A stretch of DNA of 41,603 nucleotides from a virus (IMGVR_UViG_3300015603_000047:1-41603); one strand, 5' to 3'; positions 1 through 41,603 are shown, counted from the first letter of the stretch. A program made the numbers and translations. The notes: generated from the letters alone by a model not told the origin.

Positions 1-7
1 TTTAAAT

Positions 8-42
8 CCTAGGTGTGTAAAACGTATTATTACACACCTAGG
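8..42 (-). terminator. Hairpin downstream of hsp20, possible terminator
   Basis: A perfect 13-bp inverted repeat (CCTAGGTGTGTAA at 8-20 and TTACACACCTAGG at 30-42) surrounds a 9-base loop. It lies just past the stop of the minus-strand Hsp20 gene. The run after the stem on the minus strand is ATTTAAA, a poor U-tract, so a transcript-end stabiliser or a protein-binding palindrome is also possible. Confidence 0.55.
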
Positions 43-60
43 TCCCTATGTCAATAAGGT

Positions 61-471
61 TTACTTGATGGCAATAAGCTTAGGCTTCGCTTCTTCCGGT
101 ATGTTTTTTACAAAACTAACGGTTAAGATACCGTCTTCCATGGATGCATTACTTACTTCAAAATATTCTGCAATACGGAAGCTCTTTGAGAAAGAACGGC
201 CTGCAATTCCGCGATATTGATATTCAGATTCGTTATCTAAAGCCTTATCGCCGCGGATTGTTAATAATCCCTGGCACTCCTCCATCTTTACTTCACCTTT
301 CTTAAATCCGGCGACAGCAAGTTCTAGATAGAACTCGTCATCAGAGATTCGAACGATGTTATGTGGTGGATAGTTGTTTGTTTGACCCTGAAAGTCTCGA
401 AAGACTGGGCCAAAGCCGACGCTAAGAGATTCGAGTTGGTTAAATAATCGTGTGAGATCGTTTGGTGACAT
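61..471 (-). CDS. Small heat shock protein, Hsp20/alpha-crystallin (IbpA-like)
   Basis: A 136-aa ATP-independent holdase-type chaperone that should bind unfolding proteins in the cytoplasm during infection. The alpha-crystallin domain covers roughly residues 35-128 and includes the family strand GILTVSF. The C-terminal IAI tripeptide matches the IXI motif that small heat shock proteins use to oligomerise. Length is typical of bacterial IbpA. AAAGGAG lies a few bases before the ATG. It is transcribed away from bS21/ClpX by its own sigma70 and late promoters at 569-611. Small Hsp20 proteins are common in marine T4-like phages, so the assignment is secure; whether its clients are host or virion proteins cannot be told. 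Confidence 0.93.
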   Translation of the reverse strand: MSPNDLTRLFNQLESLSVGFGPVFRDFQGQTNNYPPHNIVRISDDEFYLELAVAGFKKGEVKMEECQGLLTIRGDKALDNESEYQYRGIAGRSFSKSFRIAEYFEVSNASMEDGILTVSFVKNIPEEAKPKLIAIK

Positions 472-568
472 AATTACTCCTTTTAAGCAAGTTTATCGTG
501 CTATGACGGGCACGTTGCGGTACCATACCGCTAAATTGTAAGACCCCACTATGGGCATCCCACAAATT

Positions 569-576
569 TATTTATC
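569..576 (-). promoter_or_regulatory. T4-type late promoter box (GATAAATA)
   Basis: The minus strand reads GATAAATA, matching the NATAAATA late consensus used by gp55-type sigma factors of T4-like phages. It lies 6 bp downstream of a sigma70 -10 box and about 98 bp upstream of the hsp20 start. Confidence 0.65.
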
Positions 577-582
577 TCTCAT

Positions 583-611
583 ATTATAAAAGAATTGACC
601 TCTTAGGTCAA
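583..611 (-). promoter_or_regulatory. Sigma70-type promoter for hsp20
   Basis: The minus strand has TTGACC (plus 606-611), a 17-bp spacer and a perfect TATAAT (plus 583-588). The -35 box lies inside the terminator stem at 588-618 and the -10 box follows its U-tract, so stop and start signals are fused. Confidence 0.75.
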
Positions 612-618
612 TTCTTTT
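588..618 (-). terminator. Terminator after the clpX-bS21 operon
   Basis: A 14-bp perfect stem (AAAAGAATTGACCT at 588-601 and AGGTCAATTCTTTT at 605-618) with a 3-base loop follows the bS21 stop. On the minus strand it ends in TTTT. The stem is symmetrical, so it could act in both directions. Confidence 0.8.
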
Positions 619-635
619 CGGTTTAATGCTGTTGA

Positions 636-896
636 TTAATATTTCTTGTCTTTATGCCACTGTCCATTAGTGATCATCTCTTCAACTGTTCTTTCCCATC
701 GTTTACGGGCTTGTTTCTTCATGCGTTGTTTCAAGACGGCTGGTTTTTCATAAGACATGTTTTCTTTAACTATTTGCAGCATACCCGAATCCTGAACTTT
801 CTTACTGAATGTGCGTAATGCACGGCCGAAGTCATCGTTTCGTACTTCTACTATTGTGCCACGGTGTTTTCTGCCATCTCTATATTGTTTACTCAT
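636..896 (-). CDS. rpsU: Phage-encoded ribosomal protein bS21
   Basis: An 86-aa basic protein matching bS21, the small 30S-subunit protein that helps mRNA initiation near the anti-Shine-Dalgarno site. The family order is present: an IVEVRNDDFGRALRTF segment at about residues 15-30, an MSYEKPAVLKQRMKKQARKR segment in the middle, and a lysine-rich C-terminus. I chose the ATG at 894-896 because it gives the normal N-terminus and overlaps the clpX stop by 8 bases, suggesting coupled translation; an upstream ATG at 951-953 would add 19 unrelated residues. bS21 is one of the ribosomal proteins most often carried by phages and is thought to replace the host copy. Confidence 0.9.
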   Translation of the reverse strand: MSKQYRDGRKHRGTIVEVRNDDFGRALRTFSKKVQDSGMLQIVKENMSYEKPAVLKQRMKKQARKRWERTVEEMITNGQWHKDKKY

Positions 897-2124
897 TGTT
901 TGCTCGTTTTTTTGCCTTGTATACATGTTTAATTGTTCCAGTTGCATCAACAAATATCTTGTTAACGCCGTCCTTTGCTAATCGAGGCAGAATAAATTGA
1001 GTAGCCTGGAGATCCCTCTCCATAATCGAGCGCAAACCTCTTGCACCGATTTTCTGCTTCAAACAACTTTCTGCAACATTCTGTAGGTATTTATCATCAA
1101 AGTCTAATGTAACGCCTTCATACTTAAATAAGGCCTTAAATTGTTCAACAATACTATTTTTAGGTTCTTTTAAGATACGAAGCATCATATCCGCTGTGAT
1201 ATCATCAAACACAACAGTAACAGGGCAACGGCCAACAAACTCAGGTATGAGTCCATATTTGATAAGGTCATCGGGCCTTATATCTTTTAAAGTTTGAGAG
1301 AACGACGTTTTTGTATTCAAACTGGCACCGATGCCTATACTTGTTTTTGATCGATTCTTTCTAATAACTTCATCTAATCCAACAAAGGCGCCGCTGCATA
1401 TAAACAATATGTCTTTTGTATCAAAATCGATCGGATCCTCATATCCGTCGTCTATCTTAACAATTGTGCCTTCAATAAGTTTTAATAATGCCTGTTGAAC
1501 CCCTTCTCCGGACACGTCTCTGCTGACCGATGCGGATTCGCTCTTGCGACTTTTCTTATCAATCTCATCAATGAAGATAATTCCCATCCGAGCCTTATCT
1601 ACGTCATCATCAGCATTCTGCACCAGCCGCTTAATTAGGTTTTCAACATCCTCACCTACATATCCTGCTTCGGTTAGCGTGGTGGCGTCGGCAATTACAT
1701 ACGGTAGATCAAATAACTTCGCTATTGTCTTTACTGTAAGAGTCTTTCCGCAGCCGCTTTCACCTATCATCAATAAATTAGACTTTTCGATTTCAGTTTT
1801 AGATTTATTATTGATGCGTTTATAGTGATTATAAACTGCAACAGATATTGCAATCTTAGCAGCGGACTGGCCTATAACATATTCATCTAAGAATGCATTA
1901 ATCTGCTCAGGAGTGGGGATTTTTTCTTTCTTTTTCTTAACTACCGTATCTACTTCTTCTGTGTGTAATATATTATATGTAACATCAACACATTCATTGC
2001 AGATATAAATATTCTTTCCATTAAATTCGGGCCCCTCAATCATCTGTTCGACTTGATGCCGACTTTTCCCACAATAGGAACAATTAATAATTTTCTTAAT
2101 ACCAGTATCTTCAGTTTTATCCAT
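889..2124 (-). CDS. clpX: ClpX-like AAA+ unfoldase with altered ClpP-docking and RKH loops
   Basis: A 411-aa ClpX homologue, close to the usual ~424. It has the N-terminal zinc-binding domain (Cys15, Cys18, Cys42, Cys45), Walker A GESGCGKT near residue 120, Walker B IIFIDEIDK, the pore loop GYVGE and the sensor-2 stretch GARGLRS. As a hexamer it should unfold proteins using ATP. Two functional loops differ from the Escherichia coli protein as I remember it: the IGF ClpP-docking tripeptide reads IGI, and the RKH pore-entrance loop is shortened and has no RKH. No ClpP gene is in the window. It may work with host ClpP, compete for it, or act as a stand-alone unfoldase. It overlaps its neighbours by 8 bases on both sides. 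Confidence 0.93.
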   Translation of the reverse strand: MDKTEDTGIKKIINCSYCGKSRHQVEQMIEGPEFNGKNIYICNECVDVTYNILHTEEVDTVVKKKKEKIPTPEQINAFLDEYVIGQSAAKIAISVAVYNHYKRINNKSKTEIEKSNLLMIGESGCGKTLTVKTIAKLFDLPYVIADATTLTEAGYVGEDVENLIKRLVQNADDDVDKARMGIIFIDEIDKKSRKSESASVSRDVSGEGVQQALLKLIEGTIVKIDDGYEDPIDFDTKDILFICSGAFVGLDEVIRKNRSKTSIGIGASLNTKTSFSQTLKDIRPDDLIKYGLIPEFVGRCPVTVVFDDITADMMLRILKEPKNSIVEQFKALFKYEGVTLDFDDKYLQNVAESCLKQKIGARGLRSIMERDLQATQFILPRLAKDGVNKIFVDATGTIKHVYKAKKRANNE

Positions 2125-4009
2125 TTTGGGACCTCTTAAATTCTGTTAGCCAACTCAGTGTTACGGGATATTTATGGTTGGCGCCGCCTGCCAGTTGCTC
2201 CTTATGAGTGCTCTGTATATCTGCTTCTTTCTTGCTAATCTTTTGTCCTTCTTTAGATACCGCTTCAATTTGCGCCGCGGTTTCCGGGGCGCTCTTGGAA
2301 ATAACGATGACAGTATCGTCGGGCTTGGCGGGTTCTTTCGACTTAATCTGTGTATGCTTTTCTTCTTCATTTACTTTTTGTGGTATAAAGTGTGTTCTCG
2401 AACCTAATAATTCTCTAAGAATACTATTCTGGACTACTTCTTTTGGAACTTCAACCGCGACGTGTGTATGTGTCAATGCTTGTGGCGGTGTGTCCGCCAC
2501 AACAGTTTTATCAGGTATAGTAACAGTGCCTTCCCTGGTGCTAATCCTGGCTGGTTGCGGTGAGCGAATGAAAGTAACTGGCGGCGCGGCTGGGAGAGAT
2601 AGAGACCTTGTTGATACCACCTCTTCCTTCTCATCTAAAACCGCCATTTGTAATTCGGGCCACGTGATGGGGGATATGCCGTCCTCAACAGTCTGTAATT
2701 TGGGCCGGGCAACGGTAGTGGATGATATGTCTTCTGCTTCAATACCTGCATTATCTGAACTCGACGGCCCATATTCTTCGATGGATCCCAATGTTTGAGA
2801 TAGTTTGTGAAGAGCTTCATCTTTATCCATTTTGGAATTTTCTTCTTCATCTATTACCTCAGATATCGCGGTGGCGGTGGCACTGGTATCGATGTATTCG
2901 ATGCCTTCCTCATTATCTTCAGCCACCTGCGGCGTGACATCGGCCACAGTATATCCGAATTCTGATAAGATACTACTCTCATCCTGATAGGTATGCTTTT
3001 CTTCATTTAGCGAAACCATAGTTTCCGACAATACCGGTATAGGTACGGCATTTTCTTCTGAGTATTCCCTAACCAGTTCCCCCGCGGATGCCACCCCGGG
3101 GTTGGTTTCTTCCGGTGCCACGCCATCTTTCTTAACTGCTTCGCTCTGTGCTTGGTGACTCGTGGCAGCGTCGCGAACAGTAGTGAATCCATTATCCGGT
3201 TCAGGCTGCTTCTTCGAAGTGGACGCCTTTTCTTTTTCATCTTTGCCCTTATCTTCTTTATACCAATCTATTGATGTTGTTGCCGCTAATATTAATACAA
3301 CTGCAAGAGGATCAAATACCAACACAATGATAACAATAACCCAACGGACTGCCGCTTCAAGTATATTCTGATCGGTCTTATCACCATATACCATTGCTGC
3401 TATATATTTAATCGGACCTGTATCGGCTTCAGCCTTTCGATATTTACTAGCAATGGGTGCTCGTTCTTCTTGTAATTTTACTATCGATTTCTGGGCAATG
3501 TCAATATCCTGCTGAAACTTTGCTCTTTCTTTGGTCTGTAATCTTCGTAGATTTGCAGATTTTGTGGCTCCATTCTCGTCATTTGTTCTTGCCATCATCT
3601 GATCGACTACAGAATCCATCTGCATCAATGCTTTTCTCGAAGAATCAATATTATCTCGTTGAGTTTTTATCTTTTCATCAAACAAAGATACCTGGGCCTG
3701 TATATCTCCAGAAGGCACGGTCTGAGAAATATGAGCATTTGAAAGATAACCAAATGTTCCCATACTTGTAATTAACATTAATAAAATAATAGCCGGTATT
3801 AGATATAATTTCAACTTTATTGAACATCTTTCCCAATAGGTATGACACCATAGGATTGCCATAATCTTTGATATTTCTAAAGTTGCTCCCATTATGATAA
3901 TAGGTATAGCCGCTCCTGCGAAAATCGCCGTCAAACCAATAATACTATAATAAGCAGATACAGCCGACAAGAGTAATGCTGTCAATAATACAAATAATGA
4001 GAAAATCAT
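2117..4009 (-). CDS. Large membrane protein, DUF4407-like head with disordered tail
   Basis: A 630-aa protein of unknown function. Residues 1-45 hold two hydrophobic helices, followed by another at about 68-88. A charged, probably coiled-coil stretch (about 105-200) comes next, then a membrane segment with VIVIIVLVFDPLAVVLILAA at about 223-242. Several membrane helices split by a coiled coil resemble DUF4407. From about residue 255 to the end the sequence is rich in Glu, Ser, Thr, Pro and Ala and looks disordered. It overlaps clpX by 8 bases. I see no Shine-Dalgarno before the ATG, so the start could be further in. It probably sits in the host inner membrane with a cytoplasmic tail; its role is unknown. 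Confidence 0.8.
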   Translation of the reverse strand: MIFSLFVLLTALLLSAVSAYYSIIGLTAIFAGAAIPIIIMGATLEISKIMAILWCHTYWERCSIKLKLYLIPAIILLMLITSMGTFGYLSNAHISQTVPSGDIQAQVSLFDEKIKTQRDNIDSSRKALMQMDSVVDQMMARTNDENGATKSANLRRLQTKERAKFQQDIDIAQKSIVKLQEERAPIASKYRKAEADTGPIKYIAAMVYGDKTDQNILEAAVRWVIVIIVLVFDPLAVVLILAATTSIDWYKEDKGKDEKEKASTSKKQPEPDNGFTTVRDAATSHQAQSEAVKKDGVAPEETNPGVASAGELVREYSEENAVPIPVLSETMVSLNEEKHTYQDESSILSEFGYTVADVTPQVAEDNEEGIEYIDTSATATAISEVIDEEENSKMDKDEALHKLSQTLGSIEEYGPSSSDNAGIEAEDISSTTVARPKLQTVEDGISPITWPELQMAVLDEKEEVVSTRSLSLPAAPPVTFIRSPQPARISTREGTVTIPDKTVVADTPPQALTHTHVAVEVPKEVVQNSILRELLGSRTHFIPQKVNEEEKHTQIKSKEPAKPDDTVIVISKSAPETAAQIEAVSKEGQKISKKEADIQSTHKEQLAGGANHKYPVTLSWLTEFKRSQNG

Positions 4010-4022
4010 CTAATATTTATCG

Positions 4023-4307
4023 TTAATTTTCTTCAGGCAGAATTTCTTCAATCATTGGATAGTCATAAAGTCCAAAGTGAACATTATATGTCTTACCATT
4101 TAAGTGGTAAACATCAGTCATTGTATGTTGATTATTGCTTGAACTTTCTGGTTCTATAGCCTGAAGTAGTGGGAGAATGAGTGCCCGTTCTTCTTTATTG
4201 AGCTCGCGGGTTGGTGGGCCCATTACTTCTCGTAAAAAAGCCTTCAGCCGTACGGGATCCTTGCACAGTTTTTTGGTCCAGGCCTGCATATCTGTTAATT
4301 TTGCCAT
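4023..4307 (-). CDS. Hypothetical protein (94 aa)
   Basis: Not recognised. A 94-aa soluble protein with a helical, basic N-terminal half (MAKLTDMQAWTKKL at the start) and an acidic C-terminus ending IEEILPEEN. It overlaps the end of the next upstream gene by 13 bases, as is normal for this operon. It is an ordinary small phage gene with no visible catalytic or metal-binding motif. Confidence 0.65.
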   Translation of the reverse strand: MAKLTDMQAWTKKLCKDPVRLKAFLREVMGPPTRELNKEERALILPLLQAIEPESSSNNQHTMTDVYHLNGKTYNVHFGLYDYPMIEEILPEEN

Positions 4308-4522
4308 TGTCTATCCCTTTGCTTCATATCGTAGGCTGATAAATCTTCGTGAGTCCACCCTAACGCCCCTAATGCGTCCTTGGCTGTTTCATTCATTTCA
4401 TCTATGGTGGCAGTTGATGGCAGATTATTGCTCATGCAGGCCATTGTATAGGCCACACAGGCAGCATTGTAAGATGACCTGCGTAGCTTATCAAATGTAT
4501 CTTGCTCAGTCTTTAAATTCAT
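4295..4522 (-). CDS. Small phage protein with TFDKLRR motif
   Basis: A 75-aa protein of unknown function. I chose the ATG at 4520-4522 because AGAGAAG lies just upstream and the reading frame before it lies within queD. It has DTFDKLRR near the N-terminus and a later GWTHEDL. The same pair (TFDKLR and GWTYEDF) occurs in 5473-5820, so the two are likely members of one small family. The start overlaps queD by 17 bases. Confidence 0.7.
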   Translation of the reverse strand: MNLKTEQDTFDKLRRSSYNAACVAYTMACMSNNLPSTATIDEMNETAKDALGALGWTHEDLSAYDMKQRDRQWQN

Positions 4523-4985
4523 TATCTTCTCTATGTCCAATTCGCATCGCCATATTTGACGGTGTTTCTCTAACTTCAACCTTGCTGCACCAGACTCGTT
4601 CAGCCTCGGTCGTACCACAGTTTGGCAAAAACTCGTTATTCACATACCAGTACAAGAAGTCAGCGATACCTTCGCATCCAGTCTTCTCCACTTCAGTGAT
4701 CTTGGCAATACCCACTTCGCCGAGGTGTTTGATCAATGCATAGTGAGGGTCATCCTGTGCTAATAACATAACATGATCGAACTTATCTTCAAGGAAATCC
4801 TTTAGTGGTCGTAATCCACCATAATCGAAGCACCAATTACGTGCATCTAATGTATCACACTCGAATTCAAACTTGAATGTGAGTGCATAGCCATGGATCT
4901 GGTTGCAATGTGAATCTGAGCGCCACTGTCTATATGCTAGTGGTGCAATGTGTGAGTATTCTTTTGTTGATATATATTTTGCCAT
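4506..4985 (-). CDS. queD: 6-carboxytetrahydropterin synthase-like protein (QueD/PTPS family)
   Basis: A 159-aa member of the QueD/6-pyruvoyl-tetrahydropterin synthase family. QueD turns dihydroneopterin triphosphate, the FolE product, into 6-carboxytetrahydropterin, the second step to preQ0 and 7-deazaguanines. The catalytic Cys27 precedes IHGY at 30-33. The next motifs are FDYGGLRPLK, FDHVMLLAQDDP and, near the C-terminus, VEVRETPSNMAMR. In typical QueD the zinc motif is HGH; here the second His is Tyr33, as I recall for the form common in marine phages, so zinc may be bound differently. FolE lies about 0.8 kb upstream in the same direction. QueE and QueC are not in the window. Confidence 0.85.
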   Translation of the reverse strand: MAKYISTKEYSHIAPLAYRQWRSDSHCNQIHGYALTFKFEFECDTLDARNWCFDYGGLRPLKDFLEDKFDHVMLLAQDDPHYALIKHLGEVGIAKITEVEKTGCEGIADFLYWYVNNEFLPNCGTTEAERVWCSKVEVRETPSNMAMRIGHREDNEFKD

Positions 4986-4986
4986 T

Positions 4987-5277
4987 TTATTTTCCTATCT
5001 TATTATCTATGATAGATAACATTTCTCTATATCTATTCTTTATATTCACAATATCGGGATCAGATTCATCATAAAATTGTATATTTAGAAATTTATGCAA
5101 TTTATTTGTTAATATAGGTACATTATTTTCAATAAAATTTCGAAGTCTTATACCCTTTAACTTCACGAATATATCTAAATTATGAGTTACTTCGCTAAAT
5201 TCGTCCTCGACAGAAATCTGAACATTATTTAATTTAATTATTATTTGATTTTCAGATGTAATCTCATCAAGTCTCAT
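4987..5277 (-). CDS. Hypothetical protein (96 aa)
   Basis: Not recognised. A 96-aa AT-rich gene encoding a charged protein, starting MRLDEITSENQIIIKLNNVQ, with alternating short beta-like and helical stretches and no Cys. It starts inside the end of 5267-5470 and stops one base before queD, so it belongs to the same transcript. Confidence 0.65.
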   Translation of the reverse strand: MRLDEITSENQIIIKLNNVQISVEDEFSEVTHNLDIFVKLKGIRLRNFIENNVPILTNKLHKFLNIQFYDESDPDIVNIKNRYREMLSIIDNKIGK

Positions 5278-5470
5278 CTGACCATTCTCCGTTTGCTTTT
5301 CTTAATTCATATTCTTTCCGGGCCGCTATAATCATTGGGTCGGCTCGCATCTGCCGAACATGTTCTTCGGACGATTTTATTAATTCATCTATTATTATAA
5401 TAGCTGCGGCATCCATCTCTTCTTTAGATTTATTTCTAATCGGATCTTTTAGTTCTTTAATTTTTCTCAT
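5267..5470 (-). CDS. Hypothetical protein (67 aa)
   Basis: Not recognised. A 67-aa highly charged, mostly helical protein (KSKEEMDAAAIIIIDELIKS in the middle; ends with EWSDET). It overlaps the next gene by 11 bases. No motif suggests a function. Confidence 0.6.
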   Translation of the reverse strand: MRKIKELKDPIRNKSKEEMDAAAIIIIDELIKSSEEHVRQMRADPMIIAARKEYELRKANGEWSDET

Positions 5471-5472
5471 AA

Positions 5473-5820
5473 CTATTCAAGCTCTATGCTTGCCTGCGTA
5501 AATCTTGCATTTGGGAAGAATCTCTTTGCTCGATCTACAATTTCCTGCGGAAACTGATACTCGGCATTATAATCTCTTACCTGAGATAGAATACTCTTCC
5601 TCTCTAGTGCAAGAAGAAAATCTTCATAGGTCCATCCATTCTTCTCTAATAGAGCAACTCGTTCAAGATGAAACTGGATATCTTCATAGTAGTGGTCTCT
5701 TGTATGAGCCGAGTTACCCAGGCTATACGATGGAGAAGGCCTCTGAATAGCATTCACCATCTCCAACATCTCACCCAACGGTGGCTGCCTTAGCTTATCG
5801 AATGTTCTTTTCTGAGACAT
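5473..5820 (-). CDS. Phage protein with TFDKLRQ and GWTYEDF motifs
   Basis: A 115-aa protein of unknown function, related to the product of 4295-4522: both have a TFDKLR N-terminal motif and a later GWT(Y/H)ED motif. The extra length is a middle segment plus a C-terminal tail (FPQEIVDRAKRFFPNAR). It starts one base after the folE stop, so it is in an operon with folE and queD. Confidence 0.7.
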   Translation of the reverse strand: MSQKRTFDKLRQPPLGEMLEMVNAIQRPSPSYSLGNSAHTRDHYYEDIQFHLERVALLEKNGWTYEDFLLALERKSILSQVRDYNAEYQFPQEIVDRAKRFFPNARFTQASIELE

Positions 5821-5821
5821 A

Positions 5822-6508
5822 TCAATCCTTGTTAATTGATACCAACCTCATGAACTCTGTTCGAACATTTGGGTCAGTTTTGAATACACCACCCAACTTG
5901 CTTGTTATAGTGCTTGATCCTGCGTCTTCAACTCCTCTGCTCTTCACGCAGAAATGCTGTGCATGAATTACGACACCGATGTTATCTGTATCCAGAATAA
6001 ATTGCAAGGCATGATAGACTTGTTCAGTTAAACGTTCCTGAATCTGCGGACGCTTGCTGAAATATTCCACAATACGGTTAATCTTACTCAATCCAAGTAC
6101 CTTCTGCTTCGGAATATAACCAATAGTTGCCATCCCGTCGATTACGACGAAGTGATGCTCACAATTTGATTGCACGTTGACATTACGTTCAACTACCATC
6201 TCGTCATATTTCATCTTATTGTCAACTGTGGTACATTTCGGGAATGCCTCATAATCTAATCCCCAAAAGATTTCGTTGACGTACATCTTTGCAACACGCT
6301 TTGGAGTCTCGATGAGAGAATCGTCGCTCAAGTCGAGTCCAAGAGTATTCATGATGTCTCGAAAGCTTTGTTCAATCTTATCAATCTTGTCTTTTCGATC
6401 AGTGAGATATGGATTGATTTTAGTAGGAGTCTCAACCCCGCATTTTACGAGATGGTCGTGTACTTGTTTGCCCAATTCTGGGTCGCATTTTGTTTTATTG
6501 TATGACAT
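5822..6508 (-). CDS. folE: GTP cyclohydrolase I
   Basis: A 228-aa GTP cyclohydrolase I, which converts GTP to dihydroneopterin triphosphate. The zinc-site CEHH (in QSNCEHHFVVIDG) and the later HAQHFCVKSRGVED segment are intact, as is the GLSKINRIVEYFSKRPQIQE core. Length matches bacterial FolE. AAGGAAGG precedes the ATG. A late-type box (6568-6575) and a small leader hairpin lie upstream. With queD downstream, the likely aim is 7-deazaguanine synthesis for DNA or tRNA modification, though folate or biopterin supply cannot be excluded. Confidence 0.95.
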   Translation of the reverse strand: MSYNKTKCDPELGKQVHDHLVKCGVETPTKINPYLTDRKDKIDKIEQSFRDIMNTLGLDLSDDSLIETPKRVAKMYVNEIFWGLDYEAFPKCTTVDNKMKYDEMVVERNVNVQSNCEHHFVVIDGMATIGYIPKQKVLGLSKINRIVEYFSKRPQIQERLTEQVYHALQFILDTDNIGVVIHAQHFCVKSRGVEDAGSSTITSKLGGVFKTDPNVRTEFMRLVSINKD

Positions 6509-6545
6509 GATAACCTTCCTTTGTGATGGTTTTGTTTTTGATATT

Positions 6546-6563
6546 TGCTACCATTTTGTAGCA
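6546..6563 (-). other. Hairpin in the folE leader
   Basis: A 6-bp perfect inverted repeat (TGCTAC at 6546-6551 and GTAGCA at 6558-6563) with a 6-base loop. If the late box just upstream is used, transcription would start near this hairpin, which would then cap the 5' end of the mRNA. Confidence 0.4.
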
Positions 6564-6567
6564 CAGT

Positions 6568-6575
6568 TATTTATC
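6568..6575 (-). promoter_or_regulatory. T4-type late promoter box (GATAAATA)
   Basis: GATAAATA on the minus strand, 60 bp before the folE start, in the short gap after the 6578-6898 gene. Confidence 0.55.
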
Positions 6576-6577
6576 AT

Positions 6578-6898
6578 TTAATAAACCCCGTGCCTGCTTT
6601 TCAGGTTGTTAAAATCGCCAGCCGTATTGCTATCACCCATACCTTTACTTAAACATCGTAGCAGAACCTGAAAATCCATTTTAGTTGATTCTATCTGAGC
6701 CCTCAGCATCATAATCTCGGCATCAAATCGCAAATTAGTCTGATACATCTCTAATAGTGGGCCGGTGAGTATGGCATCTCCACGCAACTTTGATACAACA
6801 AGGTCACACGAAGCTACCTGCTTCATATCATCAAGCGATAGTACCTGAAATATTTGATCGAGCAATTTTATTTTTTCTAAGGTGGTATTCCCTGACAT
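6578..6898 (-). CDS. Hypothetical protein (106 aa)
   Basis: Not recognised. A 106-aa, mostly helical protein (TTLEKIKLLDQIFQVLSLDD at the N-terminus, later MLRAQIESTKMDFQVLLRCL). The start follows the thyX stop by one base, so it is co-transcribed with thyX. No catalytic motif. Confidence 0.65.
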   Translation of the reverse strand: MSGNTTLEKIKLLDQIFQVLSLDDMKQVASCDLVVSKLRGDAILTGPLLEMYQTNLRFDAEIMMLRAQIESTKMDFQVLLRCLSKGMGDSNTAGDFNNLKSRHGVY

Positions 6899-6899
6899 A

Positions 6900-7586
6900 T
6901 CAACTACCTAAAATGTGTTCTCTAAATGCCGCAACAGAGATAGGAACAATAGGTTCAATCAACTTGAGCATTGCTTCGGCATAGACGCGAATTTCATATT
7001 GAGCATGTGAATGTAATCTAAGTTTAAGGAAGTGGAATAGATTATGTAAATCTACAGTGCCAAACATATGACTATATGTTCCAACAGGAAGTACCGACCG
7101 TGCTAATTCACGTGGTATACCATTCGCAATCATTATCTTATAGGTCGTGAATGCATTCTTATTGCAGATCCTAATCATCTCTGCATACCCGGCGGCTTCA
7201 GGGTGTTGTTCATCTGTACGCATTTGCTTGTTAGATGTTGACTGGGTAGTGATTTGATCTAACTCTGGAACATAGAACTCTTCCGGCAGTTCCGAATAAC
7301 GGGCCGAGATCTCGTTGAAGCTCCACGTACGGTGGCGGTGCCACTGTCTGAATACAAAGATCGGGGCCTTCACGTCAAATGTGAAGATACAGGATTCAAA
7401 CGGGCTGGTATGTCTATTCTTTAACAGGTAATTGAGTAGTTTGGCATCTTTGCCATCGTCGTCACCTGCACGCCATTCAGCATCGTAGGATACTCTGGCG
7501 TTACGTACAATGGATAGGTCACTACCCATGTTTTCAACCAGTCTAACGTGGCCGTGATCTAAAACTTTAATGATATTATCTTGCAT
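6900..7586 (-). CDS. thyX: Flavin-dependent thymidylate synthase ThyX
   Basis: A 228-aa ThyX, which methylates dUMP to dTMP using FAD, NADPH and methylenetetrahydrofolate. The signature RHRTWSFNEISARYS matches the family's RHRxxSxNExSxR motif exactly. Length is typical. TAGGAGATAAT precedes the ATG and a clean sigma70 promoter (7605-7633) lies upstream, pointing to early expression with the other nucleotide genes. Confidence 0.96.
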   Translation of the reverse strand: MQDNIIKVLDHGHVRLVENMGSDLSIVRNARVSYDAEWRAGDDDGKDAKLLNYLLKNRHTSPFESCIFTFDVKAPIFVFRQWHRHRTWSFNEISARYSELPEEFYVPELDQITTQSTSNKQMRTDEQHPEAAGYAEMIRICNKNAFTTYKIMIANGIPRELARSVLPVGTYSHMFGTVDLHNLFHFLKLRLHSHAQYEIRVYAEAMLKLIEPIVPISVAAFREHILGS

Positions 7587-7604
7587 ATTATCTCCTAATA
7601 CGCA

Positions 7605-7633
7605 ATTATACTGAAACGCTTAACGAAAGTCAA
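7605..7633 (-). promoter_or_regulatory. Sigma70-type promoter for thyX
   Basis: Minus strand TTGACT (plus 7628-7633), 17-bp spacer, TATAAT (plus 7605-7610), then the thyX Shine-Dalgarno about 14 bases on. The -35 box overlaps the end of the upstream gene. Confidence 0.85.
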
Positions 7634-7869
7634 TGGTCTTCAGTAAGCTTTTCAATAATACAGTCTTCGGCAGTTAAACTATACCGATAATAACATACGT
7701 CATCTATTTCTTTATAAGAAAATACCAGATACTTCTTATAATAGTACTTCATCCATACCAGATTACTATCTACGCACATAACAGGAAGGTAAGCAAATAC
7801 CTTAACGTATCTGTACCATGTATGCGTTTCGGCATATGGGTGCAGGTAAGATGCGCCATTAAAACTCAT
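7630..7869 (-). CDS. Small paralogous phage protein (79 aa)
   Basis: A 79-aa aromatic-rich protein of unknown function. It aligns with its upstream neighbour: FAYLPVMCVDSNLVWMKYYY here matches FALWPVKCCDGTSAFFNFYY there, followed by KKY in both. The pair is therefore a tandem duplication. It overlaps the neighbour by 4 bases (ATGA). Confidence 0.65.
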   Translation of the reverse strand: MSFNGASYLHPYAETHTWYRYVKVFAYLPVMCVDSNLVWMKYYYKKYLVFSYKEIDDVCYYRYSLTAEDCIIEKLTEDH

Positions 7870-8135
7870 AGATTTTCAGCAAGCTTCCTAACTATATATT
7901 CAGCCTCCGACACGCACTCAATAAAATCAGTGTGTAAATAATCGTCTTCTGAGAAAACCTTTCCACTACCACTATGAGACCAAAGTTCATATTTCTTGTA
8001 ATAGAAATTAAAGAATGCACTAGTTCCGTCGCAGCATTTGACTGGCCATAGAGCAAACCGTCTTCTATATTCACATACGGAAGAAAGTCCTGGATCATCT
8101 CTCCAGTTTGGGGGCGGGGGTGGAATATATCCCAT
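7866..8135 (-). CDS. Small paralogous phage protein (89 aa)
   Basis: An 89-aa protein of unknown function, paralogous to 7630-7869, with a proline run (MGYIPPPPPNW) at the N-terminus. A longer frame starting at 8162 is possible, but its first codons would be the terminator hairpin at 8138-8158, so I prefer the ATG at 8133-8135. No Shine-Dalgarno is visible there. If the late box at 8167-8174 is used, the mRNA would start just ahead of the hairpin and have a short structured leader. Confidence 0.55.
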   Translation of the reverse strand: MGYIPPPPPNWRDDPGLSSVCEYRRRFALWPVKCCDGTSAFFNFYYKKYELWSHSGSGKVFSEDDYLHTDFIECVSEAEYIVRKLAENL

Positions 8136-8137
8136 AT

Positions 8138-8158
8138 AAAAACGGGGCCGAAGCCCCG
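8138..8158 (-). terminator. Rho-independent terminator after the hydrolase gene
   Basis: The minus strand reads CGGGGC-TTCG-GCCCCG followed by TTTTT, a classic stem with a UUCG tetraloop and U-tract just past the stop of the cell-wall hydrolase gene. Confidence 0.88.
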
Positions 8159-8165
8159 ACAAACA

Positions 8166-8687
8166 TTATTTATAAAATGTATGATTTCCAATAGCCGTAG
8201 TCTTTGTTAATTCATGCCGCCAAGCAGGATTGCTTGTGTGCGGGTTATGAAAATGCGTGGCTCCGAGCGTATTATCTTCAACGGTGCCGCCTAGCACCGT
8301 AATCGCTACGATACTCGCTACTTGAAACTGATCAACTACTCGTTGATTAACGGTTCCGTCTCTATTTCTTACAGGTATTTCTCTACCCTTCTTGTCATTT
8401 TCGCAATACCAGGAAAACGCGCAGACAAGCTTTTTACTAATTCTGGATATGGCGGTATATTTTACCACCCCACAAATAGTATCTGGAAATCGTGCATCAT
8501 TAGCACGATTTAGGGTAACAGAAGCAACTGCATACTGTCCTCGTATATCTTCGTTCCGGGCTTCATAATAGATATTTTCAGCCAAACAATATGCCTGTGC
8601 TGGATCAACCTTTGATGTGTCTACGTCTAAACCGACGAGATTGGCCGTACTTAAAAGATACGCAAGGAGAAGGTTTGCTGTTATCAT
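8166..8687 (-). CDS. SleB/CwlJ-like cell wall hydrolase (Hydrolase_2 family)
   Basis: A 173-aa peptidoglycan hydrolase of the SleB/CwlJ type. The N-terminus (about 1-20) is a hydrophobic helix, a signal or membrane anchor for reaching the cell wall. [12 protein letters not shown] carries the catalytic-type Glu, followed by [28 protein letters not shown] and [15 protein letters not shown], all family hallmarks. It probably weakens peptidoglycan at lysis or entry. AGGAGAAAGAAAG precedes the ATG. It has a sigma70 promoter and a late-type box upstream and its own terminator downstream, so it is transcribed as a single gene. No holin was recognised next to it. Confidence 0.9.
8167..8174 (-). promoter_or_regulatory. 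Consensus T4 late promoter box (TATAAATA)
   Basis: The minus strand reads TATAAATA exactly, overlapping the hydrolase stop codon and lying just upstream of that gene's terminator hairpin. It would drive the two small paralogues at 7630-8135. Confidence 0.55.
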
Positions 8688-8732
8688 CTTTCTTTCTCCT
8701 AAATTCCCCTTCTTGGATATACAAGGGACTAG

Positions 8733-8740
8733 TATTTAGT
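8733..8740 (-). promoter_or_regulatory. Late-type box (ACTAAATA) before the hydrolase
   Basis: The minus strand reads ACTAAATA 46 bp before the hydrolase start. The CTAAATA variant recurs before the 25292-26806 virion gene and before natV. Confidence 0.5.
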
Positions 8741-8755
8741 CTACGGGGATAGTTC

Positions 8756-8784
8756 ATTATATACAAAGTGAAGTCGTAAGTCAA
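8756..8784 (-). promoter_or_regulatory. Sigma70-type promoter for the hydrolase
   Basis: Minus strand TTGACT (plus 8779-8784), 17-bp spacer and TATAAT (plus 8756-8761), upstream of the late-type box at 8733-8740. Confidence 0.75.
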
Positions 8785-8790
8785 ATTATG

Positions 8791-8798
8791 GATAAATA
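8791..8798 (+). promoter_or_regulatory. Late promoter box (GATAAATA), plus strand
   Basis: GATAAATA on the plus strand ends 24 bases before the ATG at 8823, leaving room for a short leader that carries AAAGGA. It is the only promoter seen for the plus-strand gene. Confidence 0.75.
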
Positions 8799-8822
8799 GT
8801 CTAAACGAAAAGGACTTTCATA

Positions 8823-9674
8823 ATGAAGATAAATCAATTCGACAGACTTACGGTTGCTAACGAGTCACCCAGGATAATTGTTGAAGATGCAGATCAGGTA
8901 CCCGAGATCGGGAACGTGGTCCGAACTAAAAAATCAAAAATGGAAGGTCGAGTAGAACGATTCGGCCGTAATAACGAGGTTCTCTTTCGGATAGCTGACG
9001 GCCGGCTAATGAGAACTCCGTTGAGTAATGTTATCGTTATAGAAAAACTTGCAGACGAAGACGATGAGATTATGGAAGACAGAGTTGATGAGATTTCGAC
9101 AGAGTTATTATCAAAATACAAGGTTGCCGCTGGCAAAGATGCGTCTGCTGCTGATAAAAAAGGTGATTATAAAAAAGGTGACAAAAGATTTAAAGGAATT
9201 GTCAAGGCCACAAATAAACAATTCGATAATGATGCAAAGAAGAGTGTAAATGAAGGCCCCCACGATGGGTTGAATGACAATTTCACTGTAGATGATATAA
9301 AACAGTTAGAACAAATCAACGATATGAGCACCCTGAAAGCTCGCGCTAAAGAATTGGTAAAGGGAAAGGCAGTAAAAAGAATGAAACCTGAGAAAATTTC
9401 ATTCTTCTACAATAGAATAGATGATTTAAAAAATCCAATGTCTATTATAAAATTAATGTACGATCTATTACTTGCAGGTGAGGGAAATAGTGTTATTGGA
9501 GCAAGATATAGCACAAACCCCAATAGCTACCGAGCTCGATTTGGGGAAGAGGTGGCCAACGAGGCTAGTATGGGTGGCATTAATCGATGTGCTCCATCAA
9601 ATGATGTTTCCTTTCAGGATATACTTAATGATGTCACTGATAAGTGGAAAGGGGATAGTGTTAAGGTAAAATAA
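8823..9674 (+). CDS. Late phage protein, putative virion-associated (283 aa)
   Basis: One of only two plus-strand genes. The 283-aa product has an N-terminal beta-rich section with a turn-rich stretch (GNVVRTKKSKMEGRVERFGR) that looks like a small SH3/KOW-type barrel (inference). A middle segment, LSKYKVAAGKDASAADKKGD, resembles linker motifs that recur in T4-like structural proteins. The C-terminal half is helical and lysine-rich. A late box and a good Shine-Dalgarno lie upstream and a strong terminator follows. Late expression suggests a virion or assembly role, but I cannot name it. Confidence 0.8.
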   Translation: MKINQFDRLTVANESPRIIVEDADQVPEIGNVVRTKKSKMEGRVERFGRNNEVLFRIADGRLMRTPLSNVIVIEKLADEDDEIMEDRVDEISTELLSKYKVAAGKDASAADKKGDYKKGDKRFKGIVKATNKQFDNDAKKSVNEGPHDGLNDNFTVDDIKQLEQINDMSTLKARAKELVKGKAVKRMKPEKISFFYNRIDDLKNPMSIIKLMYDLLLAGEGNSVIGARYSTNPNSYRARFGEEVANEASMGGINRCAPSNDVSFQDILNDVTDKWKGDSVKVK

Positions 9675-9677
9675 GAC

Positions 9678-9705
9678 AAACGGGGCTAAATGCCCCGTTT
9701 TATTT
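9678..9705 (+). terminator. Strong terminator, probably bidirectional
   Basis: AAACGGGGC (9678-9686), loop TAAAT, GCCCCGTTT (9692-9700), then TATTT. It ends the plus-strand gene and, read in reverse, also closes the long minus-strand operon that stops at 9740. Confidence 0.9.
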
Positions 9706-9739
9706 GCCATATTATGGTGAATCTCCCGGCCTTCCCTTC

Positions 9740-10711
9740 TTACACTAGCAAAGCAGGCTCCGGGTGAAACGAGGCGTGCTTCTGGTTGTAGTTCACACAC
9801 ACGTCAAGACAATTCTTCACACAAATTGGATCCTTGAAGGCATCGTGATTCTTGTACCAGACAAGCCGTTGCTCTCTGATTGTTGAATCAACCGGGCCGA
9901 TTGGCGCGCCGTTCTCACGCAGATGGATGATGCACGGGTAGTGCTTCATTCCCATCACCGCCATGTCGTCTAGAGCGAGACCGCAACGATTGGTTGTTCC
10001 TTTCGGAATACCTCGCACCGGGATGCCGCTTGCCAGGTTTGCAACGCGGTAGCGCAGAATCGGATACTTTTTCAGCAGCCCTTCGTCAAGCTCCAACATC
10101 GGCAGACGTTCGCCCTCTTGCGCTGCAGGAATCACACGGATATCCTGCACACCAAGCGAGTCAGCAAAGCGAATTACTTCCTCTGCCTTTTCTTTGTTAG
10201 CACCGGTCAACACGACACCTACAGTGACGTAGCTGATCTTGGACAGTGCCTTGATGTTCTTCACTACTTTGGCAAACGAACCTTTTCTGCCTCCGGCCAT
10301 TGAGTCACCGTCTTCGGCGCAGCAAGCGTCAAGTGACACGGAGAAATCATTCACCCCAAGGGCGATCAGTTCCTCGTAACGATGGAACGCAGTGGCCCCG
10401 TTAGTTGACAGAGCAATACGCTCCACACCACGAGACTTCGCCAATGTGACGAGTTCACCCAACCCTTTGTACAATGTGGGCTCTCCACCGGTGAATCTGA
10501 TGTTGGTCAACCCTTCATCACACCACAGATTCACAGTTGCTTTCGCCTGATCCAGAGGCAAGTCTTGCCCGCCTACCGATCGGCAATACGGACACTTAAA
10601 GTTGCACCGCCCAGTCAACACCAGTTCACAACGAACCAGGGGTGAGGTCACTGATGAGTTCTTTGCTCTGAGGTCGCTAAGGGTGTAGAACCCGATATCT
10701 TCCAAATTCAT
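9740..10711 (-). CDS. Radical SAM protein, MoaA-like, with C-terminal cysteine cluster
   Basis: A 323-aa radical SAM enzyme. The 4Fe-4S/SAM motif is CNFKCPYC (Cys36, Cys40, Cys43), followed by RFTGGEPTL and ALSTNGA, which bind SAM. The C-terminal part holds RCGLALDD, YPCIIHL and CVKNCLDVC, five cysteines that could bind an auxiliary iron-sulfur cluster as in MoaA or SPASM/twitch enzymes. I chose the ATG at 10709-10711 because AAGGAAAACGAA precedes it and it overlaps the upstream stop as ATGA. It is the last gene of the NAD/unknown operon. Visibly GC-rich compared with the backbone. The substrate is unknown; molybdopterin synthesis is unlikely without partner genes. Confidence 0.88.
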   Translation of the reverse strand: MNLEDIGFYTLSDLRAKNSSVTSPLVRCELVLTGRCNFKCPYCRSVGGQDLPLDQAKATVNLWCDEGLTNIRFTGGEPTLYKGLGELVTLAKSRGVERIALSTNGATAFHRYEELIALGVNDFSVSLDACCAEDGDSMAGGRKGSFAKVVKNIKALSKISYVTVGVVLTGANKEKAEEVIRFADSLGVQDIRVIPAAQEGERLPMLELDEGLLKKYPILRYRVANLASGIPVRGIPKGTTNRCGLALDDMAVMGMKHYPCIIHLRENGAPIGPVDSTIREQRLVWYKNHDAFKDPICVKNCLDVCVNYNQKHASFHPEPALLV

Positions 10712-10905
10712 TTCGTTTTCCTTAGCGGACACCAAGTTGGGATAGGCGGATCACGGTCGTTCCAAGAAACCACCGCAATACGCTTACCTGCATGGTAAGC
10801 GCATTTCCATTCGAATTCAGTCTCAAATGGGTCGGCCGTGTGATACCGCTCTGACCTCATATGAGGACATTTGCTACAATTTTTAATTTCAAGAGTGACT
10901 GACAT
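10708..10905 (-). CDS. Small cysteine-rich, probably zinc-binding protein
   Basis: A 65-aa protein with four cysteines laid out as CSKCPH, WKCAYH and TWCPLRK, a likely single zinc site. It overlaps the radical SAM gene by 4 bases. Small proteins of this CxxCPH type are frequent in phages and unassigned. Confidence 0.75.
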   Translation of the reverse strand: MSVTLEIKNCSKCPHMRSERYHTADPFETEFEWKCAYHAGKRIAVVSWNDRDPPIPTWCPLRKTK

Positions 10906-10911
10906 CTTACT

Positions 10912-11187
10912 TCACCGAGCGTCTGGATGAATCTCATCATACAGCGCGTCCAGTACCTTGAAAATTGCTATGTCAAGTTCAGTAGCATCACGAACATAGT
11001 CCTCGCTCACTGATCCGTGCCGCCAGTTATCTTCATCCTTTTTGACGATTAACTTGCCTGCGTCATCGCGCCGCAAAAACTGCCCAGGATAAAGCATCTG
11101 CTTGAGTTTCTTACTGGTAATTTCATATACCGTATGATCTGGCAGATTGATTTTGCTTGTGGTCGATTGTGTTATGTTGATTTCCAT
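10912..11187 (-). CDS. Hypothetical protein (91 aa)
   Basis: Not recognised. A 91-aa acidic protein, beta-rich at first (MEINITQSTTSKINLPDH) and helical at the C-terminus (ELDIAIFKVLDALYDEIH). It lies 6 bases before the zinc-binding protein gene in the same operon. Confidence 0.65.
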   Translation of the reverse strand: MEINITQSTTSKINLPDHTVYEITSKKLKQMLYPGQFLRRDDAGKLIVKKDEDNWRHGSVSEDYVRDATELDIAIFKVLDALYDEIHPDAR

Positions 11188-11189
11188 TT

Positions 11190-11417
11190 TTAATCCTGTT
11201 CAGTACACCAAACATTTACTACCGTTTCCTGGTTTAGCGTCTGCGAATATGCGTCCAACGTTTGATCACTGTATGAATACGCCACTCCATTTACACGATG
11301 CAGTCGGCTCGGTAACGAGGTAACAAATTCCCCAACTCTCGGTATCGGCGGGAGAAAATCACTCGTGATATCGACCAACACTTCGCGGTCTCGGTTGGTA
11401 ACAATTTTAAGTTTCAT
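11190..11417 (-). CDS. Hypothetical protein (75 aa)
   Basis: Not recognised. A 75-aa protein that looks all-beta (MKLKIVTNRDREVLVDITSD; later RLHRVNGVAYSYSD), with aggregated hydrophobic strands and no metal motif. It is 2 bases from its downstream neighbour and clearly operonic. Confidence 0.65.
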   Translation of the reverse strand: MKLKIVTNRDREVLVDITSDFLPPIPRVGEFVTSLPSRLHRVNGVAYSYSDQTLDAYSQTLNQETVVNVWCTEQD

Positions 11418-11426
11418 ATTATTTCC

Positions 11427-11660
11427 TTAAAGGTCACCCATTGTCAAAACACGACAATGATTTTTATTTAACCAAGCTGGCAAATCAAAATCATCCGGGA
11501 ACACTAGTTCTCTACTTTGTAGTCCATCACCTGATGCATAACTTTCGTCGCCGTCGTCAACTAATTCTTCTAGCCGCTCGATCACTGCGGCATCCAACAC
11601 CCACTGGAGGCCATTTGACCCGTCTCCGCTATTTGTGATTACCAGATAAACTTTATTCAT
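11427..11660 (-). CDS. Hypothetical protein (77 aa)
   Basis: A 77-aa acidic protein of unknown function starting MNKVYLVITNSGDGSNGLQW, a beginning I associate with small phage proteins that have no known role. It overlaps the deoxyribosyltransferase-like gene by 8 bases. Confidence 0.65.
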   Translation of the reverse strand: MNKVYLVITNSGDGSNGLQWVLDAAVIERLEELVDDGDESYASGDGLQSRELVFPDDFDLPAWLNKNHCRVLTMGDL

Positions 11661-11979
11661 ATGTTATATATTCAATCGGAATATTCCACTCAGTTGCCTT
11701 TGCTACTTCTGCGGTGACGCCAGCAGAAGTAACACCTGGTACCACTAGTACCACTACTTTACTGCACTTTGATATTAGTTCAAGGGAAAATTCTTTCCAG
11801 AAGTTCCAATCAGTCCCTAGCAAGGGAACATGAGGCAAGGCAAAGTGATTAACTAGCGGAGTCACCACATGTTCTCCTGGATGGGCCAGCATATATTCGC
11901 CAATACATTTCATAATAGCGTTCATATAGGAATCTTTATCAACGATTGACGAGTATGGCGCCGCAAAATAAACTAGCAT
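11653..11979 (-). CDS. Nucleoside 2-deoxyribosyltransferase-like fold protein (DUF4406/DUF1937-like)
   Basis: A 108-aa protein resembling small phage members of the nucleoside 2-deoxyribosyltransferase fold. YFAAPYSS at residues 3-10 matches the nucleotide-binding start, a central KVVVLVVPGVTSAGVTAEVA corresponds to the conserved stretch ending in the Glu of the active-site region, and the length fits the short DUFs. It lies 9 bases downstream of NAMPT. By context it may act on a nucleoside or an NAD-related N-glycosidic bond, but this is inference; deoxynucleotide salvage is the simpler alternative. Confidence 0.65.
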   Translation of the reverse strand: MLVYFAAPYSSIVDKDSYMNAIMKCIGEYMLAHPGEHVVTPLVNHFALPHVPLLGTDWNFWKEFSLELISKCSKVVVLVVPGVTSAGVTAEVAKATEWNIPIEYITYE

Positions 11980-11988
11980 AATACCCCT

Positions 11989-13425
11989 TTACTTCCTGGC
12001 GTTAGCGCGGACTTCGTCAAACGTGATTTCATTCAGCGACACACCGTCCCTGAATACTTCGTGCAGAGCCTCTGCCCAAGGGCCTATGCCTTTATCAGTC
12101 CAAGTGCGCGGTGCCTCGACACCAGACGCATACTCGCCGCCACTTTCCCAGAGAGTAACACGACCACGTTTGGAATTCTTTCCAGGATCAGTGATCGGTT
12201 GTTTGAACACATCACGCCAGACCAATTCCTCTCTGGTATCTGTGTACCCTGGTTCCCACTTAGTTTCGCGCACACCAATCGCGGAACACTTCATTGCCCA
12301 TTGCATGGTGTCACGATTGACCATTTGGAGCAGCGCACCGCCTTGGCCGAATGCCACATTGTCAGCACTGAACCCTGCCATTTCCATACAGAACAGGATC
12401 GAACGGATCGTCTTGTGATCAATGCCGTCACCCTGAATGACGCGAACATTGTTCAGAACCCTGAACCCCTTGGCGTTCTTCACTGAGCCGTAGTATTTTT
12501 CCAGGATGTAGAGACACCTGACAACTACATCACTCGGCTCACCGGAGTCTGGGCGAACCACAACCACTGCACCAGAATCCAGAACATCTTGTTTCAATTC
12601 CGTGCCCCACAGTTTGCAGGCGTTGTAAATGTCGTATGAGTCTGAGACAAACGCAATCGGTGCGCCCGACTTGCTATGTAGTTTCAGCATATTGCGATAA
12701 GAATCGACTTCACTCTCCTTGCCCCAGGATGTTACAGTCGAATGTTCCATAGCAGGGATAGAGAACCCGGCCATATCAGCAGAATAATACTCCCGAGCAT
12801 AAAGCAGGCCAGTAATAGTATCCGTTCCCATGAAGTTAATGAGGTGGGCGGAATCACCGAGACCTGCACTCTCCATACTACTGACACCGCGAGAGCCAAA
12901 ATCATGCAATTTAAAATCAATAAGAGTAGGGTCACCAGTTTTCTCCAGAGCAGCAAGAATTATTTTCTTCGACTCGTAGCTGTTTGTTGCCACAGTCGTT
13001 GGATACCAGACTGCACGAAGCAGCGCAGTTTCAAGGAAGCTTGTCAGCCACCAGCAGTTCGGATCGGTGTTCTCGATTGTAGCGAGTACGTTCTTTGTAG
13101 GAATGAGACAGCCTTCCGGGGCCGCTTTGATGACAACTGGGAGACGACCGCCGTGCGTACTAAGAATATATTCCCACCCTTCCCGATAAAACGGTTCGCC
13201 GTGAGCAGTGATGATGGCTTCTGCAACATCGATATCTTCCTTGGTGATTGGAGTAGTGAGATATTCTTTGATGAAGGCTTGCAGCCCGAAGAATAGTGTT
13301 TTATCCCAGGAGCCACCGCGTGATTCAATGTACGAATAAACGTACTCGGTGTTTTTTGGGTATTGATTCCATTGTGAATACTTATAGGAATCCGAATTGA
13401 GAATGATGTTTTTTGAGAGTTTCAT
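11989..13425 (-). CDS. nadV: Nicotinamide phosphoribosyltransferase (NAMPT/NadV)
   Basis: A 478-aa NAMPT, which joins nicotinamide and phosphoribosyl pyrophosphate to make NMN. Recognisable segments are HDFGSRGVSSMESAGLG (from residue 174), PAMEHSTVTSWGKESE with the catalytic-type His228, VVRPDSGEP for phosphoribosyl binding, and IQGDGID. Length matches bacterial and phage NadV. With natV (16919-17947) it forms a complete two-step route from nicotinamide to NAD+, the pair known from Vibrio phage KVP40 and from phage NAD+ reconstitution pathway 2. It has its own sigma70 promoter and a leader identical over 17 bp to that of the RlmN-like gene. GC-rich codon use compared with structural genes. 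Confidence 0.96.
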   Translation of the reverse strand: MKLSKNIILNSDSYKYSQWNQYPKNTEYVYSYIESRGGSWDKTLFFGLQAFIKEYLTTPITKEDIDVAEAIITAHGEPFYREGWEYILSTHGGRLPVVIKAAPEGCLIPTKNVLATIENTDPNCWWLTSFLETALLRAVWYPTTVATNSYESKKIILAALEKTGDPTLIDFKLHDFGSRGVSSMESAGLGDSAHLINFMGTDTITGLLYAREYYSADMAGFSIPAMEHSTVTSWGKESEVDSYRNMLKLHSKSGAPIAFVSDSYDIYNACKLWGTELKQDVLDSGAVVVVRPDSGEPSDVVVRCLYILEKYYGSVKNAKGFRVLNNVRVIQGDGIDHKTIRSILFCMEMAGFSADNVAFGQGGALLQMVNRDTMQWAMKCSAIGVRETKWEPGYTDTREELVWRDVFKQPITDPGKNSKRGRVTLWESGGEYASGVEAPRTWTDKGIGPWAEALHEVFRDGVSLNEITFDEVRANARK

Positions 13426-13442
13426 ATAAAATCCTTATATAA
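13426..13442 (-). repeat. Duplicated leader hairpin over the nadV ribosome-binding site
   Basis: The 17 bases directly before the nadV ATG are identical to those before the 14987-15847 gene (15848-15864). On the minus strand they can fold as ATATAA-GGATT-TTATAT, placing GGA of the Shine-Dalgarno in the loop and part of the ATG in the stem. The stem is all A-U and therefore weak. Confidence 0.6.
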
Positions 13443-13484
13443 TATGCCCGACTCTATTATCAGGGCTTTTTGTTAATATGACTT

Positions 13485-13513
13485 ATTATAGCACAATTAC
13501 TATTTTAAGTCAA
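13485..13513 (-). promoter_or_regulatory. Sigma70-type promoter for nadV
   Basis: Minus strand TTGACT (plus 13508-13513), 17-bp spacer, TATAAT (plus 13485-13490). The -35 box overlaps the stop of the methyltransferase gene. Confidence 0.85.
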
Positions 13514-13953
13514 CCCTTCTGCCATAACGAGATTTCCTTCTCATTATGTTCTTTTCGTGAAATTAGCGTGAATAGATGTGAAAATTCTTCAAAGTAATCT
13601 CTGTATTCCGGAAATATCTCTATATCAGCGCGACGATCGAAAACGTATCGATACCAAACATTATCAAGTATCACATTTTTTCGGTAATTTTTCTTATTAC
13701 AATCGATTATTATCAATTTCCCGCCCGATTTCATCCCTCGGTAAAATTCTCTCGATAATTCTAGAAAATCAGGAACATGGTGGATGACATTCCGACATCT
13801 GATATGGTCGAATGTCCCATCATCACATGTAATTCGACCATTTAGATAATAATAGTCAAGCACTGGGCTGGACGTAATATCACAGCTCTTCCAGTTCTCT
13901 AGAGCACCATACCCACTTCCGAAATCAAGTCTACATGCCGTTGATGACATCAT
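13510..13953 (-). CDS. SAM-dependent methyltransferase, class I
   Basis: A 147-aa small class I methyltransferase. Motif I is LDFGSGYGALENWKSCDI near the N-terminus, motif IV region is FDHIRCRNVIHHVPD, and MKSGGKLIIIDC follows. GAGGAG lies just ahead of two consecutive ATGs inside the end of the preceding radical SAM gene (23-base overlap), so translation is coupled. The target is unknown. As last gene of the five-gene cassette it might methylate the 46-aa peptide or a small molecule; a nucleic-acid target is also possible. Confidence 0.82.
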   Translation of the reverse strand: MMSSTACRLDFGSGYGALENWKSCDITSSPVLDYYYLNGRITCDDGTFDHIRCRNVIHHVPDFLELSREFYRGMKSGGKLIIIDCNKKNYRKNVILDNVWYRYVFDRRADIEIFPEYRDYFEEFSHLFTLISRKEHNEKEISLWQKG

Positions 13954-14590
13954 CAAACTCCTCGGTTATGTTACCAGATGGCAGTATAATCCAATTATCT
14001 TTGTCATAATCAGTGTGGGCGAAATACCTGAAGCCACCGTCCTGATTGTAATTGTATGTTGAATACGAATTTAGTTTCCGGCTTCGAAATCCCGTAAACT
14101 TAGGTATAATTTCTGATTTCGCCCGTATTTCTCCACATACAGTAATATGTGGAATGACCTTCACTAGTTCTTTAAGGGTAGTTGAGTTACATGCACCCTC
14201 GAATATATTAAGCCGTATCTTACTCATATTGGTCTTGGCCCTAAAGGACGGGTCACTGACAATATCTGCATCACTCACCGATATGTTATCAGCAAGCCTT
14301 AAGGTATCTCTGAACCAGGCATCACCACCACTCCCGTTGGTAGTAACATTCAATGTAGTACTCGGAAAGAATTCTCTAATAAGCCTTAGGTACTGGTTAA
14401 ATTCTTTAATATACGCAACCTCACCACCCATAACAGTGATATATTGTGTATCCTTAAAATCTGATGCCAGAAAGATTTCACGTAAGGTATTAATCGGTAA
14501 TACCCTATTGCTGAAATCTTTCTGATAACAAAATGAACAACGCTTGTTACACTTGTATGTCAGCACAATTCTAAGGCCAGTTTTCTTCAT
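13931..14590 (-). CDS. Short radical SAM protein of the peptide cassette
   Basis: A 219-aa radical SAM protein with the cluster motif CNKRCSFC (Cys14, Cys18, Cys21), a GGEVAYI segment in place of the usual GGEP, and LNVTTNGSGG. It has no C-terminal SPASM-type cysteine cluster, so it likely carries one cluster only. It is about the size of QueE, but QueE-specific features are missing and its neighbours are not queuosine genes. The gene lies 22 bases downstream of the 46-aa peptide gene and overlaps a methyltransferase. I infer that it modifies the peptide. AT-rich compared with nadV and the RlmN-like gene. Confidence 0.82.
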   Translation of the reverse strand: MKKTGLRIVLTYKCNKRCSFCYQKDFSNRVLPINTLREIFLASDFKDTQYITVMGGEVAYIKEFNQYLRLIREFFPSTTLNVTTNGSGGDAWFRDTLRLADNISVSDADIVSDPSFRAKTNMSKIRLNIFEGACNSTTLKELVKVIPHITVCGEIRAKSEIIPKFTGFRSRKLNSYSTYNYNQDGGFRYFAHTDYDKDNWIILPSGNITEEFDDVINGM

Positions 14591-14612
14591 CTTGTACTAT
14601 CGGCTAGACTGA

Positions 14613-14753
14613 CTATTCGTTAATTGCTTCTGTTACCAAGCACATCATTCCACAAGCGGCGCCGGCTTGCACTTCTGCGTCCGTTGCGATTGCGACTGCA
14701 CCTTCGAAACCTGCTTCGGTGATGCTGTTGACGATTTGTGTTACTTTTTCCAT
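14613..14753 (-). CDS. 46-aa peptide, candidate radical-SAM-modified (RiPP) precursor
   Basis: A 46-codon gene with AAAGGA 6-7 bases before the ATG. The first ~28 residues (from MEKVTQIVNSITEAGFEG) are acidic and helix-forming, like a leader peptide. Then comes a small-residue core, QAGAACGMMCLVTEAINE, with two cysteines (34 and 38) and two methionines. It has no membrane helix and no recognised domain. It lies between an RlmN-like radical SAM gene with a 66-aa partner and a second radical SAM gene followed by a methyltransferase. A short leader-plus-core peptide beside radical SAM enzymes is the standard arrangement of RiPP clusters, hence the call; it could instead be a small structural partner of the enzymes. 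Confidence 0.7.
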   Translation of the reverse strand: MEKVTQIVNSITEAGFEGAVAIATDAEVQAGAACGMMCLVTEAINE

Positions 14754-14786
14754 GATTTTTCCTTTAAATTGATAATACGACTTTAC

Positions 14787-14987
14787 CTACTTTTTCAATA
14801 CGATTTTTACTTCTACTTCCACTATTTCAGCCGGCACCCCGGTTTGTTGAACTTGTGAAGTAATTTTCCACTGCTTAACATAAGCTTCGGCAGCAGCTAC
14901 AGTGTCAAACAGTAATGCGGAAGCATTATTGTCTGTCATTAGCCCATCCTTGCGAACAAGCATACCGTAATATCTAATAGCAAACAT
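14787..14987 (-). CDS. Small alpha/beta protein of the peptide cassette (66 aa)
   Basis: A 66-aa protein of unknown function with strand-helix-strand character: FAIRYYGMLVRKDGLM, then a helix VAAAEAYVKQW, then PAEIVEVEVKIVLKK. Its ATG shares a base with the stop of the RlmN-like gene (TGATG), so the two are translationally coupled. It does not look like a RiPP recognition element, but a partner role to the radical SAM enzymes or the peptide is plausible from position alone. Confidence 0.72.
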   Translation of the reverse strand: MFAIRYYGMLVRKDGLMTDNNASALLFDTVAAAEAYVKQWKITSQVQQTGVPAEIVEVEVKIVLKK

Positions 14988-15847
14988 CAGATTGAATTTT
15001 CGTAGCTGAATAGTGTTGAGAGAGAATTCTCGTCAGACACGGGGTTTTCGTTAATCGGAGACACCTTGATGAAGACCGTTTTAGGGTCAAATTGTGTCTT
15101 GAGGTCTTCGATCACGAAAGGGGTATCCTTAGCAAGCGCGAAATTCAGCGTTGCTTTCCAAGGACGATTCGGGAAATGATTGTACCAATGAGTGGCCAAT
15201 TCGCCTATCTGTTTGTTAGTCATTACAGTGCCGATCTGCAACCATTTACGGAATGTGTCGTCAGTGCTATGGATGCTGAATTGAAGTTCAAGCCAATCGG
15301 ATCCAAACTTCCTTTCAAGGCCTAACAATGCAGCAACCAAATCCTTTGACTTTTTGATACCGATAGTGGATATTTGAACGCGGGCTTTTGGATAGAGAGT
15401 TTTGATGCGGTCCACTGCCTCAACTACGTTGCGTTTGTTCAGACTGGGTTCGCCCATGCGCGTAAAGAGTACGCGGAAGATTCCACTGTCATTTGGATTG
15501 AGTCCGCCGTTGATTTTTTGTGCTTCGGCGACAGCATATTTGACCTGATCAACCATTTCGTCAGCAGTCAGGTTGCGCCAGCCTTGAGAGTCAGTAAGAC
15601 GATTGACCGCGCAGAATTTGCACTTGATCGGGCAACCAGTTTGTGTGCTGATGCCGACTGTCCATTTCTCTTTCCAGTTTTCGATGGAGAAAGCATTGGC
15701 GTCAACTTTGTTGTCTTTGCGGTGGGTGTTACGAACCTCAGTCTGACCTGGCAGACACGTTGAGGTTGTTTCGATTAGCTTTTTGTCGATCAGTTGAAGA
15801 ACTGACACGTAGCCGTTTGTAAATTGTTTCGTTTTAAGTTCGATCAT
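14987..15847 (-). CDS. RlmN/Cfr-like radical SAM protein lacking the two methylation cysteines
   Basis: A 286-aa protein clearly related to RlmN: STQTGCPIKCKFC with cluster cysteines 72, 76 and 79, RNLTADEMVDQV, LFTRMGEPSLNKRN, VQISTIGI and LQFSIHSTDD follow in the RlmN order. RlmN and Cfr need two further cysteines, one seven residues before the cluster and one near the C-terminus. Here the first is Gly65 and there is no Cys after 79. The RlmN N-terminal accessory domain is also shortened. It should therefore not methylate RNA by the known mechanism. It heads a five-gene unit with its own sigma70 promoter, and its leader repeats that of nadV. Confidence 0.88.
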   Translation of the reverse strand: MIELKTKQFTNGYVSVLQLIDKKLIETTSTCLPGQTEVRNTHRKDNKVDANAFSIENWKEKWTVGISTQTGCPIKCKFCAVNRLTDSQGWRNLTADEMVDQVKYAVAEAQKINGGLNPNDSGIFRVLFTRMGEPSLNKRNVVEAVDRIKTLYPKARVQISTIGIKKSKDLVAALLGLERKFGSDWLELQFSIHSTDDTFRKWLQIGTVMTNKQIGELATHWYNHFPNRPWKATLNFALAKDTPFVIEDLKTQFDPKTVFIKVSPINENPVSDENSLSTLFSYENSI

Positions 15848-15864
15848 ATAAAATCCTTATATAA
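15848..15864 (-). repeat. Duplicated leader hairpin over the RlmN-like gene start
   Basis: Identical over 17 bp to 13426-13442. Contains the Shine-Dalgarno AAGGA in the loop of an A-U stem that runs into the ATG. Confidence 0.6.
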
Positions 15865-15894
15865 ACTAGCCAACTCTATCGTCGGCATGTTGCT

Positions 15895-15923
15895 ATTATA
15901 GTTTAACAATTAAAAATTGTCAA
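15895..15923 (-). promoter_or_regulatory. Sigma70-type promoter of the radical SAM peptide cassette
   Basis: Minus strand TTGACA (plus 15918-15923), 17-bp spacer, TATAAT (plus 15895-15900): a perfect consensus. Upstream AGGTTAG is shared with the natV promoter. Confidence 0.9.
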
Positions 15924-16190
15924 CTAACCTCCTGCTATTATATATGTAGGAAGCTCTCTCAGTATTGTTCCACCATACGCCAATACATACGCCAATGCAT
16001 CCTGCTCCTCAACGAATTTAAGATGAGGGGAAACCCAATCAATCGTATCGCCGATCTGGCCGCCCGGATGATATTCTACTTTATCATCATACCCACGATC
16101 GTATAACTTTTCAGCCAATTTAGCAAAATCGCTACGGCCGTTGAGTTTGTTGATATGGATATAATAAGTCACTGTATTCAGCCGGGTCAC
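15924..16190 (-). CDS. Hypothetical protein (88 aa), GTG start
   Basis: Not recognised. An 88-aa protein starting at GTG: TAAGGAGAACCT precedes it, and the GTG overlaps the stop of the upstream gene (GTGA). The middle contains YHPGGQIGDTIDWVSPHLKF and a C-terminal ALAYVLAYGGTIL segment. It is the last gene of the natV operon, ending where the next promoter begins. Confidence 0.68.
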   Translation of the reverse strand: MTRLNTVTYYIHINKLNGRSDFAKLAEKLYDRGYDDKVEYHPGGQIGDTIDWVSPHLKFVEEQDALAYVLAYGGTILRELPTYIIAGG

Positions 16191-16645
16191 AGGTTCTCCT
16201 TATCAAATTTGTTCCAACACAACGACTTGGCGGCAAAGGACTTGCAGCTGGAGAACGAACCCAATGCGCCGCACTCGTCCCAGTCGGGTTTCTTTTTATA
16301 GTCAGCAGACTGGTACCACCACGCCGGGCAAGTGTATCGACGATCTTCAGTCCCGGGACCGAATGGTTTACCAGCAGCCCAATCTACCGCGGGCAGGCCT
16401 CCAAATTCTTCAAGCGTATGGCCTTTGCCGGTGCCGATCATAATGCCAGGATTCACCTCATAGATCCGGATTACTTTGGGGTTCGGCTTGCGACCGGTGA
16501 ACTCCTCGTATTCGTGAGTGAAGTGATACTTACCAGTACCTTTACAGTGGTGACACACCACAGCAGCACCGTCACGTTCTGCCATACCCACATAAAGTCC
16601 AGTACCGTGACATTCCGAACATTCTTGGTCAAATTCAATTTTCAT
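16187..16645 (-). CDS. Protein with DnaJ-type zinc-finger repeat (152 aa)
   Basis: A 152-aa protein. Residues 9-16 (CSECHGTG) and about 31-38 (CHHCKGTG) form a DnaJ-like CxxCxGxG zinc-finger pair. The C-terminal half has more Cys and Trp (CPAWWYQS, DECGALGSFSSC), perhaps a second metal site. There is no J domain, so it is not a DnaJ co-chaperone. GC-rich. It lies one base after 16647-16922 in the natV operon; its role is unknown. Confidence 0.75.
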   Translation of the reverse strand: MKIEFDQECSECHGTGLYVGMAERDGAAVVCHHCKGTGKYHFTHEYEEFTGRKPNPKVIRIYEVNPGIMIGTGKGHTLEEFGGLPAVDWAAGKPFGPGTEDRRYTCPAWWYQSADYKKKPDWDECGALGSFSSCKSFAAKSLCWNKFDKENL

Positions 16646-16646
16646 T

Positions 16647-16922
16647 TCATGCTCCTATTACTTCAAAATCCCACTTAGCACTTTGGCAAATCTTGCCCCA
16701 TGTGCGGTGATGTTGATAAATTAGCTTTGCGGCTAAGTCCTCACTGTCGGACCCGATCTTACCTTTGGCACACCATGTCATAGCATCCTCAAGGTGGGCG
16801 CACGTGGCATAGTTGATGTAGTCATCAAATAACAGTTGCCCCATACTTTCACAATATTCTTCCAAGGCCGCTGGGGTTTCGTCGGGCATTTCGATTTCGA
16901 TAATCAGTTTGACTTTCATCAT
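16647..16922 (-). CDS. Hypothetical protein (91 aa)
   Basis: Not recognised. A 91-aa acidic alpha/beta protein: MMKVKLIIEIEMPDETPAAL, then helices containing Cys, His and Trp. The start overlaps the natV stop by 4 bases (ATGA), so it is translated with natV. Confidence 0.68.
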   Translation of the reverse strand: MMKVKLIIEIEMPDETPAALEEYCESMGQLLFDDYINYATCAHLEDAMTWCAKGKIGSDSEDLAAKLIYQHHRTWGKICQSAKWDFEVIGA

Positions 16923-17947
16923 GCTCCAATCATAGTTTGGATAATTTCGTAGTGATCTTCAAAGGTCACATTCGAATCCAATTCGTTGATCGGGATCCAT
17001 TGTGCTTTTTCAGCATCGTCAGATCCTTTGACCTTGGGCAGTTCGCCGGCAGGCAGATCAATCCTGAAACAGTGGGTGATTGTGCGACCACGTGCTGAAC
17101 GCTCGATGGCGTCAAACACTTGTGTTTTCACAATCGATCCTATCAGGACAGGGCCGGGCACCTTGATCATTGTTTCTTCTCGCAGTTCGCGGACCATTGC
17201 GTCCTGGACACTCCGATCAGTTCCAGCATTCAGGAAGCCACCGGGCATTGCCCAGAGACCCTTGCCCGGTTCGCTGCGGCGTTTCACCATCAGCACATGC
17301 CCTGCACATATCACTACCGCATCCACAGTGACGAAGATCGGCGGGTACCGCAGACTGGAGTATTGCTTTTTGTAATCTTCAATGAATAGGCGCTCACGCA
17401 TAACCTGCGCCCATTCCTCAGTGCCTTTCCAGCCCTCAAGCATCTGGTTGACTGGACCGGGTAGCACGCCATGTAGAAAGTTCATGTTGGCGTTTGCACG
17501 GAAATACAGATCACGAATATTCGTGGCGTTCAGTGGCTCAAGCAGATCAACTTCCTCGAAGCCCCATTGAGGGAACATATCAAGATAGAACGTACTGGAG
17601 TCTTTCCGGTGGCCGATCAAGGCGATACTGTCACCTGGCTGAGTGTGCTTTGCCACGATGGCTTGCACTCGTGCGGCCCAGGCTTGGTCGTTGTAGATCG
17701 TGTCGGTGTTGTGTTCAATCCGGATCATGCAGTCATCATCGGGCATTTGAGCGATGACATTTTTCAGCATGTTTTCACGATCAATGCTGCTCCAGGGATT
17801 TTTATAGGTGCGTGGCTGGCGTGCAGATCCAACTACGATGATCAGTTGCTTTGCCAACAGCGTGGCTCTACGGATTATTTCAGCGTGAGCTTTGTGGACT
17901 GGTTGAAAGCGTCCAATGAGGACCAGAGTGTGATATTGTTTCGTCAT
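16919..17947 (-). CDS. natV: Bifunctional NMN adenylyltransferase / Nudix hydrolase (NatV/NadM-Nudix)
   Basis: A 342-aa two-domain enzyme. The N-terminal half is an NMN adenylyltransferase with LIGRFQPVHKAHAEIIRRA (the HxxH nucleotidyltransferase motif, near residue 10), GSARQPRTYKNPW and NATNIRDLYF. The C-terminal half is Nudix, with GGFLNAG followed by VRELREETM; compared with the usual spacing it has two extra residues and lacks the first Glu of the box, so its hydrolase activity may be altered. It makes NAD+ from NMN and ATP; the Nudix part may cleave ADP-ribose. The same fusion occurs in phage KVP40. It has a sigma70 promoter and a late-type box upstream. Confidence 0.94.
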   Translation of the reverse strand: MTKQYHTLVLIGRFQPVHKAHAEIIRRATLLAKQLIIVVGSARQPRTYKNPWSSIDRENMLKNVIAQMPDDDCMIRIEHNTDTIYNDQAWAARVQAIVAKHTQPGDSIALIGHRKDSSTFYLDMFPQWGFEEVDLLEPLNATNIRDLYFRANANMNFLHGVLPGPVNQMLEGWKGTEEWAQVMRERLFIEDYKKQYSSLRYPPIFVTVDAVVICAGHVLMVKRRSEPGKGLWAMPGGFLNAGTDRSVQDAMVRELREETMIKVPGPVLIGSIVKTQVFDAIERSARGRTITHCFRIDLPAGELPKVKGSDDAEKAQWIPINELDSNVTFEDHYEIIQTMIGA

Positions 17948-18000
17948 AACATAAATCCTATGTTGTTTACTGATATAGTAAAGTCTATCTCTACTATTGC

Positions 18001-18008
18001 TATTTAGC
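18001..18008 (-). promoter_or_regulatory. Late-type box (GCTAAATA) before natV
   Basis: The minus strand reads GCTAAATA, 4 bp downstream of the sigma70 -10 box and 53 bp before the natV start. Same variant as at 26830-26837. Confidence 0.4.
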
Positions 18009-18012
18009 CTTT

Positions 18013-18041
18013 AGTATACACTAAGGCATTATTTTGGTCAA
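18013..18041 (-). promoter_or_regulatory. Sigma70-type promoter for natV
   Basis: Minus strand TTGACC (plus 18036-18041), 17-bp spacer, TATACT (plus 18013-18018). The bases before the -35 box (GAGGTTAG) match those of the 15895-15923 promoter, which suggests coordinated control. Confidence 0.8.
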
Positions 18042-18060
18042 CTAACCTCTTACCGAACTA

Positions 18061-18336
18061 TCATCCGCGAAGTCTTCGCATAATATCTTCGGCTTCACTT
18101 TCTTTAATTCTCTTGTATTTATTCCATGATTTAATGGTGTTTTCCCATAGGCCTATGCCTATAAGGCTGAATATAAAGGACCCTACTGCTGTAATCATGA
18201 TTCCCATGAATCCGAATTCAAGATATAACCACCCAAATGTAGTAGATACTACAGCGAATAATACCATTAATCCTATCTGTTTGGTTTCTCTACTTGTTTG
18301 GCCCCACTGCCACCTAATAAAACGTAAAATTTCCAT
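18061..18336 (-). CDS. Small membrane protein, two TM helices
   Basis: A 91-aa protein with two hydrophobic helices (about residues 23-41 and 44-65) and a charged C-terminal tail ending AEDIMRRLRG. The 19377-19682 product has the same plan and a similar end (EDIAILRKLKG), so the two are probably paralogues. Likely in the host inner membrane; role unknown. Confidence 0.72.
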   Translation of the reverse strand: MEILRFIRWQWGQTSRETKQIGLMVLFAVVSTTFGWLYLEFGFMGIMITAVGSFIFSLIGIGLWENTIKSWNKYKRIKESEAEDIMRRLRG

Positions 18337-18338
18337 AC

Positions 18339-18611
18339 CTATCTTTCGGCTGAATTACCATCTATGTCTATGATGTGCAGAAATGCGTCTTCCTCGTCCG
18401 GTGTCCAATCAAGAAAGTCATCATATGATTCTTCGTGAGTATCTTCATATGGTTCGCTGATCATTGGGTTCTGAACACTGTTATCTTTAGCCCACTGAAT
18501 TGCTTTCTTTCGAGCATTCTCAGTTGATGATGCTTCTACAACAATATGGTGAATATCTGCTGCTGTAGGGCCATACTCAATACTAACATTCCATTTAGAT
18601 AGATTTGTCAT
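18339..18611 (-). CDS. Hypothetical acidic protein (90 aa)
   Basis: Not recognised. A 90-aa protein. I chose the ATG at 18609-18611 because AAGGATGAA precedes it and anything longer would run inside the better-supported 18625-19005 gene. The N-terminal half is alpha/beta (VSIEYGPTAADIHHIVVEAS), the C-terminal half very acidic (DDFLDWTPDEEDAFLHIIDI). Confidence 0.65.
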   Translation of the reverse strand: MTNLSKWNVSIEYGPTAADIHHIVVEASSTENARKKAIQWAKDNSVQNPMISEPYEDTHEESYDDFLDWTPDEEDAFLHIIDIDGNSAER

Positions 18612-18624
18612 TTCATCCTTGTGT

Positions 18625-19005
18625 TTACGGTTTAGGCCCTGTCGGGAATGGGGAGGCATCTTCACTCTTAATAACTTCGGCAGGGTAATGTTTAAAGAAC
18701 CATTTGCCCCAGGTGTCGGGGTCAACACCTCGTTGAATACCGTGTACCCAAAATCCGCCAATTGCCTGCTGACCGTACTGCGGATTCATCGGGTATGGGT
18801 GATAATTTCGTTCATATTCCAGATCGATATTACCTTCCCATATCACTTTGTTTGTATCTTCGGGATCGAAGATGGTAAGATAGTCACCCCGGGTTAGACA
18901 ATTAAGGCCGGCATACCCTTCTTTGGTATCATCATATACAGCCCAGATTACTCCCTCTGTTCCTGTCTCAAAGAACGGATCGAGTTTACCCTTGATCGGT
19001 AACAT
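18625..19005 (-). CDS. Conserved phage protein (126 aa)
   Basis: A 126-aa protein of unknown function that resembles a family I recall from many tailed phages: starts near LDPFFETGTEGVIWAVYDD, then GDYLTIFD, and PQYGQQAIGGFWVHGIQRGV in the second half. It is soluble, rich in Trp, Gly and Tyr, and has a single Cys. Ends 13 bases before the start of 18339-18611. Confidence 0.8.
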   Translation of the reverse strand: MLPIKGKLDPFFETGTEGVIWAVYDDTKEGYAGLNCLTRGDYLTIFDPEDTNKVIWEGNIDLEYERNYHPYPMNPQYGQQAIGGFWVHGIQRGVDPDTWGKWFFKHYPAEVIKSEDASPFPTGPKP

Positions 19006-19018
19006 CTTACTTCCTGAG

Positions 19019-19267
19019 TTATTCTGCCTGTTCGGCTACAAACTTATTACGAATGTTGGTGCCAAAATACTTGCCTTTGGATGCGGCAGCAACAAATGCC
19101 TTAAAGGTTGTCTCATCAACACCCTTATAGATATATGCTGAACCATTCTTGAGTCTTAGCGCCAGATCGCCTGCGGCGCGGGCATAAGATTCAATAAGAC
19201 TACTACCTGCTACAGTAGTGAATGTAACAGACTTATCAATCTTAACCAATTTCTTTGTGTTTGTCAT
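19019..19267 (-). CDS. KTSC domain protein
   Basis: An 82-aa protein with a KTSC-type domain: SSLIESYARAAGDLALRLKN, then GSAYIYKGVDETTF and SKGKYFGTNIRNKF match the family pattern of a small beta-rich domain. KTSC domains occur in phage and lysine-tRNA-synthetase-associated proteins; the biochemical role is unclear. I chose the ATG at 19265-19267 (GGAG upstream) over an ATG 45 bases earlier. It has its own sigma70 promoter, suggesting early expression. Confidence 0.75.
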   Translation of the reverse strand: MTNTKKLVKIDKSVTFTTVAGSSLIESYARAAGDLALRLKNGSAYIYKGVDETTFKAFVAAASKGKYFGTNIRNKFVAEQAE

Positions 19268-19320
19268 AGTTTTCTCCGAGTTATGAGTTTTGTTAAGCCA
19301 CTGTGGCTGCAACAGTTGTA

Positions 19321-19349
19321 ATAATACTAGTTTGTCACGTAGATGTCAA
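19321..19349 (-). promoter_or_regulatory. Sigma70-type promoter for the KTSC gene
   Basis: Minus strand TTGACA (plus 19344-19349), 17-bp spacer, TATTAT (plus 19321-19326). Confidence 0.75.
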
Positions 19350-19376
19350 ATTTTTCGTTACCTCCATGCGGGAAGA

Positions 19377-19682
19377 TCAACGAGATGGTGTGCTTATTCC
19401 CTTTAATTTTCTCAGGATGGCTATATCTTCGGTGGGCTGCTCGTCCGCGAATTCATTCCATGTAGCACGGAGACTACTATAGATAAGATTGCATGTAATA
19501 CATATAATAGAACCCACTATGGTAACAAGCATGCCATATAGTATTGCATTCAAGGCGAAATGACCAAAAAAGATTGTCGCTACAAGACACGGGATAGTCC
19601 AAAATATAAAAAAACAGGCGCAGATACGAGCATACCAATCGTTCCGGGACCACCACCAACTACAAAAGTGAAATATTCTCAT
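19377..19682 (-). CDS. Small membrane protein, two TM helices (paralogue)
   Basis: A 101-aa protein with two hydrophobic helices (about 18-40 and 43-70) and a charged tail, same plan as 18061-18336. The N-terminus is rich in Trp and Cys. The start overlaps the phosphatase stop as ATGA, so the two are co-translated. Confidence 0.7.
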   Translation of the reverse strand: MRIFHFCSWWWSRNDWYARICACFFIFWTIPCLVATIFFGHFALNAILYGMLVTIVGSIICITCNLIYSSLRATWNEFADEQPTEDIAILRKLKGISTPSR

Positions 19683-20452
19683 TTAAACTCCATGAATCTG
19701 TCAACTGTAAACCCCTTTTTACCCGGTAACATTACCGCGCCAGACAAAAACCCACCCTTGCCACACCCGGTATCTAAAAATATTACCTTGCCACCGTTCT
19801 TATTCGGGACAATCATTGGTTCGGTTATATTAACACTGTGGATAGGCATTTTATCGTGTCCGACTATAACGGTCTTACCCATTGGGACATTATCAATCCA
19901 ATTGTATAACCGTACAGGGTACCCATCATCCATCTTTTCACCGTTAGTTTCACCAACAATGAACCTTGATTTTTCAGTCTTCCCAACAGTTGGATTTGAT
20001 TCCCACATACACGGATGACTTGCAGCGTGTACTAATGTGTAATCATCAAATTTATGGAATAAGCCGGATAACCGCTTATCTTCTATGATAGAAACATACA
20101 TTTTTAAGAATTCTTCCATCCTTTCGGGCCCGACATCAGCTAATGTTTGCTTACTGTCTCTAGAAAAGCTTACTTTAGCACCATCTGCATACCGGCGGAA
20201 CTTATCATCGTGATTTCCGATGGTAAAACCGGCTCTTCCTTCATACATCATTTCATACATAGCCTGCACTACTTCGAAAGGTTGACGGCCACGATCGCAT
20301 AGGTCTCCCAATGACATAAAAAAGAAGTTTTCACTCTTCGCGAAACTTAAGGCCTTGCTGAAGGATTCGTAGTCGCCGTGAATATCCCCGAAAACTAACA
20401 TTCCATCAAAGTTGTCCTTAACATAATTTGCTAAACTAGAGACCGTCATCAT
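19679..20452 (-). CDS. Calcineurin-like (PP2A-type) phosphoesterase
   Basis: A 257-aa metallophosphoesterase. The metal-binding motifs come in order: GDIHGDY (near residue 22), GDLCDRG, GNHD, then a C-terminal GHDKMPI and DTGCGKGG. These match lambda-type/PP2A-like protein phosphatases, which use two metal ions. It could dephosphorylate host proteins or nucleotides; polynucleotide or diadenosine polyphosphate substrates are also possible for the family. Its start lies inside the end of 20436-20813. Confidence 0.92.
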   Translation of the reverse strand: MMTVSSLANYVKDNFDGMLVFGDIHGDYESFSKALSFAKSENFFFMSLGDLCDRGRQPFEVVQAMYEMMYEGRAGFTIGNHDDKFRRYADGAKVSFSRDSKQTLADVGPERMEEFLKMYVSIIEDKRLSGLFHKFDDYTLVHAASHPCMWESNPTVGKTEKSRFIVGETNGEKMDDGYPVRLYNWIDNVPMGKTVIVGHDKMPIHSVNITEPMIVPNKNGGKVIFLDTGCGKGGFLSGAVMLPGKKGFTVDRFMEFK

Positions 20453-20813
20453 CCCATGGACACTGTTTCCAGCCCATCCGTGTAAAACATTCTTCTACTC
20501 TCTCAGAAACGAACCCTTCGTTACCACTACAGTAAAAATCCATATAATCTTCAGCTCTATTATAATGCACATTGCGTATGTCAGCAATGATTCCACCCGA
20601 GCATCTCCAGGAACAATTCCAGATATTAGGATCAATACCTTTCAATTTGTTGATTATTTGTTGATCTTCAGGAGTATCAGTAATTTTCTTCCAGCGCATA
20701 TTACATAATGCGGCATAGAATTCCCTGGCTATATCGTCATCGGCAAGGTATGCAATCACGATTGCATCCTTCTCCATCTCGTGCTCAAGATCAAAAGGAG
20801 TATTCAGGTCCAT
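20436..20813 (-). CDS. Hypothetical protein (125 aa)
   Basis: A 125-aa acidic protein not recognised by function. It includes ADDDIAREFYAALCNMRWKK and five Trp. I recall the FYAALCNMRW segment as typical of small phage proteins of unknown role. It overlaps both neighbours (17 and 10 bases), so it is part of one transcript with the phosphatase. Confidence 0.75.
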   Translation of the reverse strand: MDLNTPFDLEHEMEKDAIVIAYLADDDIAREFYAALCNMRWKKITDTPEDQQIINKLKGIDPNIWNCSWRCSGGIIADIRNVHYNRAEDYMDFYCSGNEGFVSERVEECFTRMGWKQCPWDDDGL

Positions 20814-21583
20814 AAACTTCTTCGAATCTTAACCAATCTGATCAACATTTCTTCGTCTTCTTTTTGCCAATCTTCTTCTTGTTTGGATCCTCGTTCCATT
20901 GATTCTACATGAGCTTTATAATCTTCTGCTTCGCGATCAAAATCGTCATCAAAACAGCCGAGTGAGCCAAGCCCCTGATCGTTATATTCAGCATATTCTT
21001 TTTCTTTTCGGGCAGGTCTCTCTTCTACCCACCACTTATAAAGAGCCTTTGTTTCTCTTGCTGCGATGGCCTGGTGATCACATCGGTCATGCGGCGGAAG
21101 TGTAGGATCATCTAATGTAGAGGCCCAATCGAGATGTTTTATTCCGAGATCTGGTCTGCGGAATGGGTAAAAGGTGTAATAGAATGGCATATGCTTTTCA
21201 CACCAACTTGCACTCTTAAACTCATCTGACCACCAATATGTATGTATTGCTTGTTCAACTTCAACAAAATCTTTCAACATGTTAAAATTGACATGCAACA
21301 TTAATTGCTCTATTTCGTAGTAATTTGGCTCAAGCCCAGTGTTAAGAACATGATACCTGTCATATGTCCGATAACGAATCCAGCGACTAATAGCCTCATA
21401 CTTCCACTTTACAGGATATATGACTGCTTTTTTAAATTCACTCTTGAACCAGTGTCTTACTGGGGCCTTCTCCTTGAATTCTTTGTCAAAGAGGCGCCAT
21501 CCTTTTGATGTCATCGACCCCGGCGGGTCATAATGCATCCAGGACTTAAATCTTCTTACTGATTTTTTAATTTGTTTATACAT
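20804..21583 (-). CDS. Hypothetical protein, aromatic- and charge-rich (259 aa)
   Basis: A 259-aa protein of unknown function. The N-terminal third is basic and rich in Trp and Tyr (SWMHYDPPGSMTSKGWRLFD), the middle has conserved-looking Trp/His runs, and the C-terminus is an acidic charged helix. No catalytic motif seen. First gene of the unit that ends with the phosphatase and a membrane protein; its promoter lies inside a long inverted repeat (21589-21630), which suggests repression control. Confidence 0.75.
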   Translation of the reverse strand: MYKQIKKSVRRFKSWMHYDPPGSMTSKGWRLFDKEFKEKAPVRHWFKSEFKKAVIYPVKWKYEAISRWIRYRTYDRYHVLNTGLEPNYYEIEQLMLHVNFNMLKDFVEVEQAIHTYWWSDEFKSASWCEKHMPFYYTFYPFRRPDLGIKHLDWASTLDDPTLPPHDRCDHQAIAARETKALYKWWVEERPARKEKEYAEYNDQGLGSLGCFDDDFDREAEDYKAHVESMERGSKQEEDWQKEDEEMLIRLVKIRRSLWT

Positions 21584-21588
21584 GTGAG

Positions 21589-21630
21589 AATCCGGTAATT
21601 AATACATAATACTGTATCAATTACCGGATT
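21589..21630. promoter_or_regulatory. Operator-like inverted repeat around a promoter
   Basis: A perfect 12-bp inverted repeat (AATCCGGTAATT at 21589-21600 and AATTACCGGATT at 21619-21630) with an 18-bp centre. The centre contains the -10 box of the promoter at 21606-21635 and the right arm touches its -35 box. There is no U-tract, so a terminator is unlikely. Confidence 0.6.
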
Positions 21631-21635
21631 GTCAA
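21606..21635 (-). promoter_or_regulatory. Sigma70-type promoter inside the inverted repeat
   Basis: Minus strand TTGACA (plus 21630-21635), 18-bp spacer, TATTAT (plus 21606-21611), upstream of 20804-21583. Confidence 0.7.
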
Positions 21636-21636
21636 G

Positions 21637-21840
21637 TTAGTGAGATTGGTTAGCTGTGGAAATAAATGAGTTCATCTTTTCAGCTTCAGCAATAACTTCT
21701 TCGGTTGTTGGACTTGTTGTTATATTATCACCATTTTTTACACCGGCGGCCTTGTGCTTCTCATGAAGAACTACCTGAGCAAGTTGCAAAAGTTCGAGCC
21801 TAATTTCGTATGGTGTTTTTGGGGTACTGCGAGTGGACAT
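21637..21840 (-). CDS. Small conserved phage protein (67 aa)
   Basis: A 67-aa helical protein starting MSTRSTPKTPYEIRLELLQL. The TPYEIRLELLQLA segment resembles a small protein of unknown role that recurs in T4-like marine phages. It follows 21856-22170 by 15 bases in the same unit. Confidence 0.75.
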   Translation of the reverse strand: MSTRSTPKTPYEIRLELLQLAQVVLHEKHKAAGVKNGDNITTSPTTEEVIAEAEKMNSFISTANQSH

Positions 21841-21855
21841 ATAGTTTCCTTTGTG

Positions 21856-22170
21856 TTAAGTAATGATCTTGCTTTTCTGCGGAAGAGCGATCCCTGTTGT
21901 GACACTTTCGTACTGACCTTCTAATTCGGTAACAGGTTGGACTGGACCGGCCACGATCAACGAACTATTTAAGGGAACGAGCCTGGCAGGATCAGCCATC
22001 ATTAGTAATGGAGCAAACTGATACCCTTTCTGTGTCGGAACCATACAGAGTGGACTCTTAATCATATACCCTGTTGATACCTCTTCCATAACACTGGCTA
22101 TAATCTCCTCACCAGTCGATAATTTAAATACGCCTATGTATGGAGTGTCTTTTTGTTTTTGTGTTAACAT
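21856..22170 (-). CDS. Small beta-rich phage protein, possibly Sm-like
   Basis: A 104-aa protein. The first half, IGVFKLSTGEEIIASVMEEV, has the look of an Sm1-type strand-turn-strand, and GYMIKSPLCMV follows. This is suggestive of an Sm/Hfq-like barrel as seen in some T4-like phage proteins, but too short a match to be sure. It has its own sigma70 promoter, pointing to early synthesis. Confidence 0.7.
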   Translation of the reverse strand: MLTQKQKDTPYIGVFKLSTGEEIIASVMEEVSTGYMIKSPLCMVPTQKGYQFAPLLMMADPARLVPLNSSLIVAGPVQPVTELEGQYESVTTGIALPQKSKIIT

Positions 22171-22194
22171 ATATTCCCTGAAGTTATTGTGTAT

Positions 22195-22224
22195 ATTATA
22201 TTATCGTATATGGTCTAATGTCAA
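22195..22224 (-). promoter_or_regulatory. Sigma70-type promoter
   Basis: Minus strand TTGACA (plus 22219-22224), 18-bp spacer, TATAAT (plus 22195-22200). Directly after the nrdJ stop; drives 21856-22170. Confidence 0.8.
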
Positions 22225-22226
22225 TA

Positions 22227-24812
22227 TTAACCGCAACGAGACGAACCACAATTAATACATTTCTTGCATCCTTCTTCAAATACAACGTTGGCTGATCCAC
22301 ATTCCAGACATATCTCACCTTCGACCTTCTCGCCGTCCTTAATAAATGATGCAAGGAATTTCTTAATCTGAAACAAGAAACTGCCGACATAAACATCTTC
22401 AATACTATCTAATGTAGCAACAATATTCTTAATTAGCACGCCATGGCGTAAGTTAAGTGAAATCATCCTTGCAATCTTAGAAACATTATCACCACTGCTT
22501 GCTTTCTCTGATACTTCCTCGATACGTAACTCTGGAATACCTTTCCGTTTGGCTAAATCTATTAACTTCTCAACCGCATTAGATGTTACTATATTCTTTT
22601 CATGATTATTTGTATGCACAAATAATGCAAACGGCCGAGTCTGTTGTTCGTTCCAAACTACTGACAAATACCACTTTCTGCCTTCAGCCTTTAGTGTCTT
22701 CATTGTTGCAGGTGCAGACGTAGGCATTTTAACATTCTCAAGGATAATTTCCTCGGCGGTTGGATCTGCCAACTTCTCGTCACGTGCAGATAATACACTC
22801 GTCATTGTTCCGGACCTATATGTGGTAAAACCTTTGATAAATCCTGTGTTATAAACCGCCAGATATAAGTGTTTAAAGTCCTCAAACGGGTAATCAAATG
22901 GTAGATTGCATGTCTTGCTACAGGCAGAATCAGTCCACTGTGCAAATCCCTCGAGGTCACGCACATGATCGTCAACTGTTAAATTGGTAGTAGTCACTGC
23001 CCAAGGTGCACCGGGGTTCCATTCGTTCTTATTCTTAAGAAATCGTACTCCGTAATCTTCACACATAACTTCCTTAGTTAGCCCACGATTCTTATCAATT
23101 TTATAGACTACACCGTTGAATGTGCCTTTAAGAATTTCTTCGTCACCTTCTTTAGTAAATTTAAATAATTCAGTCTCGTTCCACGCACCCTCGTGCCATT
23201 TCGGAGTAATATCAATAAGCTCATCTGGGGTTCTGGCAACAATTACCGTACGGATATATTCTGGCATAAAGATAGGTTCAATACCACCAGACACTACATT
23301 AGCTAGTATGGCTGTATTACCATTTGGTTGCTGACTCAGGAGGGACGAATTACGTATACCTGTCGTTGCCAATTTAGCAGAATACTCTTTAGATAAGTTG
23401 AGCTGTTTAATAAAAGGTGCTTCTGCATGTTTGATTGGGTCACAATATTCAAACTTGCCCTTCTCAACCGCAAGGTCGATTGAGGTTTCGTATGCAGTTC
23501 GTGATACCAATTTCATTAACTTCTCGCGAATGATACTGGCTTCATCTGATGCAAACCTAGTTTGCATCATAAAGAGCGCTGAACCCCATCCCATTATACC
23601 TAAACCAATACGACGCTTCTTTTGCATAGACTCAATATATTGAGGCAGTGGGGCCGACGAGTATGAATTAACATTATCTAGGAACCTAACCATATACCCA
23701 ACGTACCGCTTAATAGCAGCAAAATCGAGTCCAGAACCATCCACTTTGACAAATTGTGTCAGGTTAATTGTGCCTAAACAACAGATGTTACCAGGCGATA
23801 GTGTCTGCTCACCGCACGGATTTGTCGCGAAAATAGTTTCACCATAGCTCAGTGGATTAAAATAGTTTGCTCTATCTAAGAACAATACGCCGGGCTCGGC
23901 TCTATTATATGTAGATTCCATAATAAGATTCCAGAGCCATTTTACCGAAATAGTATTAAAGACTTTAACCGGGTAACCTTTCTTCTCCCAGAGGCCGATA
24001 TCTCCGGTCCATTCTTCTTTATATTTTTTGAACGTGGTTTCTGGAAAATACAAATCCCACTTATCTAGTTGAGAGATTTCTACATTACATGCATCAATTG
24101 CTTCTGTATCAGTGATGTTTAATATCTGCTTTTCCAAGACATCAATCTGATTTACCCGATCCATAAATTTATCAGTACAATTGACTGAAATATTAAATTT
24201 TGTCAGGCGACCGGGTTGCTGCTTGGCTGTAACAAACTCAATAATATCTGGATGCCATACATCAATAACCCCCATCATAGCGCCTTTACGAATTTTCCCT
24301 TTGGCTTTCTTATTCGTGGATTTTTTCCCTGATCCAGAAGTAATAATTTCTGATGCCTTATCGAATAATTCCATATATTTTACAGAACCAGGAGTTTCGA
24401 CTCCAATTCCATTGATAAAAGATCCACGGGGGCGAATATACGAAAAGTTTTCTCCCCATCCGCCCTCAGATTTTAATGTTTGAGATTGGCTCAATAGGTG
24501 ACTGTAGATACCTTCCAGTGAATCAATATCGTATTCTTCGCGTGGGCCTACAAAACAATTCATTAGTGTTGTACCGGACCATTCCGTCCCTGCATTTGAT
24601 ATAATTCGGCCACCTGGGACACCTTTAAAATTTGACAGCAGATCAAAAAATCGCTTCTCCCATATCTCCTTCAATTCATCAGTCGCCTCAACCGACGCAA
24701 TTGCTTTTGCTATTCTCGCCAATGTATCATTTATGTCGGTATCAGTGTAATCTTTATATGTTGTTTCCCACACTTCGGCAGAAAAAGAATCATGGAACGA
24801 CGTTCGTAGCAT
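22227..24812 (-). CDS. nrdJ: Adenosylcobalamin-dependent (class II) ribonucleotide reductase
   Basis: An 861-aa class II ribonucleotide reductase, which reduces ribonucleotides to deoxyribonucleotides using a B12-generated radical and works with or without oxygen. Diagnostic segments are TTLMNCFVGP, SEGGWGENFSYIRPRG, VIDVWHPDIIEF and the active-site NPCGEQ. The C-terminal end has a cysteine cluster (CLECGS, then CKKCINCGSSRCG) that fits the redox/zinc tail of NrdJ. It needs host cobalamin, so the host must make or import B12. No class I NrdA/NrdB pair is in the window. The Shine-Dalgarno is poor (GGGG before TATAAATG). Confidence 0.93.
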   Translation of the reverse strand: MLRTSFHDSFSAEVWETTYKDYTDTDINDTLARIAKAIASVEATDELKEIWEKRFFDLLSNFKGVPGGRIISNAGTEWSGTTLMNCFVGPREEYDIDSLEGIYSHLLSQSQTLKSEGGWGENFSYIRPRGSFINGIGVETPGSVKYMELFDKASEIITSGSGKKSTNKKAKGKIRKGAMMGVIDVWHPDIIEFVTAKQQPGRLTKFNISVNCTDKFMDRVNQIDVLEKQILNITDTEAIDACNVEISQLDKWDLYFPETTFKKYKEEWTGDIGLWEKKGYPVKVFNTISVKWLWNLIMESTYNRAEPGVLFLDRANYFNPLSYGETIFATNPCGEQTLSPGNICCLGTINLTQFVKVDGSGLDFAAIKRYVGYMVRFLDNVNSYSSAPLPQYIESMQKKRRIGLGIMGWGSALFMMQTRFASDEASIIREKLMKLVSRTAYETSIDLAVEKGKFEYCDPIKHAEAPFIKQLNLSKEYSAKLATTGIRNSSLLSQQPNGNTAILANVVSGGIEPIFMPEYIRTVIVARTPDELIDITPKWHEGAWNETELFKFTKEGDEEILKGTFNGVVYKIDKNRGLTKEVMCEDYGVRFLKNKNEWNPGAPWAVTTTNLTVDDHVRDLEGFAQWTDSACSKTCNLPFDYPFEDFKHLYLAVYNTGFIKGFTTYRSGTMTSVLSARDEKLADPTAEEIILENVKMPTSAPATMKTLKAEGRKWYLSVVWNEQQTRPFALFVHTNNHEKNIVTSNAVEKLIDLAKRKGIPELRIEEVSEKASSGDNVSKIARMISLNLRHGVLIKNIVATLDSIEDVYVGSFLFQIKKFLASFIKDGEKVEGEICLECGSANVVFEEGCKKCINCGSSRCG

Positions 24813-24841
24813 TTATACCCCTGTTATTTAAGTTTGTTGTT

Positions 24842-25279
24842 TTAGTTTATGTTTTTTACTTGTTCTTTGGTGTATTTTTGCAATACTTTGAACTCGGATT
24901 CAATCTCAAGATAATTATTTACCGCGCCTAATTCATAGTTCAGAACAAACTGATCATCAATGATAGGTAATAAGAAAATGCCATCAGCATCTTCTACAAG
25001 GTATAGTTCAATCTTGAGTGTCGTATCCATAAGTTCTAATGTATAAAACATCAATAGACTGATAGAACTCGTGCAGAATGACCCGTGGAATAATATTTCC
25101 CACGGTGTTGGCCAATTTTCGGGACTATAATAGTCCAGGGTGCGAGCACCAAATGGCATTTTAGAACAAAATTTTGCAATTTTGTTCAGTTGATCTAATA
25201 AAGAAAGATCAGATATGTTGCCTCTCAACTTTTTCCAGAGGTGAAGGCGCTCGTCGTTAGGAATTGTATTCCAAATCAT
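24842..25279 (-). CDS. Conserved T4-like phage protein (145 aa)
   Basis: A 145-aa protein that looks like a conserved but unassigned family of marine T4-like phages: starts MIWNTIPNDERLHLWKKLR, then DYYSPENWPTPWEILFHGSF and CTSSISLLMFYTLEL, and an acidic C-terminal half with DQFVLNYELG. It lies 12 bases after the 25292-26806 virion gene, so it is probably expressed late from the same promoter. No enzymatic motif. Confidence 0.8.
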   Translation of the reverse strand: MIWNTIPNDERLHLWKKLRGNISDLSLLDQLNKIAKFCSKMPFGARTLDYYSPENWPTPWEILFHGSFCTSSISLLMFYTLELMDTTLKIELYLVEDADGIFLLPIIDDQFVLNYELGAVNNYLEIESEFKVLQKYTKEQVKNIN

Positions 25280-25291
25280 AGTTACTGTATG

Positions 25292-26806
25292 TTAAAGTGG
25301 TGTCCAGCGAATCGAACTGGTGCTGAATATTAGAGATCCCGGGAAATCGTGCATGTATAATATTTCGATCTTAGTCCCATTGCGTTGTGCTATGAAGCTG
25401 ATATCAGATGGCAGAGTAGTCAGATTAATCTCTGTTCCTGTATCAGTCAATGTCACAGATGTTGTATCTGGCAAAGGAGGATTCGATATTGGAGCAAAAT
25501 CAGTGACTGCTGTAATCTTCAATTCTCCATTCTTTGAGAAGTTCGCACCGGTAGCATTTGAGTCAGTTGTTACCGCTGAATCTGTTACATCATACAATAT
25601 ATTAAGAAATGGTGTGGCATCATATTCGACTGTTGCAGGGAATGGAAGAAGTCGAGTGATAGGTACGAAGGTTGGAGATGGTGGTAATTCCCAAATTGAT
25701 GGTATTAGAACAAGTCCAGCATCTGACGCCATTTCAAGTTCTATATATTCGCCATTCAAGTTACCAATGAATACTCTGCGAGTATCAGTACACAGAGCCA
25801 ACTCGCCTGGCATCAATATATTAAGGAAATTTGATATCGTACCCGATCCGGTCTGAGAACCCATCGCAGATGATGAATAAGATACGCTCGTTGGGCTGCT
25901 TCCTGTCACAGTGAAAGTGCCGTTATACTGTATCGGTGTAATCCCGGCTACGACAATCTGAGACCCTACTGTGTATACCGCAGGTAATGGGCCCGGTGGC
26001 TCTGCACTAATTGTTAGTACAGGGACAATGAAACCACCAGCCCGCAGGCCAGAGCCTGTCGGGTTTACCGCAATACCAAGGTCTGCTGGTGATGCACTTA
26101 GCTCATCGCCGACGATATACCCAGTACCTGCATCAACTAATGTTATCGTAGTGACATTTGTGGCGCCGTCGACGATAATATCGGCTGTCGCTCCGTTGCC
26201 GTGACCGCCAACTAGCGGGACGGCTGTATATGTGCCTGGGAGATAATTCAATCCGGCCCATCCGGGACCAACAGTGGCGGCAATTACACCGAATGTAACG
26301 ATAGGACCGCTTGATACCGTTGCATTTGTAACGGAACCGACAACAACCTGAAATCCTGAACCCAACCCAGTTGTACTAAATACCCCGGTTTCGGTTGTTG
26401 CAGATAATACATCACCAGCGGTATAACCTGTACCTGGGTTTGTAATGACAACTGCATCATTATTAATGACTGCACCAACTGATCCTGCACCATTGATATT
26501 GATTGTTGCTCTTGCACCTGTACCTGTACCACCGGTTAGTGGAACATCTTCATAGATATTTGGTAGATAACTGCCACCCGGGGTAACTGTTCCGAGGGCT
26601 GCGATAGCACCAGAGAACGTAACATCGACGTTGGATATTGGCGCTAGAGTTAATGTTGCAATTGTACCGGTACCGGATGCACTTACTGTTGCTGACTCAC
26701 GGATGAAACCCCCGATACCGGTATAACCAGCCGGGTATAATGCGTTGAATTGGGCCTGTGTACCGCGTCTATTCTGAATTCTCGAAACTACTACTGGTGA
26801 TGACAT
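25292..26806 (-). CDS. Putative virion/fibre protein with repeated beta modules
   Basis: A 504-aa Gly/Thr/Val-rich protein. It carries two copies of one module: SYLPNIYEDVPLTGGTGTGA with PGTGYTAGDVLSA at about residues 75-145, and NYLPGTYTAVPLVGGHGNGA with AGTGYIVGDELSA at about 185-245. The same module occurs in 32756-33850 and a degenerate form in 27539-28717. The C-terminal part (about 390-504) is a different beta domain. AAAGGG precedes the ATG, with a late-type box 24 bp upstream. Late control, repeats and composition point to a tail, neck or fibre protein; the exact place is unknown. Confidence 0.8.
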   Translation of the reverse strand: MSSPVVVSRIQNRRGTQAQFNALYPAGYTGIGGFIRESATVSASGTGTIATLTLAPISNVDVTFSGAIAALGTVTPGGSYLPNIYEDVPLTGGTGTGARATININGAGSVGAVINNDAVVITNPGTGYTAGDVLSATTETGVFSTTGLGSGFQVVVGSVTNATVSSGPIVTFGVIAATVGPGWAGLNYLPGTYTAVPLVGGHGNGATADIIVDGATNVTTITLVDAGTGYIVGDELSASPADLGIAVNPTGSGLRAGGFIVPVLTISAEPPGPLPAVYTVGSQIVVAGITPIQYNGTFTVTGSSPTSVSYSSSAMGSQTGSGTISNFLNILMPGELALCTDTRRVFIGNLNGEYIELEMASDAGLVLIPSIWELPPSPTFVPITRLLPFPATVEYDATPFLNILYDVTDSAVTTDSNATGANFSKNGELKITAVTDFAPISNPPLPDTTSVTLTDTGTEINLTTLPSDISFIAQRNGTKIEILYMHDFPGSLIFSTSSIRWTPL

Positions 26807-26829
26807 TCTATAATCCCTTTGTGTGCATG

Positions 26830-26837
26830 TATTTAGC
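26830..26837 (-). promoter_or_regulatory. Late-type box (GCTAAATA)
   Basis: GCTAAATA on the minus strand, 24 bp before the 25292-26806 gene start and inside the 3' end of the nuclease gene. Confidence 0.55.
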
Positions 26838-27498
26838 TGATACCAAACCGATCATAATATGAGCATACTTTGTTTGCCCACATAGTTTCGTAATGAGTAA
26901 ACTCGTCGCCCTCAATTACAAACTCCTGATATTTAGCATCTCGTGTCGCAATCATGACAACACCTCGATTTATATTTGTACCGTACATTTCATTGTGAGA
27001 AAGAGCGTAGGCACATAGTTGCATAAAGTAATCTTCGACCCACTCACGCTTCTTCTCCTGCCTACTATTCTTATAATCCATAATAGAAGGTATACCCTCG
27101 TGCAGGCCAACAAGATCGGTTGTCCCTGCATAGAGTTCTTTAGAATACAGCGATACTTCTGTACCCCATACTTCGCTAACTTTAGATAACCCATTCTTTA
27201 TAACCACATTAGCGAGTGCTTTCTGCATGAATGTCCCTTTCATGGGTTTACCTAATACATAGTTCTCAAGATTATTATGTAGGCCGGTTCCTAATCCAGC
27301 AGCTTCTGTTGTTATTCGTGTCGCTTCGGCCTGACCAACATTTTTCCGCCACTCGATAAGGTGGCTCAGGTCGGCTGTTTTGGATAGGATTGTTGTTACT
27401 GAAGGTAGTGGCCGACCTTCACCCACTATATATCGTCTGCCATTTTCGGTAGAGATTCTTTCGAGCGGTTTGTAATCGTATTTTTTCTGTATAAGCAT
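26833..27498 (-). CDS. PD-(D/E)XK nuclease, RecB/Cas4-like
   Basis: A 221-aa RecB-family exonuclease domain. The core reads AGTTDLVGLHEGIPSIMDYK, the D...DYK arrangement of the PD-(D/E)XK active site, with a helical EDYFMQLCAYAL segment after it that fits the QxxxY motif of this family. Usual size for the cyanophage-type protein. I prefer the ATG at 27496-27498; a TTG six codons earlier is possible, and neither has a good Shine-Dalgarno. It probably processes DNA ends in replication or recombination. Confidence 0.85.
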   Translation of the reverse strand: MLIQKKYDYKPLERISTENGRRYIVGEGRPLPSVTTILSKTADLSHLIEWRKNVGQAEATRITTEAAGLGTGLHNNLENYVLGKPMKGTFMQKALANVVIKNGLSKVSEVWGTEVSLYSKELYAGTTDLVGLHEGIPSIMDYKNSRQEKKREWVEDYFMQLCAYALSHNEMYGTNINRGVVMIATRDAKYQEFVIEGDEFTHYETMWANKVCSYYDRFGIS

Positions 27499-27504
27499 CT
27501 GTGA

Positions 27505-27534
27505 ATTGTAATACAAAGAGTATCACAAAGTCAA
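27505..27534 (-). promoter_or_regulatory. Possible sigma70-type promoter for the nuclease
   Basis: Minus strand TTGACT (plus 27529-27534), 18-bp spacer, TACAAT (plus 27505-27510). The predicted transcription start falls at or next to the ATG at 27498, so the mRNA would be nearly leaderless. Confidence 0.5.
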
Positions 27535-27538
27535 TGCC

Positions 27539-28717
27539 TTACCAGCAAACTCGCCAAACGATTGTTGATCCTGTTGCAGGATTTGACTGAATAGTTATCG
27601 TATATCCGAGGCTAACGAAATAAGATAAGACGGTACTGAGTTGCATCTGTATTGTTTTATCTGTCGCTGTATTTGCCCATACTTGCCAGTATAAGTGTGG
27701 GTCGGTACCATAGGTATTATTCGCCACATTTATAGTAACTATAGCTGGTGTTGCCGGGGGATTAGGCAATGCTGCTGTAGGAGGATTCAGCACTACTCCG
27801 GTGGCGATATCTGTATATTGAGACCCTGATGTGGTTACGGCAATAGATGCCACTGAGTCTGCTGATAGACCTGTACCCATCGTTACTGATGTCACAGCAC
27901 CTGTTCCTTGATCTGTAATCACAAGATATGGGAGAAAATCTGCATAGCCGGCGCCTGTACTGTTTATCAATACATTAGTGATATCACCTGACAACCCAGT
28001 CAGCACGGTTCCTATAAAGCCGCCACCTAAAGGATATGGTAGTGATGAGTTTAACGAAGAGACAATCTGTATCTCAGCTACACTCGGTTGATAACCTGAT
28101 CCAGGATTTAGAATAATAATTGATAGTATTGTACCGGTAATACTCACTGCTGTGATTGCAAACCTGGCATCAGCATATCCAATATTAGGTAATACCGCTC
28201 GTGTCGCCACAATTGAGTCACTAGTGGTATAACCTGCACCACCACTAATAATGTTTATACCAACTATCTGCCCTGCAGCATTAACAAGTGGTTGTAGATC
28301 TGCTGCGGATCCGGCGGATGTATTTACTGCTAGTGTCGCTGGTACGGGTTGATAACCTGCACCTGTAGTAACCATATCAATAGATAGTATATTTCCGCCA
28401 TTTGTAGTAACTGTAGCAGTAGCTATTGACGTTGGAATGACCCCAACTGGCGGAACAAACACCACTGCTGGGGAATCTTGAAGGTACCCACTGCCAGGTT
28501 CATCAACCGTTACAGATGATATACCAGTAACAAATGTCATTGGAGTTGTACCACCTACTGTGGTACACATCTTGCCACCACCGGGTTGACACTGGCTTGA
28601 TGCTGCCAATACAGCCTGCTGAATAGCGCAAATCTCTTTCCAAACTATAGGAAGATTTGTTGCAAGACCTGCCATTTGAGAAGCTGTGGGGAAACCGGTT
28701 GTTAAATCACACGACAT
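27539..28717 (-). CDS. Putative virion protein with G-x-GY repeats
   Basis: A 392-aa Gly/Thr/Val-rich protein with repeated units each ending in a GxGY turn: EPGSGYLQDSPAVVFVP, TGAGYQPVPATLAV, GGAGYTTSDSIVAT, NPGSGYQPSVAEIQIV and STGAGYADFLPYLVI. The N-terminus (about 1-45) is different and helical. It is a looser relative of the modules in 25292-26806 and 32756-33850. It is co-transcribed with 28722-29039 and 29040-30290 from a late promoter, so a structural role is likely. Position in the virion unknown. Confidence 0.8.
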   Translation of the reverse strand: MSCDLTTGFPTASQMAGLATNLPIVWKEICAIQQAVLAASSQCQPGGGKMCTTVGGTTPMTFVTGISSVTVDEPGSGYLQDSPAVVFVPPVGVIPTSIATATVTTNGGNILSIDMVTTGAGYQPVPATLAVNTSAGSAADLQPLVNAAGQIVGINIISGGAGYTTSDSIVATRAVLPNIGYADARFAITAVSITGTILSIIILNPGSGYQPSVAEIQIVSSLNSSLPYPLGGGFIGTVLTGLSGDITNVLINSTGAGYADFLPYLVITDQGTGAVTSVTMGTGLSADSVASIAVTTSGSQYTDIATGVVLNPPTAALPNPPATPAIVTINVANNTYGTDPHLYWQVWANTATDKTIQMQLSTVLSYFVSLGYTITIQSNPATGSTIVWRVCW

Positions 28718-28721
28718 CTTA

Positions 28722-29039
28722 CTACCCTATTTTCGTGGCCTTAGATGCCATATCACTGACCTTGGCCGCATTATCCTGCGATTGGCCACCGGTGGCGCCT
28801 GACTCTGCCGGTGCGAGCTGAACACTTTGTGGTGTCGCGTTTGTAACAATGGGGTTATTCTGCAAAAGAAGCATCAAGCTGTCAACACTGACAGAATATC
28901 CCGATGCCTGCAACCTATCTACTAATTTCTGAGTAGGTATTTCTGTTACGCCATTACCTTTAACACCTATCAGAAGATTATTTAAATCAGATTCTAAGCT
29001 CTGATTATAATCCTCGTCTAATATTTCTCTTGCTCTCAT
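28722..29039 (-). CDS. Late phage protein (105 aa)
   Basis: A 105-aa protein starting MRAREILDEDYNQSLESDLN, then a helical domain (TQKLVDRLQASGYSVSVDSL) and a low-complexity Ala/Ser/Gln tail. I recall similar small proteins near virion genes of T4-like cyanophages. It lies directly between two late genes (start adjoins the stop of 29040-30290). Confidence 0.75.
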   Translation of the reverse strand: MRAREILDEDYNQSLESDLNNLLIGVKGNGVTEIPTQKLVDRLQASGYSVSVDSLMLLLQNNPIVTNATPQSVQLAPAESGATGGQSQDNAAKVSDMASKATKIG

Positions 29040-30290
29040 TTAGTTTCTAGATTCTTTAAGCTTCTTTGCCTTAGCAACAAGCTTCTTCATTTCCATAACC
29101 TTTTTCTGCAACGTAGATTCCATCTTCTTCGACCGACCCAATGCTTCTTCGCCGCCGAATTCATCTGTTGGTTCTGCTTCCATGTCATCGCCGATATTGT
29201 CAAGGTCTTCTTCGCCGCCCATGTCAGCATCCATACCGGTTGTATCCATGCCATCTATTCCGCCCATGTCGTCCATACCCATGTCTTTATCCATATCGGT
29301 TTCGGCACTAACTTGACCAGTTGATGCCATATTACCTACAGCATCATCAACCTGCTGTTTAGCGGTATAAAGCGCATCCATAACACTCTGTAATGCTCCG
29401 TAGATCTGTGTCTGGAACGCCGAAGCTGATTCCATGCCATATGTCTCTCGCATCTGATCGGTTACTGGGGGAAGATCTTCGTTCTGTAAACGGCCAATCT
29501 TTTCAACCATTTCCTGTAACTCTTGAGCAAAGCCCTTGGCTGCCATCATTACTTCGGCCTGGCTAACTTCTGTCTCCAAAAGTCTGCGTAGGTTCTTTAC
29601 TAAATTTGCATGTTCTTTCATTACTGTTCCTTTTCGTCTTGCTGCTGCTTGTGCAGCAAATGGGTCTGGTACCATGCGCCCGGTTTTATCACGGATCATC
29701 GGCACCTGTTCTTCGTCTTCAGCTTCATCTATACCACTCATTTCCGAATCGCCCTGGGCTTCATCGGTCTCTTCATCTTCCATTACTGCCATCTCGGGAA
29801 CGGCAGAGTCACTAAGGCCACCGGCGCGTGTCTTTTGGAGTTGAGTTATGGCGCCGTTTCTTATACGATTCTCAATATAGTCATTTGGGAAATCGTAATC
29901 ACTTTTACGATACTCTCTCATGGCATGTTCGATAGCTGAATCAAAGTCTGCCATACTGGTGCCACCTTTAGTAAAATGATTTACTATGGCATCAGTCATA
30001 CTAGCGATAAGTGGTTCTAACTCATGAGACTGAAATTGGACTATTGAATATTCGCGGAGTGTTTTTAGTCCCTCTAGCACCAATAATCTCTTTGAGATCT
30101 CTGAAGAACCCCTAGCATCATCACCCTTGACCTTTAAATCAGTAATTTCGTCTTCAAGCTGTTCCATGATAGCAACTAGGTCTTTATCACTAACATCTTC
30201 AGAGATTTTAAAACCGTAATTAGTTTCGAGGTGCTGATTTATCCTTCTAAAGGTGGAATCCGGCGACTTACCGATATCATGTAAAAGCAT
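29040..30290 (-). CDS. Putative virion-associated protein, acidic (416 aa)
   Basis: A 416-aa helical protein. Coiled-coil-like charged stretches fill residues 40-130. The middle is acidic (EDEETDEAQGDSEMSGIDEA) and residues about 330-390 are a Met/Gly/Asp-rich low-complexity section. The last ~35 residues are lysine-rich and helical. AGGAAAG precedes the ATG and a late box lies 32 bp upstream. Its size and composition recall T4-like scaffold or core proteins, but there is no specific match, so only a virion or assembly role is proposed. Confidence 0.78.
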   Translation of the reverse strand: MLLHDIGKSPDSTFRRINQHLETNYGFKISEDVSDKDLVAIMEQLEDEITDLKVKGDDARGSSEISKRLLVLEGLKTLREYSIVQFQSHELEPLIASMTDAIVNHFTKGGTSMADFDSAIEHAMREYRKSDYDFPNDYIENRIRNGAITQLQKTRAGGLSDSAVPEMAVMEDEETDEAQGDSEMSGIDEAEDEEQVPMIRDKTGRMVPDPFAAQAAARRKGTVMKEHANLVKNLRRLLETEVSQAEVMMAAKGFAQELQEMVEKIGRLQNEDLPPVTDQMRETYGMESASAFQTQIYGALQSVMDALYTAKQQVDDAVGNMASTGQVSAETDMDKDMGMDDMGGIDGMDTTGMDADMGGEEDLDNIGDDMEAEPTDEFGGEEALGRSKKMESTLQKKVMEMKKLVAKAKKLKESRN

Positions 30291-30321
30291 ATAAATCTTT
30301 CCTGTTAAGTTCTATTTCTAG

Positions 30322-30329
30322 TATTTATC
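30322..30329 (-). promoter_or_regulatory. T4-type late promoter box (GATAAATA)
   Basis: GATAAATA on the minus strand, 32 bp before the 29040-30290 start. It drives the three-gene unit down to 27539. Confidence 0.75.
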
Positions 30330-30339
30330 ATTATACTTA

Positions 30340-30795
30340 CTATTTTATTCTTTTGAAAACAGAGATATCATTCCTTGCTTTCTTGGCTGAGATTTCAGCT
30401 ACTTGGAACTTGTCTTCTAAGATTGCCATGCGTTCAATATCGTGCCGCTTCTTGGCCCCCTTTAGACAATCCAGATAATGAATCATATCTGTATGATACT
30501 TAGAAAATCGCTCTTCTAATTTAAGTACCGTCTGTATTGTTTCGGATTCACCCGAATTATATCGTTGGGCAATAATTACAGCAATGTCGAATACCGAAAT
30601 ATCTTTATAAATTATTGATCTATTTGAAGATATAATATTATATAGTCCTACAGGATTTTTCTCTATAAATGTATGCCCTACTAGGGTTGATCTCTTAGAC
30701 ATAGTGATAGGAAATCCACGGCTGATTGCAAACGAAGCTGCCCGAGTGGTAGCTCTATCTAATTTATTGAGTAGATTTATTCTATCCGTCTTCAT
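30340..30795 (-). CDS. Hypothetical late protein (151 aa)
   Basis: A 151-aa basic protein of unknown function, helical at the C-terminus (ERMAILEDKFQVAEISAKKA). The middle has VGLYNIISSNRSIIYKDISV. It overlaps 30792-31502 by 4 bases (ATGA) and closes the late operon that starts at 31999. Confidence 0.72.
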   Translation of the reverse strand: MKTDRINLLNKLDRATTRAASFAISRGFPITMSKRSTLVGHTFIEKNPVGLYNIISSNRSIIYKDISVFDIAVIIAQRYNSGESETIQTVLKLEERFSKYHTDMIHYLDCLKGAKKRHDIERMAILEDKFQVAEISAKKARNDISVFKRIK

Positions 30796-31502
30796 CTCTT
30801 GAATCCGTTATTTGCCCTACTCGCTGTTTTCTTGCCACGAACTGCTAAATTTGCAGATAACTCGCCCGATGCTTGACCTGGTTTTGTATCACCCACAACT
30901 GTCTTAGCTGCTTCTCTCGGTGTATATTCTTTAGGCTGTTGCTCATTTGTAGGTTGGCGACGTTTTATTGCACCACCTAACGCAACCGGTGTACCTGCAC
31001 CCATAGCACCTGCACACGATGCGCCAGAACTCCCGTCTTCTGCAATGCCGGCAAGTTGCTTCATCCTTGCAAGATCCCTATCTTCTGCCATTTGCGCTGC
31101 CGCTGGTTGCGGTACTCCCGGAGCAGCAGGCTGGGACGGTTTAGCACCAGCCATAGCATTACTTGGCTGCATCCACTCCGTCTTACCTGTTACAGGATTT
31201 CTGACCTGCACCCCTCGAGGATCGGCAGCACCTTGTCCCGATGGGGGTTTCACTGGTGCCGGGGCAGTCGCAGCTGGCTGGCCTTGTTGGGCCGACGTAT
31301 TGGCTGGAGTTGCTGGTGATAGTGGTTTCCCTGACGGTGGTGTTATATCAGCACTTGCTTCTTCTAATGAACGATATTCATTGAATGACATCTGAGAAAT
31401 AAGTGATCTTGCTTCAGTCAATCCTATACATCGTTCTTGAGCTAACTTTTGAACCATATCACCATATACAAGTGAGTTTATAATCGTATCATGTCTAATC
31501 AT
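30792..31502 (-). CDS. Late protein with Pro/Ala-rich linker (236 aa)
   Basis: A 236-aa protein. The first ~50 residues are helical (VQKLAQERCIGLTEARSLIS), followed by a long Pro/Ala/Gln/Gly-rich stretch (about 55-135) that is probably disordered, and a basic C-terminus. It overlaps both neighbours by 4 bases. Late expression suggests virion assembly; function unknown. Confidence 0.72.
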   Translation of the reverse strand: MIRHDTIINSLVYGDMVQKLAQERCIGLTEARSLISQMSFNEYRSLEEASADITPPSGKPLSPATPANTSAQQGQPAATAPAPVKPPSGQGAADPRGVQVRNPVTGKTEWMQPSNAMAGAKPSQPAAPGVPQPAAAQMAEDRDLARMKQLAGIAEDGSSGASCAGAMGAGTPVALGGAIKRRQPTNEQQPKEYTPREAAKTVVGDTKPGQASGELSANLAVRGKKTASRANNGFKR

Positions 31503-31999
31503 AGTGAATCCATCCTTGAAAACGCAACATTCTTTCCCCAGCCGCTGGGACTGCCTGTAACTGTAGTAATTCTGACGCCGCTCGGTAAGATAACACCGTC
31601 AAGATCGTCGACTAGTAAACCGACTGGACCGGGTGTACCGTATGGGGTAAAATTGAAAAACTGTACACCACGTTCGACCGCGAATTTCCAGATAAACCCT
31701 TCTCCCGAAAGTTCTGATGTATAATCAGTAAGTTCGATTACTGCTGCCGGGTCTGAAAGAACCACTGGCATAGCACGCAAACCAATACTCATTAAAAATA
31801 CTTCAAAATTCTTTTGGCTCTCTTCTAACGGATTGCCTGTTACTTGAATATTCACTAATCTTTCCAATTCTTGTGCTGGTGGCGGGGTGGGATTTGGATC
31901 TGTGAATGCTCCTGGTGAGGATGCATAGCAGACATAATACTGCAAATCTGCTGTCAAATTTTGCATTGACGTTGCTGCACCGTGAATTCTTTGAGGCAT
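31499..31999 (-). CDS. Putative virion protein (166 aa)
   Basis: A 166-aa beta-rich protein. The N-terminus MPQRIHGAATSMQN resembles those of 32114-32650 (MTTKVNGG) and 32756-33850 (MTQKVNGA), so the three probably share a related N-terminal fold or docking segment. AAGGA precedes the ATG; late-type boxes lie 18-50 bp upstream. A structural role is likely. Confidence 0.75.
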   Translation of the reverse strand: MPQRIHGAATSMQNLTADLQYYVCYASSPGAFTDPNPTPPPAQELERLVNIQVTGNPLEESQKNFEVFLMSIGLRAMPVVLSDPAAVIELTDYTSELSGEGFIWKFAVERGVQFFNFTPYGTPGPVGLLVDDLDGVILPSGVRITTVTGSPSGWGKNVAFSRMDSL

Positions 32000-32042
32000 T
32001 TGTTGTCCTTGTTGTCTATTTATTTAGATTAAATATTTCTTA

Positions 32043-32050
32043 TATTTATC
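32043..32050 (-). promoter_or_regulatory. T4-type late promoter box (GATAAATA)
   Basis: GATAAATA on the minus strand, 44 bp before the 31499-31999 start. Two further late-like boxes (AATAAATA at 32017-32024, TCTAAATA at 32021-32028) overlap each other nearer the gene. Confidence 0.65.
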
Positions 32051-32072
32051 AAGAAATCCAGAACAAGAGATC

Positions 32073-32098
32073 AAAAGGAAGCACCCTAAGGTGCTTCT
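32073..32098 (-). terminator. Rho-independent terminator
   Basis: On the minus strand: GAAGCACC, loop TTAG, GGTGCTTC, then CTTTTGA. An 8-bp stem (32078-32097) following the stop of 32114-32650. Confidence 0.82.
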
Positions 32099-32113
32099 CT
32101 AATTAATTAACTC

Positions 32114-32650
32114 TTACGCTAACTTGAATGGGACTTCAACGATAGTCACGGCAGAAAAAGATGCTACAGTCGAAACTGGAACATTAGCTGGGGTATCAGG
32201 CGCGCCAGCGGTAATATATACTGTCGCATCAGGAAGAGCACGAACCGCTGCCTGCATCTCTGGTGCAGCGGCTGTCAAATCCTCTGCCGTATTTGCTGGT
32301 GCCACATTGTATGCCGGAGTATCAGATCCCCACCCAAGTGCAGATGCTGAACATGCAAAGTGAATTTCTGTTGTATCACCGTACAATGCAGGTTGACAAG
32401 AAATAATAGTGACATCACATTTCTTTGTCAATTCCACAAAGGCTAACGCTGCTGCACTATCCGGAACAGGTCTATTGTTGCCTACCGGAAAATACGTCGT
32501 TGCTGTAATTTTACCACCGGAAAATATAACCGGCAAATTTACCGAACCGTCTGAGACTGTCCATGCAAATGGCCCAGTCATTTTGAAATATCTTAGGCTA
32601 CCTGTCAATGTCTGACTATTGATAATCCCACCATTTACTTTTGTTGTCAT
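32114..32650 (-). CDS. Putative virion protein (178 aa)
   Basis: A 178-aa Ala/Thr/Val-rich, beta-type protein. Starts MTTKVNGGIINSQTLTGSLR and contains a helical ALAFVELTKKC segment before the second half. The N-terminus matches those of two neighbouring late genes. TAGGAG lies just before the ATG. It forms a single-gene unit with a late box upstream and a terminator downstream, as expected for an abundant structural protein. Confidence 0.78.
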   Translation of the reverse strand: MTTKVNGGIINSQTLTGSLRYFKMTGPFAWTVSDGSVNLPVIFSGGKITATTYFPVGNNRPVPDSAAALAFVELTKKCDVTIISCQPALYGDTTEIHFACSASALGWGSDTPAYNVAPANTAEDLTAAAPEMQAAVRALPDATVYITAGAPDTPANVPVSTVASFSAVTIVEVPFKLA

Positions 32651-32674
32651 TCTGTAATCTCCTACAATTGCATG

Positions 32675-32682
32675 TATTTATC
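32675..32682 (-). promoter_or_regulatory. T4-type late promoter box (GATAAATA)
   Basis: GATAAATA on the minus strand, 25 bp before the 32114-32650 start. A TTGACT (plus 32699-32704) sits 17 bp upstream of an ATAAAT hexamer within the box, so a sigma70-type reading is also possible. Confidence 0.75.
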
Positions 32683-32705
32683 ACAACTTAGAAATTTTAG
32701 TCAAC

Positions 32706-32728
32706 AAAAAGCACCCGAAGGTGCCTTT
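32706..32728 (-). terminator. Rho-independent terminator
   Basis: On the minus strand: GCACC, loop TTCG, GGTGC, then TTTTTG. The stem lies at 32711-32724, downstream of the 32756-33850 stop. The U-tract runs directly into the TTGACT of the next promoter region. Confidence 0.85.
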
Positions 32729-32755
32729 CTGAATTGCCGTTTAATCTTTTTAGGA

Positions 32756-33850
32756 TTAAATTGGGGCTGGATAATATCCAGGTGTGCCAGTTGGGCTGTT
32801 TGTTGGGCTCGAACCAGGTGTTGCACCAGGACCAAATGCCAACGCGCCATTAGCAACTGTACCTACAGGCAGTGTACCATTCATGTATACAAATTCCATA
32901 TCAAATGTAATTGCAGTTGGTGCTACAGAAACTGCAACGCCAGCAACGTTTGTTGGTGCCGCACCAGGTACTGTCACAACTGCCTGAGCTCCAATAACTG
33001 GAAGAGCAGTAGCAATGATACCACTTGCATCAGAGAACCAACCTTCTGCATTACCGAGCATAACATCAACTGTGGTAACAGTGCCGTTATATCCGTATAT
33101 CACTGAAGTAGCTGCCGACAATGGTAGCAATGGTGCTGTATTAACTGTGAATGTGGTTCCATTAACTACTGAAGTAACATATGTGCCAGGAGCAAATTGA
33201 CCTGCGCCACCGACACCAATATACATTCCGGCCACAAGGCGGGTGGTTGAACCTACAGTAATAAGATTACCAACTGAAGTCACCCCATATGATCCCGATG
33301 AAGTTGAAACAAGAACGTTAAACGGATATGGTGTCGATGCAACTCCTAAGAAGGTTGGTGCTGCCGTCAGTTTATCGCCGGGAGCATACCCGACGCCAGG
33401 TGCAGTAATAACAACTGAACTCACCACTGTATCACCAGCCACTACGATAGTTGCTAATGCGCCATATCCGTGGCCACCGCTAAGTGGGACATCGGTATAT
33501 GTTCCTGGCAAATAATTTCCACCGCCAACTAATGTTCCCAGGCCACCAGTTGATGTAGCACCAGCTGCTGAAAAATATGCTGGATATTCAAGATTACCAT
33601 TACTTTGGCTAATAGCAAGAACTGTTGCTCTTGTTTCCAAGTTCTTCAATGCTTGTACTAATGCACTTTCTACAACTGCAAAGCCTGAATTAGCTACAGT
33701 GCCTGCGCCTGCTGCTACTGCTGTGCCAAGAACTGATAGATCAGCTGCTGGAAGTGACGAAATATCCTTGTTGAATGTAAGCTTTACAAAAGCTACTTTT
33801 CTTTCTACCCATACGCCTGGATATGCGGCGCCATTTACTTTTTGTGTCAT
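32756..33850 (-). CDS. Putative virion protein with YLPGTYT module
   Basis: A 364-aa Gly/Thr/Val/Ala-rich protein. The N-terminus MTQKVNGAAYPGVWVERKVA is followed by a helical segment and, at about residues 130-180, one module: GNYLPGTYTDVPLSGGHGYG, with PGVGYAPGDKLTA. It is the same unit as the two copies in 25292-26806. The C-terminus ends in a Pro/Thr/Gly-rich tail. AAGGAG precedes the ATG. It has a late box upstream and its own terminator, so strong late expression is likely. Confidence 0.8.
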   Translation of the reverse strand: MTQKVNGAAYPGVWVERKVAFVKLTFNKDISSLPAADLSVLGTAVAAGAGTVANSGFAVVESALVQALKNLETRATVLAISQSNGNLEYPAYFSAAGATSTGGLGTLVGGGNYLPGTYTDVPLSGGHGYGALATIVVAGDTVVSSVVITAPGVGYAPGDKLTAAPTFLGVASTPYPFNVLVSTSSGSYGVTSVGNLITVGSTTRLVAGMYIGVGGAGQFAPGTYVTSVVNGTTFTVNTAPLLPLSAATSVIYGYNGTVTTVDVMLGNAEGWFSDASGIIATALPVIGAQAVVTVPGAAPTNVAGVAVSVAPTAITFDMEFVYMNGTLPVGTVANGALAFGPGATPGSSPTNSPTGTPGYYPAPI

Positions 33851-33896
33851 TTTAATAACTCCTTAATTTGTGATAGGTTAATCCTATTCATAAACT

Positions 33897-33904
33897 TATT
33901 TATC
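33897..33904 (-). promoter_or_regulatory. T4-type late promoter box (GATAAATA)
   Basis: GATAAATA on the minus strand, 47 bp before the 32756-33850 start. Confidence 0.72.
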
Positions 33905-33942
33905 ATCTGAAGGAAAATATCGATCTATATTAGATGATTAAA

Positions 33943-33999
33943 TTACTTCTTTGCCCTACCGAATAATTTCTCTGTGAATGTTGTCTTATCAATGACCAT
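33943..33999 (-). CDS. Possible 18-aa micro-protein
   Basis: An 18-codon frame, MVIDKTTFTEKLFGRAKK, begins inside the last codons of 33989-34270 (11-base overlap). GAGGAACG lies just before its ATG. Basic and amphipathic. The spacing and ribosome site look deliberate, but with such a short frame chance is a real alternative. Confidence 0.35.
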   Translation of the reverse strand: MVIDKTTFTEKLFGRAKK

Positions 34000-34270
34000 C
34001 TCGTTCCTCATCCCCGTCATATCCTGTTTTAATGCGTTTTACCATTCGAGTAAAACGATTTGGATCGGAGCCACGTATACTCGAGACAAACCTCTTCTTT
34101 AATGCTTCAGCTTCATCCGGCGAAAATGATTCATCAATTGACTCGAGTAAATTTATGGCTGAAACTATTATATGTTGTGCTCTAGCCTCTATGAGGTCTT
34201 CTTTGCTCTTCTGGGGCACATATAAGCTAATTTCTTCCAGAATAGATCTGCTTCTGCGATTAATAGACAA
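33989..34270 (-). CDS. Hypothetical protein (93 aa), TTG start
   Basis: A 93-aa helical, charged protein, unrecognised by function. It contains QHIIVSAINLLESIDESFSP and ends in KRFVSSIRGSDPNRFTRMVK and a charged tail. The start is a TTG (34268-34270) with CGGAGATCT about 5 bases upstream, a convincing ribosome site. A late box lies 26 bp upstream, just before the helicase stop. Similar SIRGxDPxRFTRM segments occur in small proteins of marine T4-like phages, as far as I recall. Confidence 0.7.
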   Translation of the reverse strand: MSINRRSRSILEEISLYVPQKSKEDLIEARAQHIIVSAINLLESIDESFSPDEAEALKKRFVSSIRGSDPNRFTRMVKRIKTGYDGDEERDGH

Positions 34271-34295
34271 TTTAAGATCTCCGATTACGTTTCTA

Positions 34296-34303
34296 TATTT
34301 ATC
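34296..34303 (-). promoter_or_regulatory. T4-type late promoter box (GATAAATA)
   Basis: GATAAATA on the minus strand, 26 bp before the TTG start of 33989-34270. Confidence 0.65.
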
Positions 34304-34324
34304 AATTAACTGGGTTTGTTGATA

Positions 34325-35770
34325 TTATTTTCTTTTAATCATTGCTCTCAGCGAGGCTGCGCCCTCGAGTGGGTTCACCTTTGCATCATTTTGAGTGAAT
34401 GAAGTAATCTCACCAGTTCTGGCATCAAGCTTTTCTCCAGATCTGATTACACTCTTCTTTTTCAGCTGATCCATTACATGTTGCGATGTTGCGATTACCG
34501 CGCTATCAGCATCTTCTTCTAGATCTAAAATTCTTAAACTCTTATTGTTGAATGATAAATCTACCTTAGAGCCTACCCCGGAACTCGAACGTGTCTTCAT
34601 AAACTGAATTTGATATCTCCCACTTTCTTTCATTGCAGCACTGGTAAAAATACCAATAACGTTGTCTGCGGTATTAACCTTAGAGATACCGCCTGCAATA
34701 TGACTTGGGTCAAATTCAATTTCTTCATATGATCCCCGATTTAGCTGCGAAGCTGATACCGTTACCATATCTAATTCAACTGCTAAATTACGCAACTCTT
34801 CAGTCACATATTTGTCCTTAACAAACAAGTTTTCTGCAGAAATCTTCTTACTAAGTGGCGACATAAGATCGAGGTAGTCAACTAAAATTGCATCAACTTT
34901 CTTACCAGAATGAATCTCGTATTCCTTAATGAATGCACGAATGTCATTGGTAGTACAACCATTTGGCATTTGTTTAATACGCAACGAGCCCTGACTCTTC
35001 TGTTGTGATGCTCGAATTTTCATATGCACATCATCAATGTTACGCATAACCTCGCGGGTTTCGTAATTTGTGTGCATCGCATCAATACGCATAGCACATA
35101 ACTTCTCACTCAACTCAAGTGATAGATAAACTACATTTAATCCTGCCATTGCCCAATTTACCGCAAGATTTTGCAAGAATAATGATTTACCTGCTCCAGA
35201 TTGCCCAGCGAAGATTGTGAGCTCACCTCTATTCAAACCGCCGAATAGTTTATCATCAACTGTTTTCCAACCTGTAGATACCTGCCCTTTATTTTCTCTT
35301 AATGCTTCAAGACGCGCCTTAGGATCAGCATAATAATCTAACCCAAGATCTTTGACTAATGCAATCTCAACCGCTGCCTTAATATCAGCTAATACCTCGT
35401 TGTATCTACCCTCATCTAATCTTTCCGGTGATGCTAAAATTGCATCTCGTAATGCCTTGTGCTGGCAGAACTTTTCAAACTCACGTAAGAACCACGCATC
35501 ATGCACAGCCGCATCGACCTCCATGATATATACTTCTTTCTTGGTGACTGCCTTAATCTCATCTAGAGACGGTATCATAGAAAAATCTGCACTGTAACTT
35601 TCAATAAAAGCAACCGTATCACGATTCTGTCTATCATCAAAATAGCTAGATTTTATAATACCTTTACAGCGAACAAATAGATCCTTATTACTCATCATAA
35701 AGCTGATGAATATATCCTCTATGTCCTTGCTATAATCATTAATTTCACTAGCGTTTTCGTTTTCGTTCAT
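34325..35770 (-). CDS. 41: Replicative DNA helicase, T4 gp41 type (DnaB family)
   Basis: A 481-aa DnaB-family helicase that unwinds the replication fork and works with the primase encoded next to it. The RecA-like domain starts about residue 160: GRNRGEL-type entry (LNRGELTIFAGQ), Walker A GQSGAGKS, VVYLSLELSEKLCAMRIDAM, and the later DAILVDYLDLMSP Walker B. SASQLNRGSYEE matches the family's motif 3. An N-terminal helical domain precedes it. I start it at ATG 35768-35770; the TTG three codons earlier has no better ribosome site. It overlaps the primase gene end by 23 bases. Confidence 0.95.
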   Translation of the reverse strand: MNENENASEINDYSKDIEDIFISFMMSNKDLFVRCKGIIKSSYFDDRQNRDTVAFIESYSADFSMIPSLDEIKAVTKKEVYIMEVDAAVHDAWFLREFEKFCQHKALRDAILASPERLDEGRYNEVLADIKAAVEIALVKDLGLDYYADPKARLEALRENKGQVSTGWKTVDDKLFGGLNRGELTIFAGQSGAGKSLFLQNLAVNWAMAGLNVVYLSLELSEKLCAMRIDAMHTNYETREVMRNIDDVHMKIRASQQKSQGSLRIKQMPNGCTTNDIRAFIKEYEIHSGKKVDAILVDYLDLMSPLSKKISAENLFVKDKYVTEELRNLAVELDMVTVSASQLNRGSYEEIEFDPSHIAGGISKVNTADNVIGIFTSAAMKESGRYQIQFMKTRSSSGVGSKVDLSFNNKSLRILDLEEDADSAVIATSQHVMDQLKKKSVIRSGEKLDARTGEITSFTQNDAKVNPLEGAASLRAMIKRK

Positions 35771-36812
35771 TCTGTTCAATATCCCATTTTAATTTAATCT
35801 TTTCTTTACCAGATACCGCCGATGAAATAATTGAGTGGGTTGTCAATAACCTCCCATACTTCTCTGCTGCCTTTGAGGCATCCTTAATATCCATAGTCCA
35901 CTTAGGGAAAGATACCGACCAATTGTTTTCTATTGCAGAATCAACAAGATCTCGTCCCTTCAAATCTCTGTCAGGACACACAATAACCTCTTTCTGTAAT
36001 CTATTAATAATATCTATCTTCGCTTGGCCAAGTTCGCCCAGCGTTCCAACGCCATCGGTTGTCCAAGCATCTAATACACCTTCATTTACTATAAGGTATT
36101 TACGCTGCCAGGCGTCTTGCCGGTCTAAGTTATAGACAAAATCTTGAGGGCATTGTTGGAAGTATTTTGGAATAGACTTGTCGGGTACATCGTAACACAA
36201 TCTTGCAGTAAACCCTACGATCTTCCTCTTATAATAATAAGGAATAATTAGCCGCTGATTCAGATTATGCGACGTTACCGGAGACCAATAAAAATTATCT
36301 AAATCATATATTTTGCGATCTAGTGCATAATTAACCACACGTAAGAAAGTTGGATCATCTAATCCACTTTCTAACCACTGTGTGACGCTATACGAATCTC
36401 CTGGTAGCTCCATAGGTTTCCACTTCTGGAACAGGGTCTTGAATCTGCTTTCTCTATCTTCTACTGTAGAATTATCGCCCTCTCTTATGGAAGTGATCTG
36501 ATTCTTTTGTTTGAATATCTCGAATTCTATCTGTTCTATAAACTTCGGATCAATATGCAGAAATCCTAAGAAGAATTTAAAGGAGTTCGATAACTCCTTA
36601 CCTTCAGTATACCCGGCCGAGAACCCACAATTAAAGCAGTTTAATGCGATTGATTGAGGGTTGAATTGTATTCCGAAACGGTTGCGAGTATCTTTGCCGT
36701 GACCTTGTGTGTGGCAAAGCGGGCAATTCCTCTTCGCCCAATTCTTTGGAGCTTGTTTTAAGGGTCCTATGTTAGCAAGGATAGCATCCTTCAGAACATC
36801 AATTATTGACAT
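35748..36812 (-). CDS. 61: DNA primase, T4 gp61 type
   Basis: A 354-aa primase that makes RNA primers for the gp41 helicase. The N-terminal zinc ribbon is CPLCHTQGHGKD with a second pair CFNCGF (about residues 31-63). The TOPRIM core shows IVNEGVLDAWTTDGVG (the conserved Glu) and VIVCPDRDLKGRD (the DxD motif). Size and domain order match gp61. It overlaps the downstream helicase gene by 23 bases and starts 14 bases inside the end of the GIY-YIG gene, so an endonuclease gene has been inserted directly ahead of it. Confidence 0.95.
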   Translation of the reverse strand: MSIIDVLKDAILANIGPLKQAPKNWAKRNCPLCHTQGHGKDTRNRFGIQFNPQSIALNCFNCGFSAGYTEGKELSNSFKFFLGFLHIDPKFIEQIEFEIFKQKNQITSIREGDNSTVEDRESRFKTLFQKWKPMELPGDSYSVTQWLESGLDDPTFLRVVNYALDRKIYDLDNFYWSPVTSHNLNQRLIIPYYYKRKIVGFTARLCYDVPDKSIPKYFQQCPQDFVYNLDRQDAWQRKYLIVNEGVLDAWTTDGVGTLGELGQAKIDIINRLQKEVIVCPDRDLKGRDLVDSAIENNWSVSFPKWTMDIKDASKAAEKYGRLLTTHSIISSAVSGKEKIKLKWDIEQNERKRKR

Positions 36813-37587
36813 ATTCTAAATTCCAACCGTGTTTAGACTTCTTCTTACTTCTATGACAACCATATATAATGTAATAAGGCAGATTATTCTCTTTACAGAA
36901 ATCATATATACTTTTCACTATTTTTGTTGTTCCGTCAGGGTATGTTAATTTCCACTCTTTGGCTATGCCAGATGCTTTCTTTGCGTTTTCAATTCTTTTA
37001 TTCTTCTCTTCTGGTGTCTCGTTTTCGAATCGCAATTTTTGAGATTTACTATAATTTTCTCTATCTTCGTCAGTTAGTATTTTATTATTCCAACTTTCTT
37101 TTAATCCATTGCTTATTCGTTGCTTATAGGCAGTGAATTTATCACCATCTTGCACAATTGTATTCCAGAACTCTTTAGATATCTCCATACGACGAATTCT
37201 TCTTGTTGGATTTAATATATAATTTTCTTTTCGCGTCTCTGATGATTTCTGTATTATCTCTTTTAAGTGATTACTATCTAAATTTCTATATGTATTTCCA
37301 CCTGTGCCACCCTCTGTAATATTATATCCATTAGGTTTCAATGTATTCAGTTTAGCTATAAATTCTATTTCTAGGTCATTCAATTCAATTAAACTATCTG
37401 TTTCTGCAAGAATAGTAAATTCAAAATTATCTATTCCATATTTTTTCAATGCTCGATGAAAATAAGATGTTATATTTTCTTTCTTAGAATCCCGTATGTG
37501 TTCGGCAAGTCTAATACCGAATGTTCTTTCTGTCTTGCCTATGTAAGATTTTTGATTCAATTTGTTTGTTGCTTTATATATTACCAT
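36799..37587 (-). CDS. GIY-YIG homing endonuclease
   Basis: A 262-aa GIY-YIG homing endonuclease. The catalytic motif reads VIYKATNKLNQKSYIGKTER (GIY as VIY, YIG intact) with RLAEHIRDSK and a later NITEGGTGG, all within the first ~100 residues. The C-terminus (GTTKIVKSIYDFCKENNLPY, then HGWNLEYVNN) resembles the NUMOD/IENR-type DNA-binding tail of phage homing enzymes. AT-rich. It stands free, not inside an intron that I can see, and lies between the promoter and the primase-helicase genes, so its transcript carries them. It probably cuts an unoccupied allele of a related phage. Confidence 0.93.
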   Translation of the reverse strand: MVIYKATNKLNQKSYIGKTERTFGIRLAEHIRDSKKENITSYFHRALKKYGIDNFEFTILAETDSLIELNDLEIEFIAKLNTLKPNGYNITEGGTGGNTYRNLDSNHLKEIIQKSSETRKENYILNPTRRIRRMEISKEFWNTIVQDGDKFTAYKQRISNGLKESWNNKILTDEDRENYSKSQKLRFENETPEEKNKRIENAKKASGIAKEWKLTYPDGTTKIVKSIYDFCKENNLPYYIIYGCHRSKKKSKHGWNLEYVNN

Positions 37588-37619
37588 AATGTGCCTAATA
37601 AAGGATATTGTCCATTATG

Positions 37620-37627
37620 TATTTATC
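37620..37627 (-). promoter_or_regulatory. T4-type late promoter box (GATAAATA)
   Basis: GATAAATA on the minus strand, 8 bp downstream of the sigma70 -10 box and 33 bp before the GIY-YIG start. Confidence 0.65.
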
Positions 37628-37635
37628 GTTTAATT

Positions 37636-37664
37636 AGTATAATACATTATTTCTAGAAAGTCAA
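37636..37664 (-). promoter_or_regulatory. Sigma70-type promoter for the endonuclease-primase-helicase unit
   Basis: Minus strand TTGACT (plus 37659-37664), 17-bp spacer, TATACT (plus 37636-37641). The -35 box begins in the U-tract of the preceding terminator. Confidence 0.82.
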
Positions 37665-37667
37665 AAG

Positions 37668-37690
37668 AAAACCGCCCGAGGGCGGTTTAT
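37668..37690 (-). terminator. Rho-independent terminator
   Basis: AAACCGCCC (37669-37677) and GGGCGGTTT (37680-37688) form a 9-bp stem. On the minus strand it is followed by TTTTCTTTT and closes the 37760-38629 gene. Confidence 0.88.
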
Positions 37691-37759
37691 CTATTTGTTT
37701 TATTACCAGGCAAATAATTGTTCCGCTGGGCTATCACATAAAATTAAAGTATATTATAA

Positions 37760-38629
37760 TTATGTCCTAACAATTAACTTAGACATCTTCCCTGGATCTA
37801 ATACACCAGTACCAGGAAAATACCGAAACTTTAACCACATGAAGTTCGCGCTGAATGTCCACGCTTGTGTTCCTGTATATCCTGTATACTCAATATCTTG
37901 CGACATACTAGATGGATAAATTTTGAACCACCTTAACTCGTTAAGATATGCGTCGGGGGTCTCTTCTAATGTTCCCCAGGTCTCTAGTATACCTGTAAAA
38001 TTCTCGGTGTATGTTGAGAATGATTGGACCGATTCTTTGTGGTTTAAAATTCTACCGCCCGGAATTCGTTGCGTATAAAAGCACGGGCGCGGTGCACCAG
38101 AAATAGGCGAAAGAATATCAGGTGTCCAGTCTCCGGGAAGTAATGTAATACTAGGCAACGGAGACTTAAACGCCTGTTCCGTTATCTCTATCGCCATAGA
38201 GATATTATCGTTCATGTCACTATACAACGGCTTCTCAATATAATAGCCGGGTATATTAGAGACGAACTCTTCCGTTCGAATAAGAACCATCTGGTATAGT
38301 CCCGGTGCCGTATCTACAATGTCGCCACTATCGAGCATCAGAGTAATTAACCCTTTAGCAGGACCAAGATTACATAGCTTTTCTAATACAACTGTATTAT
38401 TTGTCACATTGATAATTCTGGCGTATACCTGTTGAGTGCAGGCGATATCGACAGGAACTCTATCAGGGCCTAATGCTCTGAATATAATACGATTATCAAT
38501 TCCTTTATGTGCCAGTATAGGGTTTTTATTCATTGGGCCGTTATCCTTTAGTGGGCAGAATACGTTATCGTAAACCAATAACTGTCTAACGTGATCGTAA
38601 AGATATAGTTTGTGAAAAGTAATGTCCAT
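37760..38629 (-). CDS. Putative virion protein (baseplate/fibre-like), 289 aa
   Basis: A 289-aa protein, mostly beta. Residues 1-140 look like an N-terminal immunoglobulin-like/BppU-type domain (MDITFHKLYLYDHVRQLLVY, then HKGIDNRIIFRALGPDRVPV and NNTVVLEKLCNLGPAKGLIT). The remainder has a distinct C-terminal domain (RIPGGRILNHKESVQSFSTY, AWTFSANFMWLKFRYFPGTG). A late box and the leader AAAGGCAGG precede it and a strong terminator follows. I infer a tail or baseplate role. Confidence 0.75.
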   Translation of the reverse strand: MDITFHKLYLYDHVRQLLVYDNVFCPLKDNGPMNKNPILAHKGIDNRIIFRALGPDRVPVDIACTQQVYARIINVTNNTVVLEKLCNLGPAKGLITLMLDSGDIVDTAPGLYQMVLIRTEEFVSNIPGYYIEKPLYSDMNDNISMAIEITEQAFKSPLPSITLLPGDWTPDILSPISGAPRPCFYTQRIPGGRILNHKESVQSFSTYTENFTGILETWGTLEETPDAYLNELRWFKIYPSSMSQDIEYTGYTGTQAWTFSANFMWLKFRYFPGTGVLDPGKMSKLIVRT

Positions 38630-38647
38630 TTATACCTGCCTTTTGTA

Positions 38648-38655
38648 TATTTATC
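38648..38655 (-). promoter_or_regulatory. T4-type late promoter box (GATAAATA)
   Basis: GATAAATA on the minus strand, 19 bp before the 37760-38629 start. Confidence 0.75.
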
Positions 38656-38695
38656 ACGGAGAACATCAAAAAAAGTTTCTATTCAATTGAAAATA

Positions 38696-38703
38696 TATAA
38701 ATA
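38696..38703 (+). promoter_or_regulatory. Consensus late promoter box (TATAAATA), plus strand
   Basis: TATAAATA exactly, ending 6 bases before the ATG at 38710. Transcription would begin at about the start codon, so the mRNA would be leaderless or nearly so. Confidence 0.6.
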
Positions 38704-38709
38704 AGTCAT

Positions 38710-39081
38710 ATGATAGATCTAGACAGCATAAAAGAAAAATTTCCCTTTCTAAGTGGATTAAGATGCCAGACTCACGAGTATATTGGCATTATTCAGAATT
38801 CCGATGACAAAATCATAAGCTTCTATGATTATGAGTCTATTCGCAGTCCAGAAGAAAAAGTTCTCTTTATCCAATTAGGCGAGACCTGGTGGTGGGAAAG
38901 TAATAGATTACTACCAATCAATATCTTCTTACACGGGCAAATGCTACCATTCAGATATTGCATGAAAACTGTAGTGAATAAAGATGTCGAGATTATGTTT
39001 GGATCATTAACCAGTCTAAATAACATAATGAAAAAGCGTATCAAGAAACGCCAGATCCAGCTGATTAGACGAGCGGATTAA
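38710..39081 (+). CDS. Hypothetical late protein on the plus strand (123 aa)
   Basis: A 123-aa protein of unknown function, one of only two on this strand. It has an alternating beta/alpha pattern (LRCQTHEYIGIIQNSDDKII, then FIQLGETWWWESNRLLPINI) and a very basic C-terminus (MKKRIKKRQIQLIRRAD). Its late box lies almost against the start codon, and no Shine-Dalgarno is visible. It converges on 39078-39668, sharing 4 bases at the two stops. Confidence 0.7.
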   Translation: MIDLDSIKEKFPFLSGLRCQTHEYIGIIQNSDDKIISFYDYESIRSPEEKVLFIQLGETWWWESNRLLPINIFLHGQMLPFRYCMKTVVNKDVEIMFGSLTSLNNIMKKRIKKRQIQLIRRAD

Positions 39082-39668
39082 TCCTTAGACATCTTCTCTA
39101 TCAGTAAATTTAGATTTACTATAACGGCTAGACTATAGGCAATTGAGTGACTACGCTTAAAATGGTAATCTGTTCGATCTAGGTCCTTATCCCATATTTC
39201 AGCTCTGACCTTATCCCACTCGCAACTCTGCAGATAGGCCTTGGCTGGACGTATCATAGCAAGTATCATTGCCAAATCTTCAACCGACTGTGGTTTATAC
39301 TTTTTCAACAAATGGCTATATCCTTTAAGATGGAATAACTGATCTGTTATTTCTTCAAAGTCAAAAAAGTCCCACGGCGGTTCCCTATTTAAGAGTGCTA
39401 ATAAATGTTCCTCATTGCGAACACTCTCATACATGTTGACATTAAGAAAGTCAATCTTAAAATACCCATAATCACTTGCTATACGATGATCCAAGGTAGA
39501 CATATTTGTCGTTGGATCTCGTGGAATATTCTGGAAATAGACGCCCGTAGGGTGTTTCTCAACCTTATTATTGGCACGGTCGATCCGACCAAAGACGCAT
39601 TCGATGCCTTTTAAGATACTGTCCCGGCCGAACACATCGACGTCGACGTCTGTGGAAACTTTTTTCAT
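39078..39668 (-). CDS. Miniature DnaE-like protein (DNA polymerase III alpha motifs)
   Basis: A 196-aa protein that follows the motif order of the bacterial replicative polymerase subunit DnaE without its PHP and most finger/tau parts. Residues 6-16 (TDVDVDVFGRD) match the DxD catalytic motif. HPTGVYF at 39-45 matches the HAAGV segment. YFKIDFLNVNMY at 69-80 matches KFDFLGL, with the third catalytic Asp at 73. SVEDLAMILAMIRPAKA at 128-144 matches the LxALYRPGPL segment. FKRSHSIAYSL at 170-180 matches FNKSHAxAYA. The whole protein is about a sixth the usual length. It overlaps its neighbour by 4 bases. Whether it still polymerises is unknown. Confidence 0.78.
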   Translation of the reverse strand: MKKVSTDVDVDVFGRDSILKGIECVFGRIDRANNKVEKHPTGVYFQNIPRDPTTNMSTLDHRIASDYGYFKIDFLNVNMYESVRNEEHLLALLNREPPWDFFDFEEITDQLFHLKGYSHLLKKYKPQSVEDLAMILAMIRPAKAYLQSCEWDKVRAEIWDKDLDRTDYHFKRSHSIAYSLAVIVNLNLLIEKMSKD

Positions 39669-39877
39669 TTGCCAAATGCCTTACCAAATCGCAACTTAAA
39701 TTCAGTCGCCGATGCATCGTCCTGAAAAACGAATACATGATATCCGTAATGAAAATCGGGATCGGGGATCGTACATTCTGGGTGTGTGGCCATCCATTCC
39801 ACTACTTCGGGCGGAACAATATCTCGCCGATCATATATGTACTGTTGACCTTTCCCGAATTTAAGAATTGTTGTCAT
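39665..39877 (-). CDS. Small paralogous protein 1 (FKLRFG family)
   Basis: A 70-aa protein of unknown function ending in HVFVFQDDASATEFKLRFGK, a motif it shares with the next three genes upstream. It overlaps the DnaE-like gene by 4 bases (ATGA) and the next gene by 17. Confidence 0.72.
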   Translation of the reverse strand: MTTILKFGKGQQYIYDRRDIVPPEVVEWMATHPECTIPDPDFHYGYHVFVFQDDASATEFKLRFGKAFGK

Positions 39878-40091
39878 TCTCGACCTTAATCATTTGTTCA
39901 ACCCTTGAGTATGTCCTATAGCCACCGAACTTTAACATAAACATCGTGGCATCGTCATCATTTTCGAGTGTAATGTATCTATCGGGCCAAATCCATACGT
40001 ATTGTTGTTCCATATTTTCTTTTAACCAGGGAATAATATCACTATAGAATATCTTAAGACTAGCAGTTTCCGGAAGATTTATTTGAATCAC
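39861..40091 (-). CDS. Small paralogous protein 2, GTG start
   Basis: A 76-aa member of the same family: RYITLENDDDATMFMLKFGG corresponds to the end motif of paralogue 1. The start is a GTG with AAGGTG 9-10 bases upstream; no nearer ATG keeps the N-terminal half. Confidence 0.65.
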   Translation of the reverse strand: MIQINLPETASLKIFYSDIIPWLKENMEQQYVWIWPDRYITLENDDDATMFMLKFGGYRTYSRVEQMIKVENDNNS

Positions 40092-40096
40092 TTCAA

Positions 40097-40306
40097 CTAC
40101 ACCTTACTAAATGCTTTCTTGAACTCTTCTAATACAGATTTCATATTGCCGCCGTGTTGCAACATAAACATTGATGCATCTTCATCATCAAGAAAGGCAA
40201 TAACATGCTTACCCGAAAAATAGGTATGCCTGATATTATTTTCATTCAATAGATGCATTACTTCAATGTAATAGTGTATTTCCGGTGGTAATTGAATCTC
40301 TTTCAT
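40097..40306 (-). CDS. Small paralogous protein 3
   Basis: A 69-aa member of the array: KHVIAFLDDEDASMFMLQHG, then EEFKKAFSKV. The N-terminus has helix-forming EIHYYIEVMHLLNEN. Overlaps the next gene by 4 bases. Confidence 0.72.
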   Translation of the reverse strand: MKEIQLPPEIHYYIEVMHLLNENNIRHTYFSGKHVIAFLDDEDASMFMLQHGGNMKSVLEEFKKAFSKV

Positions 40307-40587
40307 AGACCAATACCTATCGGGATATATGGGCAGTAATACATTGATATCCCGCCTGGTGCCGTCCCTTTGTAGTTGTAGCGTACGGGTCGAAGCGGTG
40401 GCTCTTTAGCAAATGTCAACTTGAATGCTATTAGGTCTACCTCTTTAGCAAAATAAAACTCTTCGGCCCTGTATGCCGGTTTCGAATCAATGTATATCTT
40501 TCGAATTACTTCAGCACCTACCGCTACAACCCACTCCTGAAACTCACGTGATGATAGTCCCCACTCTGACGGAATAATCTCTTTCAT
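40303..40587 (-). CDS. Small paralogous protein 4, longer C-terminus
   Basis: A 94-aa member of the array: EEFYFAKEVDLIAFKLTFAK matches the shared motif; a 35-residue tail of different sequence (YNYKGTAPGGISMYYCPYIP) follows it. Overlaps both neighbours by 4 bases. Confidence 0.68.
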   Translation of the reverse strand: MKEIIPSEWGLSSREFQEWVVAVGAEVIRKIYIDSKPAYRAEEFYFAKEVDLIAFKLTFAKEPPLRPVRYNYKGTAPGGISMYYCPYIPIGIGL

Positions 40588-41264
40588 AGACCAACCTGCT
40601 CTAATAGATTACGAATATACTCAACATCCTCGGGTGACTTTTTAAACTTCTTCGACCATACCGCGGGCTCGATTATAAAGCCTATTATCGTGCCGTGCTC
40701 TTCATTGAAACGTGTCATTAGTTGCTCGCCCGACGCCGCGAGATATAGCACCCATGGACTTATCTTACCTGTCTTAATAAGATATGCGGCCTCATTTGCG
40801 GGTATCCTCGAGAAAAAATCTTTAAACGATATACTATTCTTATCACACCATTCTATTATCTGAGTAATAGTTCTATCTGTTGCACTCTCAGCAGGCTCAG
40901 TCTTCACAAGATTCTCTATATACACCTCATATGTTGAATCTTTGGTCCAGTTCTTAAGATCTATGCTGTTCTTTATAACAAACTCGATAAACTTTTCAGG
41001 ATAGACCGGCTTTAGTGTGGCAACATGATTCCCAAATTTAGCAAAATCAATGTAATACGAACTATCTATAAACTCTTGTGCAGTCTTCGGTTTCTTGGAA
41101 TTCATTGATATCTCGTAGAATTTCTGAAATGTTCTAAGACCGAATCTCGATCCGGGAGTATCTATGTCAGCGAATCGTCTTTTCTTAACGCAGATATGCG
41201 TTATCAAGGTACTCTCCTTGTGGAATTTCTTTCCGCAGAACTTACACTCAAAAGGTTGTTTCAT
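40584..41264 (-). CDS. Zinc-finger phage protein (226 aa)
   Basis: A 226-aa protein. It begins with a single C2H2/C2HC-like zinc finger (FECKFCGKKFHKESTLITHI, then Cys) within the first ~25 residues, followed by a helical domain of unknown family (KPVYPEKFIEFVIKNS, ESATDRTITQIIEWCDKNS, RIPANEAAYLIKTGK). I prefer the ATG at 41262-41264; a TTG six codons earlier is possible. A nucleic-acid-binding role is likely from the finger. Confidence 0.78.
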   Translation of the reverse strand: MKQPFECKFCGKKFHKESTLITHICVKKRRFADIDTPGSRFGLRTFQKFYEISMNSKKPKTAQEFIDSSYYIDFAKFGNHVATLKPVYPEKFIEFVIKNSIDLKNWTKDSTYEVYIENLVKTEPAESATDRTITQIIEWCDKNSISFKDFFSRIPANEAAYLIKTGKISPWVLYLAASGEQLMTRFNEEHGTIIGFIIEPAVWSKKFKKSPEDVEYIRNLLEQVGL

Positions 41265-41284
41265 TGTTTTCTTAGCTAACAAGA

Positions 41285-41603
41285 TTACTTTCCTTTAGCC
41301 TCACCCTTAAACAATTCTTTGATAGATTTATCATCATACCCATTTTCTTTAAAAAAACCTTCTAATTCTTGTCTGGTGTTTATCTGTATCAATAATTCAA
41401 GATCATCATCTTTTAAGGAAGGATACAATAATAGTATGGCTTCTTCGAGCGGACTTTTTGTTGCACCCTTAGGAGCACCGGGCCATACATGCTTTTCTCT
41501 TTTGCCTGATCCCGAAATAGCCAATAACATCCACTGAAGTTCTTTATGCTTGTTGGTTTCTAATGCATTCTCAGATTTTTTAGACCCAAATATGTTTGAA
41601 TCC
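41285..41603 (-). CDS. Hypothetical protein, 5' end beyond the window
   Basis: A minus-strand reading frame open from the right edge to the stop at 41285. An internal ATG at 41528-41530 would give 81 aa, but the frame continues upstream without a stop for 24 more codons, so the real start is probably outside. The visible part has a basic stretch (GSGKREKHVWPGAPKGATKS), then acidic helices (LYPSLKDDDLELLIQINTRQ). Function not recognised. Confidence 0.6.
   Translation of the reverse strand, partial: DSNIFGSKKSENALETNKHKELQWMLLAISGSGKREKHVWPGAPKGATKSPLEEAILLLYPSLKDDDLELLIQINTRQELEGFFKENGYDDKSIKELFKGEAKGK

Follow-up and report, generated by a model that had tools for sequence, protein, structure and literature searches.

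The DNA analysed here, a stretch of 41,603 nucleotides from an uncultured virus referred to in full as the window, encodes a radical SAM protein (rSAM1) and a 46-aa peptide that probably form one RlmN/Cfr-type enzyme for radical SAM methylene transfer, divided over two chains. That this is an RlmN-type enzyme with its catalytic cysteine placed on a free small protein is well supported by sequence, synteny and modelling. The computations show that the peptide is homologous to the tail of RlmN/Cfr, that the two chains complement each other and dock when modelled as one chain, that the two genes closely co-occur, that the peptide has an invariant cysteine and that rSAM1 has lost both Cys118 and the RNA-binding domain.

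The two genes belong to a cassette of five open reading frames on the minus strand, found where the original prediction had placed them, and the following features were identified in and around it:

11989-13425, minus strand: nicotinamide phosphoribosyltransferase (NAMPT), linked gene
13423-13441, minus strand: 19-bp leader before NAMPT, identical to the one before rSAM1
13485-13513, minus strand: second sigma70-type promoter, between the methyltransferase gene and NAMPT, 11/12 match
13510-13950, minus strand: SAM-dependent methyltransferase, 146 aa (phrog_5399, Methyltransf_11)
13931-14590, minus strand: rSAM2, small MoaA/viperin-like radical SAM protein, 219 aa (Pfam radical SAM)
14613-14753, minus strand: the 46-aa peptide, interpreted as a detached mCys module
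14787-14987, minus strand: 66-aa ORF, in TGATG overlap with rSAM1
14987-15847, minus strand: rSAM1, RlmN/Cfr-type radical SAM core, 286 aa (Pfam radical SAM)
15845-15863, minus strand: leader with Shine-Dalgarno sequence, TATATAAGGATTTTATATG, before rSAM1
15895-15923, minus strand: sigma70-type cassette promoter, TTGACA-17-TATAAT, 12/12 consensus match
16919-17947, minus strand: bifunctional NMN adenylyltransferase/Nudix protein (NadM-like), linked gene

This layout agrees with the original prediction in several respects: the five genes run in the same direction with tight spacing or overlaps (TGATG between rSAM1 and the 66-aa ORF, 20 bases between the rSAM2 and methyltransferase genes), the promoter is a perfect sigma70 match, Pfam recognises two radical SAM enzymes of 286 and 219 aa and a methyltransferase in the last gene, and the cassette lies between two NAD genes, the NadM/Nudix gene on one side and NAMPT on the other. 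The 19-bp leader TATATAAGGATTTTATATG is present in exactly two copies in the window, before rSAM1 and before NAMPT, when 0.05 are expected; each copy has its own sigma70-like promoter upstream and is preceded by a similar small stem-loop.

Analysis of rSAM1 revealed the cluster motif CX3CX2C at C72, C76 and C79, kept in 94 of 94 separate rSAM1 proteins, and the alignment contains the motif TRMGEP with the SAM-binding MGEP. Against the RlmN equivalog TIGR00048 the protein scores 59.4 bits and does not reach the cut-off of 290, and neither rSAM1 nor rSAM2 reached the cut-off of any NCBIfam model. The protein ends where the RlmN/Cfr tail with its methyl-carrying cysteine would begin; the AACGQL methyl-cysteine tail is missing from the chain and the motif is instead carried on a separate gene. 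The N-terminal RNA-binding domain of RlmN is also lacking, residue 1 of the structure model aligning to RlmN residue 80.

In the peptide the motif AACGQL is that of the RlmN/Cfr tail, with Cys34 aligned to Cys355 of RlmN and Cys338 of Cfr (example sequences, RlmN/Cfr tails: LKSAGIHVTIRSQFGIDIDAACGQL; peptides: LEAAGYEYAVAVATKSEVENGAACGQL). Alignment with hhalign placed rSAM1 on RlmN columns 83-302 and the peptide on columns 312-345, so that the two tile. A profile built only from RlmN/Cfr, using 7 bacterial proteins, was run on the 4861 ORFs of the rSAM1 loci and matched 97 rSAM1, 56 peptides and 19 others, mostly radical SAM proteins, the peptides falling on profile positions ~305-339 with AACGQL over AACGQL. 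The single-sequence similarity is weak, 2.2 bits for the window peptide alone against this profile, and the case for homology to RlmN rests on the whole family. Natural one-chain fusions of rSAM1 and peptide were found at two loci (L121 and L122), both ending VACGQALEAF, and the A2 profile finds the module at their C-terminus with E-values of 0.0007 and 0.002. From the tiling, the RlmN/Cfr-profile matches and the fused homologues we conclude that the peptide is a detached RlmN tail and that its Cys34 corresponds to Cys355.

The peptide is a real gene, with a dN/dS of ~0.1 (0.052/0.515) against the nearest relative and 0.1-0.23 against other relatives with usable dS. It is conserved over its full length, most strongly at AACGQL, and shows no pattern of leader and core. 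The original prediction had assumed a core with two cysteines, of which Cys34 stood, being present in 89 of 89 aligned peptides and in the fused forms, while Cys38 did not (7 of 89); a drifting leader beside conserved core cysteines was not seen, AACGQL being the most conserved part and only one of the two cysteines being kept. Exceptions to the peptide cysteine are a copy at L073:8138-8248 without the CGQL residues, and L021, a frameshifted copy of L020. In Vibrio phage D479 (L004:3896-4111) the peptide is doubled, a single small protein carrying two AACGQM modules in tandem, and at L086:5118-6110 a second radical SAM protein has the module as a C-terminal fusion.

The structure was modelled on a relative, L022, in which rSAM1 is 72% identical to that of the window and the two genes are in frame; its DNA was translated through the stop, read as a residue, into one chain, an arrangement which in itself favours docking of the peptide on rSAM1. 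AlphaFold2 gave a pLDDT of 93.5 and a pTM of 0.92, with local pLDDT values of 82-97 over the peptide and a drop to 58 confined to the linker. Compared with E. coli RlmN (3rfa), the model gave a VIA Z of 27.2 and an rmsd of 3.0 over 282 residues, model residues 1-345 lying on RlmN 80-374, tail included, and compared with C118A RlmN crosslinked to tRNA (5hr6) it gave a Z of 28.6 (1-335 on 80-363), the range over RlmN structures being 26.6-28.9. RlmN residues 1-79, the N-terminal domain, have no counterpart in it. The peptide is predicted to dock where RlmN's own tail sits.

A tblastn search of 50,697 phage records with the peptide revealed eight records at E < 0.1, all of which also carry rSAM1, with the peptide within ~0.35 kb downstream of it. 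The peptide adjoins rSAM1 in phages of Vibrio, Pectobacterium, Yersinia, Bacteroides (crAss-like) and Moorella, Pectobacterium phage Arno18 and Moorella phage MTATph1 being cultured carriers. A nucleotide search of named phages gave no match. A homing-endonuclease-like ORF is inserted between rSAM1 and peptide at L001:2568-3266 and L002:3322-4020 (minus strand), and a ~90-aa protein common to Pectobacterium and Yersinia phages lies between them at L006:3696-3974 and L005:3617-3889.

Family-wide scans collected 80 loci from IMG/VR and 29 from genome assemblies, including MAGs, from which duplicates were then removed. Among the MAG labels are Parcubacteria, Nanoarchaeota, Woesearchaeota and Thorarchaeota, possibly on viral contigs. 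A peptide match was found in the fetched stretch at 93 of 97 non-redundant rSAM1 loci (phage contigs and MAGs): the two one-chain fusions, the fusion to a second radical SAM protein at L086, and otherwise separate ORFs. As a separate protein the cysteine-bearing piece has a length of 40-50 residues. As for the remaining four, L029 and L109 end at contig edges, L033 has the peptide ~6 kb away (L134) and in L123 there is a divergent candidate with the C-terminus DITCGKLAAII. Scanning independently with the peptide as the starting point gave 63 loci, mostly on the same contigs as the rSAM1 scan, and rSAM1 was present in 57 of the 61 newly cut loci; the peptide without a recognisable rSAM1 was seen on three contigs, two of them related (L141:2910-5650, L142, L146). 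The distance matrices of rSAM1 and peptide correlate with r 0.86 (0 of 5000 permutations), a value that includes shared descent, and at 38 of the 97 loci rSAM1 and peptide occur without any other tested family. Conservation of the peptide next to rSAM1 in other phages is borne out by both the tblastn search and the locus scans.

In the proposed mechanism rSAM1 would hold a [4Fe-4S] cluster and SAM, and the peptide would dock as the missing C-terminal tail, bringing Cys34 into the active site. If the analogy with RlmN holds, a first SAM would methylate Cys34 and a second would give a 5'-deoxyadenosyl radical taking a hydrogen from the S-methyl group, after which the S-CH2 radical would add to a ring carbon of the substrate; the methylation of Cys34 and the radical step are both inferred from that analogy.

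The final step is where the split enzyme would depart from RlmN. At the position of RlmN Cys118 there is a glycine (Gly65 in the window) in 94 of 94 separate rSAM1 proteins, among which no cysteine besides the three cluster ligands is conserved. In RlmN the S-CH2-RNA adduct is resolved by Cys118 (Cys105 in Cfr), which is called indispensable, and C118A RlmN remains crosslinked to its substrate (PMC9692996, PMC5130265, PMC13001441). Since Cys118 is absent, the adduct would either be resolved by another group or be itself the product, a peptide-substrate conjugate, and ordinary RlmN turnover is not assured in the split enzyme, which may use a different route to methylation or link the peptide to the target. 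Within the split model, release of the adduct peptide-Cys34-S-CH2-substrate as such has somewhat less than an even chance, and a separate, replaceable tail fits such a release; ordinary methyl transfer is only a little less likely. That the peptide stays covalently on its target through Cys34-S-CH2 with no methyl release, as a 46-aa tag on NAD, an NAD precursor or RNA, is somewhat unlikely; one peptide would then be consumed per turnover. If conjugation does occur, the modified NAD could resist NAD-destroying defences or be a scaffold for rSAM2 and the methyltransferase.

The original prediction took the cassette for a cluster making a ribosomally synthesised, post-translationally modified peptide (RiPP), in which the peptide would be a precursor with its Cys region modified by rSAM1/rSAM2, trimmed and released as the active product. 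In favour of this, a single transcription unit combines a short cysteine-bearing peptide with a pair of radical SAM enzymes and a methyltransferase, and related loci have a ~100-aa DPC...C precursor-like protein beside another radical SAM gene, but the 46-aa peptide is conserved throughout with its peak at AACGQL, the would-be core, and it matches the RlmN/Cfr tail and complements the truncated rSAM1. With no leader/core pattern, with fused one-chain forms in existence and with many loci (the 38 of 97) having rSAM1 and peptide and none of the other tested families, the RiPP reading is very unlikely. The peptide is very probably not a precursor, and this was rejected as the main reading, the peptide being homologous to the very enzyme tail that rSAM1 is missing.

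The RlmN fold and cluster motifs of rSAM1 would also suit an RlmN complemented in trans and methylating the adenine that RlmN normally modifies in 23S rRNA or tRNA, with some other residue in the role of Cys118. Hosts normally have an RlmN of their own, which counts against this, and the linkage to NAD genes would be left unexplained. RlmN does target both rRNA and tRNA (PMC5130265), but the N-terminal domain (RlmN 1-79), which in Cfr contacts rRNA (PMC13001441), is missing here, and Cys118, indispensable according to PMC9692996, is replaced by an invariant glycine; we regard such an enzyme as unlikely. A separate regulator or inhibitor mimicking the RlmN tail would likewise dock in the active-site groove, with catalysis proceeding without the peptide cysteine. 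This is hardly probable, as the peptide cysteine is invariant and occupies the mCys position, as rSAM1 conserves no cysteines but its three cluster ligands, and as the natural fusions retain the peptide cysteine.

For the split enzyme, the substrate may be a small adenine nucleotide rather than rRNA, NAD or a precursor being the leading, if doubtful, guess. At the 97 loci the most common neighbour families are NAMPT (~26-27 loci), methyltransferase (23) and NadM (22), no other reaching ten. The NAMPT profile was made from a single-linkage cluster and also catches at least one NAD synthase (L105); a firmer figure comes from a Pfam search of 50 whole contigs, which found NAMPT in 24 and not in the other 26, some of these being fragments. 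In 15 of the 24 contigs NAMPT lies within 3 kb of rSAM1, in all 15 on the same strand, when 1.9 are expected (naive P 1e-12, ignoring kinship), as compared with ribonucleotide reductase at 0 of 13 contigs and PhoH at 0 of 9. The linkage changes at least 16 times on the rSAM1 tree and has thus been gained or lost many times, and in many carriers of rSAM1 NAMPT is distant or absent. The window NAMPT scores 590.9 bits against PRK09198 (cut-off 405), while the NadM-like protein, at 383.7 bits, is just under its cut-off of 397. In L141 and L142 the peptide itself lies between NadM and NAMPT, and one-chain RlmN-like relatives in Vibrio phages also adjoin NAMPT. At L105:3270-3985, on a contig labelled Nanoarchaeota, an NAD synthase gene (NadE) is located directly upstream of rSAM1.

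Two other genes of the cassette, rSAM2 and the methyltransferase, are recurrent companions. Wherever the methyltransferase is present (23 loci) it is accompanied by a member of the rSAM2 family, in most cases encoded immediately ahead of it, and the motifs CX3CX2CYQ, GGE and NG, invariant in that family, are retained in the rSAM2 of the window. The model of this protein is an ordinary radical SAM fold close to those of MoaA, SuiB and viperin, the top hits of a structural search lying within ~1.5 Z units (MoaA 14.7, tetraether synthase 14.4, SuiB 13.8, viperin-like 13.2). Neither tblastn with the window rSAM2 in named phages nor a pattern scan of IMG/VR gave relatives, which came up only through synteny. 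Homologues of the methyltransferase were found in Bacillus and Lysinibacillus herelleviruses without an annotated radical SAM gene nearby and thus do not fix its role. Most loci have rSAM1 and peptide without rSAM2 and the methyltransferase, which were rejected as core components and are considered optional later steps. The 66-aa ORF, proposed originally as a partner, does exist and is TGATG-coupled to rSAM1, but no relatives of it were found in any fetched locus; it was rejected as part of the system and is probably outside the core.

In a second arrangement, seen at related loci, another kind of rSAM2 is combined with a ~100-aa protein whose C-terminus reads DPC(S/G)...C. The latter, situated between rSAM1 and the peptide next to the radical SAM gene of the other type, looks like a RiPP precursor and was seen at L052:5155-5442, L056:4776-5087, L064:4781-5092 and L067:4683-5018, and further at L078:4814-5266, L084:4795-5082 and L086:4791-5096.

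When comparing with known systems, the split enzyme resembles RlmN/Cfr (TIGR00048, NF000424; 3rfa, 5hr6, 9p0p) in CX3CX2C, MGEP, the AACGQL tail and overall fold, and differs in the separate tail protein, the glycine for Cys118/Cys105 and the missing N-terminal RNA-binding domain. The absence of a thiol at position 118 is shared with the RlmN C118A trapping mutant (5hr6, 5hr7, 4pl1), a one-chain laboratory mutant which forms a stable covalent protein-CH2-RNA adduct, whereas in the split family the loss is natural and invariant and the part that would bear the adduct is a free small protein. Single-chain RlmN-like proteins of phages (Salmonella phage Arash, Aeromonas phage Ahp1, Stenotrophomonas phage ANB28 and Vibrio phage PS17B-2) also lack the N-terminal domain, and those of Vibrio adjoin NAMPT, but they have the tail GGGCGQLW in the same chain and keep Cys118. 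The canonical phage NAD salvage pathway (NAMPT and NMN adenylyltransferase) comprises the two genes that flank the cassette, is known without a radical SAM part and is here only a genetic neighbour. Radical SAM RiPP clusters likewise combine a small peptide and radical SAM genes in one unit, in contrast to which this peptide has no leader/core pattern and is homologous to an enzyme tail.

Searches of the open-licence literature gave no description of a split RlmN, of an RlmN whose tail works in trans or of an RlmN-like phage protein connected with NAD, and the split enzyme appears to be undescribed so far. This is in line with the original statement that no such phage system was known, and the conserved cassette, with peptide, rSAM1, rSAM2 and methyltransferase together, recurs in distant phages. 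The system is easy to miss, since its peptides are small and carry at most the annotation of hypothetical protein. Known class A radical SAM methylases have the methyl-carrying cysteine in the same chain together with a resolving cysteine, and this widespread viral family breaks both rules. It would be a naturally occurring radical methyl carrier that acts in trans, may also conjugate protein to nucleotides, and would add a new partner to the NAD metabolism of phages, itself a battleground with bacterial defence.

Elsewhere in the window a ThyX-like thymidylate synthase, judged by eye only, was noted at 6900-7586. Downstream of NAMPT, at 9740-10735, there is a third gene for a radical SAM protein, which resembles MoaA (TIGR02666 with an E-value of 1e-25, under the cut-off), and the same phage encodes a GTP cyclohydrolase I (FolE) at 5822-6508.
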